Source: Elizabethkingia sp. YR214 (GTDB lineage Bacteria > Bacteroidota > Bacteroidia > Flavobacteriales > Weeksellaceae). Taken from it: 64,000 bases of DNA. Below the pieces are notes generated by a model. It ran no database searches. It saw only the letters and a program-made list of their open reading frames with translations, and had not been told where the DNA came from. Below, in pieces: positions 1 to 64,000 of the stretch. Positions within the stretch are counted from its first letter, which is position 1, and the number at the start of each line of letters is the position of its first letter. Where the stretch lies: contig NZ_QBUH01000004.1 in assembly GCF_003058195.1 (NCBI RefSeq), forward strand, positions 62,001 through 126,000, read 5' to 3'. The position numbers and the translations under genes were made by a program.

Positions 1-1050
1 TATACGACTACAGAGCAGCAGGTAGAAAGTGTATTGAATAAGAGGAAAAGAACGATTGAAGATTTTTTGGTATTGCTTTCTCCTGCGGCCGCACCTTATT
101 TGGAGAAAATGGCACAAATAACAAAAAATCTTACTCAAAAGAGATTTGGTAAAGTCATACAAATGTATGCGCCACTTTACCTGAGTAATGAATGTCAGAA
201 TATCTGTACCTATTGTGGTTTTAGTCTGGATAACAAAATCAAGCGTAAAACTTTATCCAATACAGAAATTATAATAGAGGCTATGGCACTGAAAACAATG
301 GGGATAAACCATGTTTTATTGGTAAGTGGTGAAGCCAATAAAACGGTAGGAATAGAGTATTTTCTAAATGCTATAAAACTACTCCGCCCGTATTTTGCAA
401 ATATCTCTATTGAAGTTCAGCCATTATCGCTTGAAGAATATCAGGCATTACACGATGCCGGTGTGCATTCTGTACTCGTATATCAGGAAACCTATCATGA
501 GGCTGTTTATAAAGAATATCATCCTAAAGGAAAGAAATCTAATTTCGATTTCAGGTTGGATACACCTGACAGGATAGGGCAGGCCGAGTTACATAAAATA
601 GGACTGGGGGTTTTACTCGGGCTGGAAGACTGGCGTGTAGATAGTTTTTTTAATGCCTTGCACATAGACTACCTACAGAAGCAATATTGGCAGACCCGAT
701 TTTCAGTTTCTTTTCCCAGACTAAGGCCTGCAGAAGGAATTATCGAACCTAAATTTATTATGAGTGACAGGGATTTGCTACAACTAATCTGTGCTTACCG
801 GATATGGAATGAAGATTTAGAAATTTCGGTTTCTACTAGGGAAAATGAGAACTTCAGAAATAATGTAATCTCATTGGGAGTTACCACTATGAGTGCTGCT
901 TCTAAGACCAATCCGGGTGGTTATGCTGTAGATCCACAATCTCTGGAGCAGTTTGAAACCAGTGATGAAAGAAGCATGGAGGAAGTGAAACACATTATCA
1001 GTAATGCGGGATATGATCCTGTAATGAAGGATTGGGATAAAGTTTTTTGA
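1..1050 (+). CDS. thiH: 2-iminoacetate synthase ThiH (5' end outside window)
   Basis: Radical-SAM enzyme that splits tyrosine to give dehydroglycine for the thiazole ring of thiamin. The frame is open from base 1, and the residues before the first in-window TTG (base 34) already fit the family, so the true start lies upstream. The [4Fe-4S] motif CX3CX2C (CQNICTYC followed by GF) begins near base 193. Family-typical stretches follow: PLYLSN, EVQPLS, VYQETYHE, KIGLGVLLGL, FPRLRP and SKTNPGGY. The C-terminus is complete. thiF lies downstream on the same strand, as in many thiamin operons. Known for the family: partners are ThiG, ThiS and ThiF. Only the missing N-terminus is uncertain. Confidence 0.95.
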   Translation, partial: YTTTEQQVESVLNKRKRTIEDFLVLLSPAAAPYLEKMAQITKNLTQKRFGKVIQMYAPLYLSNECQNICTYCGFSLDNKIKRKTLSNTEIIIEAMALKTMGINHVLLVSGEANKTVGIEYFLNAIKLLRPYFANISIEVQPLSLEEYQALHDAGVHSVLVYQETYHEAVYKEYHPKGKKSNFDFRLDTPDRIGQAELHKIGLGVLLGLEDWRVDSFFNALHIDYLQKQYWQTRFSVSFPRLRPAEGIIEPKFIMSDRDLLQLICAYRIWNEDLEISVSTRENENFRNNVISLGVTTMSAASKTNPGGYAVDPQSLEQFETSDERSMEEVKHIISNAGYDPVMKDWDKVF

Positions 1051-1102
1051 AGTATGAAGTTAGAATTTAGAAGTACGAAATATTTGCATCGTAAATAAAT
1101 TA

Positions 1103-1246
1103 AACCACAAAAGTAACAAAAGAACGAAGTTTTGAGTTAAGCTTGGTACAAAAGTTCAAAAAAGGAGATTGTTAATGTGTTCTATGTTTTTGTGCTCTTT
1201 AGGTTTTCCACTTTTTAGATAAAAAACTTTTGTAGCTTTTGTGGTT
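1103..1246. repeat. intergenic inverted-repeat element, copy 1
   Basis: Fills most of the thiH-thiF gap. The left arm begins AACCACAAAAGTAACAAAAG and the right arm ends CTTTTGTAGCTTTTGTGGTT, so the ends are near-perfect inverted repeats about 105 bp apart. The end pattern (AACCACA, then two short A/T-rich direct units) recurs in the elements at 8233-8373 and 14047-14187. No coding potential seen. It may be a non-autonomous mobile repeat or an mRNA hairpin element. Confidence 0.55.
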
Positions 1247-1282
1247 GATATTGATGTATCCCATAATTATTACAATTATTAT

Positions 1283-2005
1283 ATGAAAGAAGATTCTATA
1301 ACCAATGAAGAATTTAACCGTTATAGCCGCCAGATTTTTATTGAAAAAATAGGCGTGACGGGACAGCGAAAAATAAAAAATGCTAAAGTGCTGATTGTAG
1401 GAGCAGGAGGTTTGGGAAGTCCGGTTATTCAGTATTTGTCGGCGGCAGGAGTAGGTACTATTGGTGTTGCAGATTTTGATGTTGTAGAATTGCATAATCT
1501 GAACCGGCAGGTGATTCATACCGAATCCAATATTGGAAAGTTAAAGACAGAAAGTGCAGCAGATTTTGTTGCAGCCTTTAATTCTTCGGTTAAGTTTATT
1601 ACTATAAATGAAAAAATAGAACCTGAAAATGTACAGTCTATCTTTCAGGATTATGATTTGATTGTAGATGGCTCAGATAATTTTACCACCCGATATCTGG
1701 TGAATGATACCTGCGTAGCACTCGATAAAACTTTGGTTTACGGGAGTATTTTTGGATTCGAAGGGCAGATAGCTGTATTCAATTATAAAGGCAGTAAAAA
1801 TCTACGGCATCTTTTTCCGGAGCCGCCTAATCCGGATGAGGTTCCCAATTGTGATAAAAATGGAGTACTTGGTCCATTGCCCGGAATTGTAGGAAGCATG
1901 ATGGCGATGCAGACGCTGAAGATTATTGCAGATCTCCCGGTAATAACCAATCAGCTAACCATAGTAGATACCCTGAACTGGAATTTTTTGAAGATTGGGT
2001 TTTAG
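1283..2005 (+). CDS. thiF: ThiF-family (HesA/MoeB/ThiF) adenylyltransferase
   Basis: E1-like enzyme predicted to adenylate the C-terminal glycine of the sulfur carrier ThiS. About 240 aa from the ATG at 1283; an in-frame GTG at 1241 lies inside the upstream repeat and is less likely. Visible signatures: RYSRQI near the N-terminus, nucleotide loop GAGGLG at about residues 40-45, LNRQV, and DGSDNFTTRY. The cysteine in PNCDKNGVLG corresponds to the ThiF cysteine that links to ThiS. Odd: both CxxC pairs that bind structural zinc in E. coli ThiF/MoeB are missing (the first is replaced by NLRHLFP, and the C-terminus ends before the second). It could instead act on MoaD, but the position next to thiH favours ThiF. 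Confidence 0.85.
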   Translation: MKEDSITNEEFNRYSRQIFIEKIGVTGQRKIKNAKVLIVGAGGLGSPVIQYLSAAGVGTIGVADFDVVELHNLNRQVIHTESNIGKLKTESAADFVAAFNSSVKFITINEKIEPENVQSIFQDYDLIVDGSDNFTTRYLVNDTCVALDKTLVYGSIFGFEGQIAVFNYKGSKNLRHLFPEPPNPDEVPNCDKNGVLGPLPGIVGSMMAMQTLKIIADLPVITNQLTIVDTLNWNFLKIGF

Positions 2006-2054
2006 GAACTGATACAATAATTGATTGTAAACCTTGGCAAGGTTGTTTTAAGCA

Positions 2055-2087
2055 AAATGCTCCTGTGAATAAACAACAGGAGCATTT
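2055..2087. terminator. bidirectional terminator between thiF and the efflux operon
   Basis: Perfect 12-bp stem AAATGCTCCTGT / ACAGGAGCATTT with a 9-nt loop, lying between two convergent genes. The A-rich left and T-rich right flanks would serve both strands. Confidence 0.8.
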
Positions 2088-2110
2088 CTATATAATTAAG
2101 TAAAAATGAT

Positions 2111-3388
2111 TTAAAAAGAGATATCCCAGATACCCGTTTTGCGTTCAAGTTCTATTAAGGCAGCAGCATTATCTGCAAGAGCCTGATAGTAATCTTTTCT
2201 TACATCATTGTAAGTTCTTTGTGCATTCAGAACCTCCAGAATAGAGCTTTCACCTCTTTTGTAACTGTAGATAATACCTTCCAGAATACTTTTAGCTTCT
2301 GTAAGCATTCCGTTGTGGAACTGCTTTACTTGCTTCTGGGTCGCCATATATTGCTGATAAGCCTGCATTACTTCCGCACGTATACTTTGTTCTACCTGCT
2401 GATATTCCAATTGGGACTGGGAGTGTGCCATTTCGGCAATCTTTAGTCCCGCATTTCGGTTATTGGAGAATTTTAACGGAATACTTACACCAAGTTTCAC
2501 AGCATTTACAGCAGGAGAGGGGGCTATTTCATTTGTTGCTGTTGTATTATGTGATACTCCGGCAGAAAGCCCCAAATCTATTTTACGATTGGCTCTTTCC
2601 AGATTAATCTGGCTTTTTGCTACCTGTGTATTCTGGCGGGCAGCTAATAAATCGGCTCTGTCATTCAGTGCCTGTGTGATAAGATCCTCGACACCAAAAT
2701 CTCTGTTAAAGGCATTGAAATCACCGTCAACATCTCTACCCGTAAGATTGTTATCACTCAGAAATACAGATAATCCTGTTATGGCTTGTTGCTCCGCACT
2801 TTCGGCCTGATAGACATCATTGAGAAGAGAAGCGGCTTCCAATTTACTTTGCTTGGAGGATACCAAAGAGATTGTCCCCAGGCGGTATCTGATACTGTCG
2901 GATTTTGACAGTTTTAGCATGTTTTTATAAGAATCCTGTTGTACATCCAGGAGAGCCTTGGTTCTTAAGGCCTCGATATAACCTAAGCTAGCGTCTGCAC
3001 GGAGGTTTCTGAAGAAATCTGATAATAATATCTTACTCAGCTCAGACTGATTTCTGGCAAGGTCCACACGGGCTTTTCTTTTTCCACCCAGCTCCACAGT
3101 CCAGCCAAAAGATCCACCGAAAGTATATCCCATATTTTTGGAGATTCCATTGTTGGAGCCCTCCATATCAAATTGTGGATCCGGAAACATATTGGCTGTC
3201 TGAATAGAAGCTTCAGCCATGCTTACATTGTATTTCTGTGCAGCATAATTCAGGTTTTTCTTTCCGACAAGATTCAGGTATTCATTAAAGCTTAAAAGCT
3301 CTTTTTCCTGTGCTTTTACAATACCCGCCATGCTGAGTAATGTTGCTGTAACTATAGTAAAACGAATATTAAATTTCATCTGTCTCAT
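2111..3388 (-). CDS. TolC/CusC-like outer membrane efflux protein
   Basis: Outer-membrane channel of a tripartite heavy-metal-type efflux pump, about 425 aa. The start chosen (3388, MRQMKFNIRF) gives a clean signal peptide ending in VKAQ; 3379 is also possible. A longer frame to 3484 would overlap the pump gene and hide the signal peptide. Two long helical halves typical of the OEP family are seen, with DPQFDMEGSN and WTVELGGKRKARVDLAR in the first and VSIPLKFSNNRNAG plus RGESSILEVLNAQRTYND in the second. It is the last gene of the operon adaptor-pump-channel. Substrate cannot be read from this protein. Confidence 0.9.
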   Translation of the reverse strand: MRQMKFNIRFTIVTATLLSMAGIVKAQEKELLSFNEYLNLVGKKNLNYAAQKYNVSMAEASIQTANMFPDPQFDMEGSNNGISKNMGYTFGGSFGWTVELGGKRKARVDLARNQSELSKILLSDFFRNLRADASLGYIEALRTKALLDVQQDSYKNMLKLSKSDSIRYRLGTISLVSSKQSKLEAASLLNDVYQAESAEQQAITGLSVFLSDNNLTGRDVDGDFNAFNRDFGVEDLITQALNDRADLLAARQNTQVAKSQINLERANRKIDLGLSAGVSHNTTATNEIAPSPAVNAVKLGVSIPLKFSNNRNAGLKIAEMAHSQSQLEYQQVEQSIRAEVMQAYQQYMATQKQVKQFHNGMLTEAKSILEGIIYSYKRGESSILEVLNAQRTYNDVRKDYYQALADNAAALIELERKTGIWDISF

Positions 3389-3467
3389 TTTTAATACGCC
3401 GCTTCTCGGCTGGTTGTATAGGTCAGATAGAATGCTAAAGCCTATCATAACCAAGTTCGTTAGGTTT

Positions 3468-6400
3468 TTATTCAGGCATTTCATCTGTCTCTTTTTTCAA
3501 ATTTTGTTTTTTTTCAAACCTATGTTCGGCCATATAGTAAATTGCCGGTAGTACAAATAATGTAAGAATTGTAGAGAACATTAGTCCGTACACAATTACC
3601 GTCGCCAGAGGACGTTGTACATCCGAACCTATTCCTGTAGCCATGGATGCGGGGAATAAACCTATTACCGCAACAGTAGCAGTCATTAATACAGGTCTGA
3701 AACGGTCTCTGGCTCCTTTAATCACGGATTCTTTTAGCTCATGTCCTTTCTTTCGGAGATCATTAATATGTGAAATCATAATAACACCGTTCTGAATAGC
3801 AACACCAAACAAGGCAATGAAACCTACCGCAGATGATACATTGAGTGACATTCCGCGTATATTAAGAGCGAGCATTCCGCCGAATAAAGCTAGTGGTACA
3901 ATAGACATCAGTACCAATGCCTGCTTGAAGTCGCCGAATGCACCATACAATAACAGGAACATAATTGCCAGCGCCAATGGTACAATAAAGGCCAGTCTGG
4001 AGTAAGCCCGGTTCTGATTTTCAAACTGACCGCCCCACTTAATGTGGTATTTTTCGTGATCGTATTTGATGTCTTTTTCTATTTTAGCCTGAGCTTCCTT
4101 CAGGAAAGAAGAAAGGTCACGGCCTCTCAGGTTTAATTTTACCGTTAGATGCCGCTTGTTCATCTCACGTGTAATAGTACTTTCACCTGTACTTAGCTTT
4201 ACTTCTGCTACCTGCGACAATGGAATCTTGGCTCCGGAAGCAGAGGTTAACATCAGATTGCCTATTTTATCAGGTGTATCTCTGCTTTCTTCCGTATAAC
4301 GGCAGGAAATATCATAGACTTTGTTGCCAATGAAGATTTGAGATATGGCTTTTCCTCCTAATGCTACTTCGATAAGGTCTGCTACATCCGATACATTTAA
4401 TCCGTACTGAGCAATTTTGTCCCGGTCAGCAATAATCTGAAGCTGAGGTAATGGCGGTTCCTGATCGATAGCTAAATCGGCAGAACCGGGAGTTTTATCC
4501 AGAGTTGACAATACATTTTCAGCAATTCTTCTGGTTTCCTTAAAGTCATCACCGTAAACTTTTACCACAAGCTCACTATGTGCACCGGATATTTTATCCA
4601 TTACACCGTCAATCATAGGTTGGGAAAATCCAACAGTAAAGCCGGGCATATCTTTATAATCTTTCGCCAGCTCCTGAATAAGATCGGCTTTGGTTTTTCC
4701 TTTAGGCCATTCTTTGTAAGGTTTTATTCCTACAGAAACTTCAAAGTGAGAGGCTGTCCACGGATCGGTTCCGTCGTCATTACGCCCTGCCTGAACCATC
4801 ATATAAGTGATCTCAGAATGCTTCAGCGTTCTGGCGCGTAATGTATCGCTCATTTCTTTTGCTTTTGCCAGCGATATTCCCGGTGGCAATTGTACCTGTA
4901 GCCAGATGGAACCTTCGTCCAGCTCCGGAAGGAAATCTTTTCCCACAGTGTAGGACAATACTCCTGCAGTTGCCAGAACAAGGCTGACTGGTAAAATAAC
5001 CTTTTTAGGTGCCTGCATAATTTTTTCGATTCTCTTTCCGTAGGCAGTACTTATTTTCTCCAGCCATTTGTTGTGATAAAGCTTCTGAGGCTTTCTATAA
5101 ATTACATACGCCAGTCCCGGAATAAGAAGAAGCGCTACAGCCAGTGCTCCGAATAAGGCATAACCAACTGTAAAGGCCATCGGTGTAAAAAGTTTTTTCT
5201 CTACTCTCTCAAATGCAAATAATGGGAGATAAGCTGTGATAATAATAATGGTGGAAAAGAAAATAGGTTTAGCTACCTCTATCACTCTTTTGGTAATGCT
5301 TTTTTCTTCCAGTTCTTCTTCCGGATCATCTTCTCTTTTCTTCAGGATTGTTTCCAGCATTACGATGGCTCCGTCTACAATAATACCGAAATCTATTGCC
5401 CCCAGAGAAAGAAGGTTAGCCGGGATATTGGTAAAATGCATTAAGATAAATGCAAATAATAATGAAAGTGGAATTGTGATGGCAACTAATAAAGCTCCTC
5501 TCCAGCTTCCAAGGAATATAATAAGAACTATAATAACCAGTACAATTCCTTCGGTTAAAGTATGAGATACAGTATTAAGAGTGGTTTTTACAAGATCCGT
5601 TCTGTCCAGGAAAGGATGTATTCTTACCCCTGGCGGAAGGGTTTCATTATTCAGCTCATCAACGGCTTCATGTACGCCTTCCAGTACCTGAGAAGGATTT
5701 TGTCCTCTTAACAAAAGTACAATACCTTCTACACTTTCGGAGTAATTGCGTTTTTTATCGCTATAGCCAAGTATACCTTTTCTTTCAAGATTACCATATT
5801 TTAGCGTTCCTACATCGTTCAGGAAAACAGGAACACCATTTTCTGTTTTTACAACAATTTTTCCAAGGTCATTCAGATCTTTTACCAGACCAATACCCCG
5901 GATAACATAGGAAAGGTCGCCACGCGGAAGCATACTTCCGCCGGCACTTATGTTGTTTTTGGAAATCGTTTCGGTAACTTCGGAAAGAGATAATCCGTAT
6001 TGTTCCAGCTTATGTGGATCCAGTTCTATCTGAAACTGAGTTGTAATCCCGCCAAAGTTAGTTACATCAGCAATTCCCGAAACTTGCTTAATCCGTGGAA
6101 TAATAACAAAGTTTTGCAGGTCTGTAAGCTCACGCAGACTATGGTTATCACTTTCGATAATATAACGGTAGACTTCCCCGATAGGAGAAGTGAGAGGATC
6201 TAACCCGGGTTGTGCCCCATAAGGAAGATTTACTTCGGCCAGTCTTTCCTGGATTCGTTGTCTTGCCCAGTAATCGTCCACACCATCTTCAAAAACCATT
6301 GTAATAATGGATAATCCGAAGGTACTCTTACTACGCATAACGTGCATTCCCGGAAGTCCGTTCAGAGATCTTTCTAACGGGATTGTGATTTGTTGTTCTA

Positions 6401-6578
6401 CTTCTTCAGCTGCCAGTCCCGGAACCTGTGTTACAACCTGAGAGGTAACATCAGCAATATCGGGGTAGGCTTCTACAGATAGCTTGGTCCAGGAGTAATA
6501 TCCGAAAAATCCCAGTAAAAGGAAGAGTGCCAACATCAGCCATCTCTTCTGTATAGAGAGTGTAAGTAATTGTTTCAT
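3468..6578 (-). CDS. CzcA/CusA-type RND efflux pump
   Basis: Inner-membrane proton-driven RND transporter, 1036 aa, the full family length. The N-terminal transmembrane helix is followed by two periplasmic porter domains and twelve predicted helices. The TM4 signature DFGIIVDGAIVMLE carries the acidic residues essential in the heavy-metal (HME) subfamily rather than the HAE drug pumps, so a cation such as Cu, Zn, Co or Ni is the likely substrate (inference). Other family stretches: VTQVPGLAAEEVEQQIT, GISLAKAKEMSDTL, and FIALFGVAIQNGV near the C-terminus. Encoded between adaptor and channel genes and transcribed with them. Confidence 0.95.
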   Translation of the reverse strand: MKQLLTLSIQKRWLMLALFLLLGFFGYYSWTKLSVEAYPDIADVTSQVVTQVPGLAAEEVEQQITIPLERSLNGLPGMHVMRSKSTFGLSIITMVFEDGVDDYWARQRIQERLAEVNLPYGAQPGLDPLTSPIGEVYRYIIESDNHSLRELTDLQNFVIIPRIKQVSGIADVTNFGGITTQFQIELDPHKLEQYGLSLSEVTETISKNNISAGGSMLPRGDLSYVIRGIGLVKDLNDLGKIVVKTENGVPVFLNDVGTLKYGNLERKGILGYSDKKRNYSESVEGIVLLLRGQNPSQVLEGVHEAVDELNNETLPPGVRIHPFLDRTDLVKTTLNTVSHTLTEGIVLVIIVLIIFLGSWRGALLVAITIPLSLLFAFILMHFTNIPANLLSLGAIDFGIIVDGAIVMLETILKKREDDPEEELEEKSITKRVIEVAKPIFFSTIIIITAYLPLFAFERVEKKLFTPMAFTVGYALFGALAVALLLIPGLAYVIYRKPQKLYHNKWLEKISTAYGKRIEKIMQAPKKVILPVSLVLATAGVLSYTVGKDFLPELDEGSIWLQVQLPPGISLAKAKEMSDTLRARTLKHSEITYMMVQAGRNDDGTDPWTASHFEVSVGIKPYKEWPKGKTKADLIQELAKDYKDMPGFTVGFSQPMIDGVMDKISGAHSELVVKVYGDDFKETRRIAENVLSTLDKTPGSADLAIDQEPPLPQLQIIADRDKIAQYGLNVSDVADLIEVALGGKAISQIFIGNKVYDISCRYTEESRDTPDKIGNLMLTSASGAKIPLSQVAEVKLSTGESTITREMNKRHLTVKLNLRGRDLSSFLKEAQAKIEKDIKYDHEKYHIKWGGQFENQNRAYSRLAFIVPLALAIMFLLLYGAFGDFKQALVLMSIVPLALFGGMLALNIRGMSLNVSSAVGFIALFGVAIQNGVIMISHINDLRKKGHELKESVIKGARDRFRPVLMTATVAVIGLFPASMATGIGSDVQRPLATVIVYGLMFSTILTLFVLPAIYYMAEHRFEKKQNLKKETDEMPE

Positions 6579-6692
6579 GTTTTTAATTTTTGAACCTGAT
6601 CCTGCAGGATCTGAATTTGACTATTCACCATTCATATATTCACAAGTAAATTGTGAAGGCTGAAAATAGTCTCATGATAAAGATGTTATAGG

Positions 6693-7796
6693 TTATTTTG
6701 CGTCCAGCATATAGATTCCGCCTTCGGTCATAATAACATCGCCAGGCTTTAAACCGGAAGTAATTCTTACCACTTTCTGGTCTGTTTCTCCTGCGACAAC
6801 TGAACGTTTAGCAAACTGATTTTTACCGGTTTTTATCCATACATATTGGGAACTGTCTTTTTGCATAAGTGCCGTAACCGGAATCATAATAGAATTCACT
6901 GGTGTGGTAGAAAAGTTGACAGTAGCATACATTCCCGGTTTTAGTTTTCTATCCGGATTATCGCATTCAATAAGTACTTTTACACTTCGGGTAGCCTCAT
7001 CTACAATTTCGTTAATATGGTAAACTTTTCCGGTAATGTTTCTGTCCGGATAGGCACTTACCTTTACGGAAACAGGATCTCCGGTATTTACAAAGCGGAT
7101 ATCCTTTTCTTTTACTTCTCCGCTAATCCATACTTTGGATAATTCGGCAATAATAACGACAGGATCTGCATCCCCTTTCAGGAACTGGCCATTAACGATC
7201 TGATTAGAAATAATCTCACCATTGATTGGAGACCTTACAATAAGGGGACTACCCAGGCTGCCACCTTTGCTGTTGTATACCTTTAGCGCAGAAGAAGCAT
7301 TGGAGAGAGAAGTCTTTTTGTTTTTGAAGTCTGTTTCAGCCTCATCAAGTTCCTTTTGGATTCCTACACCGTGTTTCACAAGATCCTGCTGTCTCCGGTA
7401 GTTTTTTTCCGCAAGTTGTACATCATTTACAGCATCTGTATAATCTTTCTGGACCGAGAAATAGTCAGATGAAAGAATTTCAAAAATAGGGCTGCCTGCA
7501 GAAACATTTTGCCCAAGGCGAACAAATGATTTGGTTATCCTTCCTGAAAAAGGACTTGCAATTTCTGCATAATGATTTGGAATTGCCTGAATTGTACCAG
7601 CAGAAACGACACCGTCACTATGTTCCTGTTCGGAAACCGTTTCGGTTTTAATCTTTCTGAAGACAGGATTGCTTTCCGGAACGATAACATTATCGCCTTT
7701 TATGATGAGATCCTGATCCTGAGGAGTTTCACTTTTAGAGTCTTTGCAAGAGATTACGAACGCTAAAAGTGCCAATGTTAGTATTGTTCTTCTCAT
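6693..7796 (-). CDS. RND efflux periplasmic adaptor (CusB/HlyD family) lipoprotein
   Basis: Membrane-fusion protein joining the pump to the outer-membrane channel, 367 aa. A lipobox (FVISC, Cys17) marks it as a lipoprotein. The order is: N-terminal linker, barrel-sandwich (lipoyl-like) halves flanking a helical hairpin, beta-barrel (VWISGEVKEKDIRFV), and membrane-proximal domain ending GLKPGDVIMTEGGIYML. It is the first gene of the operon. Its start lies about 90 nt downstream of the predicted transcription start of the promoter at 7892-7961. Confidence 0.92.
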   Translation of the reverse strand: MRRTILTLALLAFVISCKDSKSETPQDQDLIIKGDNVIVPESNPVFRKIKTETVSEQEHSDGVVSAGTIQAIPNHYAEIASPFSGRITKSFVRLGQNVSAGSPIFEILSSDYFSVQKDYTDAVNDVQLAEKNYRRQQDLVKHGVGIQKELDEAETDFKNKKTSLSNASSALKVYNSKGGSLGSPLIVRSPINGEIISNQIVNGQFLKGDADPVVIIAELSKVWISGEVKEKDIRFVNTGDPVSVKVSAYPDRNITGKVYHINEIVDEATRSVKVLIECDNPDRKLKPGMYATVNFSTTPVNSIMIPVTALMQKDSSQYVWIKTGKNQFAKRSVVAGETDQKVVRITSGLKPGDVIMTEGGIYMLDAK

Positions 7797-7891
7797 ATTT
7801 AGTAGTTATTTGTAACAATAGATTGAATTTTTAAATTATCTAGCTTCAAATACCATCTTCAGAGTAACTAAGATAGTTTTTTTCGCTGTTG

Positions 7892-7961
7892 CAAAGGTAT
7901 TTTCATCACTTAGAATACCTCGTTAGAAAATCTTTAGAATACTATTAGAAAACTATTAGAA
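7892..7961 (-). promoter_or_regulatory. promoter with four 11-bp-spaced TTCTAA boxes (efflux operon)
   Basis: On the minus strand a perfect -7 element TACCTTTG (7899-7892) lies 23 bp downstream of an array of TTCTAA boxes. Read on the plus strand as TTAGAA, the boxes begin at 7923, 7934, 7945 and 7956, exactly 11 bp apart; a fifth at 7910 is out of register. Direct repeats on an 11-bp period are the usual binding pattern of OmpR/PhoB-type response regulators. The same layout occurs at 11913-11982. Confidence 0.75.
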
Positions 7962-8125
7962 AAAGCTCGTATTTCATGTTAAAACGAGTAGTTTTTATAT
8001 ATCGGCATTCATTCTCCGCAAATGAGATCTATTCGCAGTTTTTGTTTTTATGTTGATTATATAATTGATTTACGAAGTAAAAGATATCGGTGATAACAGA
8101 GGTGAGACTGATAAATGATATAAAA

Positions 8126-8159
8126 ACAATCCCTTGTAATGAAGACTACAGGGGATTGT
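8126..8159 (-). terminator. probable terminator downstream of mgtA
   Basis: A 13-bp stem with one mismatch (ACAATCCCTTGTA against TACAGGGGATTGT), followed on the minus strand by TTTTTATAT. It lies about 250 bp past the mgtA stop, so the intervening repeat would be in the mgtA 3' UTR. In the 615-bp gap 7797-8411 I find only this hairpin, the promoter at 7892-7961 and the repeat at 8233-8373. Confidence 0.6.
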
Positions 8160-8232
8160 CCTAATATGGAAAGTAAATAAATAATTTTAGTTGATTAATC
8201 GTAAAAGGATAGTAAGATTTTAATATTCTGTA

Positions 8233-8373
8233 AAAACACATAGACGCATAGAGTAAAGCATATAAAATAAAGCTTGATATAGGAAAGTAAACTATCACAC
8301 ATACGCTATGTATGCTATGTTAGTATTGAAGATACCTCTATCTGAATTTTAAAGCTATGTATCTGTGTGGTTT
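8233..8373. repeat. intergenic inverted-repeat element, copy 2
   Basis: About 140 bp with imperfect inverted ends: AAACACATAGACGCATAG on the left, CTATGTATCTGTGTGGTT on the right. Its right half is clearly similar to 14047-14187: both contain a CTATGT segment, then TTAGTATYGAAGATACC, then the right arm. No ORF. Confidence 0.65.
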
Positions 8374-8411
8374 AAGATTCCTTTTCTTTTCATGGAATAT
8401 TTGACTTGTGA

Positions 8412-11084
8412 CTATAACCATTGCTGGAATTTCCGGATAAACCATTGTTTCACAAACTGAGTCAGTATACAGTATCCGGTAAGAATTCCCAGAAGATAAG
8501 GGAAATAGGATAGTGGAAGTGGCTGCATTTTCAGGTATCCTGCTATCGGAGTAAAAGGAATGGAAATCCCAATAAGCATAATCAGACTGGTAAGTGCAAC
8601 TACCGGAGCTGCTGCCCAACTCTGAATAAAGGGTATTTTTTTTGTTCTGATAATATGTACAATCAGCGTCTGTGACAATAGACCTTCTACAAACCATCCG
8701 GTCTGAAAAAGACTTTGGTGTTCCGGAGTGTTGGCTTTGAAGATAAAGAACATGACAGCAAAAGTTATATAATCGAAGATTGAACTTAAAGGACCTATAT
8801 ACAGCATAAATTTCTTGATACTGCCGGCATCCCATTTTTTAGGTTTTTCCAGAAAATCCTTGTCCATCGTATCCCATGGGATAGATGACTGGGAGATATC
8901 ATAGAGCAGATTTTGGGTAAGTATTTGTAACGGAAGCATAGGCAAGAATGGTAAAAAGGCGCTTGCACCGATCATACTAAACATATTACCAAAATTGCTA
9001 CTGGCAGTCATCTTTATATATTTGATGATATTTCCAAAAGTTCTTCTACCATAGATAACACCGCTCCGCAAAACCATCAGGTCCTTCTCTAATAATATAA
9101 TATCGGCACTTTCTTTAGCAATATCAGCCCCGGTATCTACAGAAATACCTACATCAGCTTCCTTAATGGCCGCGGCATCATTAATACCATCTCCCATAAA
9201 GCCTACGGTATGTCCTTTTGATTTTAATATTTTTACAATGCGTTGTTTTTGCAATGGACTTACTTTTGCAAAAATTGAATAAAGATCCATATTCTTACTT
9301 AGTTCTTCATCTGAGATTTGATCCAGTTTTTCACCCAGCATTATATTGTTGATAGGAATTCCTACATCATGGCATATTTTTTTCGCCACAATATCATTGT
9401 CTCCGGTAATTACTTTTACCTCTACGCCCAATTTATGCAATGCTTTGATACTAGGCTCTGCGGAAGGTTTTGCAGGATCCAGAAACCCGATAAATCCAGT
9501 AAGGATAAGATTATTTTCATCAGCAACAGAGTAGTTTAGCGGATGATTTCCTTCAAATTCCCGAATGGCAACGAGCAATACACGAAGTCCTTCAGCATTT
9601 AGCTTTTCGGACATTTTGAGAATTTTTTGCTTCATAGCATCATCTAGCGGAACAATATTATCATTCTCAATATGCAGGCTGTGATCGTCTCCGGGATCTA
9701 AGGCATATTTACATAGAGAAAGCATTTCCTCTACGGCACCCTTAGAAATCATCAGGTGTTTGCCTTTGGAAGTATTCAGAACTACGGACATTCTTCTTCT
9801 TTCAAAATCAAAAGGAATTTCGTCCACTTTCATATATAATTCATCGGCTTTCATCAGATTATGTACTTCGGCATGATCCAGAACAGCCTGATCCAAAAGG
9901 TTTTTTAGACCTGTTTGATGGAAGCTGTTGAGATAAGCCCATTTTAGTACTTCATCATCATCCATTCCCCGAACGTTGAGGTGGGTTTCCAGTACGATTT
10001 TATCCAATGTAAGTGTTCCGGTTTTATCCGTACATAGGATATCCATTGCACCTATATTCTGAATAGCATTCAGCCTTTTTACAATAACTTTCTTTTTGCT
10101 CATGTTTACAGCACCTTTTGCAAGGTTAGCCGTAACAATCATAGGCAGCATTTCCGGAGTCAATCCAACTGCAACCGCAATGGCGAACAACAATGCCTGC
10201 ATCCAATCATCTTTTACAAATCCATTGATCAGGAATATAACTGGCGTCATAATCAGCATAAACCGGATAAGAAGGAAGCTTACTTTATTAACACCAATAT
10301 CAAAAGATGTTTCAGGTCGTTTTGAAACAAGATTTCTGCTGATGCTCCCGAAGTAAGTGAAGATACCAGTATTCGCTACCACTACAGTGGCAGAACCACT
10401 TACGACATTGGTACCCATAAAACATATATTCGGAAGAGTCAGCGGATTTTGCTCTTTAGCATCCCGTATCGCAAAGGCATTTTTTTCAACAGGAAGAGCC
10501 TCACCTGTGAGGATAGATTCACTAATAAAAAGGTCTTTACTTTTTAGTATTCTACAGTCCGCAGGCACCATATCACCGGCAGAGAGCAAAACAATATCTC
10601 CCGGAACAATATTAGCAATCTCTATCTCTTCGCTATCTTTAAATTTTCGTTTGGTAAGGCAGCTCGTTTTTACCATTTTCTTTAATGCTTCTGCGGCTTT
10701 GTTACTGCGGAATTCCTGAATAAATCTAAGAATCGTACTGAACAGCAGCATAATGGCAATAATAATGCAGGTGCTAAAGTCTTTCTCTTCGGAAGGAACT
10801 AGTATGGCATCGATGAATAAAGAAATGATAGCAATACAGGCCAGTATATAATTGAATGGATTGAAAAATGAATGGGTAAATTGCTTTAACCATGAAGGCG
10901 CTTTCTGTGTTGCAATTTCATTTTTACCATAGATTTTTACACGGTCTTTTACCGTGTTGTCGCTTAGCCCTTCTTCTGAAGTTTCCAGCATAGCATACAC
11001 CATCTTTTCATTCAATACAGCTGCTTCTTTAAGCTTTACAAGTGCTGCTGAATTAAGATTTTTGTTTGTGGATCTTTTTAACAT
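8412..11084 (-). CDS. mgtA: magnesium-translocating P-type ATPase MgtA
   Basis: P-type (P3B) ATPase importing Mg2+, 890 aa, normal length. Visible elements: actuator TGEALP near residues 193-198, M4 segment GLTPEMLPM, phosphorylation loop CTDKTGTLT with Asp353, hinge GDGINDAAAIKEADVGIS, and a C-terminal set of helices after PWDTMDKDFLEKPKKW, which is characteristic of MgtA. It follows the MgtC-like gene by 23 bp on the same strand and is probably co-transcribed from the promoter at 11913-11982. In enterobacteria mgtA and mgtC are controlled by PhoP, an OmpR-family regulator; here only the 11-bp direct-repeat operator suggests similar control. Confidence 0.95.
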   Translation of the reverse strand: MLKRSTNKNLNSAALVKLKEAAVLNEKMVYAMLETSEEGLSDNTVKDRVKIYGKNEIATQKAPSWLKQFTHSFFNPFNYILACIAIISLFIDAILVPSEEKDFSTCIIIAIMLLFSTILRFIQEFRSNKAAEALKKMVKTSCLTKRKFKDSEEIEIANIVPGDIVLLSAGDMVPADCRILKSKDLFISESILTGEALPVEKNAFAIRDAKEQNPLTLPNICFMGTNVVSGSATVVVANTGIFTYFGSISRNLVSKRPETSFDIGVNKVSFLLIRFMLIMTPVIFLINGFVKDDWMQALLFAIAVAVGLTPEMLPMIVTANLAKGAVNMSKKKVIVKRLNAIQNIGAMDILCTDKTGTLTLDKIVLETHLNVRGMDDDEVLKWAYLNSFHQTGLKNLLDQAVLDHAEVHNLMKADELYMKVDEIPFDFERRRMSVVLNTSKGKHLMISKGAVEEMLSLCKYALDPGDDHSLHIENDNIVPLDDAMKQKILKMSEKLNAEGLRVLLVAIREFEGNHPLNYSVADENNLILTGFIGFLDPAKPSAEPSIKALHKLGVEVKVITGDNDIVAKKICHDVGIPINNIMLGEKLDQISDEELSKNMDLYSIFAKVSPLQKQRIVKILKSKGHTVGFMGDGINDAAAIKEADVGISVDTGADIAKESADIILLEKDLMVLRSGVIYGRRTFGNIIKYIKMTASSNFGNMFSMIGASAFLPFLPMLPLQILTQNLLYDISQSSIPWDTMDKDFLEKPKKWDAGSIKKFMLYIGPLSSIFDYITFAVMFFIFKANTPEHQSLFQTGWFVEGLLSQTLIVHIIRTKKIPFIQSWAAAPVVALTSLIMLIGISIPFTPIAGYLKMQPLPLSYFPYLLGILTGYCILTQFVKQWFIRKFQQWL

Positions 11085-11107
11085 TGTCTCAGTGCTGTTT
11101 TTTAATG

Positions 11108-11806
11108 TTATAAATCGTTTTCGGTACCTATAATTTCCCAGCTTACCTTAATTACCTTGTCTTCTATAGTAAGTCTGCTGGCTGTTTTTTCCATAAAGCT
11201 GTCCTGTGGTACAGAAGCATGAACTTCTGCTGTGATAATAGCATTTTCGGGTGTTCCATTATCATCGCTGGTAAGGGATTTCAGCAGAACCTTGTCATTG
11301 CCGCCTAAGGACTGCATAAGGAGCACACGTATATGATTTTCAACCTCTGTTTTGCATTTAATACTAAGCAGGTATTCTGTATAATGGCTTCTGCTGCTGA
11401 TATTTTTACTAAGTGTTATTCCTAATGGACGCAGAATTAAATGAGTGAGGATAATAAATCCACTGGTAATAGCTGCTTCAAACGGAAGTCCCATTGCACA
11501 TAAAGCTCCAACTGAAGCCGAGCACCAAATGGTAGCAGCGGTATTAAGACCTCTTACGGTAAGCCCGTCTTTCATAATGACTCCACCACCTAAAAAGCCA
11601 ATACCGCTAACGATGTATGATGCTATTCTGCCGGTAGCATCGCCACCTATTCTTATAGAGAGCAGTACAAATGCTGCCGATCCAAGACATACCAATGTAT
11701 TGGTGCGGAGTCCTGCACTTTTCTGGCGCCATTGTCTTTCGAAACCAATGCTGGCTCCCAAAGCAAATGCAATAAAAAGACGAAGTGTAAATTCTAATGT
11801 GTTCAT
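11108..11806 (-). CDS. MgtC/SapB family membrane protein
   Basis: Inner-membrane protein of 232 aa with four to five N-terminal helices and a soluble C-terminal ACT-like region. The conserved MgtC core is present: GASIGFERQWRQKSAGLRTN, followed by GGDATGRIASYIVSGIGFLGGGVI and VRGLNTAATIWCSA. Known for the family: Mg2+ limitation response and, in pathogens, inhibition of F-ATP synthase during intramacrophage growth. Being the full-length (SapB-type) version upstream of mgtA supports a role in Mg2+ homeostasis. It starts about 100 nt downstream of the predicted transcription start. Confidence 0.88.
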   Translation of the reverse strand: MNTLEFTLRLFIAFALGASIGFERQWRQKSAGLRTNTLVCLGSAAFVLLSIRIGGDATGRIASYIVSGIGFLGGGVIMKDGLTVRGLNTAATIWCSASVGALCAMGLPFEAAITSGFIILTHLILRPLGITLSKNISSRSHYTEYLLSIKCKTEVENHIRVLLMQSLGGNDKVLLKSLTSDDNGTPENAIITAEVHASVPQDSFMEKTASRLTIEDKVIKVSWEIIGTENDL

Positions 11807-11912
11807 AACCTTTCTGTTTTAGCATCCGGCCCAGCTTACAGAAAAGTAAAGTGGCAGAATGCTTAGTTGTTGTAATAATGCGGATCGGTATCCATATCTG
11901 TTTTCTTTGCTG

Positions 11913-11982
11913 CAAAGGTAGTCTGGTGTTTTTGGAAAGGCCGTTAGAAAAATCTTAGAATGTAATTAGAAAACCATTAGAA
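11913..11982 (-). promoter_or_regulatory. promoter with four 11-bp-spaced TTCTAA boxes (mgtC-mgtA)
   Basis: The minus-strand -7 element TACCTTTG (11920-11913) is identical to that of the efflux operon. The TTAGAA boxes (plus-strand view) begin at 11944, 11955, 11966 and 11977, again 11 bp apart, with the first box 23 bp from the -7 element. The gap, number and phase of boxes match 7892-7961 exactly while the DNA between them differs, so the pattern is likely selected rather than a recent duplication. Confidence 0.75.
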
Positions 11983-12053
11983 AATAAAGGATTGTAATTT
12001 TTCAAAACTTAGTGAAAAATGTATATTTTTATCTGGGCTTAAGCAATAAAATT

Positions 12054-12938
12054 ATGAACAGAACATATACGATATTGTCATTTCTTTTTACTGTATTATT
12101 TGTTAGCCATATTGAAGCTCAGAACAATACTGAACTTCAGAAAATGGCGGATGCTGATCAGAAATCAAGAATGTCAGGAGAGATAAACTGGAAAATCCTG
12201 AATAAAGAGGATAGTGTGAGAAGGGAAAGAATTTTCCAACTTATAAAGGAAAATAAAGTACAAACAGCAAAAGACCATCTGAATGCAGGAATTGTTTTTC
12301 AACATGGGAATGATACAATAGCCTCAAGGATGGCCGTTCAGAGTTTTGATAAAGCCATAAAACTGGATCCAAGCCTTAATAAATGGTGGTTTGCAGCAGC
12401 AGTTGACAGAGATTTGATGCGTCGGGGAAAACCTCAGATTTATGGTACTCAGTTTATAAGAAACAATACAACAAACGGTAAATGGAAGAGATATGATCTG
12501 GACCCTTCTAAGGTAACCGACGAACAAAGAAAATATTATAAGGTAGAAACAATTAAAGAGCAGGAAGAGAAAGAAAGGCTGATGAATCTAAAATCCGTTG
12601 GACAGTATTATACAAAGGAAAATCCTTCTGTAGATAAACTTGTATTACTGATTAAAGAAGAATTTAAGAAAGGAAAAAATGCTGAATATAATGTCAATGA
12701 AGATGAGATCAATAGTTTTGGTTATAAATTATTGAATGAAAATAAAGAGAATGAAGCTTTGGAGATACTTAAGCTGAATACCCAATTGTACCCTAAAGGA
12801 TGGAATACCTATGATAGCTATGGAGAACTGCTTTTGAAAATGGGAAAAAAAGATGAAGCAAAAAAGAACTACCAAAAATCTCTGAAATTAAATCCTAAGA
12901 ATGAAAATGCTATAAAAGTTTTAAAAGAGCTGAGCTAA
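12054..12938 (+). CDS. secreted TPR-repeat protein (possible DUF6624 N-terminus)
   Basis: 294 aa from the ATG at 12054, which gives a proper signal peptide (LFTVLFVSHIEAQ); an in-frame GTG at 12012 would add 14 residues that spoil it. The N-terminal part (MADADQKSR, then a VFQHG segment and KPQIYGTQF) resembles DUF6624 proteins by eye. The C-terminus has at least one good TPR (SYGELLLKMGKKDEAKKNYQ, then KLNPKN). Probably periplasmic or cell-surface; function unknown. Divergent from mgtC across about 250 bp. Confidence 0.8.
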   Translation: MNRTYTILSFLFTVLFVSHIEAQNNTELQKMADADQKSRMSGEINWKILNKEDSVRRERIFQLIKENKVQTAKDHLNAGIVFQHGNDTIASRMAVQSFDKAIKLDPSLNKWWFAAAVDRDLMRRGKPQIYGTQFIRNNTTNGKWKRYDLDPSKVTDEQRKYYKVETIKEQEEKERLMNLKSVGQYYTKENPSVDKLVLLIKEEFKKGKNAEYNVNEDEINSFGYKLLNENKENEALEILKLNTQLYPKGWNTYDSYGELLLKMGKKDEAKKNYQKSLKLNPKNENAIKVLKELS

Positions 12939-13017
12939 GTAGCTCATATTGCTTAAATACAGGGGATTACTAAAGAATGCATAATTTTTCATAAATTTAA
13001 TCATTGCTTTTACAGTT

Positions 13018-13404
13018 ATGCAGACAATACACCTTAAAAGAGTTTATGAGAAGCCTTCTCCGGAAGATGGTTACAGAGTTCTGGTGGATAGATTATGGCC
13101 AAGAGGAATCTCTAAACCGGAAGCTGATATTGCCGAATGGGATAAAGATTTGGCTCCATCTACAGAGCTCAGAAAATGGTTCCATCATGATCCTGCACTT
13201 TGGACAGAATTTTCTGCAAAATATGAAGCCGAATTGCTGGATAAAAACCCTGGTGTTACGTTTCTGAAAAGGTTAGAAAAAGAAGAAGTAATAACCCTGG
13301 TATATGCTGCAAAAGATGAGAAACACTGCCATCCTTTAGTATTGAAAAAATATCTGGATGGTATTATCGCAAAAAAAGCTAATCAAAATAAACCACAGCC
13401 ATAA
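13018..13404 (+). CDS. DUF488 family protein (YeaO-like)
   Basis: 128 aa cytosolic protein. The family signature is clear: VLVDRLWPRGISK near the N-terminus, WDKDLAPSTELRKWFHHDP in the middle, and LVYAAKDEKHCHPLVLKKYL at the end. Biochemical role is not established for the family. Its stop is followed immediately by the ATG of the next gene, a Crp/Fnr regulator, so the two are translated from one mRNA. Confidence 0.88.
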   Translation: MQTIHLKRVYEKPSPEDGYRVLVDRLWPRGISKPEADIAEWDKDLAPSTELRKWFHHDPALWTEFSAKYEAELLDKNPGVTFLKRLEKEEVITLVYAAKDEKHCHPLVLKKYLDGIIAKKANQNKPQP

Positions 13405-13971
13405 ATGACTGAACATATCGAAAGGATCCAGGCACTCGTTGAAAGTTTTGATGAAGAAACAATGAATGTAATGGATCAGTTAACGACAATTAAACACCTG
13501 AAGAAAGGTGAACTTTTGCTGCAGGAAAATGAGATTTGTCGGAAAAGTTATTTTATGGTAAACGGAATTGCCAGAAAGTTTTTTATTCTGGATAATAAAG
13601 AGATTACAACAGAGTTCTTTTTCGAAGATGATATTGCTGTATCATTTGAGAGCCTTGTGAATCAGAAACCAAGCAAAGAGGTTATTGAATGTTTGACAGA
13701 TGTTACTGTTGAAGCAGTGGATTATAATGCTTTTCAGCAAATTAAGAGACAATATCCACAACTGATGGAATATGTGATTCTGATCACCGAATTATATGCT
13801 ATCTGGCTGGAAGATCGTCTTTTTGATTTTCATGCACGCAGTGCGACAGATCGCTACCTTAATCTGTTGAAAAAATCTCCGGAATATATTCATCATATCA
13901 AACTCACCCATATATCCTCTTATTTGGGGATTTCTCTGGAAACCCTTAGCCGAATCAGAGCAAAAATATAA
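13405..13971 (+). CDS. Crp/Fnr family transcriptional regulator
   Basis: 188 aa: N-terminal cyclic-nucleotide-binding-like beta barrel (KKGELLLQENEICRKSYFMVNG) and a C-terminal helix-turn-helix (THISSYLGISLETLSRIR). The effector site looks degenerate, as in many Bacteroidetes members. Diverged from the two paralogues at 46081 and 62108, which resemble each other much more. Probably co-expressed with the DUF488 gene. Target unknown. Confidence 0.85.
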   Translation: MTEHIERIQALVESFDEETMNVMDQLTTIKHLKKGELLLQENEICRKSYFMVNGIARKFFILDNKEITTEFFFEDDIAVSFESLVNQKPSKEVIECLTDVTVEAVDYNAFQQIKRQYPQLMEYVILITELYAIWLEDRLFDFHARSATDRYLNLLKKSPEYIHHIKLTHISSYLGISLETLSRIRAKI

Positions 13972-14046
13972 TCAAAGATAATGGCAGCACTAGACTCAAA
14001 CTCTAGCGCTACTATCGTTGCTTCTGCGGATATCAATACTGCATAT

Positions 14047-14187
14047 AAAAACATATAGAAACATAGGATTAATTCTATAAAAGAGCTGATGCATAGGAAA
14101 ATAAATTTTTACACATAAGCTATGTACTCTATATTAGTATCGAAGATACCTTCATCAGAGATTAGGAGGCTATGTTTCTATGTGGTT
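14047..14187. repeat. intergenic inverted-repeat element, copy 3
   Basis: About 140 bp, related to 8233-8373. Left arm AAAACATATAGAAACATAG and right arm CTATGTTTCTATGTGGTT are inverted repeats; the interior TTAGTATCGAAGATACC matches copy 2. It occupies most of the 378-bp gap between the Crp/Fnr gene and the DUF418 gene; the rest holds only the extra arm at 14238-14257. Confidence 0.65.
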
Positions 14188-14237
14188 GAAAAGATTCTTT
14201 TTTGAACTTTCACTAGGTTTTAATCCGATATGTTATT

Positions 14238-14257
14238 CTTTTGTTTCTTTTGTGGTT
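14238..14257. repeat. solitary right arm of the inverted-repeat family
   Basis: The 20-mer CTTTTGTTTCTTTTGTGGTT copies the right-arm pattern of copy 1 (CTTTTGTAGCTTTTGTGGTT) and sits 50 bp after the right arm of copy 3. No matching left arm was found nearby. Confidence 0.45.
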
Positions 14258-14349
14258 ATGAATTAAATCTTATAATTCCTGAATTTTTTGACATTTGTCA
14301 AAGGCTGGTTGGTTGGTAATCATGATTTTTGCTGCGGAATATTTGCAAC

Positions 14350-15426
14350 ATGAAGAAAAGGATTATCGGATTTGATCTGGCCAGGGCTTATGCTATTTTT
14401 GGGATGTTTATTGTGAACTTTAATATAGTCTTCGGGAAAGAAGATAATAGTTTCATGAGTAAGTTCCTGACCTTGTTTAGCGGACATTCCAGTACTGTAT
14501 TTGTTATGTTGGCAGGTATGGGGGTAGCACTGATGACAAATCGGATTTCGGAATATACCGATGAAGACAGAAAAAGATTAAGAATAACAATTCTAAAGCG
14601 TGCAGCGTTCCTATTTGTTTTTGGAGTACTTTTTTATCTGTGGTGGCCGGCAGATATCCTGCATTTGTATGGTGGGTATATGAGTATAGGGGCTTTATTG
14701 GTATTCATGGATAAAAAGTACTACCTAATAGCTGCTGCTGTTACTGTAGCAGTCTTTCATATACTATTACTATTCATCCCATACGAAACAGGGTGGGATT
14801 TTGGAAATTTACAATATCTTGACTTTTGGACTATAAAAGGTTTTCTCCGGAATACATTCTACAATGGATGGAATCCTATATTTCCATGGTTTGCATATTT
14901 CGCTGTAGGCTTATATTTAGGGAGGCAGGACTGGACGCAAAAACGAATTCAACGAAAAATGTTTTTAACAGGGCTTGTACTATTCATTTTCATTGAGACA
15001 ATTCGTTTTGTAAGCCCTTATCTTAATCTTAGTCCAAAGGTTATGGAATTTATCCATTCAGATTATATTCCGCCGTTTTTACCTTTTGTGCTCAATACCC
15101 TAAGCTTTGGTATGATGCTTATTGCAGCTTTTATGTATGTAAGTCTCTATATTTCGGATAAGCAATGGGCGATAGATTTGGCTAAAACAGGACAGATGAC
15201 ACTTACACATTATGTATCTCATCTTACGGTTGGTCTTGTTATATTAGCGCTTTTACGGGGTGATTATTATTCAGGAGAATTAGGAGGACAACCACCTTTA
15301 CAGCCGGTTTATATTTTATTATTCTCTGCAGGTTATTTTATCATTAGTATTTATTTCAGCATCTTTTGGAGTAAGAAGTTTAAACAGGGACCTTTGGAAA
15401 TGTTGATGCGAAAAATTTCAAACTAA
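14350..15426 (+). CDS. DUF418 / YeiB-like multi-pass membrane protein
   Basis: 358 aa from the ATG at 14350 (MKKRIIGFDLARAYAIFGM); a longer frame starts at 14329 but adds nothing family-like. About nine to ten membrane segments. The N-terminal GFDLARAYAIFGMFIVN and the C-terminal QMTLTHYVSH are typical of the DUF418/DUF1624 acyltransferase-like clan. Enzymatic activity has not been shown for most members. The gene begins a closely spaced plus-strand run extending to 22.1 kb. Confidence 0.82.
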   Translation: MKKRIIGFDLARAYAIFGMFIVNFNIVFGKEDNSFMSKFLTLFSGHSSTVFVMLAGMGVALMTNRISEYTDEDRKRLRITILKRAAFLFVFGVLFYLWWPADILHLYGGYMSIGALLVFMDKKYYLIAAAVTVAVFHILLLFIPYETGWDFGNLQYLDFWTIKGFLRNTFYNGWNPIFPWFAYFAVGLYLGRQDWTQKRIQRKMFLTGLVLFIFIETIRFVSPYLNLSPKVMEFIHSDYIPPFLPFVLNTLSFGMMLIAAFMYVSLYISDKQWAIDLAKTGQMTLTHYVSHLTVGLVILALLRGDYYSGELGGQPPLQPVYILLFSAGYFIISIYFSIFWSKKFKQGPLEMLMRKISN

Positions 15427-15434
15427 AAAAATTA

Positions 15435-16499
15435 ATGAAGAACGTATTTGATATACTTGAAAATTATATAAAAAAAGTAAAGTTTAATGGAAATATAATG
15501 ATTGCCGAACGACGTAAGGTATTATACACAGGGGCGTTTGGCAATACTTATCATCCGGAAGAAAAAAGAGAACTGAGCAGAGCCTCAGTTTTTGAGCTTG
15601 CGTCTGTCTCCAAACCATTTACAGCTTTTGCCATGTTAAAGGTTTTGGATATATATCATTTGTCTCTGCATACCGACGTAAGGTATTTTCTTCCGGATTT
15701 TCCCTATGAAGGAATTTCCGTTTTTCAGCTACTCAATCATACTTCAGGATTGCCGGACTATATGGAATTGTTTGAAGAGTTTTGGGATAAAACGATTATC
15801 GCAGATAATAGTGATGTACTAGGACTATTAACAGCCATTCGTCCTAAAGCTTATTTTAATCCTGGCGAACAATGGGATTATTGTAATACAGGTTATGTAA
15901 TACTAGCTGTAATTCTGGAAAAAATAACAGGATTTACTTTCCCCGAAGTACTACAGAAGTATATTTTCAGACCACTGGATATGAAAAGTACAATGGTATA
16001 TAACAGGCGGAAAAATCCGCAATTAATTCCTGATTACGCGTTTGGTGTTTTAAGCGATCCGGAAACAGGAAAACTAAAGTTGCCAGATGAAATAAAAGGT
16101 GAAGAGTATGTTTATTATCTGGACGGTATACAAGGTGACGGAACGGTTAACTCTACATTGGATGATCTGTTGATATGGAATAATGCGATACTGGAACAGT
16201 ATTTAGTAGATGAAAAATATCTGAATCTGATGTTTGAACCTACAGTAAATAATGATGGACAAGCATTTCCGTATGGATTAGGATGGGAGCTTGATGAAAA
16301 AAAGAACAGTGAAAAACAGGTATATCATACAGGTGGCTGGCCTGGATATTTTACCTATAATTCGTTATATTTGAATAGCGGAATATCCGTCATTCTGCTC
16401 TGTAATAAGCCTGACTCTGAAGATATTGAAAAGGAAGTACTTCAAAAGTTGGAAGATACAGTTTTCGGCAGAAAAAGAACCCGAACATTATATTCATAA
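15435..16499 (+). CDS. serine hydrolase of the beta-lactamase/PBP4-like (class C fold) family
   Basis: 354 aa. The catalytic SxxK is ELASVSKPFTA (Ser and Lys in SVSK), the YxN motif is DYCNTGYV, and the third motif is HTGGWPGY. No signal peptide or lipobox is visible, so it is probably cytosolic. Members include esterases and D-aminopeptidases; a real beta-lactamase activity is unlikely without export. It starts 9 bp after the DUF418 gene. Confidence 0.87.
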   Translation: MKNVFDILENYIKKVKFNGNIMIAERRKVLYTGAFGNTYHPEEKRELSRASVFELASVSKPFTAFAMLKVLDIYHLSLHTDVRYFLPDFPYEGISVFQLLNHTSGLPDYMELFEEFWDKTIIADNSDVLGLLTAIRPKAYFNPGEQWDYCNTGYVILAVILEKITGFTFPEVLQKYIFRPLDMKSTMVYNRRKNPQLIPDYAFGVLSDPETGKLKLPDEIKGEEYVYYLDGIQGDGTVNSTLDDLLIWNNAILEQYLVDEKYLNLMFEPTVNNDGQAFPYGLGWELDEKKNSEKQVYHTGGWPGYFTYNSLYLNSGISVILLCNKPDSEDIEKEVLQKLEDTVFGRKRTRTLYS

Positions 16500-16512
16500 A
16501 TACTTTCCAATC

Positions 16513-17118
16513 GTGCAGCTCATCATAGAAAAATATAATTCTGACTGGAAAAAGCAGTTTGAAGAACTAAAACAGGAACTGGAAGAATTAACAGCTACAG
16601 TACATACAGATATTCAGCATATAGGAAGTACATCCGTAGAGGGACTTTCTGCAAAGCCAGTTATCGATATTATGGTAGGTGTTAATTCCGAAGAAGATTT
16701 AGATAAAATTCCACTTTTATTATCCGGGAAGCAGTATGTGTATTATGAGAAATATAATGAAGATATGCCTTACCGAAGATTTTTTGTGAGGCTAAAAGCC
16801 AAACCTTCCGAATGGTCTTTTCCTGAACAGATTAATAAAGGTGATGACATTCCGGAGAAGCTGCACGATCATCATTTAAGATTAGCCCATATACATGTAA
16901 TACCTGTGGGCTCGGAACATTGGCTGCGTCATATCGCTTTCCGGGATTACTTGCGGACACATCCTGCTGTACTGACCAAATACCAGAAACTAAAAGAGGA
17001 GCTTGGAAAAAAAGAGTGGAAGGATGGGAATGAATATAATGATGCTAAAAATAATTTTATACAAGATGAAGAACAAAAAGCAATCCGCTGGTATAAAGAA
17101 AATAGTAACAGAAATTAA
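16513..17118 (+). CDS. GrpB family (UPF0157) nucleotidyltransferase-like protein
   Basis: About 201 aa from the GTG at 16513 (M/VQLIIEKYNSDW), which matches the usual N-terminus IxxYxxxW; an earlier in-frame ATG at 16426 lies inside the previous gene. Signature: HIGSTSVEGLSAKPVIDIMVG (nucleotidyltransferase-like GS motif and Asp), DMPYRRFF, and HIHVIPVGSEHW with LAFRDYL-like HIAFRDYLRTHP. The catalytic function of the family is not firmly known. Confidence 0.87.
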   Translation: MQLIIEKYNSDWKKQFEELKQELEELTATVHTDIQHIGSTSVEGLSAKPVIDIMVGVNSEEDLDKIPLLLSGKQYVYYEKYNEDMPYRRFFVRLKAKPSEWSFPEQINKGDDIPEKLHDHHLRLAHIHVIPVGSEHWLRHIAFRDYLRTHPAVLTKYQKLKEELGKKEWKDGNEYNDAKNNFIQDEEQKAIRWYKENSNRN

Positions 17119-17147
17119 ACCTTAATGAGGTTTCAAAAACGTAAAAA

Positions 17148-18065
17148 ATGCATTTAGAAAAAGTAAATATACACGAACATAATTATACCCTCGCTATTGC
17201 TTATCAAAATGATAAGAAATTGAGAGGAGAACTGAACAGGCTTACACAGCAGGTTTGGGAATTTACCTTTGAAAACTATTATCAGAGTGGTTTTTGGGAT
17301 GGTAGCTGTATTGCTTATTCCCTGTTCGAAGGAGGGAGGATCGTATCTCATGTTACGGCAAGTCTGTTTGATACTGAGATTAAGGGTGAGAAAAAGAAAT
17401 TATTACAATTTGGAACTGTAATGACAGATCCGGAATATCAGAATAAAGGACTAAGCCGTTTTCTGATGGAACGGGTTCTGGTCGATTTTAAACAAAAAAC
17501 AGGTGGGATGCTACTGTTTGCTAATGGTAGTGTACTTGACTTTTATCCGAAATTCGGATTCAGACCGGTAGCAGAATATCAGGCTTTTAAAAATATAACA
17601 AATAAAGATTTTTCTACGCCTGTCGGAATACGAAAACTAAACCTGGACAATCGGGAAGATCTGAATTTATTCACAGACTTGGTAGAAAATAATCTGACTA
17701 ATACCGTTTTACCAGTCCAGGGCAAAGGAATATCATTATTTTATTGTTATGCTTATCCCGACTTTGGATATAAAGATGCTATATACTACATTGAAGAATT
17801 AGAAGCTATTGTAGTGGCTAATGTGAAAGAAAAAGTTCTGGAAATTACAGAAGTTTTCAGCAAAAATATGATTGCTCTACAGCAGATTATTGCTGCTTTG
17901 GCTCATGAAGAGTTTACTTCTGTACGATTGGGTTTTACACCATTAGAGGAAGGTTTTGAGTATGAGTTGCTGACAAAGGAAGATACGGTGTTGTATGTGT
18001 CTGAAGAGTTATATAGTATGTTCGAAGAACAAAAGCTAGTTGTTCCTTTTTTATCACATACATAG
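17148..18065 (+). CDS. GNAT family N-acetyltransferase
   Basis: 305 aa. The GNAT acetyl-CoA motif is GTVMTDPEYQNKGLSRFLM (QxxG) in the first half, with FYPKFGFRPV as motif B. The C-terminal half has no family I recognise and may be a substrate-binding or sterol-carrier-like domain, as in Eis-type enzymes. Substrate unknown. Confidence 0.8.
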   Translation: MHLEKVNIHEHNYTLAIAYQNDKKLRGELNRLTQQVWEFTFENYYQSGFWDGSCIAYSLFEGGRIVSHVTASLFDTEIKGEKKKLLQFGTVMTDPEYQNKGLSRFLMERVLVDFKQKTGGMLLFANGSVLDFYPKFGFRPVAEYQAFKNITNKDFSTPVGIRKLNLDNREDLNLFTDLVENNLTNTVLPVQGKGISLFYCYAYPDFGYKDAIYYIEELEAIVVANVKEKVLEITEVFSKNMIALQQIIAALAHEEFTSVRLGFTPLEEGFEYELLTKEDTVLYVSEELYSMFEEQKLVVPFLSHT

Positions 18066-18120
18066 TCTCGGAAATAAATAACAGACTAAACGAAATACAG
18101 AATTTAAGAAGTAAGAGAAG

Positions 18121-18846
18121 ATGAAGCAAAATATTTATGATAATCCAGAATTTTTTGAGGCTTATAAAGATCTACGGGATCAGGATAAAGGTTTGAACGA
18201 ATTGTTGGAACAACCCGTTATGAAAAGGCTTATGTATAATGCAAACGGGAAAAGTATTCTGGATATTGGGTGTGGATTCGGACATCAGATTCAGTCTGTA
18301 CTAGAGCAAAATCCATTTGTTGTTACCGGTATTGATATTTCTGAAAAAATGATAACTGAGGCTAAAAGAAGGCTGGACGATTCCAGAGTATCTTTACAAT
18401 GTACAGCGATTGAAGACTATATAATAGAGCCGAAAACTTTTGATATTGTTATCAGTTCTATGACATTGCATTATATCGAAGATATCAGACCATTACTTCA
18501 TAAAGTTTATAAAGGACTAAATAATAAAGGTCAGTTCCTTTTTTCGATAGAACATCCGGTTTGTACAGCTTCGCAAAATGGTTGGGCAGAGGTTAATGCT
18601 AGTCCGTCGTGGCTTCTGAGCCAATATGGTAAAGAGGGAATAAGGAAGCAGAATTGGTTTGTAGATGGTGTTATTAAATATCATAGAAAGCTAAGTACAC
18701 TGGTAAATGAACTATCAGAAGTGGGATTTTGTATCAAAAATATAGAGGAACCAACCCCTGACGAAGCACTTCTTACATTGAGACCTGATTTCAGATTACA
18801 TGTGGAACGTCCACCAATTGTAATTTTTAATTGTATAAAAGAATAA
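18121..18846 (+). CDS. class I SAM-dependent methyltransferase
   Basis: 241 aa. Motif I is ILDIGCGFGHQI, with acidic motif II GIDISEKM and a DIVISSMTLHYIED segment typical of small-molecule methyltransferases (Methyltransf_11/25). Acceptor unknown. The next gene begins 4 bp downstream. Confidence 0.88.
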   Translation: MKQNIYDNPEFFEAYKDLRDQDKGLNELLEQPVMKRLMYNANGKSILDIGCGFGHQIQSVLEQNPFVVTGIDISEKMITEAKRRLDDSRVSLQCTAIEDYIIEPKTFDIVISSMTLHYIEDIRPLLHKVYKGLNNKGQFLFSIEHPVCTASQNGWAEVNASPSWLLSQYGKEGIRKQNWFVDGVIKYHRKLSTLVNELSEVGFCIKNIEEPTPDEALLTLRPDFRLHVERPPIVIFNCIKE

Positions 18847-18850
18847 CATT

Positions 18851-19240
18851 ATGGATTTAAAAAAAATAGCACATCAATATGCCAAATCTAGAGTTCTGAA
18901 TGATTTTATAGAATACGGAGGAGTTGCAGCTGCTATAAAAACATCTGCCGGAAATGTTTATACTGGTATTAGCATAGATACAGCATGCTCTATGGGATTT
19001 TGTGCAGAACATAGTGCTGTTGCAGAAATGCTAAAAAATGGAGAATCTGTTATTCAGGCTGTAGTAGCTGTGGACAACCATGGAAATGCTGTCCCACCAT
19101 GTGGGCGTTGCAGAGAACTGATGAGTCAGCTCTCTAAACAAAACCTTGAAGCTGTTGTAGAAGTAAAAAATGGAATATATAAAAGTCTTGGTGAAATATT
19201 GCCGTATGACTGGAAAGAAGATTTAGAAAGAGAATGGTAA
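18851..19240 (+). CDS. cytidine/blasticidin-type deaminase
   Basis: 129 aa zinc deaminase. The catalytic CAEHSAV supplies the Cys zinc ligand and Glu general acid/base, and PCGRCREL supplies the two other Cys ligands, the Cys-type arrangement of cytidine and blasticidin-S deaminases. It is shorter than standard Cdd and more like the blasticidin-S deaminase group. Both nucleoside salvage and detoxification are possible. Confidence 0.85.
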   Translation: MDLKKIAHQYAKSRVLNDFIEYGGVAAAIKTSAGNVYTGISIDTACSMGFCAEHSAVAEMLKNGESVIQAVVAVDNHGNAVPPCGRCRELMSQLSKQNLEAVVEVKNGIYKSLGEILPYDWKEDLEREW

Positions 19241-19267
19241 TGATTACCAATAGATTAATAGAGATAA

Positions 19268-19849
19268 ATGAAAAGAAAAATGCAGGTAACCAGAGAAATT
19301 AGCTTTACAGAATTTAGTGATATATACAACCGATATCTTGTGGAAGATTTTCCTGAAGATGAGGTAAAACCACTGTATGTAATAGAAAATGCATTTGTCG
19401 CTAATAAATATACTGCTTATGCATTGGAAGAAGATTCTAAGGTGAAAGCCTATGCCTCTTTTATGTGGAAGGATAAAGATTTGTTGTTATTAGATTATTT
19501 TGCTGTAACACAGGAAGCAGGCCGTGGAGGCGGGATAGGCTCTATATTTCTTCAGAAACTAGCTCAGAGTATAAAAGCGAAAGGTTTTATTATAGAATGT
19601 GAGGCACCGGAAAAAGCAATAAATGAAGAAGAGCGGTTGATAAGAGAAAAAAGAATTGCTTTTTATGAAAGAAACGGCGTGGAAAGGACAACTGTGACAG
19701 CAGAAGTTATGGGAGTAGATTTTCGCCTTTTGTATATGCCCATTGAGGCTGGCGTAGAGAGTATAGATATGGAAACAGATTTTCTTAGTATTTATCATAA
19801 TCTGGATCCGAAAGAGTTCTACCACAAATTTGTGAAAATCATCTCCTAA
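19268..19849 (+). CDS. GNAT family N-acetyltransferase
   Basis: 193 aa. DYFAVTQEAGRGGGIGSIFL holds the acetyl-CoA loop (RGGGIG), followed by an IECEAPEKAINEEE segment and a FYERNG motif. The N-terminus TREISFTEFSDIYNRYL is typical of small acetyltransferases. Substrate unknown. The AraC gene follows after 10 bp. Confidence 0.8.
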   Translation: MKRKMQVTREISFTEFSDIYNRYLVEDFPEDEVKPLYVIENAFVANKYTAYALEEDSKVKAYASFMWKDKDLLLLDYFAVTQEAGRGGGIGSIFLQKLAQSIKAKGFIIECEAPEKAINEEERLIREKRIAFYERNGVERTTVTAEVMGVDFRLLYMPIEAGVESIDMETDFLSIYHNLDPKEFYHKFVKIIS

Positions 19850-19859
19850 AAATATAAAA

Positions 19860-20813
19860 ATGTCCAAATCCTCCAATATAAAAGAAATCAGTAATCCACA
19901 GGAATTCAAAGAATTTTATCTGAACGATGCCCATCATTCCTTTTGTGAAGAATGTAGTACAATAGAGTATATATACGGGAATGGTTTTTTGGAAGTTATA
20001 GCACTGGAAGAGCTGAAGAAGATACAGAAGAAGACATTCGGAGACCGAACAAGAAGAAAGTTCTATAGTATTATATTGCTTACAGATGGAGAGACGGAAG
20101 AAACAATCGGGCACAAAAAATACCATTTTGGACCGGGATCTATGTACTTCATTTCTGAAAATCAGCTTTATTCTACAGAAAAATGGGATGAGAATGTAAA
20201 AGGTATACTGTGTATGTTCGATGTAGATTATTTTCTGTTATGCATTAAGCACCAGATTAAGCTAAATCAGTTTCCTTTTTTTCAGACAGATCAGAAGCCG
20301 TTTATTAAGCTTTCGGAGCGGGAAACCCTGATGATGGAACATCTTTTTTGGAAACTGAATAGTGAGAAGTGCCAGAAATCTACATTCAACGATGATCTTC
20401 TGGTAAGGATGTTTCTGAATGTTATTTTATTGGAAGCAGAAAGGATACATCGTAAAACATCTGCTGATGAAACCTTTAATCTTTCCAGACAGGAGCAACT
20501 GGTGGCTCAGTTTCAGCTATTTGTGAATCAGTATTTTCTGGATAAAAAACAAGTAAATGAATATGCAGAGCTATTACATGTCCATCCCAACTATCTTAAT
20601 GATGTAGTAAAGGAAATCACAGGTTTTCCGGCAAGTCATTTTATACAGAAACAGCTTATTCAGGAGGCCAAATCACGTCTGGTACAAACCAGTGATACCG
20701 TATCCATGATTGCCACGGAACTTCAGTTTGCAGATGATTCTTATTTCGGACGGTTTTTTAAGAAACAAACTGGACTTACTCCATTACAATATAGAAAAAG
20801 ACACAAACACTAA
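19860..20813 (+). CDS. AraC family transcriptional regulator
   Basis: 317 aa: N-terminal cupin-like sensing domain (GHKKYHFGPGSMYFISENQ) and C-terminal double helix-turn-helix (EYAELLHVHPNYLNDVVKE, and ATELQFADDSYFGRFFKKQ with GLTPLQYRK). Lies between two acetyltransferase genes in the same direction. The inducer is unknown; neighbours suggest a role in detoxification. Confidence 0.9.
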   Translation: MSKSSNIKEISNPQEFKEFYLNDAHHSFCEECSTIEYIYGNGFLEVIALEELKKIQKKTFGDRTRRKFYSIILLTDGETEETIGHKKYHFGPGSMYFISENQLYSTEKWDENVKGILCMFDVDYFLLCIKHQIKLNQFPFFQTDQKPFIKLSERETLMMEHLFWKLNSEKCQKSTFNDDLLVRMFLNVILLEAERIHRKTSADETFNLSRQEQLVAQFQLFVNQYFLDKKQVNEYAELLHVHPNYLNDVVKEITGFPASHFIQKQLIQEAKSRLVQTSDTVSMIATELQFADDSYFGRFFKKQTGLTPLQYRKRHKH

Positions 20814-20831
20814 ATATCTAAAAAACAAAGA

Positions 20832-21563
20832 ATGAATAATTTTTCGAAGCAGGTGACTGCCTTCTGGAAAGAGGAAATGAACGGAGATCTTTGGTATAAA
20901 GACGATAGTTTTACACTTATGATTAATGAAGATCTGGAAGAAGACGGCCAGGTTATGTTGCTTGAAAGTGCAGATAAACAAAGTGTAAATGCAGTTGTAA
21001 CACCTGCTATCATGAAGCGTATAGGCTTGACGGTAAATGATTCTTTATCAGAATCTGCATTCCTTCAACTGTTAAAAAATGCGGGAATATCTCTGCATGG
21101 AGCCGATTATATCTACTATTATCAGGAAGAAAATAAAAAGAAACTATTAGAAGCCGAAAGTATTGAAACCATTCGTCGGCTAAATGCTTTGGATGCCGAG
21201 GCTTTTGAATATTTTGTTTCATCAGCCTCAGAGCAAGATCTTGATGATGCCTATGTGGAACTGAATCATTGGGTTGTATTTGGCTCCTTCGAAGATGGGA
21301 AATTGGTAAGCGCTGCCAGTATGTATCCATGAGGAGATGATGTAAAAATTGCAGATCTGGGAGTACTTACACTACCTAATTACAGAGGAAAAGGACATGC
21401 CAGAAACCTGGTGCATACGATTTGTAAATACACTCTCCAGCAAGGTTATGAGCCTCAGTATCGTTGTCAGATTGATAATCATGCCTCTGTAGCACTTGCA
21501 GCTGCTTCAGGGCTTACACTATATGGAAAGTGGGATCTTATTGCTTCAGACAGTATTATCTAA
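20832..21563 (+). pseudogene. GNAT acetyltransferase interrupted by an in-frame TGA
   Basis: The frame is open from the ATG at 20832 to a TGA at 21330-21332 (after SAASMYP), then continues in the same frame to TAA at 21561 with 76 more sensible codons. The part after the stop contains the acetyl-CoA loop LPNYRGKGHARNL and a C-terminal YRCQIDNHASVALAAASG, i.e. the catalytic half. Full length would be 243 residues with Trp most likely at codon 167 (TGG to TGA, one base). The product ending at 21332 would lack the cofactor site. A sequencing error or recent nonsense mutation are the alternatives. Confidence 0.85.
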
Positions 21564-21574
21564 TTAAAAGAAAA

Positions 21575-22081
21575 ATGAAAACATTAAACGATTGTATACA
21601 GGTATATAAAGAGCAACTCGCAAAAAAAGATATTCAGAAAGCCTATCATGGTCTGATGAAATATATGATGAGCCTGAAAGCCAGTTTATCCGGAGTATAT
21701 GCAGACAGATTTAGCTTCGGAAATATTTCGTTTGGCTACATGGACTTTACTTATTTTCCGTTTCATAATGAATATCTGAGAGAGCAAAAATTACGCTTCG
21801 GCATAGTATTTAATCATGAAAAGATGAGGTTCGAGCTATGGCTGATGGGACAAAATGCAGGAGTACAGAAAGCTTATTGGGAGCTTTTGAAAAATACCAG
21901 CTGGAATAAGGATAAAAAGAAAATGCCAAGATATTCCATCTTAGAGACTGTATTATCGGATACTCCGGATTTTAATAACCTTAAAGAACTTACCCGGATT
22001 ATTGAAGTACAGACAGAACATGCGTCAGAAGCTATTATAAAAGAATTGGAGAAACTGGATATAGAGCCTAAAGATTATTAA
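21575..22081 (+). CDS. DUF7000-like hypothetical protein
   Basis: 168 aa from the ATG at 21575 (MKTLNDCIQVYKEQL), 11 bp after the end of the broken acetyltransferase. Recognised by eye from KAYHGLMKYMMSL, FSFGNISFGYMDFTYFPF and RFELWLMGQN. Cytosolic, function unknown. Its 3' end overlaps the convergent ATPase gene by 14 bp. Confidence 0.75.
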   Translation: MKTLNDCIQVYKEQLAKKDIQKAYHGLMKYMMSLKASLSGVYADRFSFGNISFGYMDFTYFPFHNEYLREQKLRFGIVFNHEKMRFELWLMGQNAGVQKAYWELLKNTSWNKDKKKMPRYSILETVLSDTPDFNNLKELTRIIEVQTEHASEAIIKELEKLDIEPKDY

Positions 22082-22604
22082 GGATAAATTTTTTTCTGTT
22101 TATAACGGTATCAAAAGGAACATCGATGATGTTGTATCCATAGCGGGTATAGATCTCTTTCATAATTTCGCAAGTGTTTACAGCCTCCTGCCAGCTTTGT
22201 TTGCGTTCAGTATCTGTTTCATAAATATCTTTCCAGGGCGGAAGCAAGAAAACGTTTATATGGTAGGGATTAGCACGTATAATTAGCTCAGTTTCCGGGG
22301 AGATCGGAATGTTTTCCAATTCCATATAGCCAATGGTGTCCGGTATTCCTCTATCGAAAAATACTAAAGAACCTGCTGATTCCTGAAGCATTTTTTGGTA
22401 AGCTTCCAGTGAAGATTTCAACATTAATGCTGCAAAAACAGGTTTATTCTTCCAGGGGAGACCTTCTCCTGCAGACTCAATCTGTTCTTTTATGATTCTG
22501 CGGCCTTCTTCTGGAACAGTAAGGTATCCGCTGTTATTTAACTCATTGATAAGGGATGTTTTACCAGAGCCAGGGCCACCGGTAATCACATGAAAATTAT
22601 TCAT
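22068..22604 (-). CDS. AAA-family P-loop ATPase/kinase-like protein
   Basis: 178 aa. Walker A is GGPGSGKTSL at residues 9-18; RRIIKEQI, the Walker-B-like VFFDRGIPDTIGY, and PPWKDIYETDTERKQSW match the small AAA_28 family of predicted nucleoside/phosphate kinases. Only minus-strand gene between 12 and 27 kb. Substrate unknown. Confidence 0.8.
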   Translation of the reverse strand: MNNFHVITGGPGSGKTSLINELNNSGYLTVPEEGRRIIKEQIESAGEGLPWKNKPVFAALMLKSSLEAYQKMLQESAGSLVFFDRGIPDTIGYMELENIPISPETELIIRANPYHINVFLLPPWKDIYETDTERKQSWQEAVNTCEIMKEIYTRYGYNIIDVPFDTVINRKKFILNNL

Positions 22605-22871
22605 TGCTGATAAATTTAAATTGTTTTTAGTTGTAATTAATGATTGTAAAGTATTGTCTGGGCAGATATAAAAGAATTATCTGATGATGCCGGAAATAAA
22701 GAAGCGAATAGCTTATCGAAGCACAGGCCAAATATACGATTTTATATTTTCCTATGCCTTAAAAGCTTGCTGGTGATATAATAATCAGTGCTTTTGTGTT
22801 TAGCATATGTAATATGTGATTTGTACCATTTTTCCTCCGATTTGTATCAGGATTGAGCCTTAACCTCAGCC

Positions 22872-22879
22872 TAATTTTG
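22872..22879 (+). promoter_or_regulatory. -7 element upstream of the thioredoxin gene
   Basis: TAATTTTG matches the TAnnTTTG consensus 20 bp before the start codon at 22900. Two near-identical 11-mers, GATTTGTACCA and GATTTGTATCA, begin 21 bp apart at 22819 and 22840 and may be an operator. Otherwise the 295-bp gap 22605-22899 shows nothing. Confidence 0.5.
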
Positions 22880-22899
22880 TAGGACTAAATTTTAAAACA

Positions 22900-23199
22900 A
22901 TGAACAATACAGACAACAAAATTCAGGAAATTGATTCACTGACTTTATTACAGTTCTATGCGGAATGGTGTTATCCATGCAAGATGATGATGCCGGTTGT
23001 AAATACACTGAAAGATAAGCTGGAAGATTGGTTAAATGTACATCAGGTAGATGTGGATGAAGCACAGGATATGGCAATACAATATAGAGTCCGTGCGGTA
23101 CCAACGTTTGTTGTTCTGAAAAATAACCAGGAGGTATGGCGTAGCTCCGGAGTACTTTCGGAAAAACAATTGGAAGAGCAGTTAATAGCATTACGCTAA
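22900..23199 (+). CDS. thioredoxin
   Basis: 99-aa thioredoxin fold protein with active site WCYPC (Cys24, Cys27) rather than the standard WCGPC, plus the cis-proline strand AVPTFVVLK. No signal peptide, so cytosolic. A Tyr in the CxxC loop should alter redox potential and resembles some glutaredoxins (CPYC has the reverse order). First gene of a likely short plus-strand operon. Confidence 0.88.
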   Translation: MNNTDNKIQEIDSLTLLQFYAEWCYPCKMMMPVVNTLKDKLEDWLNVHQVDVDEAQDMAIQYRVRAVPTFVVLKNNQEVWRSSGVLSEKQLEEQLIALR

Positions 23200-23236
23200 A
23201 AAACAATTTGATATTTACCCATTTAATGAAGAAACT

Positions 23237-23725
23237 ATGCAATTGATATTTTATGCCATTTTAGTAGGAGCGGGAGCAACCATTTTTATGGATGTTTATG
23301 CCGTTATTGTTAAGAAATTGTTTAATATACCTTCTTTGGATTATCGTCTGGTGGGCAGGTGGATTGGGAATTTTAAAAACGGAATATTCTCACACCAAAA
23401 TATTATGCAGACAAAACCGGTACCGCATGAAAAACTCATCGGCTGGATGGCGCATTATGGAATAGGGATAGCATTTGCATTTGCTTTGTTACTTATCTGG
23501 GGGGTAAATTGGTTGGAACATCCTTCGCTTTTTCCGGCTATAATTATTGGTATTAGTACAACATTAGCTCCTTTCTTTATGATGCAGCCCGCATTTGGCT
23601 TTGGTATAGCAGCCTCCAAGACACCTAATCCGCGTATTGCAAGAATAAGAAGCTTGTGGGTACACTTTATATACGGTATAGGTTTATATGTTTCTGCTTT
23701 GCTTGTAAATGTGGTTTTAATATAA
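23237..23725 (+). CDS. DUF2938 family membrane protein
   Basis: 162 aa with four membrane segments. Recognised by GAGATIFMDVYAV, RLVGRWIGNFKNGIFSH, and GFGIAASKTPNPRIARIRSL with a GIGLYVSA helix at the end. Function unknown for the family. Lies 37 bp after the thioredoxin gene. Confidence 0.82.
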   Translation: MQLIFYAILVGAGATIFMDVYAVIVKKLFNIPSLDYRLVGRWIGNFKNGIFSHQNIMQTKPVPHEKLIGWMAHYGIGIAFAFALLLIWGVNWLEHPSLFPAIIIGISTTLAPFFMMQPAFGFGIAASKTPNPRIARIRSLWVHFIYGIGLYVSALLVNVVLI

Positions 23726-23743
23726 TGTAGAAGCGTAAAAGAT

Positions 23744-24340
23744 ATGGATAATTTTTTTGATAAAATATATGCTCAGGAGGAATATGCCTATGGTAAAAAG
23801 CCCAATGAATATTTGAAAAAACAACTTCTGAAATTAAAACCTGGAAAAATATTATTCCCAGCAGAAGGAGAAGGCAGAAATGCTGTTTTTGCAGCTAAAT
23901 TAGGATGGGACGTTTATTGTTTTGATATCAGCAAAAATGCTTATAAAAAGGCAATGAAACTGGCAGAGGAAGAGAGCGTAAGTATAAAATATGAAGTTTG
24001 TGATGTGGATCAGTTGACCTATCCTAAAGAGAGTTTTGATGTAATTGCATTAATTTTTCCACCGAAGATACAAAAACAGCTGATTTACTTCCTGAAAAAC
24101 AAAGGATTCATTATCTTTGAGTCGTTCAGCAAGCGTCAGCTGGAATACAATACCGTAAATAAATTTGCGGGAGGTCCTGACGATATTAATCAATTATATT
24201 CAACTCAAGAACTGGAAGAAGATTTCAGAGACTTCCGGATTACAGAACTCCGGGAAGAAGAAGTTTTTCTACAGGAAGGTATTTACCATAACGGAGCAGG
24301 AAGTGTCATCCGTTTTCTGGGAGAATATGCAGGAAAATAA
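23744..24340 (+). CDS. class I SAM methyltransferase (TehB/thiopurine-type)
   Basis: 198 aa. MDNFFDKIYAQEEYAYGKKPNEYL is split over the N-terminus in the manner of TehB-like enzymes; motif I is ILFPAEGEGRNAVFAA with VYCFDISKNA following, and IALIFPPKIQ as motif post II. Such enzymes methylate tellurite, thiols or small metabolites; the acceptor here is unknown. Confidence 0.83.
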   Translation: MDNFFDKIYAQEEYAYGKKPNEYLKKQLLKLKPGKILFPAEGEGRNAVFAAKLGWDVYCFDISKNAYKKAMKLAEEESVSIKYEVCDVDQLTYPKESFDVIALIFPPKIQKQLIYFLKNKGFIIFESFSKRQLEYNTVNKFAGGPDDINQLYSTQELEEDFRDFRITELREEEVFLQEGIYHNGAGSVIRFLGEYAGK

Positions 24341-24374
24341 TAAACTCTAATTATATATAATACTCACTAAAATT

Positions 24375-24905
24375 ATGAATGCCAGAAAACTAATTCTTTA
24401 CATCTCATGCTCTCTGGACGGTTATATTGCACAATCAGGCGATGACCTAAGCTTTTTGGAAAAAGTACAAAGAGAAGGGGAAGATTATGGCTATAATGAT
24501 TTTACAGCTACAGTAGACGCTGTAATCATGGGAAGAAGGACCTATGACTGGATTCTAAATCAGGGAGTAGATTTTCCGCATTGGGACAAAGAGGCTTATA
24601 TTATTACCAGAACAGAAAGACCTTCTGAAAATGGGGTAAATTTTTATAATGGAAACCTTAGAGATCTGATTATAAAATTAAAATCTGAAAACGGAAAAAA
24701 TATATTCTGTGACGGGGGAGCAGAAATAGTGAACGAATTATTAAAAGAAAAGCTTTTTGACGAACTCATTATTTCTGTTATTCCTGTTTTACTGGGCAAT
24801 GGTATTCGCTTATTTAATGCGGGAATACCTGCTCAGGATTTAGCATTAGTTTCCAGCAAGAGTTTTGAAAGCGGGCTAATGCAGCTACATTATAAAATTA
24901 ATTAA
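24375..24905 (+). CDS. dihydrofolate reductase / RibD C-terminal family protein
   Basis: 176 aa. The DHFR-fold signature is present: LYISCSLDGYIA, DAVIMGRRTYDW, YIITRT and IFCDGGAEIVNELL with IPVLLGNGIRLF. This is the standalone YyaP-like group rather than FolA; substrate unknown. Confidence 0.85.
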   Translation: MNARKLILYISCSLDGYIAQSGDDLSFLEKVQREGEDYGYNDFTATVDAVIMGRRTYDWILNQGVDFPHWDKEAYIITRTERPSENGVNFYNGNLRDLIIKLKSENGKNIFCDGGAEIVNELLKEKLFDELIISVIPVLLGNGIRLFNAGIPAQDLALVSSKSFESGLMQLHYKIN

Positions 24906-24916
24906 AACTTTAAGAT

Positions 24917-25360
24917 ATGAGTGAATTAATAAGAGAGGCCAATTCGGAAGATTATGGAGATGTAATAAGGGTATGGGAAGCTTCGGTAAGAGCAACTCAT
25001 CACTTTTTGGATCCTGAAGATATAACATTTTATAAGAGTATTATACCTGAGGCATTGCCCCAGGTAAAACTTTTCATTTATGAGATAGAAGGACAGGCAG
25101 CAGGTTTTATGGGAATTTCAGGAAATACACTGGATATGTTGTTTGTTGATCCGGACTATAGGAGAAAAGGAATTGGAAGTAAGCTGTTTCAATATGCACA
25201 ATCAGCATTTCAGATATCAAGAGTAGATGTCAACGAGCAGAATCAACAAGCCGTAGATTTTTATCTGAAAACCGGATTTGTACAAACGGGCAGACGGGCA
25301 ACAGATGATTTCGGAAAAGCTTATCCGATATTGGAAATGACCCTTGGTACCGAAAAATAA
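24917..25360 (+). CDS. GNAT family N-acetyltransferase (YjaB-like)
   Basis: 147 aa. The acetyl-CoA loop is DPDYRRKGIGSKLF; the C-terminus has VNEQNQQAVDFYLKTGF. The N-terminus REANSEDYGDVIRVWEASVRATH resembles YjaB-type enzymes. Substrate unknown. Confidence 0.85.
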   Translation: MSELIREANSEDYGDVIRVWEASVRATHHFLDPEDITFYKSIIPEALPQVKLFIYEIEGQAAGFMGISGNTLDMLFVDPDYRRKGIGSKLFQYAQSAFQISRVDVNEQNQQAVDFYLKTGFVQTGRRATDDFGKAYPILEMTLGTEK

Positions 25361-25479
25361 AAATCCCATGACAGAACACTTTATGAACGAAATAACCAGT
25401 TATGGCAAAAAAAGGCGATTGCATCCCTGAAAGTTGCAAATAATCAATAAGATATAAGCTTATTAAAGATAAAAATTAG

Positions 25480-25598
25480 TATATTTGAAGATAAACCTTT
25501 ACACAATGAATTCAGTAGTAGTTTTTTAATGGATAAAAAAATAAAGTGCTAGTACACTTTTTCGAAACCTTGAATTTTTTTCTCAGGGTTATCTTTTT
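25480..25598 (+). promoter_or_regulatory. promoter and possible leader-peptide attenuator for the exporter gene
   Basis: A perfect -7 element TATATTTG (25480-25487) implies an RNA leader of about 125 nt before the gene at 25621. In it, ATG at 25506 opens a 7-codon ORF encoding MNSVVVF with three valine codons in a row. Two hairpins follow: AAAGTG/CACTTT (25543-25560, then T-rich) and AACCTTGA/TCAGGGTT (25566-25590, then ATCTTTTT). This is the layout of an amino-acid attenuator. A 10-bp palindrome ATAAGCTTAT lies at 25454-25463. Confidence 0.45.
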
Positions 25599-25620
25599 GT
25601 GAAATTAATAAACTATAAAA

Positions 25621-26466
25621 ATGAAAAAAACAAATACAGCCATATCCGCCACATTATTAGCTATTATATGTGTACAGGGTGGGGCTTCCATTGCAAAACA
25701 GCTTTTTCCGGCTATCGGAGCCATAGGAACAGTTACTTTAAGAATAGTACTTTCTGCTATTATTTTAACGTTGATTAACCGGCCTAAATTTTCACAATTT
25801 ACCCGACAGATGTGGATTTATTGTGGTTTTTACGGAACAGGGCTTGCTGTGATGAATCTTATTTTCTACATGGCTATACAGCGTATACCATTGGGCTTAG
25901 CTGTTACAGTAGAATTTGCGGGACCTTTATTTCTGGCACTGGCGCTATCGCGGAAATTATTAGATGTTATCTGGGCTTTATTAGCCTGTGTCGGAATATT
26001 ACTGATTGTTCCATGGAATAATGATCACATTGATTTACTAGGATTAGGCTTAGCCTTTCTGGCTGGTATGTTCTGGGCATTGTATATTGTAATGGGGGGG
26101 AAAGTTGCCAAAATAATGGATGGTAAAGATGCCGTAACTACAGGTATGTTGTTCGCCAGTTTGGTTATTATTCCTTTTACAGTATGGGATGGTGCAGTTT
26201 TCAATATTACTCCGATTATCTTTCTGAAAGGTTTGGGTGTTGCTATTTTATCCAGTGCATTACCATTTTCTCTGGAGATGGTAGCCCTAAAGAAGCTGCC
26301 GGCGAAAACCTTTAGTATTTTAATGAGTTTGGAACCTGCATTTGCAGCACTTTCAGGACTTGTATTTCTGTCAGAAAGTTTAAGCTTTTTACAATGGATT
26401 TCCATAGCCTGTGTAATAATAGCCAGTATCGGAACTACAATTTTTAGTAAAGCTTCTAATCATTAA
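25621..26466 (+). CDS. EamA family exporter (RhtA-like)
   Basis: 281 aa with ten predicted helices in two EamA halves. It resembles the threonine/homoserine exporter RhtA most closely: GGASIAKQLFPAIGA near the N-terminus and TFSILMSLEPAFAALSGL with LSESL near the C-terminus. Substrate is inferred as an amino acid or analogue. The long leader with a Val-rich peptide would fit amino-acid-responsive expression. Confidence 0.85.
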   Translation: MKKTNTAISATLLAIICVQGGASIAKQLFPAIGAIGTVTLRIVLSAIILTLINRPKFSQFTRQMWIYCGFYGTGLAVMNLIFYMAIQRIPLGLAVTVEFAGPLFLALALSRKLLDVIWALLACVGILLIVPWNNDHIDLLGLGLAFLAGMFWALYIVMGGKVAKIMDGKDAVTTGMLFASLVIIPFTVWDGAVFNITPIIFLKGLGVAILSSALPFSLEMVALKKLPAKTFSILMSLEPAFAALSGLVFLSESLSFLQWISIACVIIASIGTTIFSKASNH

Positions 26467-26479
26467 TAAAAAGAAAAAA

Positions 26480-27319
26480 ATGGAAATACAGACTATAGAA
26501 ACAATAGATACATCACAGATTCTTCAGGTATTCAATGATTCATTTGCCGATTATATGGTGCCAATGAAACTTACTGAAGAACAGCTGGAGTTTAAAATGC
26601 GATCCGACAAAACCGATAAAAGTATGTCAGTAATGGTAAAAGACGGGGAAAAGCCTGTTGCTTTTATTCTGCATGGTAAACAAATGATAGACGGAAAATT
26701 AGTCGTTTATAATGGTGGTACAGGTGTTATTCCGGAAAGAAGAAAATCCGGATGGGTAAGAGAGATGTACGATCTTATTCTTCCTGTATTGAAAGAGAAA
26801 GGAGCGACAACATTAGTATTGGAAGTTATTACTGATAATGCTCCGGCTATCAAGTCTTATCAAAAGTTTGGTTATACCATTAATCGAAAACTTAAATGCT
26901 ACCGCGGAGAGATTACTTCTGAGGCTGTGCGACAGGAAGCAAAAATCCGTGAAGTTGTAGATTTTGGCTGGAAGAAAATGAAGGCCTTCTGGGATATTCA
27001 GCCGACATGGCAGAACTCTGTAAATGTACTGGAAGAGATAAAAGAACATTGTAAAATATTGGGAGCTTTTATAGGTAGACAATTGGTAGGCTACCTTGTC
27101 TATAATCCGGAAGCTAAAAAGATATATCAGCTTGCAGTAGCTCCTGAACACAGACGGAAAGGAGTTGGTACACAATTGCTTTCTGTACTAAAAGAAGAAG
27201 TTGGTGCCAGTATTTCTATTATTAATGTAGATGAAAACTCAGCTGCTGCTAATAAATTTTTACAAAAATCAGGTTTAAAAGTCTTCATTGAGCAATATGA
27301 AATGACAAGAGCTGTATAA
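26480..27319 (+). CDS. tandem two-domain GNAT acetyltransferase
   Basis: 279 aa with two GNAT halves. The first (residues about 1-145) has a degenerate cofactor loop, VIPERRKSGWVREM; the second (about 195-279) has an intact one, VAPEHRRKGVGTQLL. It probably works with one active domain. Starts 14 bp after the exporter gene and may share its control. Confidence 0.85.
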   Translation: MEIQTIETIDTSQILQVFNDSFADYMVPMKLTEEQLEFKMRSDKTDKSMSVMVKDGEKPVAFILHGKQMIDGKLVVYNGGTGVIPERRKSGWVREMYDLILPVLKEKGATTLVLEVITDNAPAIKSYQKFGYTINRKLKCYRGEITSEAVRQEAKIREVVDFGWKKMKAFWDIQPTWQNSVNVLEEIKEHCKILGAFIGRQLVGYLVYNPEAKKIYQLAVAPEHRRKGVGTQLLSVLKEEVGASISIINVDENSAAANKFLQKSGLKVFIEQYEMTRAV

Positions 27320-27343
27320 TTTTGTTAAAACAGTATAATTTTA

Positions 27344-27374
27344 AATCCCTTTAGAGCCAGACTTTAAAGGGATT
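27344..27374. terminator. bidirectional terminator
   Basis: 10-bp perfect stem AATCCCTTTA / TAAAGGGATT with T-rich DNA on both sides, between the convergent acetyltransferase and histidine-kinase genes. Confidence 0.75.
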
Positions 27375-27379
27375 CTATT

Positions 27380-28756
27380 TTATATTTTCTGTATTCCTGG
27401 CGTGCAGAAAACAACTGTAAAGGTGGTTTTATGATGTGCCGATGTTACCTGTATTTCTGCATGATGAAGATGAATGACTTTTTCAGTAAGAAATAGTCCT
27501 ATTCCATGGCCTTTTTCGGTTCTGGAATTTTCGCTTCTGTAAAAAGGCTCGAAAATATGTAGCAGATCTTCCTTTTCTATGGTAACACCTTTATTGGAGA
27601 AATCAATGTGCAGATTACCACAATTTATGGTAACATTTACTGCGCAGGAGTGCTCTGGAGAATATTTGCAAGCGTTATCGATAAGATTATTAAATGCTAC
27701 GCGCAGCAGATATTCATTTCCCTGTAGAGTCAGTTGTTGCTCTTCAACAGCATCGTCGATATGAAGTGCTACTTTATACTTGGGATTTTCCTTTATTGTT
27801 CCTGAATAAGATTCCAGAAGAACTTCATCGAGGCGTACTTCAGAAAAACTGATCTCATTAGGGTCATAACTGGCTTTAGCCAAATCCATCAGACTATCGG
27901 ACAAACGTGTCATATTACGGGCATCTTCCAAAGCAAACTTTATTGTCTGCTGGTATTCCTCCCCGCTAAGTTCCTTTTCAGAGGCCAGTTCCAGTTCTGC
28001 TATAATAGCTGCAAGAGGTGTCCGAAGCTCATGTGATATATTGGATACAAAATACTTTTGGGCATCGAAAGAATTCTCCAGCCGTTCCAGCATTCTGTTG
28101 AAGCTTTGTGCAAGTTCGTTTAATTCGTCTTTTTCTTTAGTTGTTTTTAGTCTTAGCTGAAGTTTCCCTGCGGTAATATTTTTTACCTGACTCACCATTT
28201 CACTTACCGGATTCAGCGCCTTACTTGCAAAGAATATACCTGCGAGATAAACCAGGATAAGGATAATGAAGAATGCGATAATACTAACTGTCAGGAGACT
28301 TGTAACATAGGCATGTCCATACTTGTCATAGGAAGCAGCAGTCACAGCATAAGTTTTCCCGGCATAATTGTATGTAATTCCAATAACCTGTAGATTGTCC
28401 AGAAAAAAGCTGGTCTTCTTCTTTTTAAAAATACCGGAAAGCATTCCACGGGTCTCCTTTACATAATCTACTTTTGCATCATCATGATAAATAAGATCAT
28501 AGTCAGAGTCGTATATTGCTACCTGAACTTCATTTAGTGTCCTGTTGTTATTTCTGTATAATTTATGCATTTCCTGTTCGGAAAGTGAACTTTTAAAAAA
28601 TAAATCAGCTTTGGCTATGGCTTCATTTTGCAATTCCCCATAGAAAGATTTCTCCCGGGCTTCTTTGGAAGAATAGTATACTGTAATACTATAAACACCC
28701 AGAAGCATTGCAGTAACCAGTGTGAAAAGTAAAGTAAGCCGGGTCCGTATTTTCAT
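27380..28756 (-). CDS. sensor histidine kinase
   Basis: 458 aa. Two membrane helices (residues about 8-28 and 150-178) flank a periplasmic sensor of about 120 aa; HAMP follows at 178-230, then HisKA with phospho-acceptor His242 in SHELRTPL, and HATPase_c with NLIDNACKYS and GHGIGLFL. The organisation is that of CusS/CzcS-type kinases, but the sensor itself shows no obvious metal-binding cluster. It lies 12 bp after the response-regulator gene. Confidence 0.92.
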   Translation of the reverse strand: MKIRTRLTLLFTLVTAMLLGVYSITVYYSSKEAREKSFYGELQNEAIAKADLFFKSSLSEQEMHKLYRNNNRTLNEVQVAIYDSDYDLIYHDDAKVDYVKETRGMLSGIFKKKKTSFFLDNLQVIGITYNYAGKTYAVTAASYDKYGHAYVTSLLTVSIIAFFIILILVYLAGIFFASKALNPVSEMVSQVKNITAGKLQLRLKTTKEKDELNELAQSFNRMLERLENSFDAQKYFVSNISHELRTPLAAIIAELELASEKELSGEEYQQTIKFALEDARNMTRLSDSLMDLAKASYDPNEISFSEVRLDEVLLESYSGTIKENPKYKVALHIDDAVEEQQLTLQGNEYLLRVAFNNLIDNACKYSPEHSCAVNVTINCGNLHIDFSNKGVTIEKEDLLHIFEPFYRSENSRTEKGHGIGLFLTEKVIHLHHAEIQVTSAHHKTTFTVVFCTPGIQKI

Positions 28757-28768
28757 TTTAAAATGTTT

Positions 28769-29473
28769 TTATGAAATATCCGATTCATAATCTTTTTTCA
28801 GAATAAAGCCCATTCCGGCCTTTGTATGAATAAGTTTTACGGCAAAATCCTTGTCTATTTTTTTACGAAGATAGTTAATGTATACATCGATAAAATTGGT
28901 TCCGGTATCAAAGTGAGTTTCCCATACTTTCTCGGCAATTTCACTTCGGGAAAGTACACGCTCTGAATTTTCAAGCATAAACTTCAGAAGGTTGAACTCT
29001 TTTGGCGTTAGTTTGATCGAAATTTTATCCCTGTTTACAATTTTCTGTTCCAGATTCATTTCAATACCCTCATACCTCAATACAAATACTTTTTGCCGCT
29101 GCTGTTGTTGTGAAAAGCGTTTTAACAGTACTTTTATCCGGGCTACAAGTTCACGCATTTCGAAAGGCTTGGTAAGGTAATCATCTGCTCCGGCATCAAA
29201 ACCTTCCAGCTTATCATCGGTAGTACCCAATGCTGTAAGCATTACTACAGGCAGATTAGGCTTCAATGTTTTTATTTCTTTGCAAAAATCCAAGCCATCC
29301 TTTTTAGGTAAAACGATATCGGTAACTACCAGATCAAAATCTTTTTGGGTGGCCAGCTTCATCCCAGTCATACCATCGTATGCCGTACTGACTTCAAACT
29401 CGGCTTCTTGTAAGCCTTTTGCTATCAGTCTGGAAAGTCTGTCATCGTCTTCTATGAGTAAAATGTTTGCCAT
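28769..29473 (-). CDS. OmpR-family response regulator
   Basis: 234 aa: receiver domain with phospho-acceptor Asp52 (VVTDIVLPKKDG) and switch lysine in YLTKPF, then a winged-helix DNA-binding domain (LTPKEFNLLKFMLEN, FIDVYINYLRKKID). Such regulators bind direct repeats spaced 11 bp. It is the only OmpR-type regulator in the window and so a candidate for the TTCTAA arrays at 7.9 and 11.9 kb; its own upstream region lacks such an array. Confidence 0.93.
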   Translation of the reverse strand: MANILLIEDDDRLSRLIAKGLQEAEFEVSTAYDGMTGMKLATQKDFDLVVTDIVLPKKDGLDFCKEIKTLKPNLPVVMLTALGTTDDKLEGFDAGADDYLTKPFEMRELVARIKVLLKRFSQQQQRQKVFVLRYEGIEMNLEQKIVNRDKISIKLTPKEFNLLKFMLENSERVLSRSEIAEKVWETHFDTGTNFIDVYINYLRKKIDKDFAVKLIHTKAGMGFILKKDYESDIS

Positions 29474-29715
29474 AAGATTGTGGTTATTGTGTTACCAATA
29501 TTGCAAATATCACAATTCAAAAAGAAAGAAACAAGGATCAAGCGTTCGAAGTTTAGATATAGCGTTGTATATATTTCCTTGTCAGAAATGGATTGTAATC
29601 AGGGCAAACTATTAGATTTGTTTGAAAGAGAAAAAAGCTACTGCTGATCAAAAAAATAAATGAAAGATTAAGTGTAAAATTTAGCAGTAGCCTTTGATAT
29701 AATGCTATGGATATT

Positions 29716-29838
29716 TTATTCCTGATATTCCTGTGTGTTTCTCATAAACAAGAAGTCCAGAAAACGATCGCATGTTTTAAAAATATTATATACTACCATG
29801 AGTATAATTAATTTGAATATATTTTGTTTTTCTGTCAT
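29716..29838 (-). CDS. possible 40-aa membrane peptide
   Basis: ATG at 29838 opens a frame for 40 residues beginning MTEKQNIFKLIILMVVYNIF, with one hydrophobic segment then a charged tail (FMRNTQEYQE). The A-rich stretch before the ATG is usual for Bacteroidetes starts. Located just downstream of a lipoprotein gene on the same strand. Recognised only by composition; it may be chance. The rest of the gap 29474-29882 shows nothing. Confidence 0.3.
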   Translation of the reverse strand: MTEKQNIFKLIILMVVYNIFKTCDRFLDFLFMRNTQEYQE

Positions 29839-29882
29839 GATTCTGATTTTTAAGGTTATTAAACAGAAAGTTGTCAGACTAT

Positions 29883-30311
29883 TTACTTCTTTTCAGGAAC
29901 GTTTATTGTAATCTCTACATATTTACTACTTTGGTCACTATTTCTCCCTGCCCAAAACTTCCATGTATGTTCCCCTGCCTGAGTTGGACGAAAAGTAAAT
30001 TCGTGCTTCTTCTCTTCTTTTTTGTCAGTACATTGTTTTCCATAAATCTGGGAACCAATTACTCCGATATTTGTTATATTATTCAGGTTCTTCAATATAC
30101 GGAACTGATTGAACGACTGACAGGTATTACTGGTATTATAAGTAACCTGTAACTTGTTAAGTTCTCCTACGGGTTTTATTTCTGAGGCATTTACGTGCGT
30201 AGCAGCAAGATAACCATAGGTAATATTATCCCGTTTTTCGATGTCCGAGCAGCTTATAAAACATATACTTAAGTATACTGTAACAAATCCAGGTTTCAGG
30301 AGATTTAGCAT
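29883..30311 (-). CDS. hypothetical lipoprotein
   Basis: 142 aa with lipobox FISC (Cys21). The C-terminal part (HEFTFRPTQAGEHTWKFWAG) reads like a beta-sandwich of the Ig-like kind. No family recognised. Divergent from the fucosidase gene across 313 bp. Confidence 0.7.
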   Translation of the reverse strand: MLNLLKPGFVTVYLSICFISCSDIEKRDNITYGYLAATHVNASEIKPVGELNKLQVTYNTSNTCQSFNQFRILKNLNNITNIGVIGSQIYGKQCTDKKEEKKHEFTFRPTQAGEHTWKFWAGRNSDQSSKYVEITINVPEKK

Positions 30312-30504
30312 AAGTGATTTGATGTTCTATTATAAGATGCATAGTTTTTCTAATGGTTGCGTCTGTATTTAAATTTATTAACCAGCATCTATATTAGCTA
30401 TATTATTTCAGGTTTTAATATGAATTTTGTTTAATATACTTGGTGTTTAGATACTACATAGATTCTACATTTAGTATATACGGACAAATAATTAGATGAT
30501 TTTT

Positions 30505-30534
30505 TTGCGTATTCTATATTATTTTCTAAATTTG
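30505..30534 (+). promoter_or_regulatory. promoter of the fucosidase gene
   Basis: TTG at 30505 and perfect -7 element TAAATTTG at 30527-30534, 19 bp apart, close to the flavobacterial consensus. The transcript would have a leader of about 85 nt. Nothing else is evident in 30312-30624. Confidence 0.6.
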
Positions 30535-30624
30535 ATGTAGAAGAATCAATAAAAGTGGTGAAACAATAAAAAAATAATAATATGAAATAGAGAAACTAAC
30601 AACCATCGAAAACTAAAACCAACC

Positions 30625-32853
30625 ATGAAACTTAAAACCTGTATCACCTCTCTGGCTTTGCTGGAAGGTCTTGTCTGTATATCTGCACAAAGTGCTAGGA
30701 TTATACCGGCTAATACTATTGCAATAGCTCCTACAGACAGTAAAGAGCTTATTATAGAAAAAGCAGCTCATGTAATTCCCACAAAAAATCAGCTAGATGC
30801 CTTACGCAATGAATTCATTGCTTTTATACATTTCGGGCCCAATACTTTTACACGTATGGAGTGGGGCAACGGAATGGAAGATCCCAAAATATTTGATCTG
30901 AAAGAACTGGATACTGACCAGTGGTGTAAATCATTAAAGGATGCCGGAATGAAAATGGTAATCCTTACCGTAAAACACCATGACGGATTTGTGTTGTGGC
31001 AAAGTCGATATACCAATCATGGCATTGCTTCTACCAACTTCAAAAACGGACAAGGCGATATTTTAAAAGACCTTTCCAAATCATGTCAGAAGTATGGGCT
31101 TAAGCTTGGTGTATATCTATCTCCTGCCGATTTGTTTCAGATCGAAAATCCAAAAGGACTTTATGGCAATCTTAGCCAGTACACCAAGAGAACAATTCCC
31201 CGGGAAGTTCCGGGAAGACCTTTTTCCAATAAAACCAAATTTGAGTTTGAGGTAGATGATTATAATGAATATTTTCTGAATCAGCTCTTCGAAATCCTTA
31301 CCGAATACGGCCCAATACATGAAGTATGGTTTGATGGCGCTCATCCTAAAACAAAAGGCGGCCAGAAGTACAACTATGAAGCCTGGAAAAAAGTAATACA
31401 TACACTAGCTCCTAAAGCTGTAATTTTTGGTCAGGGAGATGTCCGCTGGTGTGGCAACGAAGCTGGAGTTACCCGAAAAACAGAATGGAATGTATTGCCT
31501 TTTAACAATAAAGATTTAACGGAAATTACCGGATTAACGGATTGGGAAGAAGATAATATCGGAAGACGCGATCGTCTATACAATGGTCATTTCCTCCACT
31601 ATCAACAGGCAGAAATAGATACATCTATTCGGGAAGGCTGGTTCTACCGGGACGACGTTTACCAGAAAGTAAGAAGCGCTGACGATGTATTCGATATTTA
31701 TGAGCGTTCTGTGGGTGGTAATGCTACATTATTACTCAATGTTCCACCCAACAGAGAAGGGAAGTTTTCGGATCAGGACGTAAAAGTGCTGAGTGAAACA
31801 GGAAAAAGGATACGGGAGACTTATAGCAAAGATCTTTTGAAAAATGCTAAAGGTCCTAAACAAGTTCTGGATCATAATGACACTACCTATTCCTTACTCA
31901 ATAATAATCAGCTTATCATAGAAACTCCAACCCCTGTAACATTTAACCGAATAGTGTTGCAGGAAGCAGTCTCTACACATAGTGAGCGTGTAGAGAATCA
32001 TGCTGTGGACGCATGGATAGACGGAGCCTGGAAAGAATTGGCTGCTGCTACCAATATAGGATATAAGCGTATTCTGCGCTTTCCTGGAGTTACAACCCGA
32101 AAAATAAGACTACGCATATTGCAGGATCGTGGTAATGTTGCTATTAGTGGTATTTCTGCTCACTATTATAAGATGAGACCTCCACAACTCACTATTTCAC
32201 AGGACAAAACAGGAAAGGTTTCTATAGAAGAAAAGAAGCAGCCTTTCGATTGGAAAGTTCAGGACAAAAAAGAAGCAAAGGAATCTAATAAAGATTTTGA
32301 TATCTACTATACGACAGATGGTTCTGAGCCCGGTGTTAATTCATTGAAATATAATGGGCCATTTGAAAAAGAACAAGGAACAGTAAAGGCTGTTGCTATC
32401 TTGAAGGGAGAACAGGGAGCCGTACAAGCTGAGGCTGTTAGCATTGCTAAAAATAAATGGAAACTTGCCGAAGTCAAAGACGGAACAAAGAATCATACCG
32501 CTGAAGCAGCTTTTGATGCGGATCCCAAAACCTTTTGGCAATCGACCAGTCAGGCGCTTCCGCAAAACCTGAGTGTAGACCTTGGAAGTTTGTATACTTT
32601 AACTGGTATGGCATATACACCACAAACTGTATTTGGTGGCGGAATGATGGCTAAAGGTACCGTAGAAGTAAGTATGGACGGAAAGAAATGGGAGCCTGTA
32701 TCTGCTTTTGAATTTGGAAACCTGGTGAATGACCCTTCCAAGAGGAGCCTTTATTTTAAACAGGCTGTTAAAGCCCGTTATGTAAGGGTGACAGCTCAGG
32801 AAGTTGCGGGAAATTCACAGGCGCTGACGATTGCTGAACTCGATTTCTTTTAA
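30625..32853 (+). CDS. GH29 alpha-L-fucosidase with C-terminal carbohydrate-binding domains
   Basis: 742 aa with signal peptide (ending ISAQ). The catalytic (beta/alpha)8 domain spans about residues 50-400; IHFGPNTFT, VKHHDGFVLW and nucleophile Asp237 in VWFDGAHP identify GH29. After it come a CHB_HEX_C-like strand set (YYTTDGSEPG) and a C-terminal F5/8-type C (CBM32-like) module (FDADPKTFWQS, and VDLGSLYTLTGMAYTPQ). Predicted to release fucose from host or mucin glycans in the periplasm or at the surface. The SusC/SusD pair follows 257 bp downstream. Confidence 0.93.
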   Translation: MKLKTCITSLALLEGLVCISAQSARIIPANTIAIAPTDSKELIIEKAAHVIPTKNQLDALRNEFIAFIHFGPNTFTRMEWGNGMEDPKIFDLKELDTDQWCKSLKDAGMKMVILTVKHHDGFVLWQSRYTNHGIASTNFKNGQGDILKDLSKSCQKYGLKLGVYLSPADLFQIENPKGLYGNLSQYTKRTIPREVPGRPFSNKTKFEFEVDDYNEYFLNQLFEILTEYGPIHEVWFDGAHPKTKGGQKYNYEAWKKVIHTLAPKAVIFGQGDVRWCGNEAGVTRKTEWNVLPFNNKDLTEITGLTDWEEDNIGRRDRLYNGHFLHYQQAEIDTSIREGWFYRDDVYQKVRSADDVFDIYERSVGGNATLLLNVPPNREGKFSDQDVKVLSETGKRIRETYSKDLLKNAKGPKQVLDHNDTTYSLLNNNQLIIETPTPVTFNRIVLQEAVSTHSERVENHAVDAWIDGAWKELAAATNIGYKRILRFPGVTTRKIRLRILQDRGNVAISGISAHYYKMRPPQLTISQDKTGKVSIEEKKQPFDWKVQDKKEAKESNKDFDIYYTTDGSEPGVNSLKYNGPFEKEQGTVKAVAILKGEQGAVQAEAVSIAKNKWKLAEVKDGTKNHTAEAAFDADPKTFWQSTSQALPQNLSVDLGSLYTLTGMAYTPQTVFGGGMMAKGTVEVSMDGKKWEPVSAFEFGNLVNDPSKRSLYFKQAVKARYVRVTAQEVAGNSQALTIAELDFF

Positions 32854-32915
32854 TCCCAAAAACTGATTGTACAGAACAATATCTTCTTCTGTATAAAGCA
32901 AGCTAAATAAATCCG

Positions 32916-33061
32916 TTAGTATAAATACTAAGGAACATTACGAATGTTTATTTATGATATTCAGATTTGATGTCATAGCTGATGCTGCATCATTTCAGAA
33001 AATAATAAAACGATAATTTAAGAGGTGTATTAATGCTCTGATCAGTTATGATCATGGAGCA
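32916..33061 (+). promoter_or_regulatory. palindromes upstream of susC
   Basis: Between the fucosidase and susC are a perfect palindrome TTAGTA-TAAA-TACTAA (32916-32931) and a nested inverted repeat starting TGCTCTGATCA and ending in GATCATGGAGCA (33034-33061). The second lacks a T-run, so it is more likely an operator or leader hairpin than a terminator. A weak -7-like CAGATTTG lies near 32962. Confidence 0.35.
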
Positions 33062-33110
33062 CAGAAACGCTAGTCTTAAAAACTAAATACCAAACTCAAA
33101 TACCAAAAAT

Positions 33111-36098
33111 ATGAAAACACTAACCTGTCGGGCTTCTTATAGCCCGGGGGTTGCTATAGCGTTTTTTCTGTGCTCCTTTGGCGGAGTACAGATGCTTAGC
33201 GCACAGCAAACCCCATCTAAAAAAGAAATTCAAAAAAAGAAAGATTCAACTGACAAAGCCAAAGACATCGACGAAGTCGTTATTGTAGGTTATGGTAAGC
33301 AGAAGAAGGTCAATCTTACCGGAGCAGTTGCTTCTGTTTCTGCAAAACAGCTGGAAAGTCGACCTATTGCCAATTTAGGGCAGGGACTTCAGGGCTTAAT
33401 TCCCAACCTTAATATTAATGTAGGAAGTGGTAAGCCGGGACAAGGATCGAGTTTTAATATCAGGGGAACAACTTCTATTAATGGGGGAGATCCGTTAATT
33501 CTGGTAGACAATGTACAGATGGACCCGAACCTGATTAATCCTGCAGATGTAGCGACTGTAACAGTACTTAAGGATGCTGCTTCTACAGCTATTTATGGTG
33601 TGCGGGGAGCTTATGGTGTAGTATTGATTACGACTAAAACAGGTAAGAAGAATGCGCGTATGGCTGTCAGTTATAACTATGACTATACTTTGAGCCGACC
33701 AACAAAAATTTATGGCACCATGAATTCTGTGGACTATATCAAAAGTCACAGGGAAGCCAGTGCTACGGGAGCTGCGACTGGAGCAGGGGCTGCTTCTTCA
33801 GAATTTACTGCTGAAGATTTACGAAGAGCAGAATATTACTTACTACATCCTTCCCCTGAAAATGCTGTATATGTGGATCCTGGAAATCCAAGACTTTACA
33901 GGTATACCGGAAATACAGATTGGGTAAAAGCACTATTTCCCAGCTGGGCTCCACAAATGACACATAATTTATCATTAAGTGGTGGTAGTGATAAGACTAC
34001 CTATTACGCTTCTTTGGGATATTTGGATCAAGCCGGAACTTTAGAAGCCTCTAAACAAAAATTTCAGAAATATAATGTGTCTTTTAAATTAGATTCTGAA
34101 CTGGCTCCATGGCTGGATGTAAATACCAGAATTACTTTTAACAGAACTGATGATAATAATCCTACGGATATTACAATTGCCAGCTCAGAAAGAATTAGTA
34201 CCGATTTGCGCCCGCTTATGCCTATCAAACATCCGGACGGACATTATTCCGGGCAAGGTAGCTTCACCAATCCTTTTGCAATTTTAGAATATAACGGACG
34301 AAATATTAAAAAAGACAACGATATCTGGCTTACCGGTGGAATCAACCTGAAGCCGATGAAGAATGTAAATATTATAGCTGATTATACCTGGAATAATTAT
34401 ACTTTGAACCGTACTACAAATTCTAAGGCATTCAATGAATATGGAGCTAATGGAGTTCTATTAGGGGTATATCCCTGGTCAACTCCAGCAAGGATAACTG
34501 AGGAGAATTATAATGACCGCTATCAGGCCATTAATGCATATGCGCAGTATGAAAATACTTTTGGTAAAAAGCATTATGTAAAAGCCATGGTGGGCTATAA
34601 TCAGGAACTGAAACAGTTTAAGAGCGTTAATGTAAGTGTTAAAAACCTTGTTAACCAGGATTTACCTTCTATTAATCTGAATTATGATCCAAACCCTATA
34701 GTTAAAGGAGGAATTAATGACTGGGCAGTTGCGGGTTCGTTCTCCAGAATCAACTATGTATACGATGAAAAATATTTGTTTGAAGTAAATGGGCGTTATG
34801 ACGGGACTTCAAGATTTGCAAGAGGACATCGTTACTCTTTCCAGCCTTCTGCGTCAGTGGGGTGGCGAATTTCTAAAGAAGGATTCTTCAATCCTTTGAA
34901 AAAAGTAATAAACGAGCTAAAAGTAAGAGCATCTTACGGAACATCTGCAAGCCAAAAACTGGATAGAAAAAGGGATGAGAATAATTATCCTTATCTGGCT
35001 ACTATGGGGGTTAACCTTAGTGACTACATCTTCGGGACAGAACAGAAACCTTATATTGGCGCTCCGGGATTGGTAAGTCCTGATTTTACATGGGAGAAAG
35101 TCACATCTCAAAATATAGGCGTTGATTTCTCCATGCTAAATAACAGATTATCTGGTAGTTTCGACTATTACATCCGCGATACTAAAGATATGTTATATGC
35201 TGGGGATGCCTTACCAGCAGTATTGGGAACCGGGGTGCCTATCCGGAATTCTGTAGATTTACGAAATAAAGGATTCGAAGCCAGCCTTATTTGGAAAGAT
35301 CGGTTTGGTGAAGATTTCCGGTATTCAGTAACATTAGGCTTGTCCGATTATCAGGCACGTATTACCAAATTTGGTCAAAATCCCAACGGAAATATAGGAA
35401 CTTATTATGTAGGGCAAAAGATAGGTGAAATATGGGGTTATGAAACAGATGGCTATTTTAAAACAGATGCTGAAGCACAGAACTGGAATCAAAAATTTCT
35501 TTTCGGTGGACAATGGCTGGCCGGAGATATTAAGTTTAAAGACCTGAATGGTGATGGTAAAATAGATCAGGGAGATAATACGCTTTCTAATCCGGGTGAC
35601 CGTAAGATAATTGGGAACACTACACCGAGATATCAGTACAGTATCAATTTGGATTTTCAGTATAAAAACTTCGATATGACTATCTTTTTACAAGGTGTAG
35701 GCCAGTCGGATCGTATGATGGGAGGGACTGCTTTTTGGGGATATACTAGTGAATGGGATGTTCCTACACAGGCACATACCGGACAGTACTGGACCCCAGA
35801 TAATCCTAATGCTTATTTTCCAAGGCTTAGATTTGGTGGTGGTGGAAATTATCAGACCCAAACCAAATACCTTCAGAGTGCAGCTTATCTCAGAGCAAAA
35901 CAAATAACGATTGGTTATACCCTTCCACAGGAAGTTCTGGAGAGTATAAAGCTTAAGTATTTAAGGTTTTATATTACCGGTCAAAACCTGTTTACGTTTA
36001 CCAGTATGTTCCAAAACTTTGATCCGGAGCTTGTTATAACAGGTGGTACATATCCAATTAGTAAATCTATTTCATTCGGAGCTCAGCTTCGGTTCTAA
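33111..36098 (+). CDS. SusC/RagA-type TonB-dependent outer-membrane transporter
   Basis: 995 aa. The signal peptide ends LSAQQ; the TonB box/SusC signature DEVVIVGYG is at residues 54-62, then a plug domain (SFNIRGTTSINGGDPLILVDN) and a 22-strand barrel ending in Phe (FGAQLRF). The usual N-terminal CarboxypepD_reg (DUF4480-like) domain of about 80 aa is missing, leaving only a Lys-rich linker. Imports oligosaccharides with its SusD partner 12 bp downstream; with GH29 the ligand is probably a fucosylated glycan. Confidence 0.95.
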   Translation: MKTLTCRASYSPGVAIAFFLCSFGGVQMLSAQQTPSKKEIQKKKDSTDKAKDIDEVVIVGYGKQKKVNLTGAVASVSAKQLESRPIANLGQGLQGLIPNLNINVGSGKPGQGSSFNIRGTTSINGGDPLILVDNVQMDPNLINPADVATVTVLKDAASTAIYGVRGAYGVVLITTKTGKKNARMAVSYNYDYTLSRPTKIYGTMNSVDYIKSHREASATGAATGAGAASSEFTAEDLRRAEYYLLHPSPENAVYVDPGNPRLYRYTGNTDWVKALFPSWAPQMTHNLSLSGGSDKTTYYASLGYLDQAGTLEASKQKFQKYNVSFKLDSELAPWLDVNTRITFNRTDDNNPTDITIASSERISTDLRPLMPIKHPDGHYSGQGSFTNPFAILEYNGRNIKKDNDIWLTGGINLKPMKNVNIIADYTWNNYTLNRTTNSKAFNEYGANGVLLGVYPWSTPARITEENYNDRYQAINAYAQYENTFGKKHYVKAMVGYNQELKQFKSVNVSVKNLVNQDLPSINLNYDPNPIVKGGINDWAVAGSFSRINYVYDEKYLFEVNGRYDGTSRFARGHRYSFQPSASVGWRISKEGFFNPLKKVINELKVRASYGTSASQKLDRKRDENNYPYLATMGVNLSDYIFGTEQKPYIGAPGLVSPDFTWEKVTSQNIGVDFSMLNNRLSGSFDYYIRDTKDMLYAGDALPAVLGTGVPIRNSVDLRNKGFEASLIWKDRFGEDFRYSVTLGLSDYQARITKFGQNPNGNIGTYYVGQKIGEIWGYETDGYFKTDAEAQNWNQKFLFGGQWLAGDIKFKDLNGDGKIDQGDNTLSNPGDRKIIGNTTPRYQYSINLDFQYKNFDMTIFLQGVGQSDRMMGGTAFWGYTSEWDVPTQAHTGQYWTPDNPNAYFPRLRFGGGGNYQTQTKYLQSAAYLRAKQITIGYTLPQEVLESIKLKYLRFYITGQNLFTFTSMFQNFDPELVITGGTYPISKSISFGAQLRF

Positions 36099-36110
36099 AA
36101 ATTTAATGTC

Positions 36111-37805
36111 ATGAAACTATATAAAAAACAATTAATCCATACAGTAGTTATTGTAACACTTATTAGTTTGTCTTCCTGTAAGCAAGATGAATTTCTCGAC
36201 AGATATCCGCAGGATAAATTAACTGAAGATGCGCTCTTCAAAACTGAGAATGATCTAAAACTATATGCTAATCAGTTTTATACAAGTTTACCTGTACAAT
36301 ATTCGGATCAGGACTCTCAGTCGGATAATCAGGTTCCAAATAGTATCAACAGCTTCCTGGCAGGAACAGATCAGGTTCCGGGGGAAAAAGGCGGCTGGTC
36401 TGCTGATGATTGGGCTGGTATCAGGGCTTGTAATTACTTTTTGAGAAAAAATGTGGATCCTCAATTAGACCAGAATATAAAAAATAAATACAATGCTGAA
36501 GTTCGTTTTTTCAGAGCAATGTATTACTGGGATAAAGTGGTACGATTTGGAGATGTTCCTATTTATGAAACCGATTTGAATAACTTATCACCAGAGCTAT
36601 ATAATCCAAGAGATCCACATAAAAAAGTGATGGATTTTGTATTAAAGGATCTTGATTTTGCTGTTGCCAATCTTCCGGAGGCTGCAGCCGAAAACAGGGT
36701 ACATAAATATGCAGCTTTAGCCTTGAAGTCAAGAATAGCCTTATGGGAAGGAACTTTCAGGAAATACCATAGTTTGGGAGATGCAGAAACGTTCTTACAG
36801 GCTGCAGCAGATGCTTCGCTTCAGGTAATAAATTCAGGGAAATATGAAATCTATTCTACAGGTAAACCTGATGCTGACTACAACAGCTTGTTTATTCAGG
36901 AAGATCTGTCTAAAAACAAGGAAAGTATTTTGTCCAGAATATACATTACCAATATCAGTACAACCAATTATAGCAGAGGAGCAGGAAGCGGTAATGGTTA
37001 TAGTAAGTCTTTAATTGAAAGTTATTTATGTAAAGATGGGAAACCTTTTGCAGTGTCACCTTTGTATGCTGGTGATGATACTCCGGAGAATGAAGTGAAA
37101 AACAGAGATCCCCGTTATCCACAGACGATTGCAACTCCAGGTTATATTATGACGATTAATGAAAATGGTTCTACAAGCCAACTGGAAAGACCTAATGTAG
37201 GGACCAATGCTACTTCTACAGGTTATCAGATTGTAAAGGGAAGATCCTCGGATGTGAAATTGCAAAATGCTAATCAGGATAATATAGACCGCTTTATTTT
37301 CCGTTATGCAGAGGTTTTGCTTAATTATGCAGAAGCCAAAGCAGAATTGGGGCAGCTTATTCAGGATGTGCTGGACATCTCTATTAATAAACTAAGAAAA
37401 CGTGTAGGCATGCCGGATATGTCACTGGCTAGTCTTACTGCCGATCCCAATACATCTTTTCCAAGTATTAGCCTGCCACTTCAGGAAATAAGAAGAGAAC
37501 GCCGTGTGGAGCTAGCTGGAGAAGGATTCCGTTTCAGAGATATCTTAAGATGGAGAGCCGGAGAGCTGATTAATAGTTCTAAAACAATAACGGGAATGAA
37601 GCTTACAGATGCTTATATGACTACCTATCCAAAAGATGCGAATGGCAAATCTCAGGTAGATAATGTACTGCGGGATGCACAGGGCTATGTTCGTGTATAT
37701 CCTAATATTGCAACAAGAGCATGGGATAATAAAATGTATTTGTATCCAATGCCTAAAGATCAGTTGTTACTGAATAAGAATTTTAAACAAAATCCTGGCT
37801 GGTAG
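36111..37805 (+). CDS. SusD/RagB-type surface glycan-binding lipoprotein
   Basis: 564 aa with lipobox LSSC (Cys23). DEFLDRYPQDKLTEDALFKTENDLKLYANQF is split here as the typical SusD start (DRYPQDKLTEDALFKTENDL), followed by helical TPR-like packing (AEVRFFRAMYYWDKVVRFGDVP) and the RagB C-terminal domain (RRERRVELAGEGFRFRDILRW) with a final LNKNFKQNPGW. Forms the lid of the SusC transporter. Confidence 0.95.
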   Translation: MKLYKKQLIHTVVIVTLISLSSCKQDEFLDRYPQDKLTEDALFKTENDLKLYANQFYTSLPVQYSDQDSQSDNQVPNSINSFLAGTDQVPGEKGGWSADDWAGIRACNYFLRKNVDPQLDQNIKNKYNAEVRFFRAMYYWDKVVRFGDVPIYETDLNNLSPELYNPRDPHKKVMDFVLKDLDFAVANLPEAAAENRVHKYAALALKSRIALWEGTFRKYHSLGDAETFLQAAADASLQVINSGKYEIYSTGKPDADYNSLFIQEDLSKNKESILSRIYITNISTTNYSRGAGSGNGYSKSLIESYLCKDGKPFAVSPLYAGDDTPENEVKNRDPRYPQTIATPGYIMTINENGSTSQLERPNVGTNATSTGYQIVKGRSSDVKLQNANQDNIDRFIFRYAEVLLNYAEAKAELGQLIQDVLDISINKLRKRVGMPDMSLASLTADPNTSFPSISLPLQEIRRERRVELAGEGFRFRDILRWRAGELINSSKTITGMKLTDAYMTTYPKDANGKSQVDNVLRDAQGYVRVYPNIATRAWDNKMYLYPMPKDQLLLNKNFKQNPGW

Positions 37806-37828
37806 TTTAAACTCCAAAATTATAAAAG

Positions 37829-37856
37829 AAGGGAAGTAGGATTACTTCCCTTTTTA
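37829..37856 (+). terminator. terminator of the fucose locus
   Basis: Perfect 10-bp stem AAGGGAAGTA / TACTTCCCTT with a 4-nt loop and a T-run, 24 bp past the susD stop. Confidence 0.85.
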
Positions 37857-37969
37857 TATACTACATATGTTCTACATTTGCTGTAAATGAACTTGTTAAT
37901 TCTTTCGGGTATTATTTAGAGTTCTATTTATTTTTATTTTTGAAGAAAGATGTAATAAGTTCCGAAAAG

Positions 37970-38006
37970 TTCACCATGAATTATAGGTGAGTAGTATGCA
38001 CCTTTG
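37970..38006 (+). promoter_or_regulatory. possible operator/promoter of the SDR gene
   Basis: Inverted repeat TTCACC-N9-GGTGAG (about 37971-37990) is followed by the -7-like CACCTTTG at 37999-38006, 24 bp before the start codon. The regulator is unknown. Confidence 0.35.
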
Positions 38007-38029
38007 TAACACTAATTTCAAATATACAT

Positions 38030-38788
38030 ATGATGTCAAAAAATGATTTAAAAAACAAAGTAGTTTTAATAGCAGGTGGTGCTAAAAATCTTGGCGGTCT
38101 GCTAAGCCGTGATTTCGCTGCTAAAGGGGCAAAACTGGCAATCCATTACAATAGCGACAGCACCAAAACCGATGCGGAAAAAACGTTAGCCGATGTTCAG
38201 GCAGCAGGAGCCGAAGCATTTCTGTTTCAGGGTGACCTCACAAAAGTTGAGAATATTACCAAGTTGTTCGATGAGACAGTTTCAAGATTTGGCGGTGTAG
38301 ATATTGCGATTAACACAGTAGGTATGGTACTGAAAAAACCATTTACCGAAACAACTGAATCAGAATATGATCAGATGTCCGATATCAATTCCAAAGTAGC
38401 TTATTTCTTTATTCAGGAATCGGGTAAAAAGCTAAACAACAACGGAAAAATCTGTACTATTGTAACTTCTCTTTTAGCGGCTTATACAGGTTTGTATTCC
38501 ACTTATGAAGGGATGAAGGCTCCTGTAGAGCATTTTACCAGAGCGGCTTCCAAAGAGTTTGGAGACAGAGGTATTTCTGTAACGGCAGTAGCGCCAGGAC
38601 CTATGGATACCCCTTTCTTCTACGGACAGGAAAGCTCGGATGCTGTTGCATATCACAAATCGGCTTCGGCTTTAGGAGGTTTAACGGATATTAAAGATAT
38701 TGCTCCGCTGGTAGAGTTTCTGGTAAGTGATGGTTGGTGGATTACCGGGCAGACTATTTTTGCCAATGGTGGTTATACAACAAGATAA
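38030..38788 (+). CDS. short-chain dehydrogenase/reductase
   Basis: 252 aa classical SDR. The cofactor loop is GGAKNLGG instead of TGxxxGIG; INTVG stands for NNAG; catalytic Ser and Tyr-Lys are in VTSLLAAYTG and TYEGMK; APGPMDTPFF follows, and ITGQTIFANGGY ends the fold. The unusual loop is seen in some SDRs that bind NADP. Two ATGs in a row (38030 and 38033) make the start uncertain by one codon. Confidence 0.88.
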   Translation: MMSKNDLKNKVVLIAGGAKNLGGLLSRDFAAKGAKLAIHYNSDSTKTDAEKTLADVQAAGAEAFLFQGDLTKVENITKLFDETVSRFGGVDIAINTVGMVLKKPFTETTESEYDQMSDINSKVAYFFIQESGKKLNNNGKICTIVTSLLAAYTGLYSTYEGMKAPVEHFTRAASKEFGDRGISVTAVAPGPMDTPFFYGQESSDAVAYHKSASALGGLTDIKDIAPLVEFLVSDGWWITGQTIFANGGYTTR

Positions 38789-38796
38789 CTAAACAG

Positions 38797-38841
38797 AACA
38801 GAGAATTCTTCAAGGTTAGTAAAAAGAATTCTCTGTTTTTA
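38797..38841 (+). terminator. terminator after the SDR gene
   Basis: Perfect 14-bp stem AACAGAGAATTCTT / AAGAATTCTCTGTT with a 13-nt loop and TTTTT. Confidence 0.85.
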
Positions 38842-38854
38842 ATTTCTGAAAATT

Positions 38855-39202
38855 ATGCTAATAAAAATTATAAATTCAATTCTGATCTTGTTTGCCGTAT
38901 TTATGGGCTTTAAACAAGGTTCTGCGATGCTTACAGGGAAACCTGAAATGTTAGAATTATTTGGAAAATGGGGTATAGGAAAATCCGGAGTAATGATAAA
39001 CGGATTGGTCACTATACTATCTGCTGTATTAATTCTTTTTCCAAAAACTTTTATATGGGGAAACTTTCTGATGGGAGCAGGCATATTGCTTATTATCTGT
39101 TTTCAGATTTCAGAGAGAGATTTTAAAGGTGCAATTATAGAAGTACCATTCCTGTTGCTTAATCTTTTAATTATTTATTTGCAGCATCCGTTGAAAAATT
39201 GA
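38855..39202 (+). CDS. DoxX-like small membrane protein
   Basis: 115 aa with four hydrophobic helices. FKQGSAMLTGKPEMLELF and WGIGKSGVMINGLVTILSAV read like DoxX-type proteins. Function unknown. Starts just after the SDR terminator. Confidence 0.7.
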   Translation: MLIKIINSILILFAVFMGFKQGSAMLTGKPEMLELFGKWGIGKSGVMINGLVTILSAVLILFPKTFIWGNFLMGAGILLIICFQISERDFKGAIIEVPFLLLNLLIIYLQHPLKN

Positions 39203-39224
39203 AAACCCGGAAAATTATAAAGTT

Positions 39225-39647
39225 ATGAAAGCTTTATTTGTTTTTAGTATGTGTCTTTCTTTAACAGGCTGTGCACAGCAACAGAAACCAGAATCGATTA
39301 TAAAACAACAAAACCCAAAAACATACATGATGAATTTATCAATAATTACAAATCCAGAGGTAAGAAAAGCCATTGAAGCATTACAATCCGGTGATCAGAA
39401 TTGGTATCAGTACTTTACAGATAATCCCAAAATGACGGATGATGGACATGATGTAGACTTTAAATCCTTTTTTGGAAAAGCACTGGGAAATGAAAAATTT
39501 CTGAGTATAGATAGAGTAGAGGATGATGGGAAAACTTTATATGGAAATTTTAAAGCCGGACAGTGGGGTACATTTCGTGTATTTTTTAAGTTTCATCAGA
39601 ATGCCGCCGGAAAATTCGAAAGACTGGATATCGGCCAGGCAAATTAA
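39225..39647 (+). CDS. small lipoprotein, NTF2/SnoaL-like
   Basis: 140 aa with lipobox LTGC (Cys16). The mature part (VRKAIEALQSGDQNWYQYFT and RVFFKFHQNAAGKFERLDIGQA) resembles a single NTF2-like (SnoaL) cone. Probably co-transcribed with the DoxX-like gene 22 bp upstream. Function unknown. Confidence 0.72.
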   Translation: MKALFVFSMCLSLTGCAQQQKPESIIKQQNPKTYMMNLSIITNPEVRKAIEALQSGDQNWYQYFTDNPKMTDDGHDVDFKSFFGKALGNEKFLSIDRVEDDGKTLYGNFKAGQWGTFRVFFKFHQNAAGKFERLDIGQAN

Positions 39648-39764
39648 TTTTCGAGCAGCAGATAGGACAAATACACAGTGCTGTGTCTCAGATATTTTTC
39701 TTAACAGTTCTTAATGTCTCAAAAGTGAAAAATGAAAATTGAATAATTTTTGCATTCTGATTAT

Positions 39765-39786
39765 GCCCTATTTTAGGGCTTTTTTA
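39765..39786 (+). terminator. terminator after the NTF2-like lipoprotein
   Basis: GCCCTA-TTT-TAGGGC stem followed by a run of seven T residues. Confidence 0.75.
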
Positions 39787-39851
39787 TTGCTTATTTTTAA
39801 ATTCTCTATTCAGGGAGATATTGGTTTTATATTAAATTTTTCTTAATACTA

Positions 39852-39949
39852 TTGTGTATGTTAAAATAATTTGTACTTTTGAAGTGAATAAATTTTTTTT
39901 ATAAAATTTTTTGTGATTTGGTAGGTCCCGGGCAACCGGGACCTTTTTA
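39852..39949 (+). ncRNA. candidate 60-nt small RNA with its own promoter and terminator
   Basis: An isolated promoter, TTG at 39852 and perfect -7 TACTTTTG at 39874-39881 (19 bp apart), is followed only about 40 bp later by a strong terminator: 9-bp stem AGGTCCCGG / CCGGGACCT (39923-39944), GCAA loop, then TTTTTATTTT. No start codon with a useful frame lies between. The RNA would run from about 39888 to 39949. It lies in a 438-bp gap between divergently unrelated genes; otherwise the gap holds only the terminator at 39765. Confidence 0.45.
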
Positions 39950-40085
39950 TTTTCAGTCAGAGAAGGACTCTGTAATATTACAAAATCTTTGCTCTTGGGT
40001 TTTTATTAAAGGAACAATCCTATACTGTTTTGTATAGCAGCAGGTAAATATTGCATGAATGTATTGTTTTTGGCATTAAAGCACT

Positions 40086-40403
40086 CTATAATTCATGATC
40101 CAAACCAAACTGAATAATCTGATTAATCACCGGCAGTAATTTCTTTCCGGTTGGAGTTAAAGAATATTCTACACGTGGTGGTATTTCCGGAAAAGCATTC
40201 TTATTTACAATTCCTTTTTCTGCTAAAAATTTTAGCTGACTTATCAGCATTTTCTCACTGATTCCGACCAACGCTCTTTTCAGTTCACCATACCGGATAA
40301 CCCGCTCGTTAATCTGATAAATGATGAGCATAGTCCATTTTCCACCAATAATTTCAAGCGTCTTTTTTAAAGGGCAGTTTTGATCCGAAATTTTTATTTC
40401 CAT
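40086..40403 (-). CDS. HxlR family transcriptional regulator
   Basis: 105-aa winged-helix protein. CPLKKTLEIIGGKWTMLIIY with the single Cys10 typical of redox/electrophile-sensing HxlR/DUF24 regulators, then RYGELKRAL and a PPRVEYSLTPTGKKL wing. Divergent from the SnoaL-like gene at 40533, its likely target. Confidence 0.9.
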   Translation of the reverse strand: MEIKISDQNCPLKKTLEIIGGKWTMLIIYQINERVIRYGELKRALVGISEKMLISQLKFLAEKGIVNKNAFPEIPPRVEYSLTPTGKKLLPVINQIIQFGLDHEL

Positions 40404-40443
40404 TTTATTGTTCTGATAATCAGTAATTTTTTACTCAGGGTTA

Positions 40444-40466
40444 GTACCTTACTTTTTGGTAAGTAC
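40444..40466. promoter_or_regulatory. likely HxlR operator
   Basis: Imperfect inverted repeat GTACCTTAC-N6-GTAAGTAC in the divergent gap between the HxlR gene and its neighbour. GTAC-ended palindromes are typical for this family. Confidence 0.5.
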
Positions 40467-40532
40467 TTGTTTTTTGGTATGTGAATATAGAAATTTGTAA
40501 GCAATTATAAAACCTTAAGAAACAGAAATGTT

Positions 40533-40946
40533 ATGTCAAAAAATGTAGAAATTGTACAGTCATATTTTGATGCTGTATCCCGTGGTGATTTTGCAAAAGT
40601 AGATACTTTATTTGCGGACGAAATTGTATGGAATCAGCCAGGTAATGGAATTCAGTCGGGGATATATACCGGAAAAGAAGAAGTGTTCAGGCATTTAGGT
40701 AATTTTATGAAATGGAGTGCCGGGACTTTTGCTATAGATACTATTGATTATCTTACAGACAATGGATCTTTCGTCGCTGCATCGATTCATTTCGGTGCAG
40801 AGAAAGGAAATCAGAAGTTATCTATGAAGGGAATTGATCTGTTAAGGGTAGAGGATAATATGATTAAAGAAGTATGGTTATTTTCGGAAGATATTGAAGC
40901 CGAAGATGACTTCTGGAATTATACTGAGAAGAATACTGAAGAATAA
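40533..40946 (+). CDS. SnoaL-like (NTF2 fold) protein
   Basis: 137 aa. YFDAVSRGDFAKVDTLFADEIVWNQPG matches, split here as FDAVSRGDFAKVDTLFAD plus IVWNQPG, the SnoaL/ketosteroid-isomerase-like pattern; the C-terminus has GIDLLRVEDNMIKEVWLF. Cytosolic; substrate unknown. Probably controlled by the divergent HxlR regulator. Confidence 0.82.
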   Translation: MSKNVEIVQSYFDAVSRGDFAKVDTLFADEIVWNQPGNGIQSGIYTGKEEVFRHLGNFMKWSAGTFAIDTIDYLTDNGSFVAASIHFGAEKGNQKLSMKGIDLLRVEDNMIKEVWLFSEDIEAEDDFWNYTEKNTEE

Positions 40947-40970
40947 AATCAGAATAACAAAGCCGGATAC

Positions 40971-41495
40971 CTATTTTCGGTTTTTTACTTTCTTCTTACG
41001 TATCGGTTTATTTTTCACCTCTTTAGCCGGTGGGGCAATCGCTATTATCGAATCTGTCCGGGCTGCTGTTGCACTACTGATGGCGTCTATACCAGACGGA
41101 GCTTCCTCGTGTAAAGGACTTAGTTCCAAAATGTTATTGATTTCCTTAAAATAGTAAGATCCGGATAAATCTTTTGGCTCTTTACAATCCGGACTCATCG
41201 CCCCGTCACTAGTAACAAGTTCAATAATATTATTTTCTCTTACACGGTAAAGGCCTAAGGCATTGTAACATGAAATACCCGTCTGATAATTGAAATTATC
41301 TTCAAACTGTATAAAATGAAACTTAGCCCGCTCATTTGATAGATTAATCCATTTTGCTTTTACCAGAATAGCTTTGCCATTGGGCGCAATATGGTCTATT
41401 TTCCATGTCGTTTTTACAAACGGGTTATATTGTGCATAGCTTACAGGAAGTATAGCCAGTATGATTAATATAGTAGTTATGATACCTTTGTTCAT
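40971..41495 (-). CDS. hypothetical secreted protein
   Basis: 174 aa with a signal peptide (ILPVSYAQ). The N-terminal half resembles a small lipocalin-like beta fold (TWKIDHIAPNGKAILVKAKW); the C-terminus is Lys/Arg rich (KPIRKKKVKNRK). No family recognised. 31 bp downstream of the gene at 41527. Confidence 0.65.
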   Translation of the reverse strand: MNKGIITTILIILAILPVSYAQYNPFVKTTWKIDHIAPNGKAILVKAKWINLSNERAKFHFIQFEDNFNYQTGISCYNALGLYRVRENNIIELVTSDGAMSPDCKEPKDLSGSYYFKEINNILELSPLHEEAPSGIDAISSATAARTDSIIAIAPPAKEVKNKPIRKKKVKNRK

Positions 41496-41526
41496 AGTAA
41501 TAGTATGTGAAAATAGCTAAACTTAT

Positions 41527-41985
41527 TTACTTTCTCTTTACAGGGAACAATACCTTATTGCTCATTGAATCCTTATTATTAGAGAAATAAAGTCCCGAAG
41601 GTGTTGCTTCCAGCAAAAGTTCGGAAACAGAATAGCTGCCATCGTTGTTGCTGGAATTTATAGTATATACAATCTTACCTTCTGTAAATTTCGGATTTAT
41701 GGTACAGTCCATATCTGTAATCTCATTTTTTCGCATGGTTTCGGGATTACCAGGTTCATTGATGCTAAAGTCTAATGTGAACTTTTGTGGATTAATGATA
41801 AATATAGCTTTTACAGGTTTCTCGGTTTTATCTTTTGTGAAAATCATTCTGTCCGAACTTAGTTTTAGCTCTTGTAGGCATTGCTTTGGATAAGTCTTTT
41901 CAGGTGTGGTATTTTGTGCAGACAGCTGATCAATTCCCGCGATGAGCAAGAATAATGACAGGGATTTAAAAAGGATATATTTCAT
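41527..41985 (-). CDS. hypothetical secreted protein
   Basis: 152 aa from the ATG at 41985 (MKYILFKSLSLFLLIAGIDQ), which gives a signal peptide ending LSAQ; an in-frame ATG at 42036 is unlikely. Two cysteines (CLQEL and DMDCTI) may pair in the periplasm. No family recognised. Confidence 0.65.
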   Translation of the reverse strand: MKYILFKSLSLFLLIAGIDQLSAQNTTPEKTYPKQCLQELKLSSDRMIFTKDKTEKPVKAIFIINPQKFTLDFSINEPGNPETMRKNEITDMDCTINPKFTEGKIVYTINSSNNDGSYSVSELLLEATPSGLYFSNNKDSMSNKVLFPVKRK

Positions 41986-42044
41986 AATAAATGTTTTAGC
42001 TGTAGCTAAAGTTAAGCAGAATTTTTTTCTGAACATCAGTAAAA

Positions 42045-42073
42045 TAAAAAAGTCCGATTGTAGTAATCGGACT
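42045..42073 (-). terminator. minus-strand terminator
   Basis: 9-bp perfect stem AGTCCGATT / AATCGGACT followed on the minus strand by TTTTTTATTTT. About 290 bp past the DUF4822 gene. Confidence 0.65.
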
Positions 42074-42131
42074 CCGGCTTCTAATTAGTTTCACATTCAT
42101 ATCAACAGAGAAAGCCTTAATTTTTTATAAA

Positions 42132-42163
42132 AGTGGCCGGCCTCCAAAAGTCAGCCAACCACT
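42132..42163 (-). terminator. possible terminator of the DUF4822 gene
   Basis: Stem AGTGG..GGC / GCC..CCACT followed on the minus strand by TTTTATAAAAAA. On its upstream side lies ATATCATCATTCATTTG, which is similar to the DNA beside the hairpin at 43738. The gap 41986-42358 also has a perfect palindrome TTATTAC-AG-GTAATAA at 42261-42276; nothing else was found. Confidence 0.45.
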
Positions 42164-42358
42164 ACAAACACAAATGAATGATGATATTTTTATTTCTAAC
42201 CTTATAAATAATATCAAATATTCAGTAGGTTATAGAAATCCCCGCTCCATTGAAAAGATTTTATTACAGGTAATAAATTGATTATGAAAAAAATATAGCT
42301 GCTATACTCTATGTTGTATATATGCTGATTATTAGTTCGGAACGGGGAGAAGAAAATT

Positions 42359-43207
42359 TTAATTTGTTGGTTCCATATGGTTTACCTTAGTATGGATGAT
42401 ATCGTAGAATACGGGTGGGTTCGTAGCATCAGGTACAATTCTGTAAGTGAACTCAGCATTGGTAAGGACCAAAACTTCTACATCACGGTTGAAAGGAGCT
42501 CCTGTACCAGCAACTGTTCCGTTCAGGTTTCTGACTTTTCCGTCTGCGGACAAAGTCCATGCTCCGCTGGATCTTAGTACATCATCTAATCCGAAAATTG
42601 TAAACTGCCCGTTTCCTTTGAAGTAAGAATAGCCTACAAAACCTGCCACTCGTGGGTCATTCAGGGCTACAGAATTTCCTGCATTGTCTTTGGCTCCGGT
42701 AGTTTCCCAAGGCGTAGATGCCAAAGTTACCTGTCCGTTAGCCGGTTCTGCATGAGAAGTTCTGGTATGGATAATATCATAATAATTTGCAGGATCACTG
42801 CTGTCGCTATGGATCCTATACGTGAAAATATCTTTGTTTAGCTCTAGGATCTCTACATCGCGGTCTACAAGAACTCTTCCGTCAGGATTCAATACCTTGA
42901 TATTTCTTGTTTTCCCTTGTGCATCTACAGTCCATGTTCCTAATGATCTCAGAACATCATTCAGCCCATAAATGGCAAAGTTTCCATCCGCTCTGAAGTA
43001 GGCCCAACCGACAAACCCGTTTACCCTTGGATCATTAAGGTCTACATTATTCCCGTTTCTATCCTTCGCTCCTGTAGTTTCCCACGGAGTAGAGGCCAGG
43101 ATCTGACTTGGCGTTAACGGGATTTCCGGATTGTTATCGTTGTCACGCGAACATGAAATCAGGACCATGGCCAGCGCTGCTGTCCAAACTAAAAATAACT
43201 TCTTCAT
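42359..43207 (-). CDS. lipoprotein with two tandem DUF4822 domains
   Basis: 282 aa with lipobox LISC (Cys19). Two repeats of about 125 residues share LASTPWETTGAKD, then LNDPRV.GFVG..YF and DVEVL/DVEIL, TYRI and YDIIHT. They correspond to DUF4822, a small secreted beta domain of unknown function. The gene has a Crp/Fnr-type promoter (43282-43325). Confidence 0.85.
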   Translation of the reverse strand: MKKLFLVWTAALAMVLISCSRDNDNNPEIPLTPSQILASTPWETTGAKDRNGNNVDLNDPRVNGFVGWAYFRADGNFAIYGLNDVLRSLGTWTVDAQGKTRNIKVLNPDGRVLVDRDVEILELNKDIFTYRIHSDSSDPANYYDIIHTRTSHAEPANGQVTLASTPWETTGAKDNAGNSVALNDPRVAGFVGYSYFKGNGQFTIFGLDDVLRSSGAWTLSADGKVRNLNGTVAGTGAPFNRDVEVLVLTNAEFTYRIVPDATNPPVFYDIIHTKVNHMEPTN

Positions 43208-43281
43208 AGTTTTGAAATTTTAAATTGTTTTACAGAAAATGTATACAGCCTTTGCAGGCTATCGATTGTGTTTTTGTTTTA

Positions 43282-43325
43282 CAAATATGTTGGTAATATT
43301 TATGGGTTTTGGTAACATTTGTTAC
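43282..43325 (-). promoter_or_regulatory. Crp/Fnr-type operator and -7 element (DUF4822 gene)
   Basis: Palindrome GTAACA-TT-TGTTAC (43312-43325) with centre 33 bp upstream of the centre of the minus-strand -7 element CATATTTG (43289-43282). Same geometry as at 46866-46909 and 48969-49012. Leader about 70 nt. Confidence 0.7.
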
Positions 43326-43561
43326 AGAAAAGTACTTTTATTTACAAATTGTTTAATTTTATTGCCTTTAATGCGTGTATTTGTACTTGTGCTTCTGAGG
43401 AGCTTTATAAAAAATAAGAGAAAGATACTATAATGGTCCATTAATAATGTCCATGTATTATTTTTAGATTTGCTTTTTTTATCTTCGGATAAAATTGTAT
43501 TTTCTTCTAAATGCGCTTTGTACAGTAAGCACCACAAGTCCTCTTTTTTTCTGTTTCTCAT
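43322..43561 (-). CDS. hypothetical small protein of uncertain reality
   Basis: 79 aa starting MRNRKKEDLWCLLYKAHLEE. Charged N-terminal half, one hydrophobic segment (YSIFLLFFIKLL), and a basic tail. The ATG lies 3 bp after the stop of the startless frame at 43565-43732. Its end overlaps the operator at 43312-43325. It may be a remnant. Confidence 0.3.
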   Translation of the reverse strand: MRNRKKEDLWCLLYKAHLEENTILSEDKKSKSKNNTWTLLMDHYSIFLLFFIKLLRSTSTNTRIKGNKIKQFVNKSTFL

Positions 43562-43564
43562 GAT

Positions 43565-43732
43565 TTATACTTTATTGATATTTATAGGTTTAAATGCCAT
43601 ACTTAATCCGGAAAGCGTAAATAATCCACTATAGAATTCCGTATAATGCACATTGGGTAATAGCAATAATATCCCAGCTGTCAGGCTAAGGCTGCCAGTA
43701 ATAAAATATTGGTAAACACTTTTGGCGACTGA
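43565..43732 (-). pseudogene. startless remnant of a membrane-protein gene
   Basis: A 55-codon open frame with no ATG, bounded by TAG at 43733 and TAA at 43565. It encodes a hydrophobic, protein-like stretch (SLSLTAGILLLLPNVHY, then GLFTLSGLSMAFKPI). It abuts the next ORF in operon fashion. Most likely the 3' end of a decayed gene; family not recognised. Confidence 0.3.
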
Positions 43733-43737
43733 CTAAA

Positions 43738-43763
43738 AAGGGCAGCATAATACAACTGCCCTT
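43738..43763 (-). terminator. minus-strand terminator
   Basis: 8-bp perfect stem AAGGGCAG / CTGCCCTT followed on the minus strand by TTTTTAG. A pair of 10-bp arms AACTGTTAAC (43768-43777) and GTTAACAGTT (43821-43830) lies just upstream. Confidence 0.6.
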
Positions 43764-43854
43764 AGGTAACTGTTAACAAACAAAAGATGATGATATTAAA
43801 ATTTGGCTATGCCGTAAAAAGTTAACAGTTGAGGTGTATTTTAGAATTGGTTTG

Positions 43855-43897
43855 AAAAAACAGGCAACTATATAGTGTACAGTAAGCTAGCTGCCTG
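43855..43897 (-). terminator. terminator of the fimbrillin-like gene
   Basis: Stem CAGGCAG / TTGCCTG with a long loop, then TTTTTT on the minus strand, 43 bp past the stop codon at 43941. Confidence 0.65.
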
Positions 43898-43940
43898 ATA
43901 AAACTTTTACAAGTTTTTGCAAACAAACGAATGAAATATT

Positions 43941-45578
43941 TTATTGTGCAACACAACGGATACTTGCTCCAAATCCTATTGATCCACTAAGGCTTACAGT
44001 AGGTGTGGTAGTATTTAAACCTAGGTTATAATTAGTATTTCTGTCAATACCTGTTCTAGTACTTGATAAATATTTATAGGCTACACCTCGATTTTGAAAG
44101 GTATAAACATGTGGTAGATTAGTCCCCCCTGTTGGTGTAAAATATCCCTGAAGAGGTAACGTTAATTTAATACTGCTATTTCTCTTACTTGTTAAAACAA
44201 GTCCTGCAGTGTAATTAGTAGTACTATTAGTCCAACTACCGGTAGCACTTCCAGTGGTAGCATCTACTAAATTTTGCAATTCTGTTTGTGTTGGTACACG
44301 GTAACCTGTAGGGCATGGATCATTTGCTGTTTTTACTGGAGCAGCTTCTGTTCCACTATTCCAGGCATTAACAGGTGTGTCATAATATCCATAATAATTA
44401 GTGGATGTTGTTGCTGTTCCGGAGGCTATTGATGTACTACGCCCAAATTGATAATAATTTCCCATTGTAGTGGCCGAAAGATTATCGGGTGTTGTGGAAG
44501 TTGCCCCCAAATTATTTCGCATCCAAATCTTTCCGTTGATTCTGGCGGCTAACTGTCCTTGATGCGTCAAGAATGCATCGGTGGGATTAATGGTAATATT
44601 CAGGTTGTATTTTACTCCGGGAGTAATTTTTAAATTATTAAGTACTGTAAGATCAGTTTGAGTCACAGCGCCTATGGTAATAGATTTGAAAACCAATGTC
44701 CCTGTAGTTGTATTTGCATTCATTGTCATAGGCATTCCTGTTACAATTGGGGTATTGAGTCCGCTGGCAATATTGATTAAAGCTTCTGCTGTACCTCCTG
44801 ATTGTGTAATACTTCCGTCAGACAGCTGTACAGTGGCGTTTAGAATATAAGGTCTTATCCATGCACTCAGTGTGGTAATATTATAACCGGTAGCTGAGGC
44901 ATCTACTTTAGTGGTAATCTGGCTCTGTTTATGTTTCAGTACAATATCCAGATAATTAATACCCTTTCCCGAAACCACCATATCTTTCCTGAAATAAGTG
45001 ACATCATCAAGCCCTCTTACAGTCAGGCTGGCTGTGGACAAAGTCTTATTTGAAGGATTAGAAAAAGTAATAACAGGGAGGGAGGGGGCATCCCATGCAG
45101 AATATGCAATAAAGGTATATTGGCTGCCACCATCCAATGATAATTCCGGAGTACTGGCTTCCTGTCCGTATTTATAATCTCTTTCTGTAACATAATTCCC
45201 GGATGCATCAAATACTGCAACTTTATAAGGTGTACCAGCCGGAAGATCTTCCGTATCAGTCGCATTAATGTTATTTTTATTTGAAGCTGTTTTTGTTTGT
45301 ACTGAAGAAGTTTCAGGTACAAGTTCAGCTACCATTACAAGATCTTTATTCAACTGGATTTCATTTTTTTGTACTTGTAGTCCATTGTTAAAATTTTTAT
45401 TAACAGAAGCTAAAAGTCCTGGCATTTCCTTTTCAAATTCAGTTCCATTCATATTCATTTTAACTACCGCTTTTCCGCCTTCAATAGGATGGTTTTCGGT
45501 ATCCGAATTACGACAAGAAGTCAGAATAAGGAGTATCGTAAGCAGTATAATACTGATGTTTTGTATTTTCTTTTCCAT
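43941..45578 (-). CDS. fimbrillin-like lipoprotein with C-terminal FISUMP domain
   Basis: 545 aa with lipobox LTSC (Cys22). The N-terminal half (KAVVKMNMNGTEFEKEMPG; TPYKVAVFDASGNYVTERDY; LSLDGGSQYTFIAYS) matches Bacteroidetes fimbrillin-like beta domains. The C-terminal 200 residues form a FISUMP (Fib_succ_major) domain: WMRNNLG, YYQFGR, DPCPTGYRVPTQTELQNL, and a final SIRCVAQ. Probably surface-exposed and adhesive. A paralogue is cut by the right edge at 63222. Co-transcribed with the 65-aa gene upstream. Confidence 0.85.
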   Translation of the reverse strand: MEKKIQNISIILLTILLILTSCRNSDTENHPIEGGKAVVKMNMNGTEFEKEMPGLLASVNKNFNNGLQVQKNEIQLNKDLVMVAELVPETSSVQTKTASNKNNINATDTEDLPAGTPYKVAVFDASGNYVTERDYKYGQEASTPELSLDGGSQYTFIAYSAWDAPSLPVITFSNPSNKTLSTASLTVRGLDDVTYFRKDMVVSGKGINYLDIVLKHKQSQITTKVDASATGYNITTLSAWIRPYILNATVQLSDGSITQSGGTAEALINIASGLNTPIVTGMPMTMNANTTTGTLVFKSITIGAVTQTDLTVLNNLKITPGVKYNLNITINPTDAFLTHQGQLAARINGKIWMRNNLGATSTTPDNLSATTMGNYYQFGRSTSIASGTATTSTNYYGYYDTPVNAWNSGTEAAPVKTANDPCPTGYRVPTQTELQNLVDATTGSATGSWTNSTTNYTAGLVLTSKRNSSIKLTLPLQGYFTPTGGTNLPHVYTFQNRGVAYKYLSSTRTGIDRNTNYNLGLNTTTPTVSLSGSIGFGASIRCVAQ

Positions 45579-45619
45579 AATGTTGGTTGTTATTTCTTCG
45601 TATTATTTATCTTTTTGTA

Positions 45620-45817
45620 TTACCAGTCAATGCCTTCGTCTCTTTCAGGATCTGTATCCCATTCGTGGCTTATATTTCCGCTTAGGTCGCCTGGCTTTAC
45701 CGTAGCAGACCCTGCGGCAATACCTTGTTCCATTCTGATCATTGTTACTTCTAAAGTCGGAGCCATATAAGCGCTCTTTTCTTGTGTTGTTTCGTTGTTG
45801 TTCATTTCCTTTTTCAT
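45620..45817 (-). CDS. 65-aa companion peptide of the fimbrillin-like gene
   Basis: Hydrophilic peptide starting MKKEMNNNETTQEKSAYMAP, with MEQGIAAGSATVKPGD in the middle and an acidic end (EWDTDPERDEGIDW). No signal peptide. Peptides of this look (APTLEV, MEQGIAAGSA) are common beside flavobacterial surface-protein genes, but I know of no established function. 41 bp separate it from the lipoprotein gene, and a -7 element lies 64-71 bp upstream. Confidence 0.75.
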   Translation of the reverse strand: MKKEMNNNETTQEKSAYMAPTLEVTMIRMEQGIAAGSATVKPGDLSGNISHEWDTDPERDEGIDW

Positions 45818-45880
45818 TGTTGTTTATTTTGTTGTTTTATTGTAATACGTTTGTGTTTTTTTTGTTCCGTTTTTCTATGG

Positions 45881-45888
45881 CAAATCTA
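45881..45888 (-). promoter_or_regulatory. -7 element of the fimbrillin operon
   Basis: TAGATTTG on the minus strand, perfect TAnnTTTG, giving a leader of about 57 nt. A 15-bp palindrome ACTTG-TACTG-CAAGT lies at 45907-45921, in the -33 region. Confidence 0.6.
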
Positions 45889-46080
45889 CCAGCGTTCTGC
45901 CGAGAAACTTGTACTGCAAGTCTACTTCAATTTTATAAAATATTGATTTTCAGTTTATTGTATTGGTTATTGCAGTGTGGGTGAAGTGAGCTTAAAAATG
46001 ATAATCCATCAATTTTTCACCCTGTTTGATACTTATTTTTATGGCTTGATTCTGTTTTTTGTATTGTTCGTTGGGCGAGA

Positions 46081-46725
46081 TTAATCGCTAAATAAATAAG
46101 CCTGATCTGTCAGGGTAATTTTGTTTCTGCTCAGCTGTAACAATCCTTTTTCTTCTAACTGTTTTAGTAATCGGGATACAACAACGCGGGCAGTTAATAA
46201 TTCTTTTGCCAGTTGCTGATGTGTAATGCTAATGGATCTGGATTGCGTGATCTCTGCTTTATTTTTCAGAAAGCTCAGTAAGCGTTCATCTGTTTTTTTA
46301 AAAGCAGAATCTATAACATTCAGCAGATCTTCATAGCGGTTCACAAACAGCAGTAAAACATAATCCATCCATTGTGGATATTCTCTTATAAAAAGCTTGG
46401 CTTTCTGAATCGGCAGAAAAAAGATTTCGGCCTCTTCTTCTACTTCTACTTTTACTTTGCTGGTCACATTGTACAGGCTGCCCCAGAAGGGCAGCACACA
46501 GGTTTCTCCTTTTTTGATGTAATAGAGCAGTATCTCGCGGTCTTCTTCTTCCTTTCGGATTACTTTTAGCAGTCCTTTGGTAACAATAGGAATAGCGTTG
46601 GCATAGGCGTTCTCTCTCAGGATAACGGTTCCGGCTTTATAGACTTTCTTTATGCTGTTTTGGTGTAACTGTTCTACAATCTCGGGAGTATATTTAAAGG
46701 CTGTAATCTTTCTTAAATTTTCCAT
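46081..46725 (-). CDS. Crp/Fnr family transcriptional regulator, paralogue A
   Basis: 214 aa: cNMP-binding-like barrel (AGTVILRENAYANAIPIVTKG, slightly shortened here; REILLYYIKKGETCVLPF) and winged HTH (ITHQQLAKELLTARVVVSRLLKQ). No N-terminal or central Cys cluster for an Fe-S centre. It is much closer to 62108-62731 (shared REILLYYIK.GE.C, EYPQW.DY, VVSRLLKQLE) than to 13405-13971. Its own promoter carries the GTAACA-WW-TGTTAC palindrome, suggesting autoregulation. Confidence 0.9.
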   Translation of the reverse strand: MENLRKITAFKYTPEIVEQLHQNSIKKVYKAGTVILRENAYANAIPIVTKGLLKVIRKEEEDREILLYYIKKGETCVLPFWGSLYNVTSKVKVEVEEEAEIFFLPIQKAKLFIREYPQWMDYVLLLFVNRYEDLLNVIDSAFKKTDERLLSFLKNKAEITQSRSISITHQQLAKELLTARVVVSRLLKQLEEKGLLQLSRNKITLTDQAYLFSD

Positions 46726-46865
46726 GATTGCAGCATTTGTGTGAGTATTCTATTTCGGGTGGTACATTTTTTCTTTTCTTCTTTAGTGGTTTCATTAGTT
46801 CATCATATTTATTGTTCAATCTTTATTTGGAAAAATTGGCAGTGTTTTTTTTGCCTAAGCGGTCG

Positions 46866-46909
46866 CAAAGATGTGGTTGATTTTTAGCGTTGTTTGTAAC
46901 AAATGTTAC
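46866..46909 (-). promoter_or_regulatory. Crp/Fnr-type operator and -7 element of the crp paralogue A gene
   Basis: Palindrome GTAACA-AA-TGTTAC (46896-46909), centre exactly 33 bp upstream of the centre of minus-strand -7 element CATCTTTG (46873-46866). Leader about 130 nt. Confidence 0.7.
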
Positions 46910-46972
46910 TTGTCATTGTTTTATTTTCATTATTTTTTTATGAAAATATATTATTGTGGCATTGGTGTTTTA

Positions 46973-47089
46973 TCATTTGTTAAATAATAAGTGGCTGCTG
47001 TCAGAAGATTTTTCATCAAGCCATTCACCCACCAAAGAGAGCATAAGCAGGGTAATCCCTACCAATATGAGTTGGGCATAATTTTTCAT
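46973..47089 (-). CDS. possible 38-aa membrane peptide
   Basis: ATG at 47089. MKNYAQLILVGITLLMLSLV is a strong membrane segment, followed by an acidic GEWLDEKSSDSSHLL. A small real gene is plausible because of the membrane-helix/charged-tail pattern and the A-rich sequence before the start. In tandem with the ORF at 47204-47281. Confidence 0.4.
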   Translation of the reverse strand: MKNYAQLILVGITLLMLSLVGEWLDEKSSDSSHLLFNK

Positions 47090-47203
47090 TTGTATATGTT
47101 TTTTAGGTTTGTTTTTTCAGAATTCCGGGCAAATATTCCCGAAAGAAATGCCCGAAATATGACTAGTGTATCGCGGGATTATTTTTTATAAAATGAAGCT
47201 TTT

Positions 47204-47281
47204 TTATAGCAGAGAGATTCCTAATAACCATAAAAAAATAAAGCTTACACAGGTCAGGATAAATTTGGTATCATTTCTCAT
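47204..47281 (-). CDS. possible 25-aa membrane peptide
   Basis: ATG at 47281. The peptide starts MRNDTKFILTCVSFIFLWLL and ends GISLL: a single membrane helix with a short charged N-terminus. Too short for normal gene calling; recognised only by composition. The rest of 46726-47521 shows only the crp promoter and the bipartite block at 47400-47436. Confidence 0.35.
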   Translation of the reverse strand: MRNDTKFILTCVSFIFLWLLGISLL

Positions 47282-47399
47282 CGTATTTGTTATTTGGTTT
47301 ATACACTAATTGATTTGATCGGTTTTATTTTCTGGTACAAATCTATTCGTGTTATGGAAGAAAGACATTACTGTAATTATACTCCATTGTTTTAATGTG

Positions 47400-47436
47400 T
47401 TGATTTTCAATATGTTTATAAGGGTATTGCAGTGTG
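47400..47436 (+). promoter_or_regulatory. bipartite conserved block upstream of the TPR-HTH gene
   Basis: TTGATTTTCA-N15-TATTGCAGTGTG, also found at 45943-45979 with identical spacing but unrelated N15. A -7-like TATCTTTA is at 47493-47500. May be an operator shared by the TPR-HTH and fimbrillin promoters. Confidence 0.4.
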
Positions 47437-47521
47437 TTTGCAGTATAGTGAAAAATGAATAACAGACTGGATTTTTAAACAAAAATTCTGTTTATCTTTA
47501 ACAATAGTAAAATCATAATGA

Positions 47522-48937
47522 ATGTTGCGTAAGATTTCCGGAGTGAAAATTTTGTTATTTTCATTCCTTTTGTTGGCTCAGAACTACAGGTCTCAGGACT
47601 TCTCATTTTTTCCGGAACCGATTAAAACATCTGCCGAATATTATAACAAAGGCGAATTTGCAAAAGCCATGGCTTTTAATGTAGAAGCTTTAAAAAAATA
47701 TGAAGCACTAAAGGATAAAGAGGGAATGAGTGCTGCATATGCCAATATTGCTTCTTTGCTTTTTTCGGTTGGAAAACTAAAGGAAAGCATGCAGTATCTG
47801 GATAATGCCAAAGCGGAAATGAATAAGGATAATGCGCTGTCCCAGACTCGTTTTTATGGTGAATATGCCCGAATCTATACCAAGTTGGGGCTTCCGGATC
47901 AGTCGAATGATTATTTTGATAAGGCTTTGCACTATGCCGGGAAAATAAAAGATCCAAGACAACAGATGGTTTCTGTACTGTATCTTTATTTATGGAAACG
48001 GTTTAATTTCCTGAGTCAGGAAGATTCACTGCAGGCGATTGAAAAAAAGCTGATCAGAATAATGCCGAGCGCTATTACTTATAGTAAGATAGCTGATCGT
48101 TTTATTGAGAAAAAAACGCAGCTGGATTCAGCAGATTATTATCTGAACAAAGCTGTACAGACACCAGATTATGCTATTGTTACAGTACAGGGAATTGTTC
48201 AGTTTAGTTATGGTAATCTCTATAATGCAAAAAAGGAATACAGCCAGGCACTTGGTGCTTATCAACAATCATTATCCGCTTTTCAGAAAACAGAATACCG
48301 GACACAGATCCGCAATGTATACGATTCTATTGCCAGTACTTATCATTATCTGGATGATCCGAAAATGGCGAATGAATACCTGAAAAAGTACAAAGCCGTG
48401 AATGTTACGATTAAAAATGAAGAAAAAGAGGCGGTTACGATGGCTGTAAACAAGCTTTTGCAGGAAGAAAAACATGACAAGCAAAAAGAGAAAAAACAGT
48501 TGTACTTTATCTTTGCAGGCTGTATTGTCCTACTTCTTTTAGTGGTTTCCGGAATATTACGGATGCAGCGCTCGAAGCAGTTAAAAAAAGAAAGTCTGCT
48601 GGAAGAGCAGACGCTGGAAAATCTAAAACTGAAAAAGCAGCTGAATGCTTCTGCAGATCAGCTGATACAACTGGCGGAAATCAACAGTCCATCTTTTCTG
48701 GCGCAGTTTAAAGAAACTTATCCAGATTTTATAGAGCGCTTATTGGCACATGAGCCGGATCTTTCGGAATATGACCTGAAACTCTCAGCTAATATTAGGT
48801 TGGGGCTGAGCACAAAACAAATTGCTCAATACGAAATTATTGCTCTGAGAACGGCAGAGAGCCGAAAATACAGACTAAAAAAGAAACTGAAACTGGATTC
48901 TGATATCAGTCTGAATAAATGGATATTGGAATTGTAA
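47522..48937 (+). CDS. TPR-repeat membrane regulator with C-terminal HTH
   Basis: 471 aa. Signal/anchor at the N-terminus, about six TPR repeats in the periplasmic part (residues 30-310, e.g. AMAFNVEALKKYEALKDK and EYSQALGAYQQSLSAFQK), one membrane helix (LYFIFAGCIVLLLLVVSGIL), a coiled coil, and a C-terminal LuxR-like HTH (IRLGLSTKQIAQYEIIALRT). This is the Bacteroidetes design of a membrane-bound transcription regulator that senses from outside. It likely controls nearby surface genes (inference). Confidence 0.82.
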   Translation: MLRKISGVKILLFSFLLLAQNYRSQDFSFFPEPIKTSAEYYNKGEFAKAMAFNVEALKKYEALKDKEGMSAAYANIASLLFSVGKLKESMQYLDNAKAEMNKDNALSQTRFYGEYARIYTKLGLPDQSNDYFDKALHYAGKIKDPRQQMVSVLYLYLWKRFNFLSQEDSLQAIEKKLIRIMPSAITYSKIADRFIEKKTQLDSADYYLNKAVQTPDYAIVTVQGIVQFSYGNLYNAKKEYSQALGAYQQSLSAFQKTEYRTQIRNVYDSIASTYHYLDDPKMANEYLKKYKAVNVTIKNEEKEAVTMAVNKLLQEEKHDKQKEKKQLYFIFAGCIVLLLLVVSGILRMQRSKQLKKESLLEEQTLENLKLKKQLNASADQLIQLAEINSPSFLAQFKETYPDFIERLLAHEPDLSEYDLKLSANIRLGLSTKQIAQYEIIALRTAESRKYRLKKKLKLDSDISLNKWILEL

Positions 48938-48968
48938 ATGGCAGAGAATCAACTGTAATAGCAGAAGT

Positions 48969-49012
48969 GTAACAATTGTTACCAAGTTTCCGGAATCTTT
49001 GGTTTAATTTTG
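48969..49012 (+). promoter_or_regulatory. Crp/Fnr-type operator and -7 element of the beta-lactamase gene
   Basis: A perfect 14-bp palindrome GTAACA-AT-TGTTAC (48969-48982) and a perfect -7 element TAATTTTG (49005-49012), centres 33 bp apart. The palindrome replaces the -33 region, as in class II activation by Crp/Fnr proteins. Leader about 90 nt. Confidence 0.75.
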
Positions 49013-49108
49013 CAGATGTCTGAAGCAAAGCATTTGCTGTTATATTGCTTTCTAATATCAGATAATTCTGTATTAACCTACCTATAAAAAACTTATAAAA
49101 ACACAATA

Positions 49109-49987
49109 ATGAATAAAACAGGAATTCTTTTTCTTTTAATATCCGTATTTTCCTTTGGACAACGCTTTCTTCTGGATTCGAAAATAAACGCTATTGTAAA
49201 AGATAAAAAAGCAACGGTCGGGGTTTCGGTACTGGGCTTTGAAAATGCTTTTGCTTATAACAAAAACGGGAACGAAAAGCTTCCGATGCAAAGTGTATTC
49301 AAATTCCATATTGCCAGTGCGGTTTTGGATCTTGTAGACAAGGGAACTCTTTCTCTGGATCAGAAAATTTTGGTTAAAAAGGAAGACCTGCTCGAAAATA
49401 CATGGTCGCCATTACGCGATAAATATCCTGCCGGAAACGTGAATGTGCCACTAAGTGAGATTATTGAATATACAGTTGCATTGAGCGATAATAACGGTTG
49501 TGATTTTTTACTAAGGCTAATAGGTGGTATGGAGGCTGTTCAGAAATTTATGAATGGCAAAGGTGTGAAAGGTTTTCAGATTAAATATAATGAAGAAGAT
49601 ATGCACAAGGACTGGAACGCACAGTATGAAAATTACAGTACACCTAATTCCGCTGTACAGGTTTTGAAGAAATTTTATAATGGTAAATTGCTTTCCAAAA
49701 CATCTACAGACTATCTGATGAAAGTTATGCTGGGAACTAAAACCGGATTGAATAAAATGGTTGAGCAGCTGCCCAAAGACACTCCGGTAGCCAGAAAGAC
49801 TGGTTCTTCAGGTAAGAATAAAGACGGGCTTACAGGGGCTGAAAATGAGATTGGAATTATTACACTACCCAACGGAAATCATTATGCATTGGCTGTATTC
49901 GTAGTGAACTCTATGGAATCTGATACCGTCAACTGTAAAATGATTTCGGATATTTCCAAAGCTGTATGGGATGGCTTTAATAAATAG
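49109..49987 (+). CDS. blaCME: class A extended-spectrum beta-lactamase (CME/PER/VEB-like)
   Basis: 292 aa with a signal peptide (ISVFSFGQ). Active-site SxxK is Ser62-V-F-Lys65, SDN is 126-128, omega-loop Glu is in YNEEDMHKDW near 162, and KTG is 230-232 (ARKTGSSG). The omega-loop form and SDNNGCD are those of subclass A2 (CME, PER, VEB). Elizabethkingia carries chromosomal CME enzymes, which fits this context; the exact allele cannot be named. Hydrolyses penicillins and cephalosporins in the periplasm. Monocistronic, with its own Crp/Fnr-type promoter. Confidence 0.85.
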   Translation: MNKTGILFLLISVFSFGQRFLLDSKINAIVKDKKATVGVSVLGFENAFAYNKNGNEKLPMQSVFKFHIASAVLDLVDKGTLSLDQKILVKKEDLLENTWSPLRDKYPAGNVNVPLSEIIEYTVALSDNNGCDFLLRLIGGMEAVQKFMNGKGVKGFQIKYNEEDMHKDWNAQYENYSTPNSAVQVLKKFYNGKLLSKTSTDYLMKVMLGTKTGLNKMVEQLPKDTPVARKTGSSGKNKDGLTGAENEIGIITLPNGNHYALAVFVVNSMESDTVNCKMISDISKAVWDGFNK

Positions 49988-50137
49988 TTTTGGATAGAAT
50001 GCTGATGCTTCAGTGAAATTGAAAATATTGATTTACAGAGATGTAATTGAAGCAGAATAAGATATATATCAGCGGAAAGCTGATGAGATTATGAGCCTCT
50101 GAATTTTAGGATTTGGAGGTTTTTTGTTTTTCTGATT

Positions 50138-50443
50138 TTAGATCAGACTTTCCGGAGGCGGAGAAAATATGGTGAGTAAAGGCGACAGATGAAAAGCATC
50201 ATCTACCAGCACAAAAGCCTGGCCCTTTGAATTGGGCTCAAAAAACTTAAGGTAGTCAAAGACCTCCAGAGTTTTCGGAAGCATCTTTTCGTAGACAATA
50301 AGAGAAGCGGGATTGGAATGTGGTTCTTCTTCGTTTACCATTACGTCTGTTCTGGGGATTTCCCAGTCCATAACTGCAGCAATGCCGGGCAAAGCTGTAA
50401 AGTTCAGGAAACACATTAATGTAACAATACTCCAGAATTTCAT
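50138..50443 (-). CDS. hypothetical secreted protein next to carbonic-anhydrase gene
   Basis: 101 aa with a signal peptide (FTALPGIAA). No family recognised; the C-terminus is hydrophobic and Pro-rich (LLTIFSPPPESLI). 18 bp downstream of the carbonic-anhydrase-like gene, so probably one operon. Confidence 0.6.
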   Translation of the reverse strand: MKFWSIVTLMCFLNFTALPGIAAVMDWEIPRTDVMVNEEEPHSNPASLIVYEKMLPKTLEVFDYLKFFEPNSKGQAFVLVDDAFHLSPLLTIFSPPPESLI

Positions 50444-50461
50444 CTCACATTCTTAAAAAAA

Positions 50462-51130
50462 CTATTTGTTTTTTCTTCTCATCACCCAGTCCGAAGTCGT
50501 AAGATTATAGATCTTTTGGATATCCTTCAGTACTTTCTCGAAGTCTATTTCCAAATCGATAATTTTACCCGTCCTAAGGTCGAACACCCAGCCGTGTACA
50601 ATAGGATATTCCTCTACAAGGTATCTCTCCTGTACGCAGGCCATTTTAGTCACATTAATACATTGTTCCAGAACATTCAGTTCTACAAGTCTGTCATAAC
50701 GTCTTTTTTCATCCTCAATGGCATTTAGTTCCGCCTGGTGTAACCGGTACACATCACGGATATTTCTAAGCCACGGATTCAGAAGGCCCAGATCCTGAGG
50801 AGTCATTGCTGATTTTACACCGTCGCAGTTGTAATGTCCGCATACTACAATGTGTTTTACTTTAAGATGTTCCACAGCGTACTGAATAACTGCTGTAGAA
50901 TTCATATCCAGAGTATTCACTACATTGGCTATGGTTCTGTGGATAAACACTTCTCCGGGTTTTACTCCCATCATTTCTTCCGCTGTAACTCTGCTGTCCG
51001 AACCACCGATATATAAAAACTCGGGATTTTGGGTTTTAGCAAGTTCCTGAAAGAAATTCGGATCTTCTAAAAGTTTTGATGCCGCCCACTTCTTGTTGTT
51101 TTCGAAAATAACTTCGTACGATTGTGTCAT
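50462..51130 (-). CDS. beta-carbonic-anhydrase homologue lacking one zinc cysteine
   Basis: 222 aa. The fold is clear: FIHRTIANVV, and VCGHYNCDGVKSA with zinc ligands His99 and Cys102. The first zinc motif, normally CSDSRV, reads YIGGSDSRV: Gly43 replaces the Cys, while Asp45 and Arg47 of the catalytic dyad remain. The DNA at about 51000 reads GGT GGT TCG in that position, so this is not a translation slip. Either another residue supplies the ligand or the protein has a non-catalytic role. Cytosolic. Confidence 0.85.
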   Translation of the reverse strand: MTQSYEVIFENNKKWAASKLLEDPNFFQELAKTQNPEFLYIGGSDSRVTAEEMMGVKPGEVFIHRTIANVVNTLDMNSTAVIQYAVEHLKVKHIVVCGHYNCDGVKSAMTPQDLGLLNPWLRNIRDVYRLHQAELNAIEDEKRRYDRLVELNVLEQCINVTKMACVQERYLVEEYPIVHGWVFDLRTGKIIDLEIDFEKVLKDIQKIYNLTTSDWVMRRKNK

Positions 51131-51390
51131 AATTTATTTATTAAAAGATTATTACGACGTAATTCGTTTGACTTATTTTCAAACTCAGCAGAGTGAATGA
51201 ATAAGGCTACAAAATTATAATTTTTGGGTTAATTCTATAAAAAATTAATAGAGTTTATGATTTGTAAAATAATGATTGGATTTTTTTATACCGTCATAGG
51301 GAGAAATGTGGGGTGGCAATATCGAAAAAACTGATAACCTTAACGTAACCACTTTGTTCAAAACAGCTTCGGATGCAGACTTACATAATC

Positions 51391-51398
51391 TAATTTTG
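51391..51398 (+). promoter_or_regulatory. -7 element of the MBL-fold hydrolase gene
   Basis: Perfect TAATTTTG 26 bp upstream of the ATG at 51424, so the first in-frame ATG (51415) would be only about 10 nt from the transcription start; this favours 51424. Confidence 0.55.
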
Positions 51399-51423
51399 TA
51401 ACAGAATTTAAATTATGTGTCAC

Positions 51424-52389
51424 ATGAAAGATGTAATAAAAGCCCATTTTTCGGGATTATTGTTTTACGTATTATTATTTATGAGCAGCCTTATATACGG
51501 GCAAATGCCTGCACCCTATAAAGTAAAAGTAGGAGATACAGAGGTAACTGCACTGTTGGATGGTGTGCTTCCTATAGATGCGGAGAAACTTTTCTTTACC
51601 AACGAACCCGGAAAGCCAACGCAGTTATTAGAAAATGTATTTATCAAAAACCCTGTAGAAGTTAGTATAAATGCTTATCTGGTAAAAACCAACGGAAAGC
51701 TGGTATTAATAGATACCGGGGCCGGAGGATTATTTGGAAATGCAGGCGGAAAATTGGTACAAAGCCTGAAACAAATTGCTGTAACTCCGGAAGAAATCAC
51801 CGATATCCTGCTTACCCATATCCATGCAGACCATTCCGGCGGGTTACTTATGAAAGGAAAGGTAATATTTCCCAATGCTGTTATACATGTAAATAAAGCA
51901 GAAATGGATTTCTGGCTGAATGAAAAGAATGCTAAAAAGGCTGATGAAAAAGCGATGGGAGCAAGTCCACGTACCTTTTCAAACGCGAATGATATGCTAA
52001 TCCCGTATCTGAAGGCGGGGAAAGTAAAAAGCTTTGAAAAAGAAAAACAGGAAATTGTGCCGCATATTTATACAATGCCTACCGGAGGACATACACCCGG
52101 ACATACAGTATATGTATTGGAAAGCAAAGGAGAAAAAATGTATTTCTGGGGAGATCTGGTACACATGCAAGGCTTGCAGTTTGCAGAACCTACGCTGGAA
52201 AATCATTTTGATGTTGATCACAAATCGGGAATTGAAAATCGTGAAAGATACTATGATGATGCCGCAAAAAATAACTATCTGATCGGAGCTCCCCATATTT
52301 CGTACCCGGGAATAGGGCGTGTGAAAAAAGAAGGAAACAAATATGTATGGTATCCGGTACCCTTTAGCCTTACGGGGAGAACTCAGTAA
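51424..52389 (+). CDS. secreted MBL-fold hydrolase (lactonase/MPH-like)
   Basis: About 321 aa from 51424 with signal peptide (SSLIYGQ). Metal motif HIHADHSGG (about residues 132-140), later His in GHTPGHTVYV, and Asp in FWGDLVH. The overall pattern is of AHL-lactonase/methyl-parathion-hydrolase-like enzymes (MBL-fold with long N-terminus VTALLDGVLPID), not of B1-B3 carbapenemases. Substrate is unknown. Confidence 0.85.
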   Translation: MKDVIKAHFSGLLFYVLLFMSSLIYGQMPAPYKVKVGDTEVTALLDGVLPIDAEKLFFTNEPGKPTQLLENVFIKNPVEVSINAYLVKTNGKLVLIDTGAGGLFGNAGGKLVQSLKQIAVTPEEITDILLTHIHADHSGGLLMKGKVIFPNAVIHVNKAEMDFWLNEKNAKKADEKAMGASPRTFSNANDMLIPYLKAGKVKSFEKEKQEIVPHIYTMPTGGHTPGHTVYVLESKGEKMYFWGDLVHMQGLQFAEPTLENHFDVDHKSGIENRERYYDDAAKNNYLIGAPHISYPGIGRVKKEGNKYVWYPVPFSLTGRTQ

Positions 52390-52411
52390 TATTGCTGATT
52401 AAATATACCTG

Positions 52412-52456
52412 AGCTGCTTAACTTGAAATTCTGGATTTTGGTTAAGCAGCTTTTAT
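52412..52456. terminator. terminator between convergent genes
   Basis: Perfect 10-bp stem AGCTGCTTAA / TTAAGCAGCT with a 20-nt loop, then TTTTATTTTG. Confidence 0.75.
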
Positions 52457-52794
52457 TTTGCTGAAGTATCTTCAGGATGATTGTACTTCATATTCCATAA
52501 AGAAAGCTGATTCAGTATTTTCAGAAGTTCGAGTCCTTTTTCACTGAGAAAGTATTCTACTCTTGGCAAAGTTTCTTCATATTCTTCCCGCAGTACAATA
52601 CCATCTTCTACGAGTTCTTTCAGTTGTTCCGTCAGAACCTTCTTCGAGATAATATCCATTAAGGTGAAGATTTGTCCGAAACGTCTTCTTTTAAGGCCTA
52701 TTGTATAAATAATAATAGGTTTCCATTTTGTTCCTATTGTAGCCATGGTACGTGTCATGGGGCAGTTGTGGCAAATGAAAATCTCTTTATTCAT
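52453..52794 (-). CDS. HxlR family transcriptional regulator
   Basis: 113 aa. CHNCPMTRTMATIGTKWKPIIIY has the conserved Cys, with an extra Cys8 close by; FGQIFTLM and LPRVEYFLSEKGLELL complete the winged helix. Convergent to the hydrolase gene and divergent from arsR across 175 bp. Target unknown. Confidence 0.9.
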   Translation of the reverse strand: MNKEIFICHNCPMTRTMATIGTKWKPIIIYTIGLKRRRFGQIFTLMDIISKKVLTEQLKELVEDGIVLREEYEETLPRVEYFLSEKGLELLKILNQLSLWNMKYNHPEDTSAK

Positions 52795-52939
52795 ATTTTA
52801 TTTTTGTTTTGCGTGGACTATATTGAGATAAGCTTTTGTATAGCCTGCAAGATGCAGATTGCATAATGAAATATGTATACAAAAATAAGAAATACTCCGG
52901 AGTTTCTCTGAATAAGAATATTGTATATTAAATTTTTAT

Positions 52940-52955
52940 ATCGTAATATTGCGAT
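52940..52955 (+). promoter_or_regulatory. ArsR operator 1
   Basis: ATCGTAATATTGCGAT, a near-perfect palindrome, ends 14 bp before the arsR start. An identical 16-mer lies at 53322. Confidence 0.7.
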
Positions 52956-52969
52956 GTTAAAATAAAAGA

Positions 52970-53299
52970 ATGGGAACTACCAAAACAGAAATTTATACAG
53001 ATAAACAGAATAAACTGGCTTCCCTTTTCAAAGTCTTAGGCCATCCTGCCAGAATAGCAATATTACAATATATCATTAATCAAAAAGCTTGCATTTGTAA
53101 TGATTTGGTAGATGAGTTAGGCCTTGCACAGGCTACTATTTCTCAGCATTTGAAAGAGCTGAAAAGTATAGGTATTATACGGGGGGCTATAGAAGGGAAA
53201 TCGGTTTGTTACTGTATAGAAGAAAATATATGGAAACATTTCCAGGAAGAGTTCAATGCTTTTTTTGACCAAGAAGTTAAAATTAATCAATGCTGTTAA
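52970..53299 (+). CDS. arsR: ArsR family metalloregulator
   Basis: 109 aa. KACICNDLVDEL gives Cys41 and Cys43 in the alpha-3 position used for As(III)/Sb(III) by ArsR (usual form CVC), with a terminal CC pair that may add ligands. HTH is LAQATISQHLKELKSIGI. Represses its own operon through the two palindromes. A hairpin AATGCT/AGCATT plus T-run overlaps its stop (53289-53310) and may attenuate read-through. Confidence 0.9.
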   Translation: MGTTKTEIYTDKQNKLASLFKVLGHPARIAILQYIINQKACICNDLVDELGLAQATISQHLKELKSIGIIRGAIEGKSVCYCIEENIWKHFQEEFNAFFDQEVKINQCC

Positions 53300-53321
53300 A
53301 AGCATTTTTTTAACTATTATT

Positions 53322-53337
53322 ATCGTAATATTGCGAT
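53322..53337 (+). promoter_or_regulatory. ArsR operator 2
   Basis: Exact copy of operator 1 (ATCGTAATATTGCGAT), 40 bp before the DUF6428 gene. Outer bases extend the symmetry (TT...AA). So there are two separately controlled start points. Confidence 0.7.
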
Positions 53338-53376
53338 AATGATAACATTTATAAGCCATAGAAAAATATAAATATT

Positions 53377-53850
53377 ATGAAGTTATCAGAAATTAAAGAA
53401 ATTCTGCCTACACTGGAAAATGTTGAGTTTAAGTTAGAAAATGGAGCATTTGTTCCTGAACATTTTCATGTGACAGAGGTAGGGCAGATTATTAAAAACT
53501 TTATCGATTGTGGCGGAGTAATCCGAAATGAAAGAACAGTAAACTTTCAGCTTTGGAATGCAGATGATTATGAACATCGCCTGAAGCCAGATAAATTGTT
53601 ACATATAATTAAGCTTTCAGAAGATGAATTGGGGATACAGGATGCTGAAATAGAAGTTGAATACCAGAGTGATACTATTGGTAAATACGATTTAGATTTT
53701 AACGGAAGAACATTTGTTCTGATAAATAAAACTACAGCATGTCTCGCTCAGGATGCTTGTGGTATTCCTCCCGTTAAACAAAAGAAGAACCTGTCTGACT
53801 TATCCGCGAACCAATCCTCTTGTTGTGCTCCGGATTCAGGATGTTGCTAA
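53377..53850 (+). CDS. DUF6428 family protein of the arsenic operon
   Basis: 157 aa. Recognised by its place between arsR and the phosphatase-like gene and by LPTLENVEFKLENGAFVPEHFHVTEVG, split here as FKLENGAFVPEHFHVTEVG. The C-terminus is Cys-rich (SSCCAPDSGCC), fit for As(III) or another soft metal. Function unknown. Confidence 0.82.
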   Translation: MKLSEIKEILPTLENVEFKLENGAFVPEHFHVTEVGQIIKNFIDCGGVIRNERTVNFQLWNADDYEHRLKPDKLLHIIKLSEDELGIQDAEIEVEYQSDTIGKYDLDFNGRTFVLINKTTACLAQDACGIPPVKQKKNLSDLSANQSSCCAPDSGCC

Positions 53851-53868
53851 ATTTATAATTGAATTCTC

Positions 53869-54501
53869 ATGTACCAGTCACTATTAGAAAATATTCGAGA
53901 AATACAAAAGGTATATAACATTAATGAAGAACGGAAAAATGTATTATTGCCATTAATAAAATTTATTCAAAAGAAGATAAATGATAAACAGCGTATAAAT
54001 ATTAATTTTATCTGCACTCACAATTCCAGAAGAAGCCAACTGTGTCAAATATGGGCACAAACTGCTGCTGCATATTTTAATATTTCGGAAGTGCATTGTT
54101 ATTCCGGCGGAACTGAAGATTCTCAACTCTTCCATAAAGTTGTGGAAACTATGAAAATTCAAGGATTTAATATTTTGAAAATCTCAGATAGTAATAATCC
54201 TGTATATGCTATAAAATATAGTGGCAATACTCTGCCTATCATTGGTTTTTCCAAAAAATATGATAATCCGTTTAATCCTGAAAATTCGTATGCAGCAGTA
54301 ATGACCTGCTCGCAAGCGGATGAAGGTTGTCCCTTTATAGCTGGGGCAGAAGTCAGAATCCCGATTACCTATAAAGATCCTAAAATATCAGATAATACTC
54401 CGGAGCAGACTCAGGTATATGCAGAAAAGAGCTTACAGATAGCAGCAGAAATGTTGTATGTTTTTTCCATGATAAAAGCTAATTTATGCAACCAAAACTA
54501 A
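53869..54501 (+). CDS. LMW-PTP-type arsenate reductase
   Basis: 210 aa. The phosphatase/arsenate loop is ICTHNSRRSQL (Cys49), a C-X5-R variant seen in Bacteroidetes arsenate reductases; a second Cys (VMTCSQADEGCPF) can form the relay disulfide. Converts arsenate to arsenite. The ATG of the pump remnant overlaps its 3' end by 16 bp, as in an intact operon. Confidence 0.85.
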   Translation: MYQSLLENIREIQKVYNINEERKNVLLPLIKFIQKKINDKQRININFICTHNSRRSQLCQIWAQTAAAYFNISEVHCYSGGTEDSQLFHKVVETMKIQGFNILKISDSNNPVYAIKYSGNTLPIIGFSKKYDNPFNPENSYAAVMTCSQADEGCPFIAGAEVRIPITYKDPKISDNTPEQTQVYAEKSLQIAAEMLYVFSMIKANLCNQN

Positions 54502-54632
54502 GACTTATAGATCGCTATATTAAAGATATTTCTTACAGTTTTTCAGAAATCAGTATTGGCTATTTTATACCGGAGGATTCAGGTTTAATAGATAAGTTAA
54601 ATGTTGCAAAAAATAAGAAGTACAATTTTTAA
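54486..54632 (+). pseudogene. truncated, shifted 5' remnant of an arsenite efflux pump (Acr3/ArsB-like)
   Basis: 48 codons beginning MQPKLRLIDRYI, which corresponds to the start of Acr3 pumps (MQPKLRLLDRYLTLW by memory), and IGYFIPEDSGLIDKLNV, which matches the next Acr3 segment. Between them the frame runs through a non-hydrophobic stretch (KDISYSFSE); read in the +1 frame, the DNA gives IFLTVF, as expected for the membrane helix, so indels are likely. The remaining ~300 codons are missing and TAA ends the frame at 54632. Confidence 0.6.
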
Positions 54633-54699
54633 TATTGAAAGTTTAGCGAATAAGCCTACCTTTATTTTGTAAACATCAGAAACAAATAAATAAAAATTT

Positions 54700-55113
54700 A
54701 TGAGACGTCATGCAACAGCCGTATGGAACGGTACCATCAAAGAAGGAAAAGGTAATATTACAACACAGAGTACAGTACTAAACCAGACTCAGTACTCATT
54801 CAGCAGCCGTTTTGAAGACGGAGTAGGAACAAATCCTGAAGAATTGCTGGCAGCTGCTCATGCTGGCTGCTTTACCATGAAGCTTAGTCTTGATCTTACA
54901 CAAGCTGGTTTTACTCCGGAAACATTGGAAACTAAATCTGTGGTCAGCCTTGAAAACGGAAAGATTACAAAATCTGAACTAACGCTAACTGCCAAAGTGC
55001 CGGGAATATCTGAGGAACAGTTTCAGCAAATTGCCAAAGGAGCAGAAGAAACCTGTCCGGTAAGTGGAGCTTTCAGCTTCGAGATTACACTGAATGCTAC
55101 CTTACAGAACTAA
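54700..55113 (+). CDS. OsmC family peroxiredoxin
   Basis: 137 aa. The two reactive cysteines are in AAHAGCFTM and AEETCPVSGA; NPEELLAAAHAGCF is the family signature. Reduces organic hydroperoxides. A T-rich stretch is present upstream but no ArsR operator, so it is a separate unit. Confidence 0.92.
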   Translation: MRRHATAVWNGTIKEGKGNITTQSTVLNQTQYSFSSRFEDGVGTNPEELLAAAHAGCFTMKLSLDLTQAGFTPETLETKSVVSLENGKITKSELTLTAKVPGISEEQFQQIAKGAEETCPVSGAFSFEITLNATLQN

Positions 55114-55133
55114 TAGTTTGTAATAATCTTGAT

Positions 55134-55170
55134 AAAAGCCCTGCAAAGATTTGGTCTTGCAGGGCTTTTT
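55134..55170 (+). terminator. terminator after osmC-like gene
   Basis: 13-bp stem AAAAGCCCTGCAA / TTGCAGGGCTTTT followed by TTTATTT. Confidence 0.85.
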
Positions 55171-55284
55171 ATTTCTAAATCTTATCGGATTCAGGCTTTT
55201 CTATAAGTCAATTGGCAGATATATAATACAATACTATCTATAATACTTAGTAGTAATTATTTAAATAATCAATCTGAATTCATC

Positions 55285-55314
55285 TGATGTTTTAATTAAT
55301 ACATCATATCTTTG
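55285..55314 (+). promoter_or_regulatory. GntR operator and -7 element
   Basis: Inverted repeat TGATGT-N10-ACATCA (55285-55306) directly abuts a perfect -7 element TATCTTTG (55307-55314). The start codon at 55332 is only about 12 nt past the transcription start. The arrangement suits autorepression by the FadR-type regulator. Confidence 0.65.
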
Positions 55315-55331
55315 TGCTATAATTTTTAATA

Positions 55332-55988
55332 ATGGAAAAAAAAGAACGCTTGTCGGATGTTACTACAACCCGTATACAGGAGGATATTCTGAAAGGAAAA
55401 TATCCTGTAGGGGAGAAGCTTCCCACGGAAAAGGAACTGATGGAAATCTATCAGGTAGGGCGCTCTACGATCAGAGAAGCTGTGAAGCAGCTATCGATAT
55501 CTAAAATCCTAATCGTAAAGCAAGGCTCAGGAACTTACGTGAATAAAAGTCAGGTGCTAAGTCCTTCGGATATTCTGAAGAAAGCCAAGTTTGATGAGAT
55601 AAATGATGTGAGACGTCTGGTAGAAGGAGAGCTTATTCAGCGCGCCTGTCAAACAGCAACCAAGAAACAACTGGAGGCTATTGACAAAAGTCTGCAGGAA
55701 AAAAAGAAAGCAATTCTGGCAGAGGATAAAGACAGCTGTATTCAGGCAGATATAGCTTTTCACCTGAATGTGGCAAAAGCAGCTAATCATCAGGTATTGC
55801 TGTTGCTGTATCAGGGGTTCACGGAAATGATAACCGATTTTTTCCACGAAAGAGAGCCAAAAGGCATCAGTTTTTTTGCCATGAGTTATCATCTGCACGA
55901 GCAATTATATATGGCTATCAGAGATAAAAAAGAAAAACAGGCAGCTAAAATTCTTGATAATATATTAAATAACAACTTTTCATTATGA
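55332..55988 (+). CDS. GntR family (FadR/FCD subfamily) transcriptional regulator
   Basis: 218 aa: N-terminal winged HTH (TTTRIQEDILKGKYPVGEKL; VGRSTIREAVKQLS) and C-terminal FCD domain with metal ligands in ADIAFHLNVAKAANH and YHLHEQL. Ligand unknown; probably a small carboxylate. Its TGA overlaps the ATG of the exporter gene. Confidence 0.9.
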   Translation: MEKKERLSDVTTTRIQEDILKGKYPVGEKLPTEKELMEIYQVGRSTIREAVKQLSISKILIVKQGSGTYVNKSQVLSPSDILKKAKFDEINDVRRLVEGELIQRACQTATKKQLEAIDKSLQEKKKAILAEDKDSCIQADIAFHLNVAKAANHQVLLLLYQGFTEMITDFFHEREPKGISFFAMSYHLHEQLYMAIRDKKEKQAAKILDNILNNNFSL

Positions 55989-56818
55989 CCATTCTTGTTT
56001 TTACCCTTATACTGCTTGTCGGGGCTTATATGGCAGGTTTCCTGGGCTCTTTAACAGGCCTTGGTGGCGGTGTAATTATTATTCCACTGCTTACATTAGT
56101 TTTTCATGTAGATATACGTTATGCTATCGGCGCGGCATTACTGGCTTCTATAGCGACCTCGTCGGGAGCAGCATCCGCCTATGTAAAAGAAGGAATTACG
56201 AATATCCGTTTGGGGATGTTTCTGGAGATTGCTACGACAATAGGTGCTGTAGTGGGAGCTTTTATAGCGATCTATATGCCAACTAATGCAATTGCTGTAA
56301 TCTTCGGAATGGTTCTTATTTTTTCTGCAGCCATGACGGTAAGAAAGAAACATGAAACAAAACTTACAAAAGGAAGTAAGCTGTCGGAGAAACTAAAGCT
56401 AAACAGTACTTATCCTGTTAACGGAGAGAAAGTAAGTTACCAGTTGACCAATGTAGCCGGAGGTTTTTCGCTAATGACGCTTGCAGGTGTTTTGTCTGGG
56501 CTTTTAGGCATAGGTTCGGGATCTTTAAAAGTTCTGGCAATGGACAGTACAATGAAAATTCCGTTTAAAGTGAGTACTACTACGAGTAACTTTATGATTG
56601 GAGTTACAGCAGCAGCTTCGGCTGTTGTCTATCTTCAGCGTGGATATATGGATCCGGGAATTGCTTTTCCCGTTGTTTTAGGTGTATTGGCTGGAGCCTT
56701 GACAGGAGCGAAGATATTGCCTAAGATAAATCCGAAAATACTAAGAGTTATTTTTGCTGTAGCCATAACAGCAGTTGCTATAGAGATGATTATAAACGGT
56801 ATAAACCATAAATTCTGA
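55985..56818 (+). CDS. TSUP (TauE/SafE) family exporter
   Basis: 277 aa with seven to eight helices. The twice-repeated motif is FLGSLTGLGGGVIIIPLL and LSGLLGIGSGSLKVLAMD. Known substrates for the family are sulfite, sulfoacetate and other organosulfonates. Co-translated with the GntR gene (overlap ATGA) and followed, with a 1-bp overlap, by the DUF1634 gene. Confidence 0.88.
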   Translation: MTILVFTLILLVGAYMAGFLGSLTGLGGGVIIIPLLTLVFHVDIRYAIGAALLASIATSSGAASAYVKEGITNIRLGMFLEIATTIGAVVGAFIAIYMPTNAIAVIFGMVLIFSAAMTVRKKHETKLTKGSKLSEKLKLNSTYPVNGEKVSYQLTNVAGGFSLMTLAGVLSGLLGIGSGSLKVLAMDSTMKIPFKVSTTTSNFMIGVTAAASAVVYLQRGYMDPGIAFPVVLGVLAGALTGAKILPKINPKILRVIFAVAITAVAIEMIINGINHKF

Positions 56819-57219
56819 TGAAAAAGTATTTTTCTGAACATTACTGGGCAGACCAGGATATACAATTACTGGTTGGCAAGATCCTGAGAATGGGAGTTAC
56901 AATAGCTTCTATTACAGTTTTAGCAGGGGGGATTATGTACCTTATTAATCATGGAGGTGAAGCACTACCTGATTACAGACATTTTGTTGGAGAAGGTAAA
57001 TCTAATACAACGCTAAGTGGGATTGTATCCGGAGCATTTCATTTACAGGCTGCTCAGCTTATTCAATTAGGCGTTGTTTTCCTGGTAGCTACACCTGTAT
57101 TTCGTGTCTTTTTCTCATTAATAGGATTTACCATGGAAAAAGATAAGCTATATATTATCATTACCCTTATTGTGCTGGGGGTTATATTCTTTAGTATTTT
57201 TAGTGGTGTAAAGGGTTAA
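56818..57219 (+). CDS. DUF1634 family membrane protein
   Basis: 133 aa with three helices; ILRMGVTIASITVLAGGIMYL and LIQLGVVFLVATPVFRV are the family signature. Such proteins are commonly encoded beside TSUP exporters and may be an accessory subunit (inference). Confidence 0.85.
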   Translation: MKKYFSEHYWADQDIQLLVGKILRMGVTIASITVLAGGIMYLINHGGEALPDYRHFVGEGKSNTTLSGIVSGAFHLQAAQLIQLGVVFLVATPVFRVFFSLIGFTMEKDKLYIIITLIVLGVIFFSIFSGVKG

Positions 57220-57240
57220 GAATAAAACGATTTAATTTAA

Positions 57241-57276
57241 AAACCTCACAGATTATAAAAATCTGTGAGGTTTTTT
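57241..57276. terminator. bidirectional terminator
   Basis: AACCTCACAGAT / ATCTGTGAGGTT stem with A- and T-runs at the two sides, between convergent genes. Confidence 0.85.
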
Positions 57277-57299
57277 ATGCTGAAAATACTTACTCAGTA

Positions 57300-58388
57300 T
57301 TATTTACAGACGGGCTTTACATCATTGAGAAGAGTAACGAGCATCTTTCCGGGTTCTTCCAACATGATCATATGTGCTGAGTTTTCGAACCATATTCCTT
57401 TTTTTACAGGTGCTTTTACTTGCTGCAGCCATTTATACGTAGGTTCGGTTGGTGTAGTATAATCATGTCGGCCCATAAACATAAATACAGGAATAGGGAA
57501 TTTTTTAACAGAAGTAAAATCCGTATTTACAAATTCCGGAAGTATTTTGCTTAAGGTAAACAGGCTTCCTTTGCCAATAGCATCCGCATCTTGTTCTGTA
57601 TATTCAGGTGCTAATAATGGAGCCTGAAAAAAGTAAACAGAATTATTCCTATAAGCCGTTAATCCTCCGTAATATTGAGGCCATTTTCGGGCAACAATAA
57701 TTCTTTCTCTGGTAATAGGCTGCTTGCCGGGATAAGGCGCAATTGTGGCAAGTTCTTTTAAGGCTTTATCATTCTTTAATTTTGTTGCCTGCTCTATAGC
57801 ATAATTATAACTCAGGCGTTCATTTTCCCGGGTGTTTATTACCTGACCTATTCCTACATAAGCATAGAACAAATCGGGTCTTTTTAGAGCTGCATGCATA
57901 GATACGATAGTTCCCCAGCTGTGTCCTACAAGAATAACTTTTTTCTTTTTATATTTTTTTATAATAAACTCAGCAAGCTTTATCGCATCATCAGTGTATT
58001 GCTCTATATTAATAGTTTTTCCCAAGGTAAGAGTATCATTGGCATTATAAGTTTTTCCAGCAGCTCTCTGATCGTAATTTACTACAGTAAAGTATTCCTC
58101 AATAGGCTTTTGAAACATCCACATTATAGGGGAAACAGGAGATGCCGGACCTCCGTGCACAAATAGTATTACAGGATTTTCTTTATTCTGACCACGAACA
58201 TATACCCACTGTTTTATACCGCCAATATCTGCTTTGTATCTTTCCTGAATTCCGTTTGGAGAAACAATAGAATCAAGATCTTTGATGATTTCTCTGGCTT
58301 TAGTATATTCATTGGATTGCTGATTATTCTGCCCAAAACATATAAAAGAATATGTGAAGAGAATCAGCAGGAAAATATTGTTTCTCAT
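57300..58388 (-). CDS. secreted alpha/beta hydrolase (prolyl-iminopeptidase-like)
   Basis: 362 aa with signal peptide (FICFGQ). Oxyanion motif HGGPASPVSP; nucleophile elbow GHSWGTIVS; Asp in MFMGRHDYTTP; His in ENSAHMIMLEEPG. The HGGPG-like motif is that of proline iminopeptidases and related S33 peptidases. Periplasmic; substrate unknown. Confidence 0.87.
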   Translation of the reverse strand: MRNNIFLLILFTYSFICFGQNNQQSNEYTKAREIIKDLDSIVSPNGIQERYKADIGGIKQWVYVRGQNKENPVILFVHGGPASPVSPIMWMFQKPIEEYFTVVNYDQRAAGKTYNANDTLTLGKTINIEQYTDDAIKLAEFIIKKYKKKKVILVGHSWGTIVSMHAALKRPDLFYAYVGIGQVINTRENERLSYNYAIEQATKLKNDKALKELATIAPYPGKQPITRERIIVARKWPQYYGGLTAYRNNSVYFFQAPLLAPEYTEQDADAIGKGSLFTLSKILPEFVNTDFTSVKKFPIPVFMFMGRHDYTTPTEPTYKWLQQVKAPVKKGIWFENSAHMIMLEEPGKMLVTLLNDVKPVCK

Positions 58389-58422
58389 ATAAATTGTATT
58401 TGTGTGTTATGTGAATTCTATT

Positions 58423-58430
58423 CAAATATA
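58423..58430 (-). promoter_or_regulatory. -7 element of the alpha/beta hydrolase gene
   Basis: Perfect TATATTTG on the minus strand, about 35 bp upstream of the start codon. Confidence 0.5.
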
Positions 58431-58539
58431 CTTAAATCGGGTTACAGCATATTTTAGTTAATTTGAAAAAAATCTTATCATTTTTATTTAAAGACAACAG
58501 TGGGTATTATAATGTTACATTTGGGAATGAAATTAACCA

Positions 58540-58573
58540 AAGGCCGCGCAGATTTTTAAATCTGCGCGGCCTT
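58540..58573. terminator. strong hairpin, terminator of the sulfur operon
   Basis: Perfect 16-bp stem AAGGCCGCGCAGATTT / AAATCTGCGCGGCCTT, 2-nt loop, downstream of the minus-strand YeeE gene. The T-run is weak, so it may also protect RNA 3' ends. Confidence 0.65.
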
Positions 58574-58604
58574 CTTCTATTATATAAAATGGAATAGATT
58601 ACAT

Positions 58605-59093
58605 CTAGTGGGGAAGCTTTTCCTGTAAGAATCCATAAACCCATGTTCCGGCAATGGCACTAAGAAGGGTAACAATAATGACTGTAGCTCCCATTCCGAT
58701 TTGTGCGAAGAAAGATCCGGGGCAAGCTCCTGTTAGTGCCCAGCCAAGGCCAAAGATCAAACCACCATAGATCTGTCCTTTGCTGAATTTCTTTGGGGCT
58801 ATGCTAATTGGACTTCCGTCGATTGTCTTTATATTGAATCTTTTAATAATTTGAACGGAAATAATGCCGGTTAATACTGCACTTCCAATTACTTTATACA
58901 TGAAAAAAGATTGCAGGCGGAACATTTCCTGTATGCGGAACCAACTGATTACCTCTGATTTTATAAATATAATACCGAATAATATACCCACAATCAGATA
59001 TCTGATATTGGTGGACCATTTATCTGCCGAAGAATTCTCCTTAACACATATCGGTTCAGTCAATTGTACTTTATTGTCTGTATTTTGTTTCAT
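58605..59093 (-). CDS. YeeE/YedE-type (DUF6691) membrane protein
   Basis: 162 aa with about four to five helices. GLIFGLGWALTGACPGSFFAQIG is the conserved motif with the Cys essential for thiosulfate in YeeE. It is half the size of E. coli YeeE; together with the neighbour at 59105 it would make one unit. The N-terminus (LTEPICVKENSSADKW) is soluble. Confidence 0.87.
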   Translation of the reverse strand: MKQNTDNKVQLTEPICVKENSSADKWSTNIRYLIVGILFGIIFIKSEVISWFRIQEMFRLQSFFMYKVIGSAVLTGIISVQIIKRFNIKTIDGSPISIAPKKFSKGQIYGGLIFGLGWALTGACPGSFFAQIGMGATVIIVTLLSAIAGTWVYGFLQEKLPH

Positions 59094-59104
59094 TGTATTT
59101 GTGT

Positions 59105-59668
59105 TTAAAGTGATAAGATGATAGGTAATATTAGATTAGCCATAATAAAACCGCCAATCATAAAACATATTGTGGCAATCAGTGAAGGCCATTGTAAATT
59201 AGATAATCCCATTATGGCATGTCCACTGGTACAACCTCCGGCATAGCGAGAGCCGAATCCAACTAAAAATCCACCCACAACTATCATCAGGAAACCTTTT
59301 AAAGTAAGAAGGGATGGCCAGTTCAGAATGTCTTCAGGAACCAGATTATTATAATTGGTGATACCATAGCCAGCAAGTTCGGCTTTTAGATCTGGACTGA
59401 CTTCGATAGGGTGAGGATTGGCCAAAAATACTGAGGCAATTACTCCGCCGAAGAAAATTCCCATAACAAAAACCCAATTCCAGATTTCTTTTTTCCAGTC
59501 ATATTTAAAAAACGGAATATTGGCCGGAATACAGGATGCACAAATATTACGTAATGTTCCGCTGATACCAAAAGACTTGTTTCCTAAAATAAGCAAGGCA
59601 GGAACAGTTAATCCAATTAATGGTCCTGCTATATACCATGGCCATGGTTGTTTAATAAGTTCTAACAT
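59105..59668 (-). CDS. YeeE/YedE family membrane protein
   Basis: 187 aa with about five helices. VGFGSRYAGGCTSGHAIMGLS holds the second conserved Cys motif of the family. Probably a heteromeric thiosulfate or polysulfide carrier with its 58605 neighbour 11 bp downstream. Confidence 0.88.
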   Translation of the reverse strand: MLELIKQPWPWYIAGPLIGLTVPALLILGNKSFGISGTLRNICASCIPANIPFFKYDWKKEIWNWVFVMGIFFGGVIASVFLANPHPIEVSPDLKAELAGYGITNYNNLVPEDILNWPSLLTLKGFLMIVVGGFLVGFGSRYAGGCTSGHAIMGLSNLQWPSLIATICFMIGGFIMANLILPIILSL

Positions 59669-59743
59669 TATTCTCTGTATTTTCGTTAATCAATTGAAAA
59701 TTAATATTATTATTTTTCATTAAATTTATTTGAAATAATCTTC

Positions 59744-61156
59744 CTACAGTCCGGAACAAGATATTTCGGTCATTATATTATCCTGATCCCCAAGCCAGTC
59801 TTTCATACCTCCTGCAAAATTTTTGATGTTTCTAAAGCCATTTTTGACCAAAACGGAATAAGCAATTGCAGAACGGTCACCCGACTGGCAGTGAATAATG
59901 ACCTGCTTGTCTTTGCTTATTTTATCCAGATTATCTGGTAATGTTCCCAAAAAAACATGATCTGCTCCGGCAATATGTCCGGCTTTGTATTCTGATTCGC
60001 TTCGTACATCTACAATCTGTATATCAGGCCGATGTATATATGTTTTCATTTCATCCAGAGAGACAATATCAACTGTTTGAAGCTCAATATCTAAATCATT
60101 GATGTTAGAAATATATCCATATATATTATCCAGTCCTACACGCATAAGCTTTCTGGTGAGGTCTTCTATTTGCTGATCATCACAAATCAGAATAAATTCT
60201 TCCTGATAGCTGAGTAACCATCCTGCCCATGTGGAAAAAGAGTTGTTTCCCTGAATGTTTAAACTACCGGGAATAAAACCCTGAGCAAAATCCATTTTAT
60301 TTCGGGCATCTATAATGCTTATACCTTTTTCATAAGTATTTTTAAACTCCTCTTTGTTTAGTTTAGGATGTTTGGGTACAGATATCAGTAACGGACGTTC
60401 TGTTTTGTTCAAATGTTTCATCATGGCAAAATACTTCGGTGGTTCCGGCTGAGCATCTAAAAGATTCTCAGCAAATTTTTTTTCGTTTTCTCCATACTGA
60501 AATGCCCAGTTTCGGATTTTTTCATAGCCCACAGTAGAGTTATATACCGCTCCAAGAGCTTTCCCGCAGGAAGATCCCGCACCATGGGCCGGCCATACCT
60601 GAACGTAGTCTGGTAATGCTGAGAATTTTTTCAGAGACTGAAACATCTGTTGTGCTCCGGCTTCTTTTGTGCCTATAAGTCCGGCAGCCTTTTCCAATAA
60701 ATCCGGACGGCCAATATCTCCCACGAATACGAAGTCTCCGGTAAATACCATCACAGGTTTCTCCGTAGCCGGATGATCTGTAAGCAAAAAGCTGATGCTT
60801 TCGGGGGTATGTCCTGGTGTATGCAATACTTCCAGAGAAAGATTTCCGACACGGATTACATCCCCTTCCTTCAGTCCTGTATGTGGAAACTGGTATTGCC
60901 AGTCTTCGCCGCCTTCATCCGAGAGGTACAGTTCTGCAGCTGTTACTTCTGCCAGTTCTCTGGAGCCTGAAAGAAAGTCTGCATGTATGTGGGTTTCTGT
61001 AATTTTTGTTATACGGAGATTGTTTTGTCCGGCAATATCCAGATAAATATCAATATCTCTCTGAGGGTCTATTACAATGGCTTCTCCTGTTGCCTGACAG
61101 CCGATGATATAGCTTCCCTGTGCTAAACTTTTGTCATAAACATGTTGAAAAAACAT
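59744..61156 (-). CDS. MBL-fold persulfide dioxygenase fused to two rhodanese domains
   Basis: 470 aa. The MBL part (1-250) is ETHE1-like: THIHADFLSGS, HTPGHTPESI, GDFVFVGDIGRPDLL and WPAHGAGSSCGKALG. Rhodanese 1 (about 265-365) has Cys in LICDDQQIEDL with an abnormal loop and is probably inactive; rhodanese 2 (about 370-465) has an intact loop HCQSGDRSA. Predicted to oxidise glutathione-type persulfide and move sulfane sulfur. Confidence 0.93.
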   Translation of the reverse strand: MFFQHVYDKSLAQGSYIIGCQATGEAIVIDPQRDIDIYLDIAGQNNLRITKITETHIHADFLSGSRELAEVTAAELYLSDEGGEDWQYQFPHTGLKEGDVIRVGNLSLEVLHTPGHTPESISFLLTDHPATEKPVMVFTGDFVFVGDIGRPDLLEKAAGLIGTKEAGAQQMFQSLKKFSALPDYVQVWPAHGAGSSCGKALGAVYNSTVGYEKIRNWAFQYGENEKKFAENLLDAQPEPPKYFAMMKHLNKTERPLLISVPKHPKLNKEEFKNTYEKGISIIDARNKMDFAQGFIPGSLNIQGNNSFSTWAGWLLSYQEEFILICDDQQIEDLTRKLMRVGLDNIYGYISNINDLDIELQTVDIVSLDEMKTYIHRPDIQIVDVRSESEYKAGHIAGADHVFLGTLPDNLDKISKDKQVIIHCQSGDRSAIAYSVLVKNGFRNIKNFAGGMKDWLGDQDNIMTEISCSGL

Positions 61157-61199
61157 AACTTTTATTTTAGATCGTTAATGATTTATTTTTTTAATACTA

Positions 61200-61248
61200 C
61201 AAATTTCGGAATAACAATTTCTCTGTACAGCTACTTTTGTCACATAAG
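61200..61248 (-). promoter_or_regulatory. Crp/Fnr-type operator and -7 element (MBL-rhodanese operon)
   Basis: Plus-strand GCTACTTTTGTCAC (61230-61243), inside a 25-bp block shared with 62092-62116. Its centre is 33 bp from the centre of the minus-strand -7-like GAAATTTG (61207-61200). Confidence 0.65.
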
Positions 61249-61254
61249 CAATAC

Positions 61255-62046
61255 TTAGTTCAGCAGGGCTTCTTTAATGATGATGTAAATACCCATTATC
61301 AGTATAAACCATCCAAAAGCGGGCTTTAGCTTTTTACCATCGATTTTAGTTGAAATGTAGCTGCCGACAATTATACCAATAATAGCAAGTCCTGTAATAC
61401 TCAGGATAAAATTCCAATGAATATTGATGTGTGGCAAAGAAAATAAGAAACCTACCAGCGAATTGATGGCTATAATTACCAGGGATGTTCCGATTGCCGT
61501 TTTCATGGAAAGCTTCATAAAGTTAACCAGAGCAGGAATAATTAAAAATCCGCCTCCGGCACCGATAAGACCGGTAAGTATACCGATAAGTACACCTTCG
61601 GTAATTACCAAAGGATAACTGAACTGTATTTTCTGTGATGAGATTATTTCTTTATTCTTTTTAATCATACCATATGAAGCAAAAATCATAAGTATGGCAA
61701 ATAACAGCAATAAGAAAATACTTTTTGTAATCATAAAATCTCCTATGTTAAGTATATTCTGCGGAATAACAGGAATAATATAGGTTCTTGTGAAAAAAAC
61801 AGAAATAACAGACGGAATACCGAAAACGAAAACGGTTTTAAGATCTACCAGACCTTTTCTGAAATAGGACACGGAACCTGTAAGACTGGTAGCGCCTACG
61901 ATAAAGAGAGAATATGCCGTTGCAGAAACAGCACCCAGATGAAAAAGGTATACCAGAACCGGAACGGTGAGAATGCTGCCGCCACCACCGATTAATCCCA
62001 ATGATATTCCTATAAGAACTGAAGCTAAATATCCTGCTGTATCCAT
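61255..62046 (-). CDS. TSUP (TauE/SafE) sulfite-type exporter
   Basis: 263 aa with eight helices. Motifs: ISLGLIGGGGSILTVPVLVYL and GILTGLIGAGGGFLIIPALV. The cluster with persulfide dioxygenase suggests export of the sulfite or thiosulfate product. Its promoter lies in the 3' end of the crp gene. Confidence 0.9.
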   Translation of the reverse strand: MDTAGYLASVLIGISLGLIGGGGSILTVPVLVYLFHLGAVSATAYSLFIVGATSLTGSVSYFRKGLVDLKTVFVFGIPSVISVFFTRTYIIPVIPQNILNIGDFMITKSIFLLLLFAILMIFASYGMIKKNKEIISSQKIQFSYPLVITEGVLIGILTGLIGAGGGFLIIPALVNFMKLSMKTAIGTSLVIIAINSLVGFLFSLPHINIHWNFILSITGLAIIGIIVGSYISTKIDGKKLKPAFGWFILIMGIYIIIKEALLN

Positions 62047-62067
62047 TTATTTTTAAGTTTGCTACTG

Positions 62068-62116
62068 CAAAATTGCATCAACTGGAAAACCTGTACAGCT
62101 ACTTTAGTCACATAAG
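62068..62116 (-). promoter_or_regulatory. Crp/Fnr-type operator and -7 element (TSUP gene)
   Basis: Plus-strand GCTACTTTAGTCAC (62098-62111) inside the shared block; the minus-strand -7-like CAATTTTG is at 62075-62068. Centres are 33 bp apart, identical to 61200-61248. The operator includes the stop codon of the crp gene. Confidence 0.65.
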
Positions 62117-62731
62117 GATAATTTTGTTTCTCCCGAGTTGAAGAACACCATTGTCTTCAAGTTGTTTTAAGAGTCGCGAAACAACAGATCTGGCTGTTCC
62201 CAATTCATTAGCCAGCTGTTCGTGGGTAATGTTTAGGGTGTCTTTACCGGTAAGTTCTTTCTTTTTGTATAGTAGCGATAGCAAGCGCTCATCAACTTTT
62301 TTAAAGGCTATTGAGTTGATAACATCCAGTAATTCTTCAAAACGCTTATGATACAAACGAAAGATATAATCCAGCCACTGTGGGTATTCTTTAATAAATA
62401 GAGATACTTTGTCCATAGGCAGGAAAAGGATTTCTGCATCTTCTTCGACTTCAGCTTTAACTTTGCTGGGTTCATTATGCAGACCGCCTAGAAAAGACAT
62501 AATACAACTTTCTCCGGTTTTGATGTAGTATAATAAAATCTCTCTGCCATCTTCCTCTGTACGGATTACTTTCAAGGTTCCTTTCATTACAATTGGGATA
62601 GCCTGAATACAGGAATTTTCATGAAGGATAATAGTTCCGGCATCGTAGTTTTTCTGCATGCCATATTCATACAGCTTTTCAACCAGACCGGGAGAAGACT
62701 TAAATGATATTATCTGTTCCAGAGATTCCAT
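62108..62731 (-). CDS. Crp/Fnr family transcriptional regulator, paralogue B
   Basis: 207 aa: barrel (DAGTIILHENSCIQAIPIVMKG; REILLYYIKTGESC) and winged HTH (ITHEQLANELGTARSVVSRLLKQ). Closely resembles the 46-kb paralogue over its length. Position at the head of the sulfur cluster and operators nearby make it the likely activator of these genes. It has a perfect -7 element (TATCTTTG, 62750-62757) but no operator in the -33 region, so no autoregulation of the same kind. Confidence 0.9.
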   Translation of the reverse strand: MESLEQIISFKSSPGLVEKLYEYGMQKNYDAGTIILHENSCIQAIPIVMKGTLKVIRTEEDGREILLYYIKTGESCIMSFLGGLHNEPSKVKAEVEEDAEILFLPMDKVSLFIKEYPQWLDYIFRLYHKRFEELLDVINSIAFKKVDERLLSLLYKKKELTGKDTLNITHEQLANELGTARSVVSRLLKQLEDNGVLQLGRNKIILM

Positions 62732-62749
62732 TATATTTTAATTCTTTTA

Positions 62750-62757
62750 CAAAGATA
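62750..62757 (-). promoter_or_regulatory. -7 element of the crp paralogue B gene
   Basis: Perfect TATCTTTG on the minus strand, about 20 bp from the start codon. Confidence 0.55.
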
Positions 62758-63221
62758 CTTAGTTTTTTTATGCTTTATCCATCGGCATCTACACAAAATA
62801 GTATCAGAAAAATTACAGAATAAACTGTTAATTGTCTTATATTCATTGTTTTCCTGATTTTATTTTCTATTTTTGCTGGCATAATATTCCTTCTGATAGA
62901 TTATTCCGAAATATTCGCAGAAGTCGTTTATTTTTACAAACACAAACAAATGAACTTTTTACCCAACAATCCTTTCCCGAAAGAGTAGGCTCTTCTTACT
63001 ATGGAGCCATCCGTGTAATTACGGAATAAAAACAGGCACTGCTTTCGCAGATGCTGTGTTTGCCATTGACTAACGATCAGATATCTGTATATGATAAATG
63101 CTGTTGAATTTTCCTGTCGTGCTGTTGGGTAGCATACCTGCTGTAATCATGCTCCATAAGTAATAATTCAAGATAAAAGTTCTATGAAATAAGCTTTAGA
63201 TATTGATAAAAACACAAACAA
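62758..63221. other. gap without a recognisable gene
   Basis: Contains ACAAACACAAACAAATGA at about 62937 opening a 12-codon frame, and almost the same sequence just before the start of the next gene (63208). Short hairpin GGCTC/GAGCC at 62989-63008. No peptide like the 65-aa companion of the first fimbrillin gene, no operator palindrome and no convincing promoter seen. Confidence 0.4.
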
Positions 63222-64000
63222 ATGAAAATGGAAAAACGAAAGACACAATTTATTCTGAAGCGTACAGGCTTTGGAATAACGATTAGTGCAAGCCTATTAT
63301 TGATCTTATTTGCAATATTCTCTTGTCGCAGCAGCGATGCAGATAACAAAGTAACTGCGGGTGGCACTGCAAATGTGAAGATCAATATAGAAGGGGAAGC
63401 TTTTGATGATATTGCAGACCTTGGCGGACAGGCTTCTTTGAGCAAGAATATCTCGCAAGCGGCACCTCTTGTGCAGAGAAAAGAAATTCCTTTTAACAAT
63501 GATTTTACGTTGGTAGCAGAACTGTCACCTGTGAAAACTTCGGTAAGCAATCAGGCTCAGGCTTCCTTAAGCGGTAATCTCATGGCAGCAACCGGACCAA
63601 CACCTTTGGGCGCAGGGATCAGATATAAAGTAGTGGTTTTCCGGTCTACAGGAGAATATGTAACAGAGCGGAATTATATTCGAGGTCAGGAAAATAGTAC
63701 AGCAGATCTTAATTTGGATGGAGGCAGCAGCTATACATTCATTGTTTACTCTGTAAAAAGTCAGACCAATTTACCAGATGTTACCTATACCAATACTTCT
63801 AATAAAACATTAGCAACAGCTAGTATTTCGGGATTGGCGAATACAGTAGATTTTATGTACTACCGAAAAGATACATCGGTATCCGGAGATCAGACTAATT
63901 ATCTGAATGTTGTATTGTTACATAAGCTAAGCCTTATTACAACGACAATAGATGCTTCGGCTACAGGTTATAATATTACCGCTGTTACAGCCAATATAGA
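63222..64000 (+). CDS. fimbrillin-like lipoprotein paralogue (3' end outside window)
   Basis: 259 codons visible, open to the right edge. Start at 63222 (MKMEKRK) or 63228. Lipobox IFSC (Cys35). It aligns with 43941-45578: KVVVFRSTGEYVTERNYIRG, LNLDGGSSYTFIVYS, MYYRKDTSVSGDQTNYLNVVL (one residue trimmed) and TIDASATGYNIT have direct counterparts there. A C-terminal FISUMP domain is expected but not visible. Confidence 0.82.
   Translation, partial: MKMEKRKTQFILKRTGFGITISASLLLILFAIFSCRSSDADNKVTAGGTANVKINIEGEAFDDIADLGGQASLSKNISQAAPLVQRKEIPFNNDFTLVAELSPVKTSVSNQAQASLSGNLMAATGPTPLGAGIRYKVVVFRSTGEYVTERNYIRGQENSTADLNLDGGSSYTFIVYSVKSQTNLPDVTYTNTSNKTLATASISGLANTVDFMYYRKDTSVSGDQTNYLNVVLLHKLSLITTTIDASATGYNITAVTANI

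What the first reader, a model, noticed from the sequence alone, without database searches (positions are those of the whole stretch)
43941..48937. Surface-protein locus: 65-aa peptide, FISUMP lipoprotein, Crp/Fnr and TPR-HTH regulator
A small acidic peptide without signal sequence is co-transcribed with a fimbrillin/FISUMP lipoprotein, beside an autoregulated Crp/Fnr gene and a membrane-bound TPR-HTH regulator. A second lipoprotein paralogue lies 18 kb away near the second crp paralogue. The pairing of duplicated lipoprotein with duplicated regulator suggests an uncharacterised system; the role of the peptide is open.
Basis: partly seen in the sequence, partly recalled or inferred. Interest (0 to 1): 0.55.

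Follow-up and report, generated by a model that had tools for sequence, protein, structure and literature searches.

The report
Small peptides paired with surface pilins
A tiny, unnamed protein sits beside a pilin-like lipoprotein, and this pair recurs dozens of times in Elizabethkingia and Sphingobacterium with each peptide's tail matched to its own partner, which suggests an unstudied way these bacteria build and swap their surface proteins.

Summary
The 65-aa peptide belongs to a family without a convincing Pfam or NCBIfam match: 25 copies here, 5-32 in four other genomes of the genus, none in the sixth, and several per genome in Sphingobacterium. Of 212 peptide ORFs examined, 186 sit next to a ~500-680 aa lipoprotein on the same strand; in 26 the gene order is swapped, so the peptide is not a cis leader ORF. 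The window lipoprotein is modelled as a type V fimbrillin fold plus a FISUMP domain. The peptide has a constant N-terminal half (Y..P...E.E.GIAAGSA) and a variable acidic tail. The tail tracks the lipoprotein between genera (r=0.68), the constant half hardly (r=0.16). At three loci, including this one, species differ in tail plus lipoprotein with the break inside the peptide gene. Conserved copies show dN/dS 0.10. Best reading: a cognate accessory peptide of a fimbrillin, carried as one exchangeable cassette. Where the peptide acts is unknown.

The parts
45620..45817 (-). 65-aa peptide: constant N-terminal half (to S37, ..YMAPTLEVTMIRMEQGIAAGS) and variable acidic tail (ATVKPGDLSGNISHEWDTDPERDEGIDW)
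   Evidence: ORF; 24 further tblastn matches in the own genome; family alignments A1, A4; dN/dS 0.10 in 20 syntenic comparisons of other copies, not of this one
43941..45578 (-). 545-aa lipoprotein: lipobox Cys22, fimbrillin-fold N-domain (model residues ~34-349), C-terminal FISUMP domain (346-543)
   Evidence: Pfam PF09603 E=1.1e-12; AlphaFold2 model pLDDT 77.6; best VIA matches are Bacteroidales fimbrillins and putative adhesins, Z up to 14.4
45579..45619 (-). 41-bp gap between peptide stop and lipoprotein start
   Evidence: over 160 peptide-first pairs the median gap to the longest ORF is 28 bp
46081..46725 (-). Crp/Fnr regulator 1, 263 bp upstream of the peptide; a neighbour, not a constant part
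   Evidence: Pfam; next to the pair also in E. occulta L088 (97% identical); no pair directly beside its 69% relative in L240
47522..48937 (+). TPR - transmembrane - HTH regulator, divergent; an optional associate
   Evidence: Pfam TPR; 16 matches in the own genome, itself included, 12 within 5 kb of a peptide copy
63222..64000 (+). Paralogous lipoprotein without a peptide, cut by the window's end (it runs on for another 934 bases); a tandem copy follows beyond the window; the two share the N-domain and differ in the FISUMP part
   Evidence: (1.13 kb at 96% DNA identity, then divergence), in locus L030
62108..62731 (-). Crp/Fnr regulator 2: first gene of a sulfur-metabolism-like operon, not part of the system

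Best explanation
The peptide is a dedicated accessory protein of its neighbouring fimbrillin-type lipoprotein, and the two form one cassette. The constant N-terminal half is read by something shared by all copies; the variable acidic tail, usually ending in a hydrophobic-acidic-aromatic motif, recognises the cognate fimbrillin. This keeps many parallel surface pilins apart while each is exported or assembled. Shown: the family, the adjacency in either gene order, purifying selection on conserved copies, the tail-lipoprotein correspondence and the joint difference of tail and lipoprotein at three loci; the fold of the lipoprotein is predicted. Inferred: direct binding, the shared reader of the N-terminal half, the cellular step, and surface display. 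I favour a step at or after export, because the tail tracks the fimbrillin domain best and the start of the mature protein least, but this is weak.
For: 186 of 212 peptide ORFs adjacent to a lipoprotein, 160 peptide-first and 26 lipoprotein-first, against 7 of 62 window ORFs and 46 of 324 ORFs in the sister-genome loci by the same loose lipoprotein rule. Distances of tail and lipoprotein: r=0.74 over 182 pairs, 0.68 between genera, 0.74 between genera with opposite gene order; constant half 0.45 and, between genera, 0.16. Three loci where flanks and constant half are conserved but tail and lipoprotein differ strongly, the upstream match ending -52, -7 and +23 nt from the end of the constant half. 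dN/dS 0.10, constant half 0.13, tail 0.07. C-terminal motif: -1 hydrophobic 86%, -2 acidic 58%, -3 hydrophobic 79% of 182. In an unnamed family of the same class a related peptide was found in 4 of 121 genomes, next to a lipoprotein each time; Mfa_like_1 fits two of the four above and two below its cut-off.
Against: Linkage alone gives part of the correspondence, since neighbours are inherited together. 5 of 31 intact own-genome lipoproteins have no peptide and 3 more only follow another lipoprotein that has one. Some peptides are orphans, conserved in several genomes. L186/L210, a comparison of neighbouring paralogues: nearly the same tail with lipoproteins 45% identical. For a Sphingobacterium-group pair, the Elizabethkingia peptide with the nearest tail has one of the closest 10% of lipoproteins in only 28% of 83 cases. 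The constant half also exceeds every permutation, though with a much lower r. A read-through peptide+lipoprotein model was uninformative (peptide pLDDT below 40). No export signal was found.
Confidence: 0.55

Rival explanations
1. Translational or regulatory leader: the small ORF matters in cis for expression of the downstream lipoprotein (coupling or attenuation), its product does nothing.
For: In 160 pairs the peptide is upstream, with a median gap of 28 bp, and some overlap the longest lipoprotein ORF.
Against: In 26 pairs the peptide is downstream of the lipoprotein; amino-acid sequence under strong purifying selection (dN/dS 0.10); conserved protein motif across bacterial families; tail matched to lipoprotein.
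Confidence: 0.08
2. Signal peptide for the regulator: the peptide or its processed tail is sensed by the TPR part of the membrane TPR-HTH regulators and reports on the lipoprotein.
For: 12 of 16 TPR-HTH matches lie within 5 kb of a peptide copy; regulator-peptide-lipoprotein repeats in L180, L206, L228.
Against: Only 29 of 182 pairs have such a regulator within 2.5 kb upstream; the peptide has no recognised export signal; the tail varies with the lipoprotein, which regulation alone does not explain.
Confidence: 0.15
3. Cytosolic escort: the peptide stays inside and holds the nascent prelipoprotein for Sec.
For: No signal sequence in the window peptide; mostly one copy per lipoprotein; adjacency in either order.
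Against: The tail tracks the fimbrillin domain (windowed cross-genus r up to 0.62) better than the start of the mature protein (about 0.35) or most FISUMP windows (before mis-called pairs were dropped); a general escort would not need a cognate tail.
Confidence: 0.25
4. Co-inherited passenger: peptide and lipoprotein travel together only because they are neighbours, with unrelated functions.
For: Correlated trees are expected from linkage; tail and lipoprotein change together at loci.
Against: Adjacency survives a change of gene order and is found in distant bacterial families; the tail carries the correspondence much more than the constant half.
Confidence: 0.15

Closest known systems
Type V fimbrillin superfamily (FimA, Mfa1-4; Pfam Mfa_like_1 PF13149)
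   Same: The modelled lipoprotein N-domain has the fimbrillin fold (4h40 Z 14.4, Mfa3 5nf4 Z 10.4, Mfa2 5nfi Z 10.1, FimA 4q98 Z 9.4); lipobox.
   Different: Carries a C-terminal FISUMP domain; no second fimbrillin gene recognised beside it in the window; paired with a small peptide that I do not know from any described fimbrial locus (recalled, not tested).
FISUMP / Fib_succ_major (PF09603, TIGR02145)
   Same: C-terminal 200 residues pass the Pfam cut-off.
   Different: TIGR02145 below its cut-off (27.4 of 41.65 bits); joined to a fimbrillin-fold domain.
Double-glycine leader peptides exported by C39-peptidase ABC transporters (recalled class; Pfam PF03412 for the peptidase)
   Same: Constant N-terminal half plus variable rest is the architecture of a precursor peptide.
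   Different: No GG site but GIAAGSA; of three own-genome C39 stretches fetched, two hold small GG-type ORFs with another N-terminus and none holds this peptide; in sister genome G061 one copy lies about 5 kb from a C39 gene (L252).
RRNPP peptide-TPR-HTH signalling (recalled)
   Same: Small peptide near TPR-HTH regulators.
   Different: Regulator order is TPR-TM-HTH with the HTH at the C-terminus; the peptide has no Sec signal; the regulator is optional.

Membership tests
Type V fimbrillin superfamily | Fimbrillin beta-sandwich fold | tested here: met
   N-domain of the model: the best Foldseek and VIA matches are fimbrillins and putative adhesins of Bacteroidales, Z 14.4 to about 8; first unrelated row Z 8.6; Foldseek TM-scores by query length 0.22-0.31 among these
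Type V fimbrillin superfamily | Lipobox at the N-terminus | tested here: met
   Cys22 of the window protein, read from the sequence; invariant in the 70 aligned lipoproteins, but the 69 relatives had been picked with a lipobox rule
Type V fimbrillin superfamily | Match to a curated fimbrillin HMM | tested here: inconclusive
   Mfa_like_1 at E<=0.01 in 12 of 70 scanned, not in the window protein itself
Type V fimbrillin superfamily | Operon with anchor and tip subunits | tested here: inconclusive
   No fimbrillin match in the neighbours scanned: 42359-43207 is DUF4822 (Mfa1-family E=0.001 only on its first 27 residues), 40971-41495 and 41527-42036 without NCBIfam match; not every neighbour was scanned
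Type V fimbrillin superfamily | Protease-triggered polymerisation by strand exchange | not testable with these tools
   needs protein work
FISUMP domain (PF09603) | Score above curated cut-off | tested here: met
   49 bits, cut-off 33.9
C39 / double-glycine leader peptides | GG-type cleavage site and a C39 exporter beside it | tested here: not met
   No GG in the constant half; no copy in the three own-genome C39 stretches fetched; one copy about 5 kb from a C39 gene in G061
RRNPP signalling | Cytosolic N-terminal HTH followed by TPR (recalled) | tested here: not met
   Window regulator has N-terminal TPR, a hydrophobic stretch at about 325-347 and a weakly recognised C-terminal HTH
cis-acting leader ORF | Always 5' of the controlled gene | tested here: not met
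   26 pairs with the peptide downstream
SusR / FimS regulators (NCBIfam) | Score above cut-off | tested here: not met
   31.2 of 480 and 25.5 of 600 bits

The most novel reading that the evidence does not exclude
The peptide is exported by an unknown route that reads the Y..P...GIAAGSA half, is cut there, and its free tail (-3 hydrophobic, -2 acidic, -1 aromatic) completes the groove of the cognate fimbrillin as a separate donor or capping strand, so that a fimbrillin whose own C-terminus is taken up by a FISUMP domain can be finished on the surface.
Probability: 0.12. Interest if true: 0.85.

Novelty: new variant of a known kind. Interest (0 to 1): 0.6.

Why it matters
A signal-less small protein family with 25-32 copies in four of the six Elizabethkingia genomes searched, each tail matched to its own fimbrillin lipoprotein and changing with it between species, has no model in Pfam or NCBIfam. 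If the partnership is physical, it adds a missing component to the biogenesis of Bacteroidota surface pilins. It would also explain how one cell can hold about thirty parallel surface proteins, and it makes the question testable with a pull-down and a single-gene deletion. The joint change of tail and lipoprotein also marks a route of surface variation in a genus of opportunistic pathogens.

Tried and rejected
Crp duplication paired with lipoprotein duplication: rejected. Common promoter motif upstream of the peptides: the recalled Bacteroidota -33/-7 pattern occurs upstream of 2 of 25 copies, shuffles 1.8; the -7 element alone 11 of 25, shuffles 7.4 on average and up to 13; nothing claimed. 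No Rfam match at gathering threshold and no tRNA in the window. C39 exporter link: exporters occur in the five genus genomes with peptides and not in the sixth, which has none, but that genome is a small 390-contig assembly; two of three own-genome C39 stretches hold other, GG-type peptides, and only in G061 (L252) does a copy of this family lie in the same stretch, about 5 kb off; not supported. The peptide-lipoprotein read-through model is uninformative. Surface-export signal: I read passages of PMC5080379 (K-(D/E)2 or Q-A-(D/E)2; SDDFE for F. johnsoniae); positions after the lipobox Cys here are often R/S, S, T/S, D, with acidic residues at +5 in 48% of 182, so only a partial likeness; surface exposure is not claimed as shown. 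Donor-strand idea: passages of PMC5954841 read (FimA groove freed by protease; donor strand of Mfa1 unsettled); kept only as the novel case. Literature: searches (listings and abstract openings only) showed no paper describing this peptide; most subscription journals are not in that library. Counts per genome are lower bounds, because at most 15 candidates per genome were scored.

Rows dropped: from 190 automatic pairs four mis-calls were removed (three regulators, one thioredoxin-like protein, judged by eye) to give 186; so 26 of 212 peptides count as unpaired. These four and one truncated lipoprotein (L193) were dropped from the distance tests, leaving 182 of 187. Of the 22 peptides without any automatic pair, 8 are cut off by the end of the DNA held, one has a frameshifted lipoprotein (L111), and in L232 a lipoprotein starts 398 bp downstream, outside my limit; of the four mis-calls one (L206) has a lipoprotein 95 bp upstream. 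The 212 rows have 200 distinct peptide ends; at least two rows are the same gene seen again at a locus end (L092/L199, L087/L218). The window-wise correlations and the first Mantel test were made before the mis-calls were dropped. One pair without an anchor (L196) was dropped. For the lipoprotein alignment A5 I gave 69 of the 83 named-locus lipoproteins plus the window's; for the read-through alignment A6, 18 of 23 in-frame cases. The dN/dS set is 20 comparisons of 11 own-genome copies, picked from the conserved-allele ones.
Full report
OBSERVATION. The four genes stand at the stated coordinates. The window is part of a 4.05-Mb genome in 26 contigs. Named relatives of the peptide come from Elizabethkingia occulta, E. 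miricola, E. argenteiflava, many Sphingobacterium and one Rhinopithecimicrobium (72 loci).

THE PEPTIDE FAMILY. tblastn finds 25 copies in the own genome, itself included. A profile of these finds 28 matches, 26 of them at E of 1.5e-6 or better. In the genus 5 of 6 genomes have 5-32 copies and one has none. In 60 genomes of the bacterial family only members of the own genus match (3 of 60). In 395 genomes of the phylum 6 match with the first profile: the own one, two of one other genus (8 and at least 15 copies), and three with a single weak match; with a wider profile 7 match. By that other genus is Sphingobacterium. Y, P, the second E of E.E and S of the constant half are each present in 99% of 187 sequences. 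No Pfam or NCBIfam family fits: among 35 members only one or two at a time give weak hits to unrelated families, best E 0.002 for one member.

ADJACENCY. In the own genome 23 of 25 copies lie directly before a lipoprotein of one family. The two others are a copy 414 bp from a contig end, whose counterparts in three sister genomes also lack a lipoprotein, and a copy without the usual C-terminus. Conversely, of 31 intact lipoproteins in the genome 23 have a peptide directly before them, 3 follow behind such a lipoprotein (one after 410 bp), and 5 have none; one more is broken. Over the loci examined 186 of 212 peptide ORFs have the lipoprotein next door on the same strand, 102 of 120 in Elizabethkingia and 84 of 92 in the Sphingobacterium group (which includes one locus of another family); 160 are peptide-first (median gap 28 bp) and 26 lipoprotein-first (gap 30-116 bp), 25 of these in Sphingobacterium. 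The same loose lipoprotein rule of 62 other window ORFs and 46 of 324 ORFs in the sister-genome loci, whose surroundings are enriched in such lipoproteins. In an unnamed family of the same class 4 of 121 genomes have a related peptide, next to a lipoprotein in all four; Mfa_like_1 fits two of these above its cut-off and two below.

THE LIPOPROTEIN. The AlphaFold2 model (70 sequences, mean pLDDT 77.6) has a confident all-beta N-domain and a less certain FISUMP part. The best structural matches of the N-domain are Bacteroidales fimbrillins and putative adhesins (4h40 Z 14.4 over 237 residues, rmsd 5.0; 4k4k Z 14.0; Mfa3 10.4, Mfa2 10.1, FimA 9.4); the first unrelated row has Z 8.6, so the lower ones are close to background while the leading ones are not. 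Sequence profiles agree: of 70 proteins scanned, Mfa_like_1 in 12 and Fib_succ_major in 9.

COGNATE TAIL. I split the peptide after the invariant S. Over 182 pairs, tail distance and lipoprotein distance correlate with r=0.74, and 0.68 when only Elizabethkingia-Sphingobacterium comparisons are used; the constant half gives 0.45 and 0.16. In comparisons between genera with opposite gene order the tail still gives 0.74. None of 1000 within-genus permutations reached any of these values, including the low ones for the constant half. A limit: for a Sphingobacterium peptide, the Elizabethkingia peptide with the nearest tail belongs to one of the nearest 10% of lipoproteins in only 28% of 83 cases, median rank 13%.

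NATURAL SWAPS. At the window locus TPR-HTH (92%), Crp (97%) and the downstream DUF4822 gene (93%) are conserved with E. occulta, but the lipoprotein is 41% identical; the close DNA match runs from upstream into the peptide gene and ends at the border of constant half and tail (-7 to +14 nt, depending on BLAST setting). At a second locus a ..EWWK tail with an ..LRCIQDK lipoprotein stands against a ..DYDF tail with an ..SVAAPNT lipoprotein (23% identity, match ends -52 nt). At a third the match ends at +23 nt; there the two tails are diverged forms of one type (lipoproteins 46%). Of 72 between-species comparisons with conserved upstream DNA, 67 keep the same allele and 5 differ. Four of the five concern these three loci. 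The fifth, L186/L210, compares neighbouring paralogues: nearly the same tail, lipoproteins 45% identical, which speaks against strict matching. Within the own genome two lipoprotein pairs share 1.1-1.7 kb at 96-97% DNA identity and then diverge in the FISUMP part. In 20 syntenic comparisons of 11 conserved copies the peptide shows dN/dS 0.10; these were picked as conserved, so exchanged copies are not in that figure.

REGULATORS. TPR-HTH matches cluster with the peptides (12 of 16 within 5 kb, 0.8 expected, binomial 5e-13), and regulator-peptide-lipoprotein repeats exist in three sister genomes, but most pairs have none nearby (29 of 182). Crp-2 leads an operon with TauE (Pfam) and MBL/rhodanese and YeeE-like genes (NCBIfam matches below cut-off). 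In E. occulta a lipoprotein also lies beside it; in G060 none does. The Crp-1 relative in G060 has no pair between it and the DUF4822 gene, although a pair lies about 4.3 kb away beyond the TPR-HTH gene.

MECHANISM. The simplest reading is an accessory peptide with a generic recognition half and a specific tail for its fimbrillin. Binding, compartment and step are inferred. I see no Sec signal and no GG site, and no exporter was found beside the own-genome copies, so either it acts in the cytosol or an unknown route exports it. The read-through model did not help.

NOVELTY. The lipoprotein is of a known kind; the matched peptide is, by the searches listed, undescribed. I call the whole a new variant of a known kind.

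Noticed in passing
window 49109-49987 (+): Class A beta-lactamase of the CGA/CIA family, above the NCBIfam cut-off (564 of 510 bits), next to the TPR-HTH gene.
   Followed up: partly
window 51415-52389 (+): MBL-fold protein nearest AidB-type lactonases, below the cut-off.
   Followed up: no
window 58605-62731 (-): Crp-TauE-MBL/rhodanese-YeeE/YedE-like operon, also seen in E. occulta (L241) and G060 (L242).
   Followed up: partly
L030 5222-6934 and 6983-8641 (first one starts at window 63222): Tandem lipoproteins with nearly the same N-domain and different FISUMP ends, no peptide; E. occulta has one copy here.
   Followed up: partly
L016 4001-4171, L097, L090, L189: Peptide without the usual C-terminus (..G.GITSGP..), orphan, nearly the same in four genomes: conserved although it looks decayed.
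   Followed up: no
L113 4501-4662, L115, L148: Sphingobacterium peptides of this family with a histidine-rich tail and no lipoprotein beside them; by eye L148 has a sigma-factor-like gene next to it.
   Followed up: no
L108 4477-4659: Orphan peptide of this family between genes that by eye look like sigma factor/anti-sigma pairs.
   Followed up: no
L246 (own genome C11:41500-46500): Broken lipoprotein of the family, in several frames, without a peptide.
   Followed up: no
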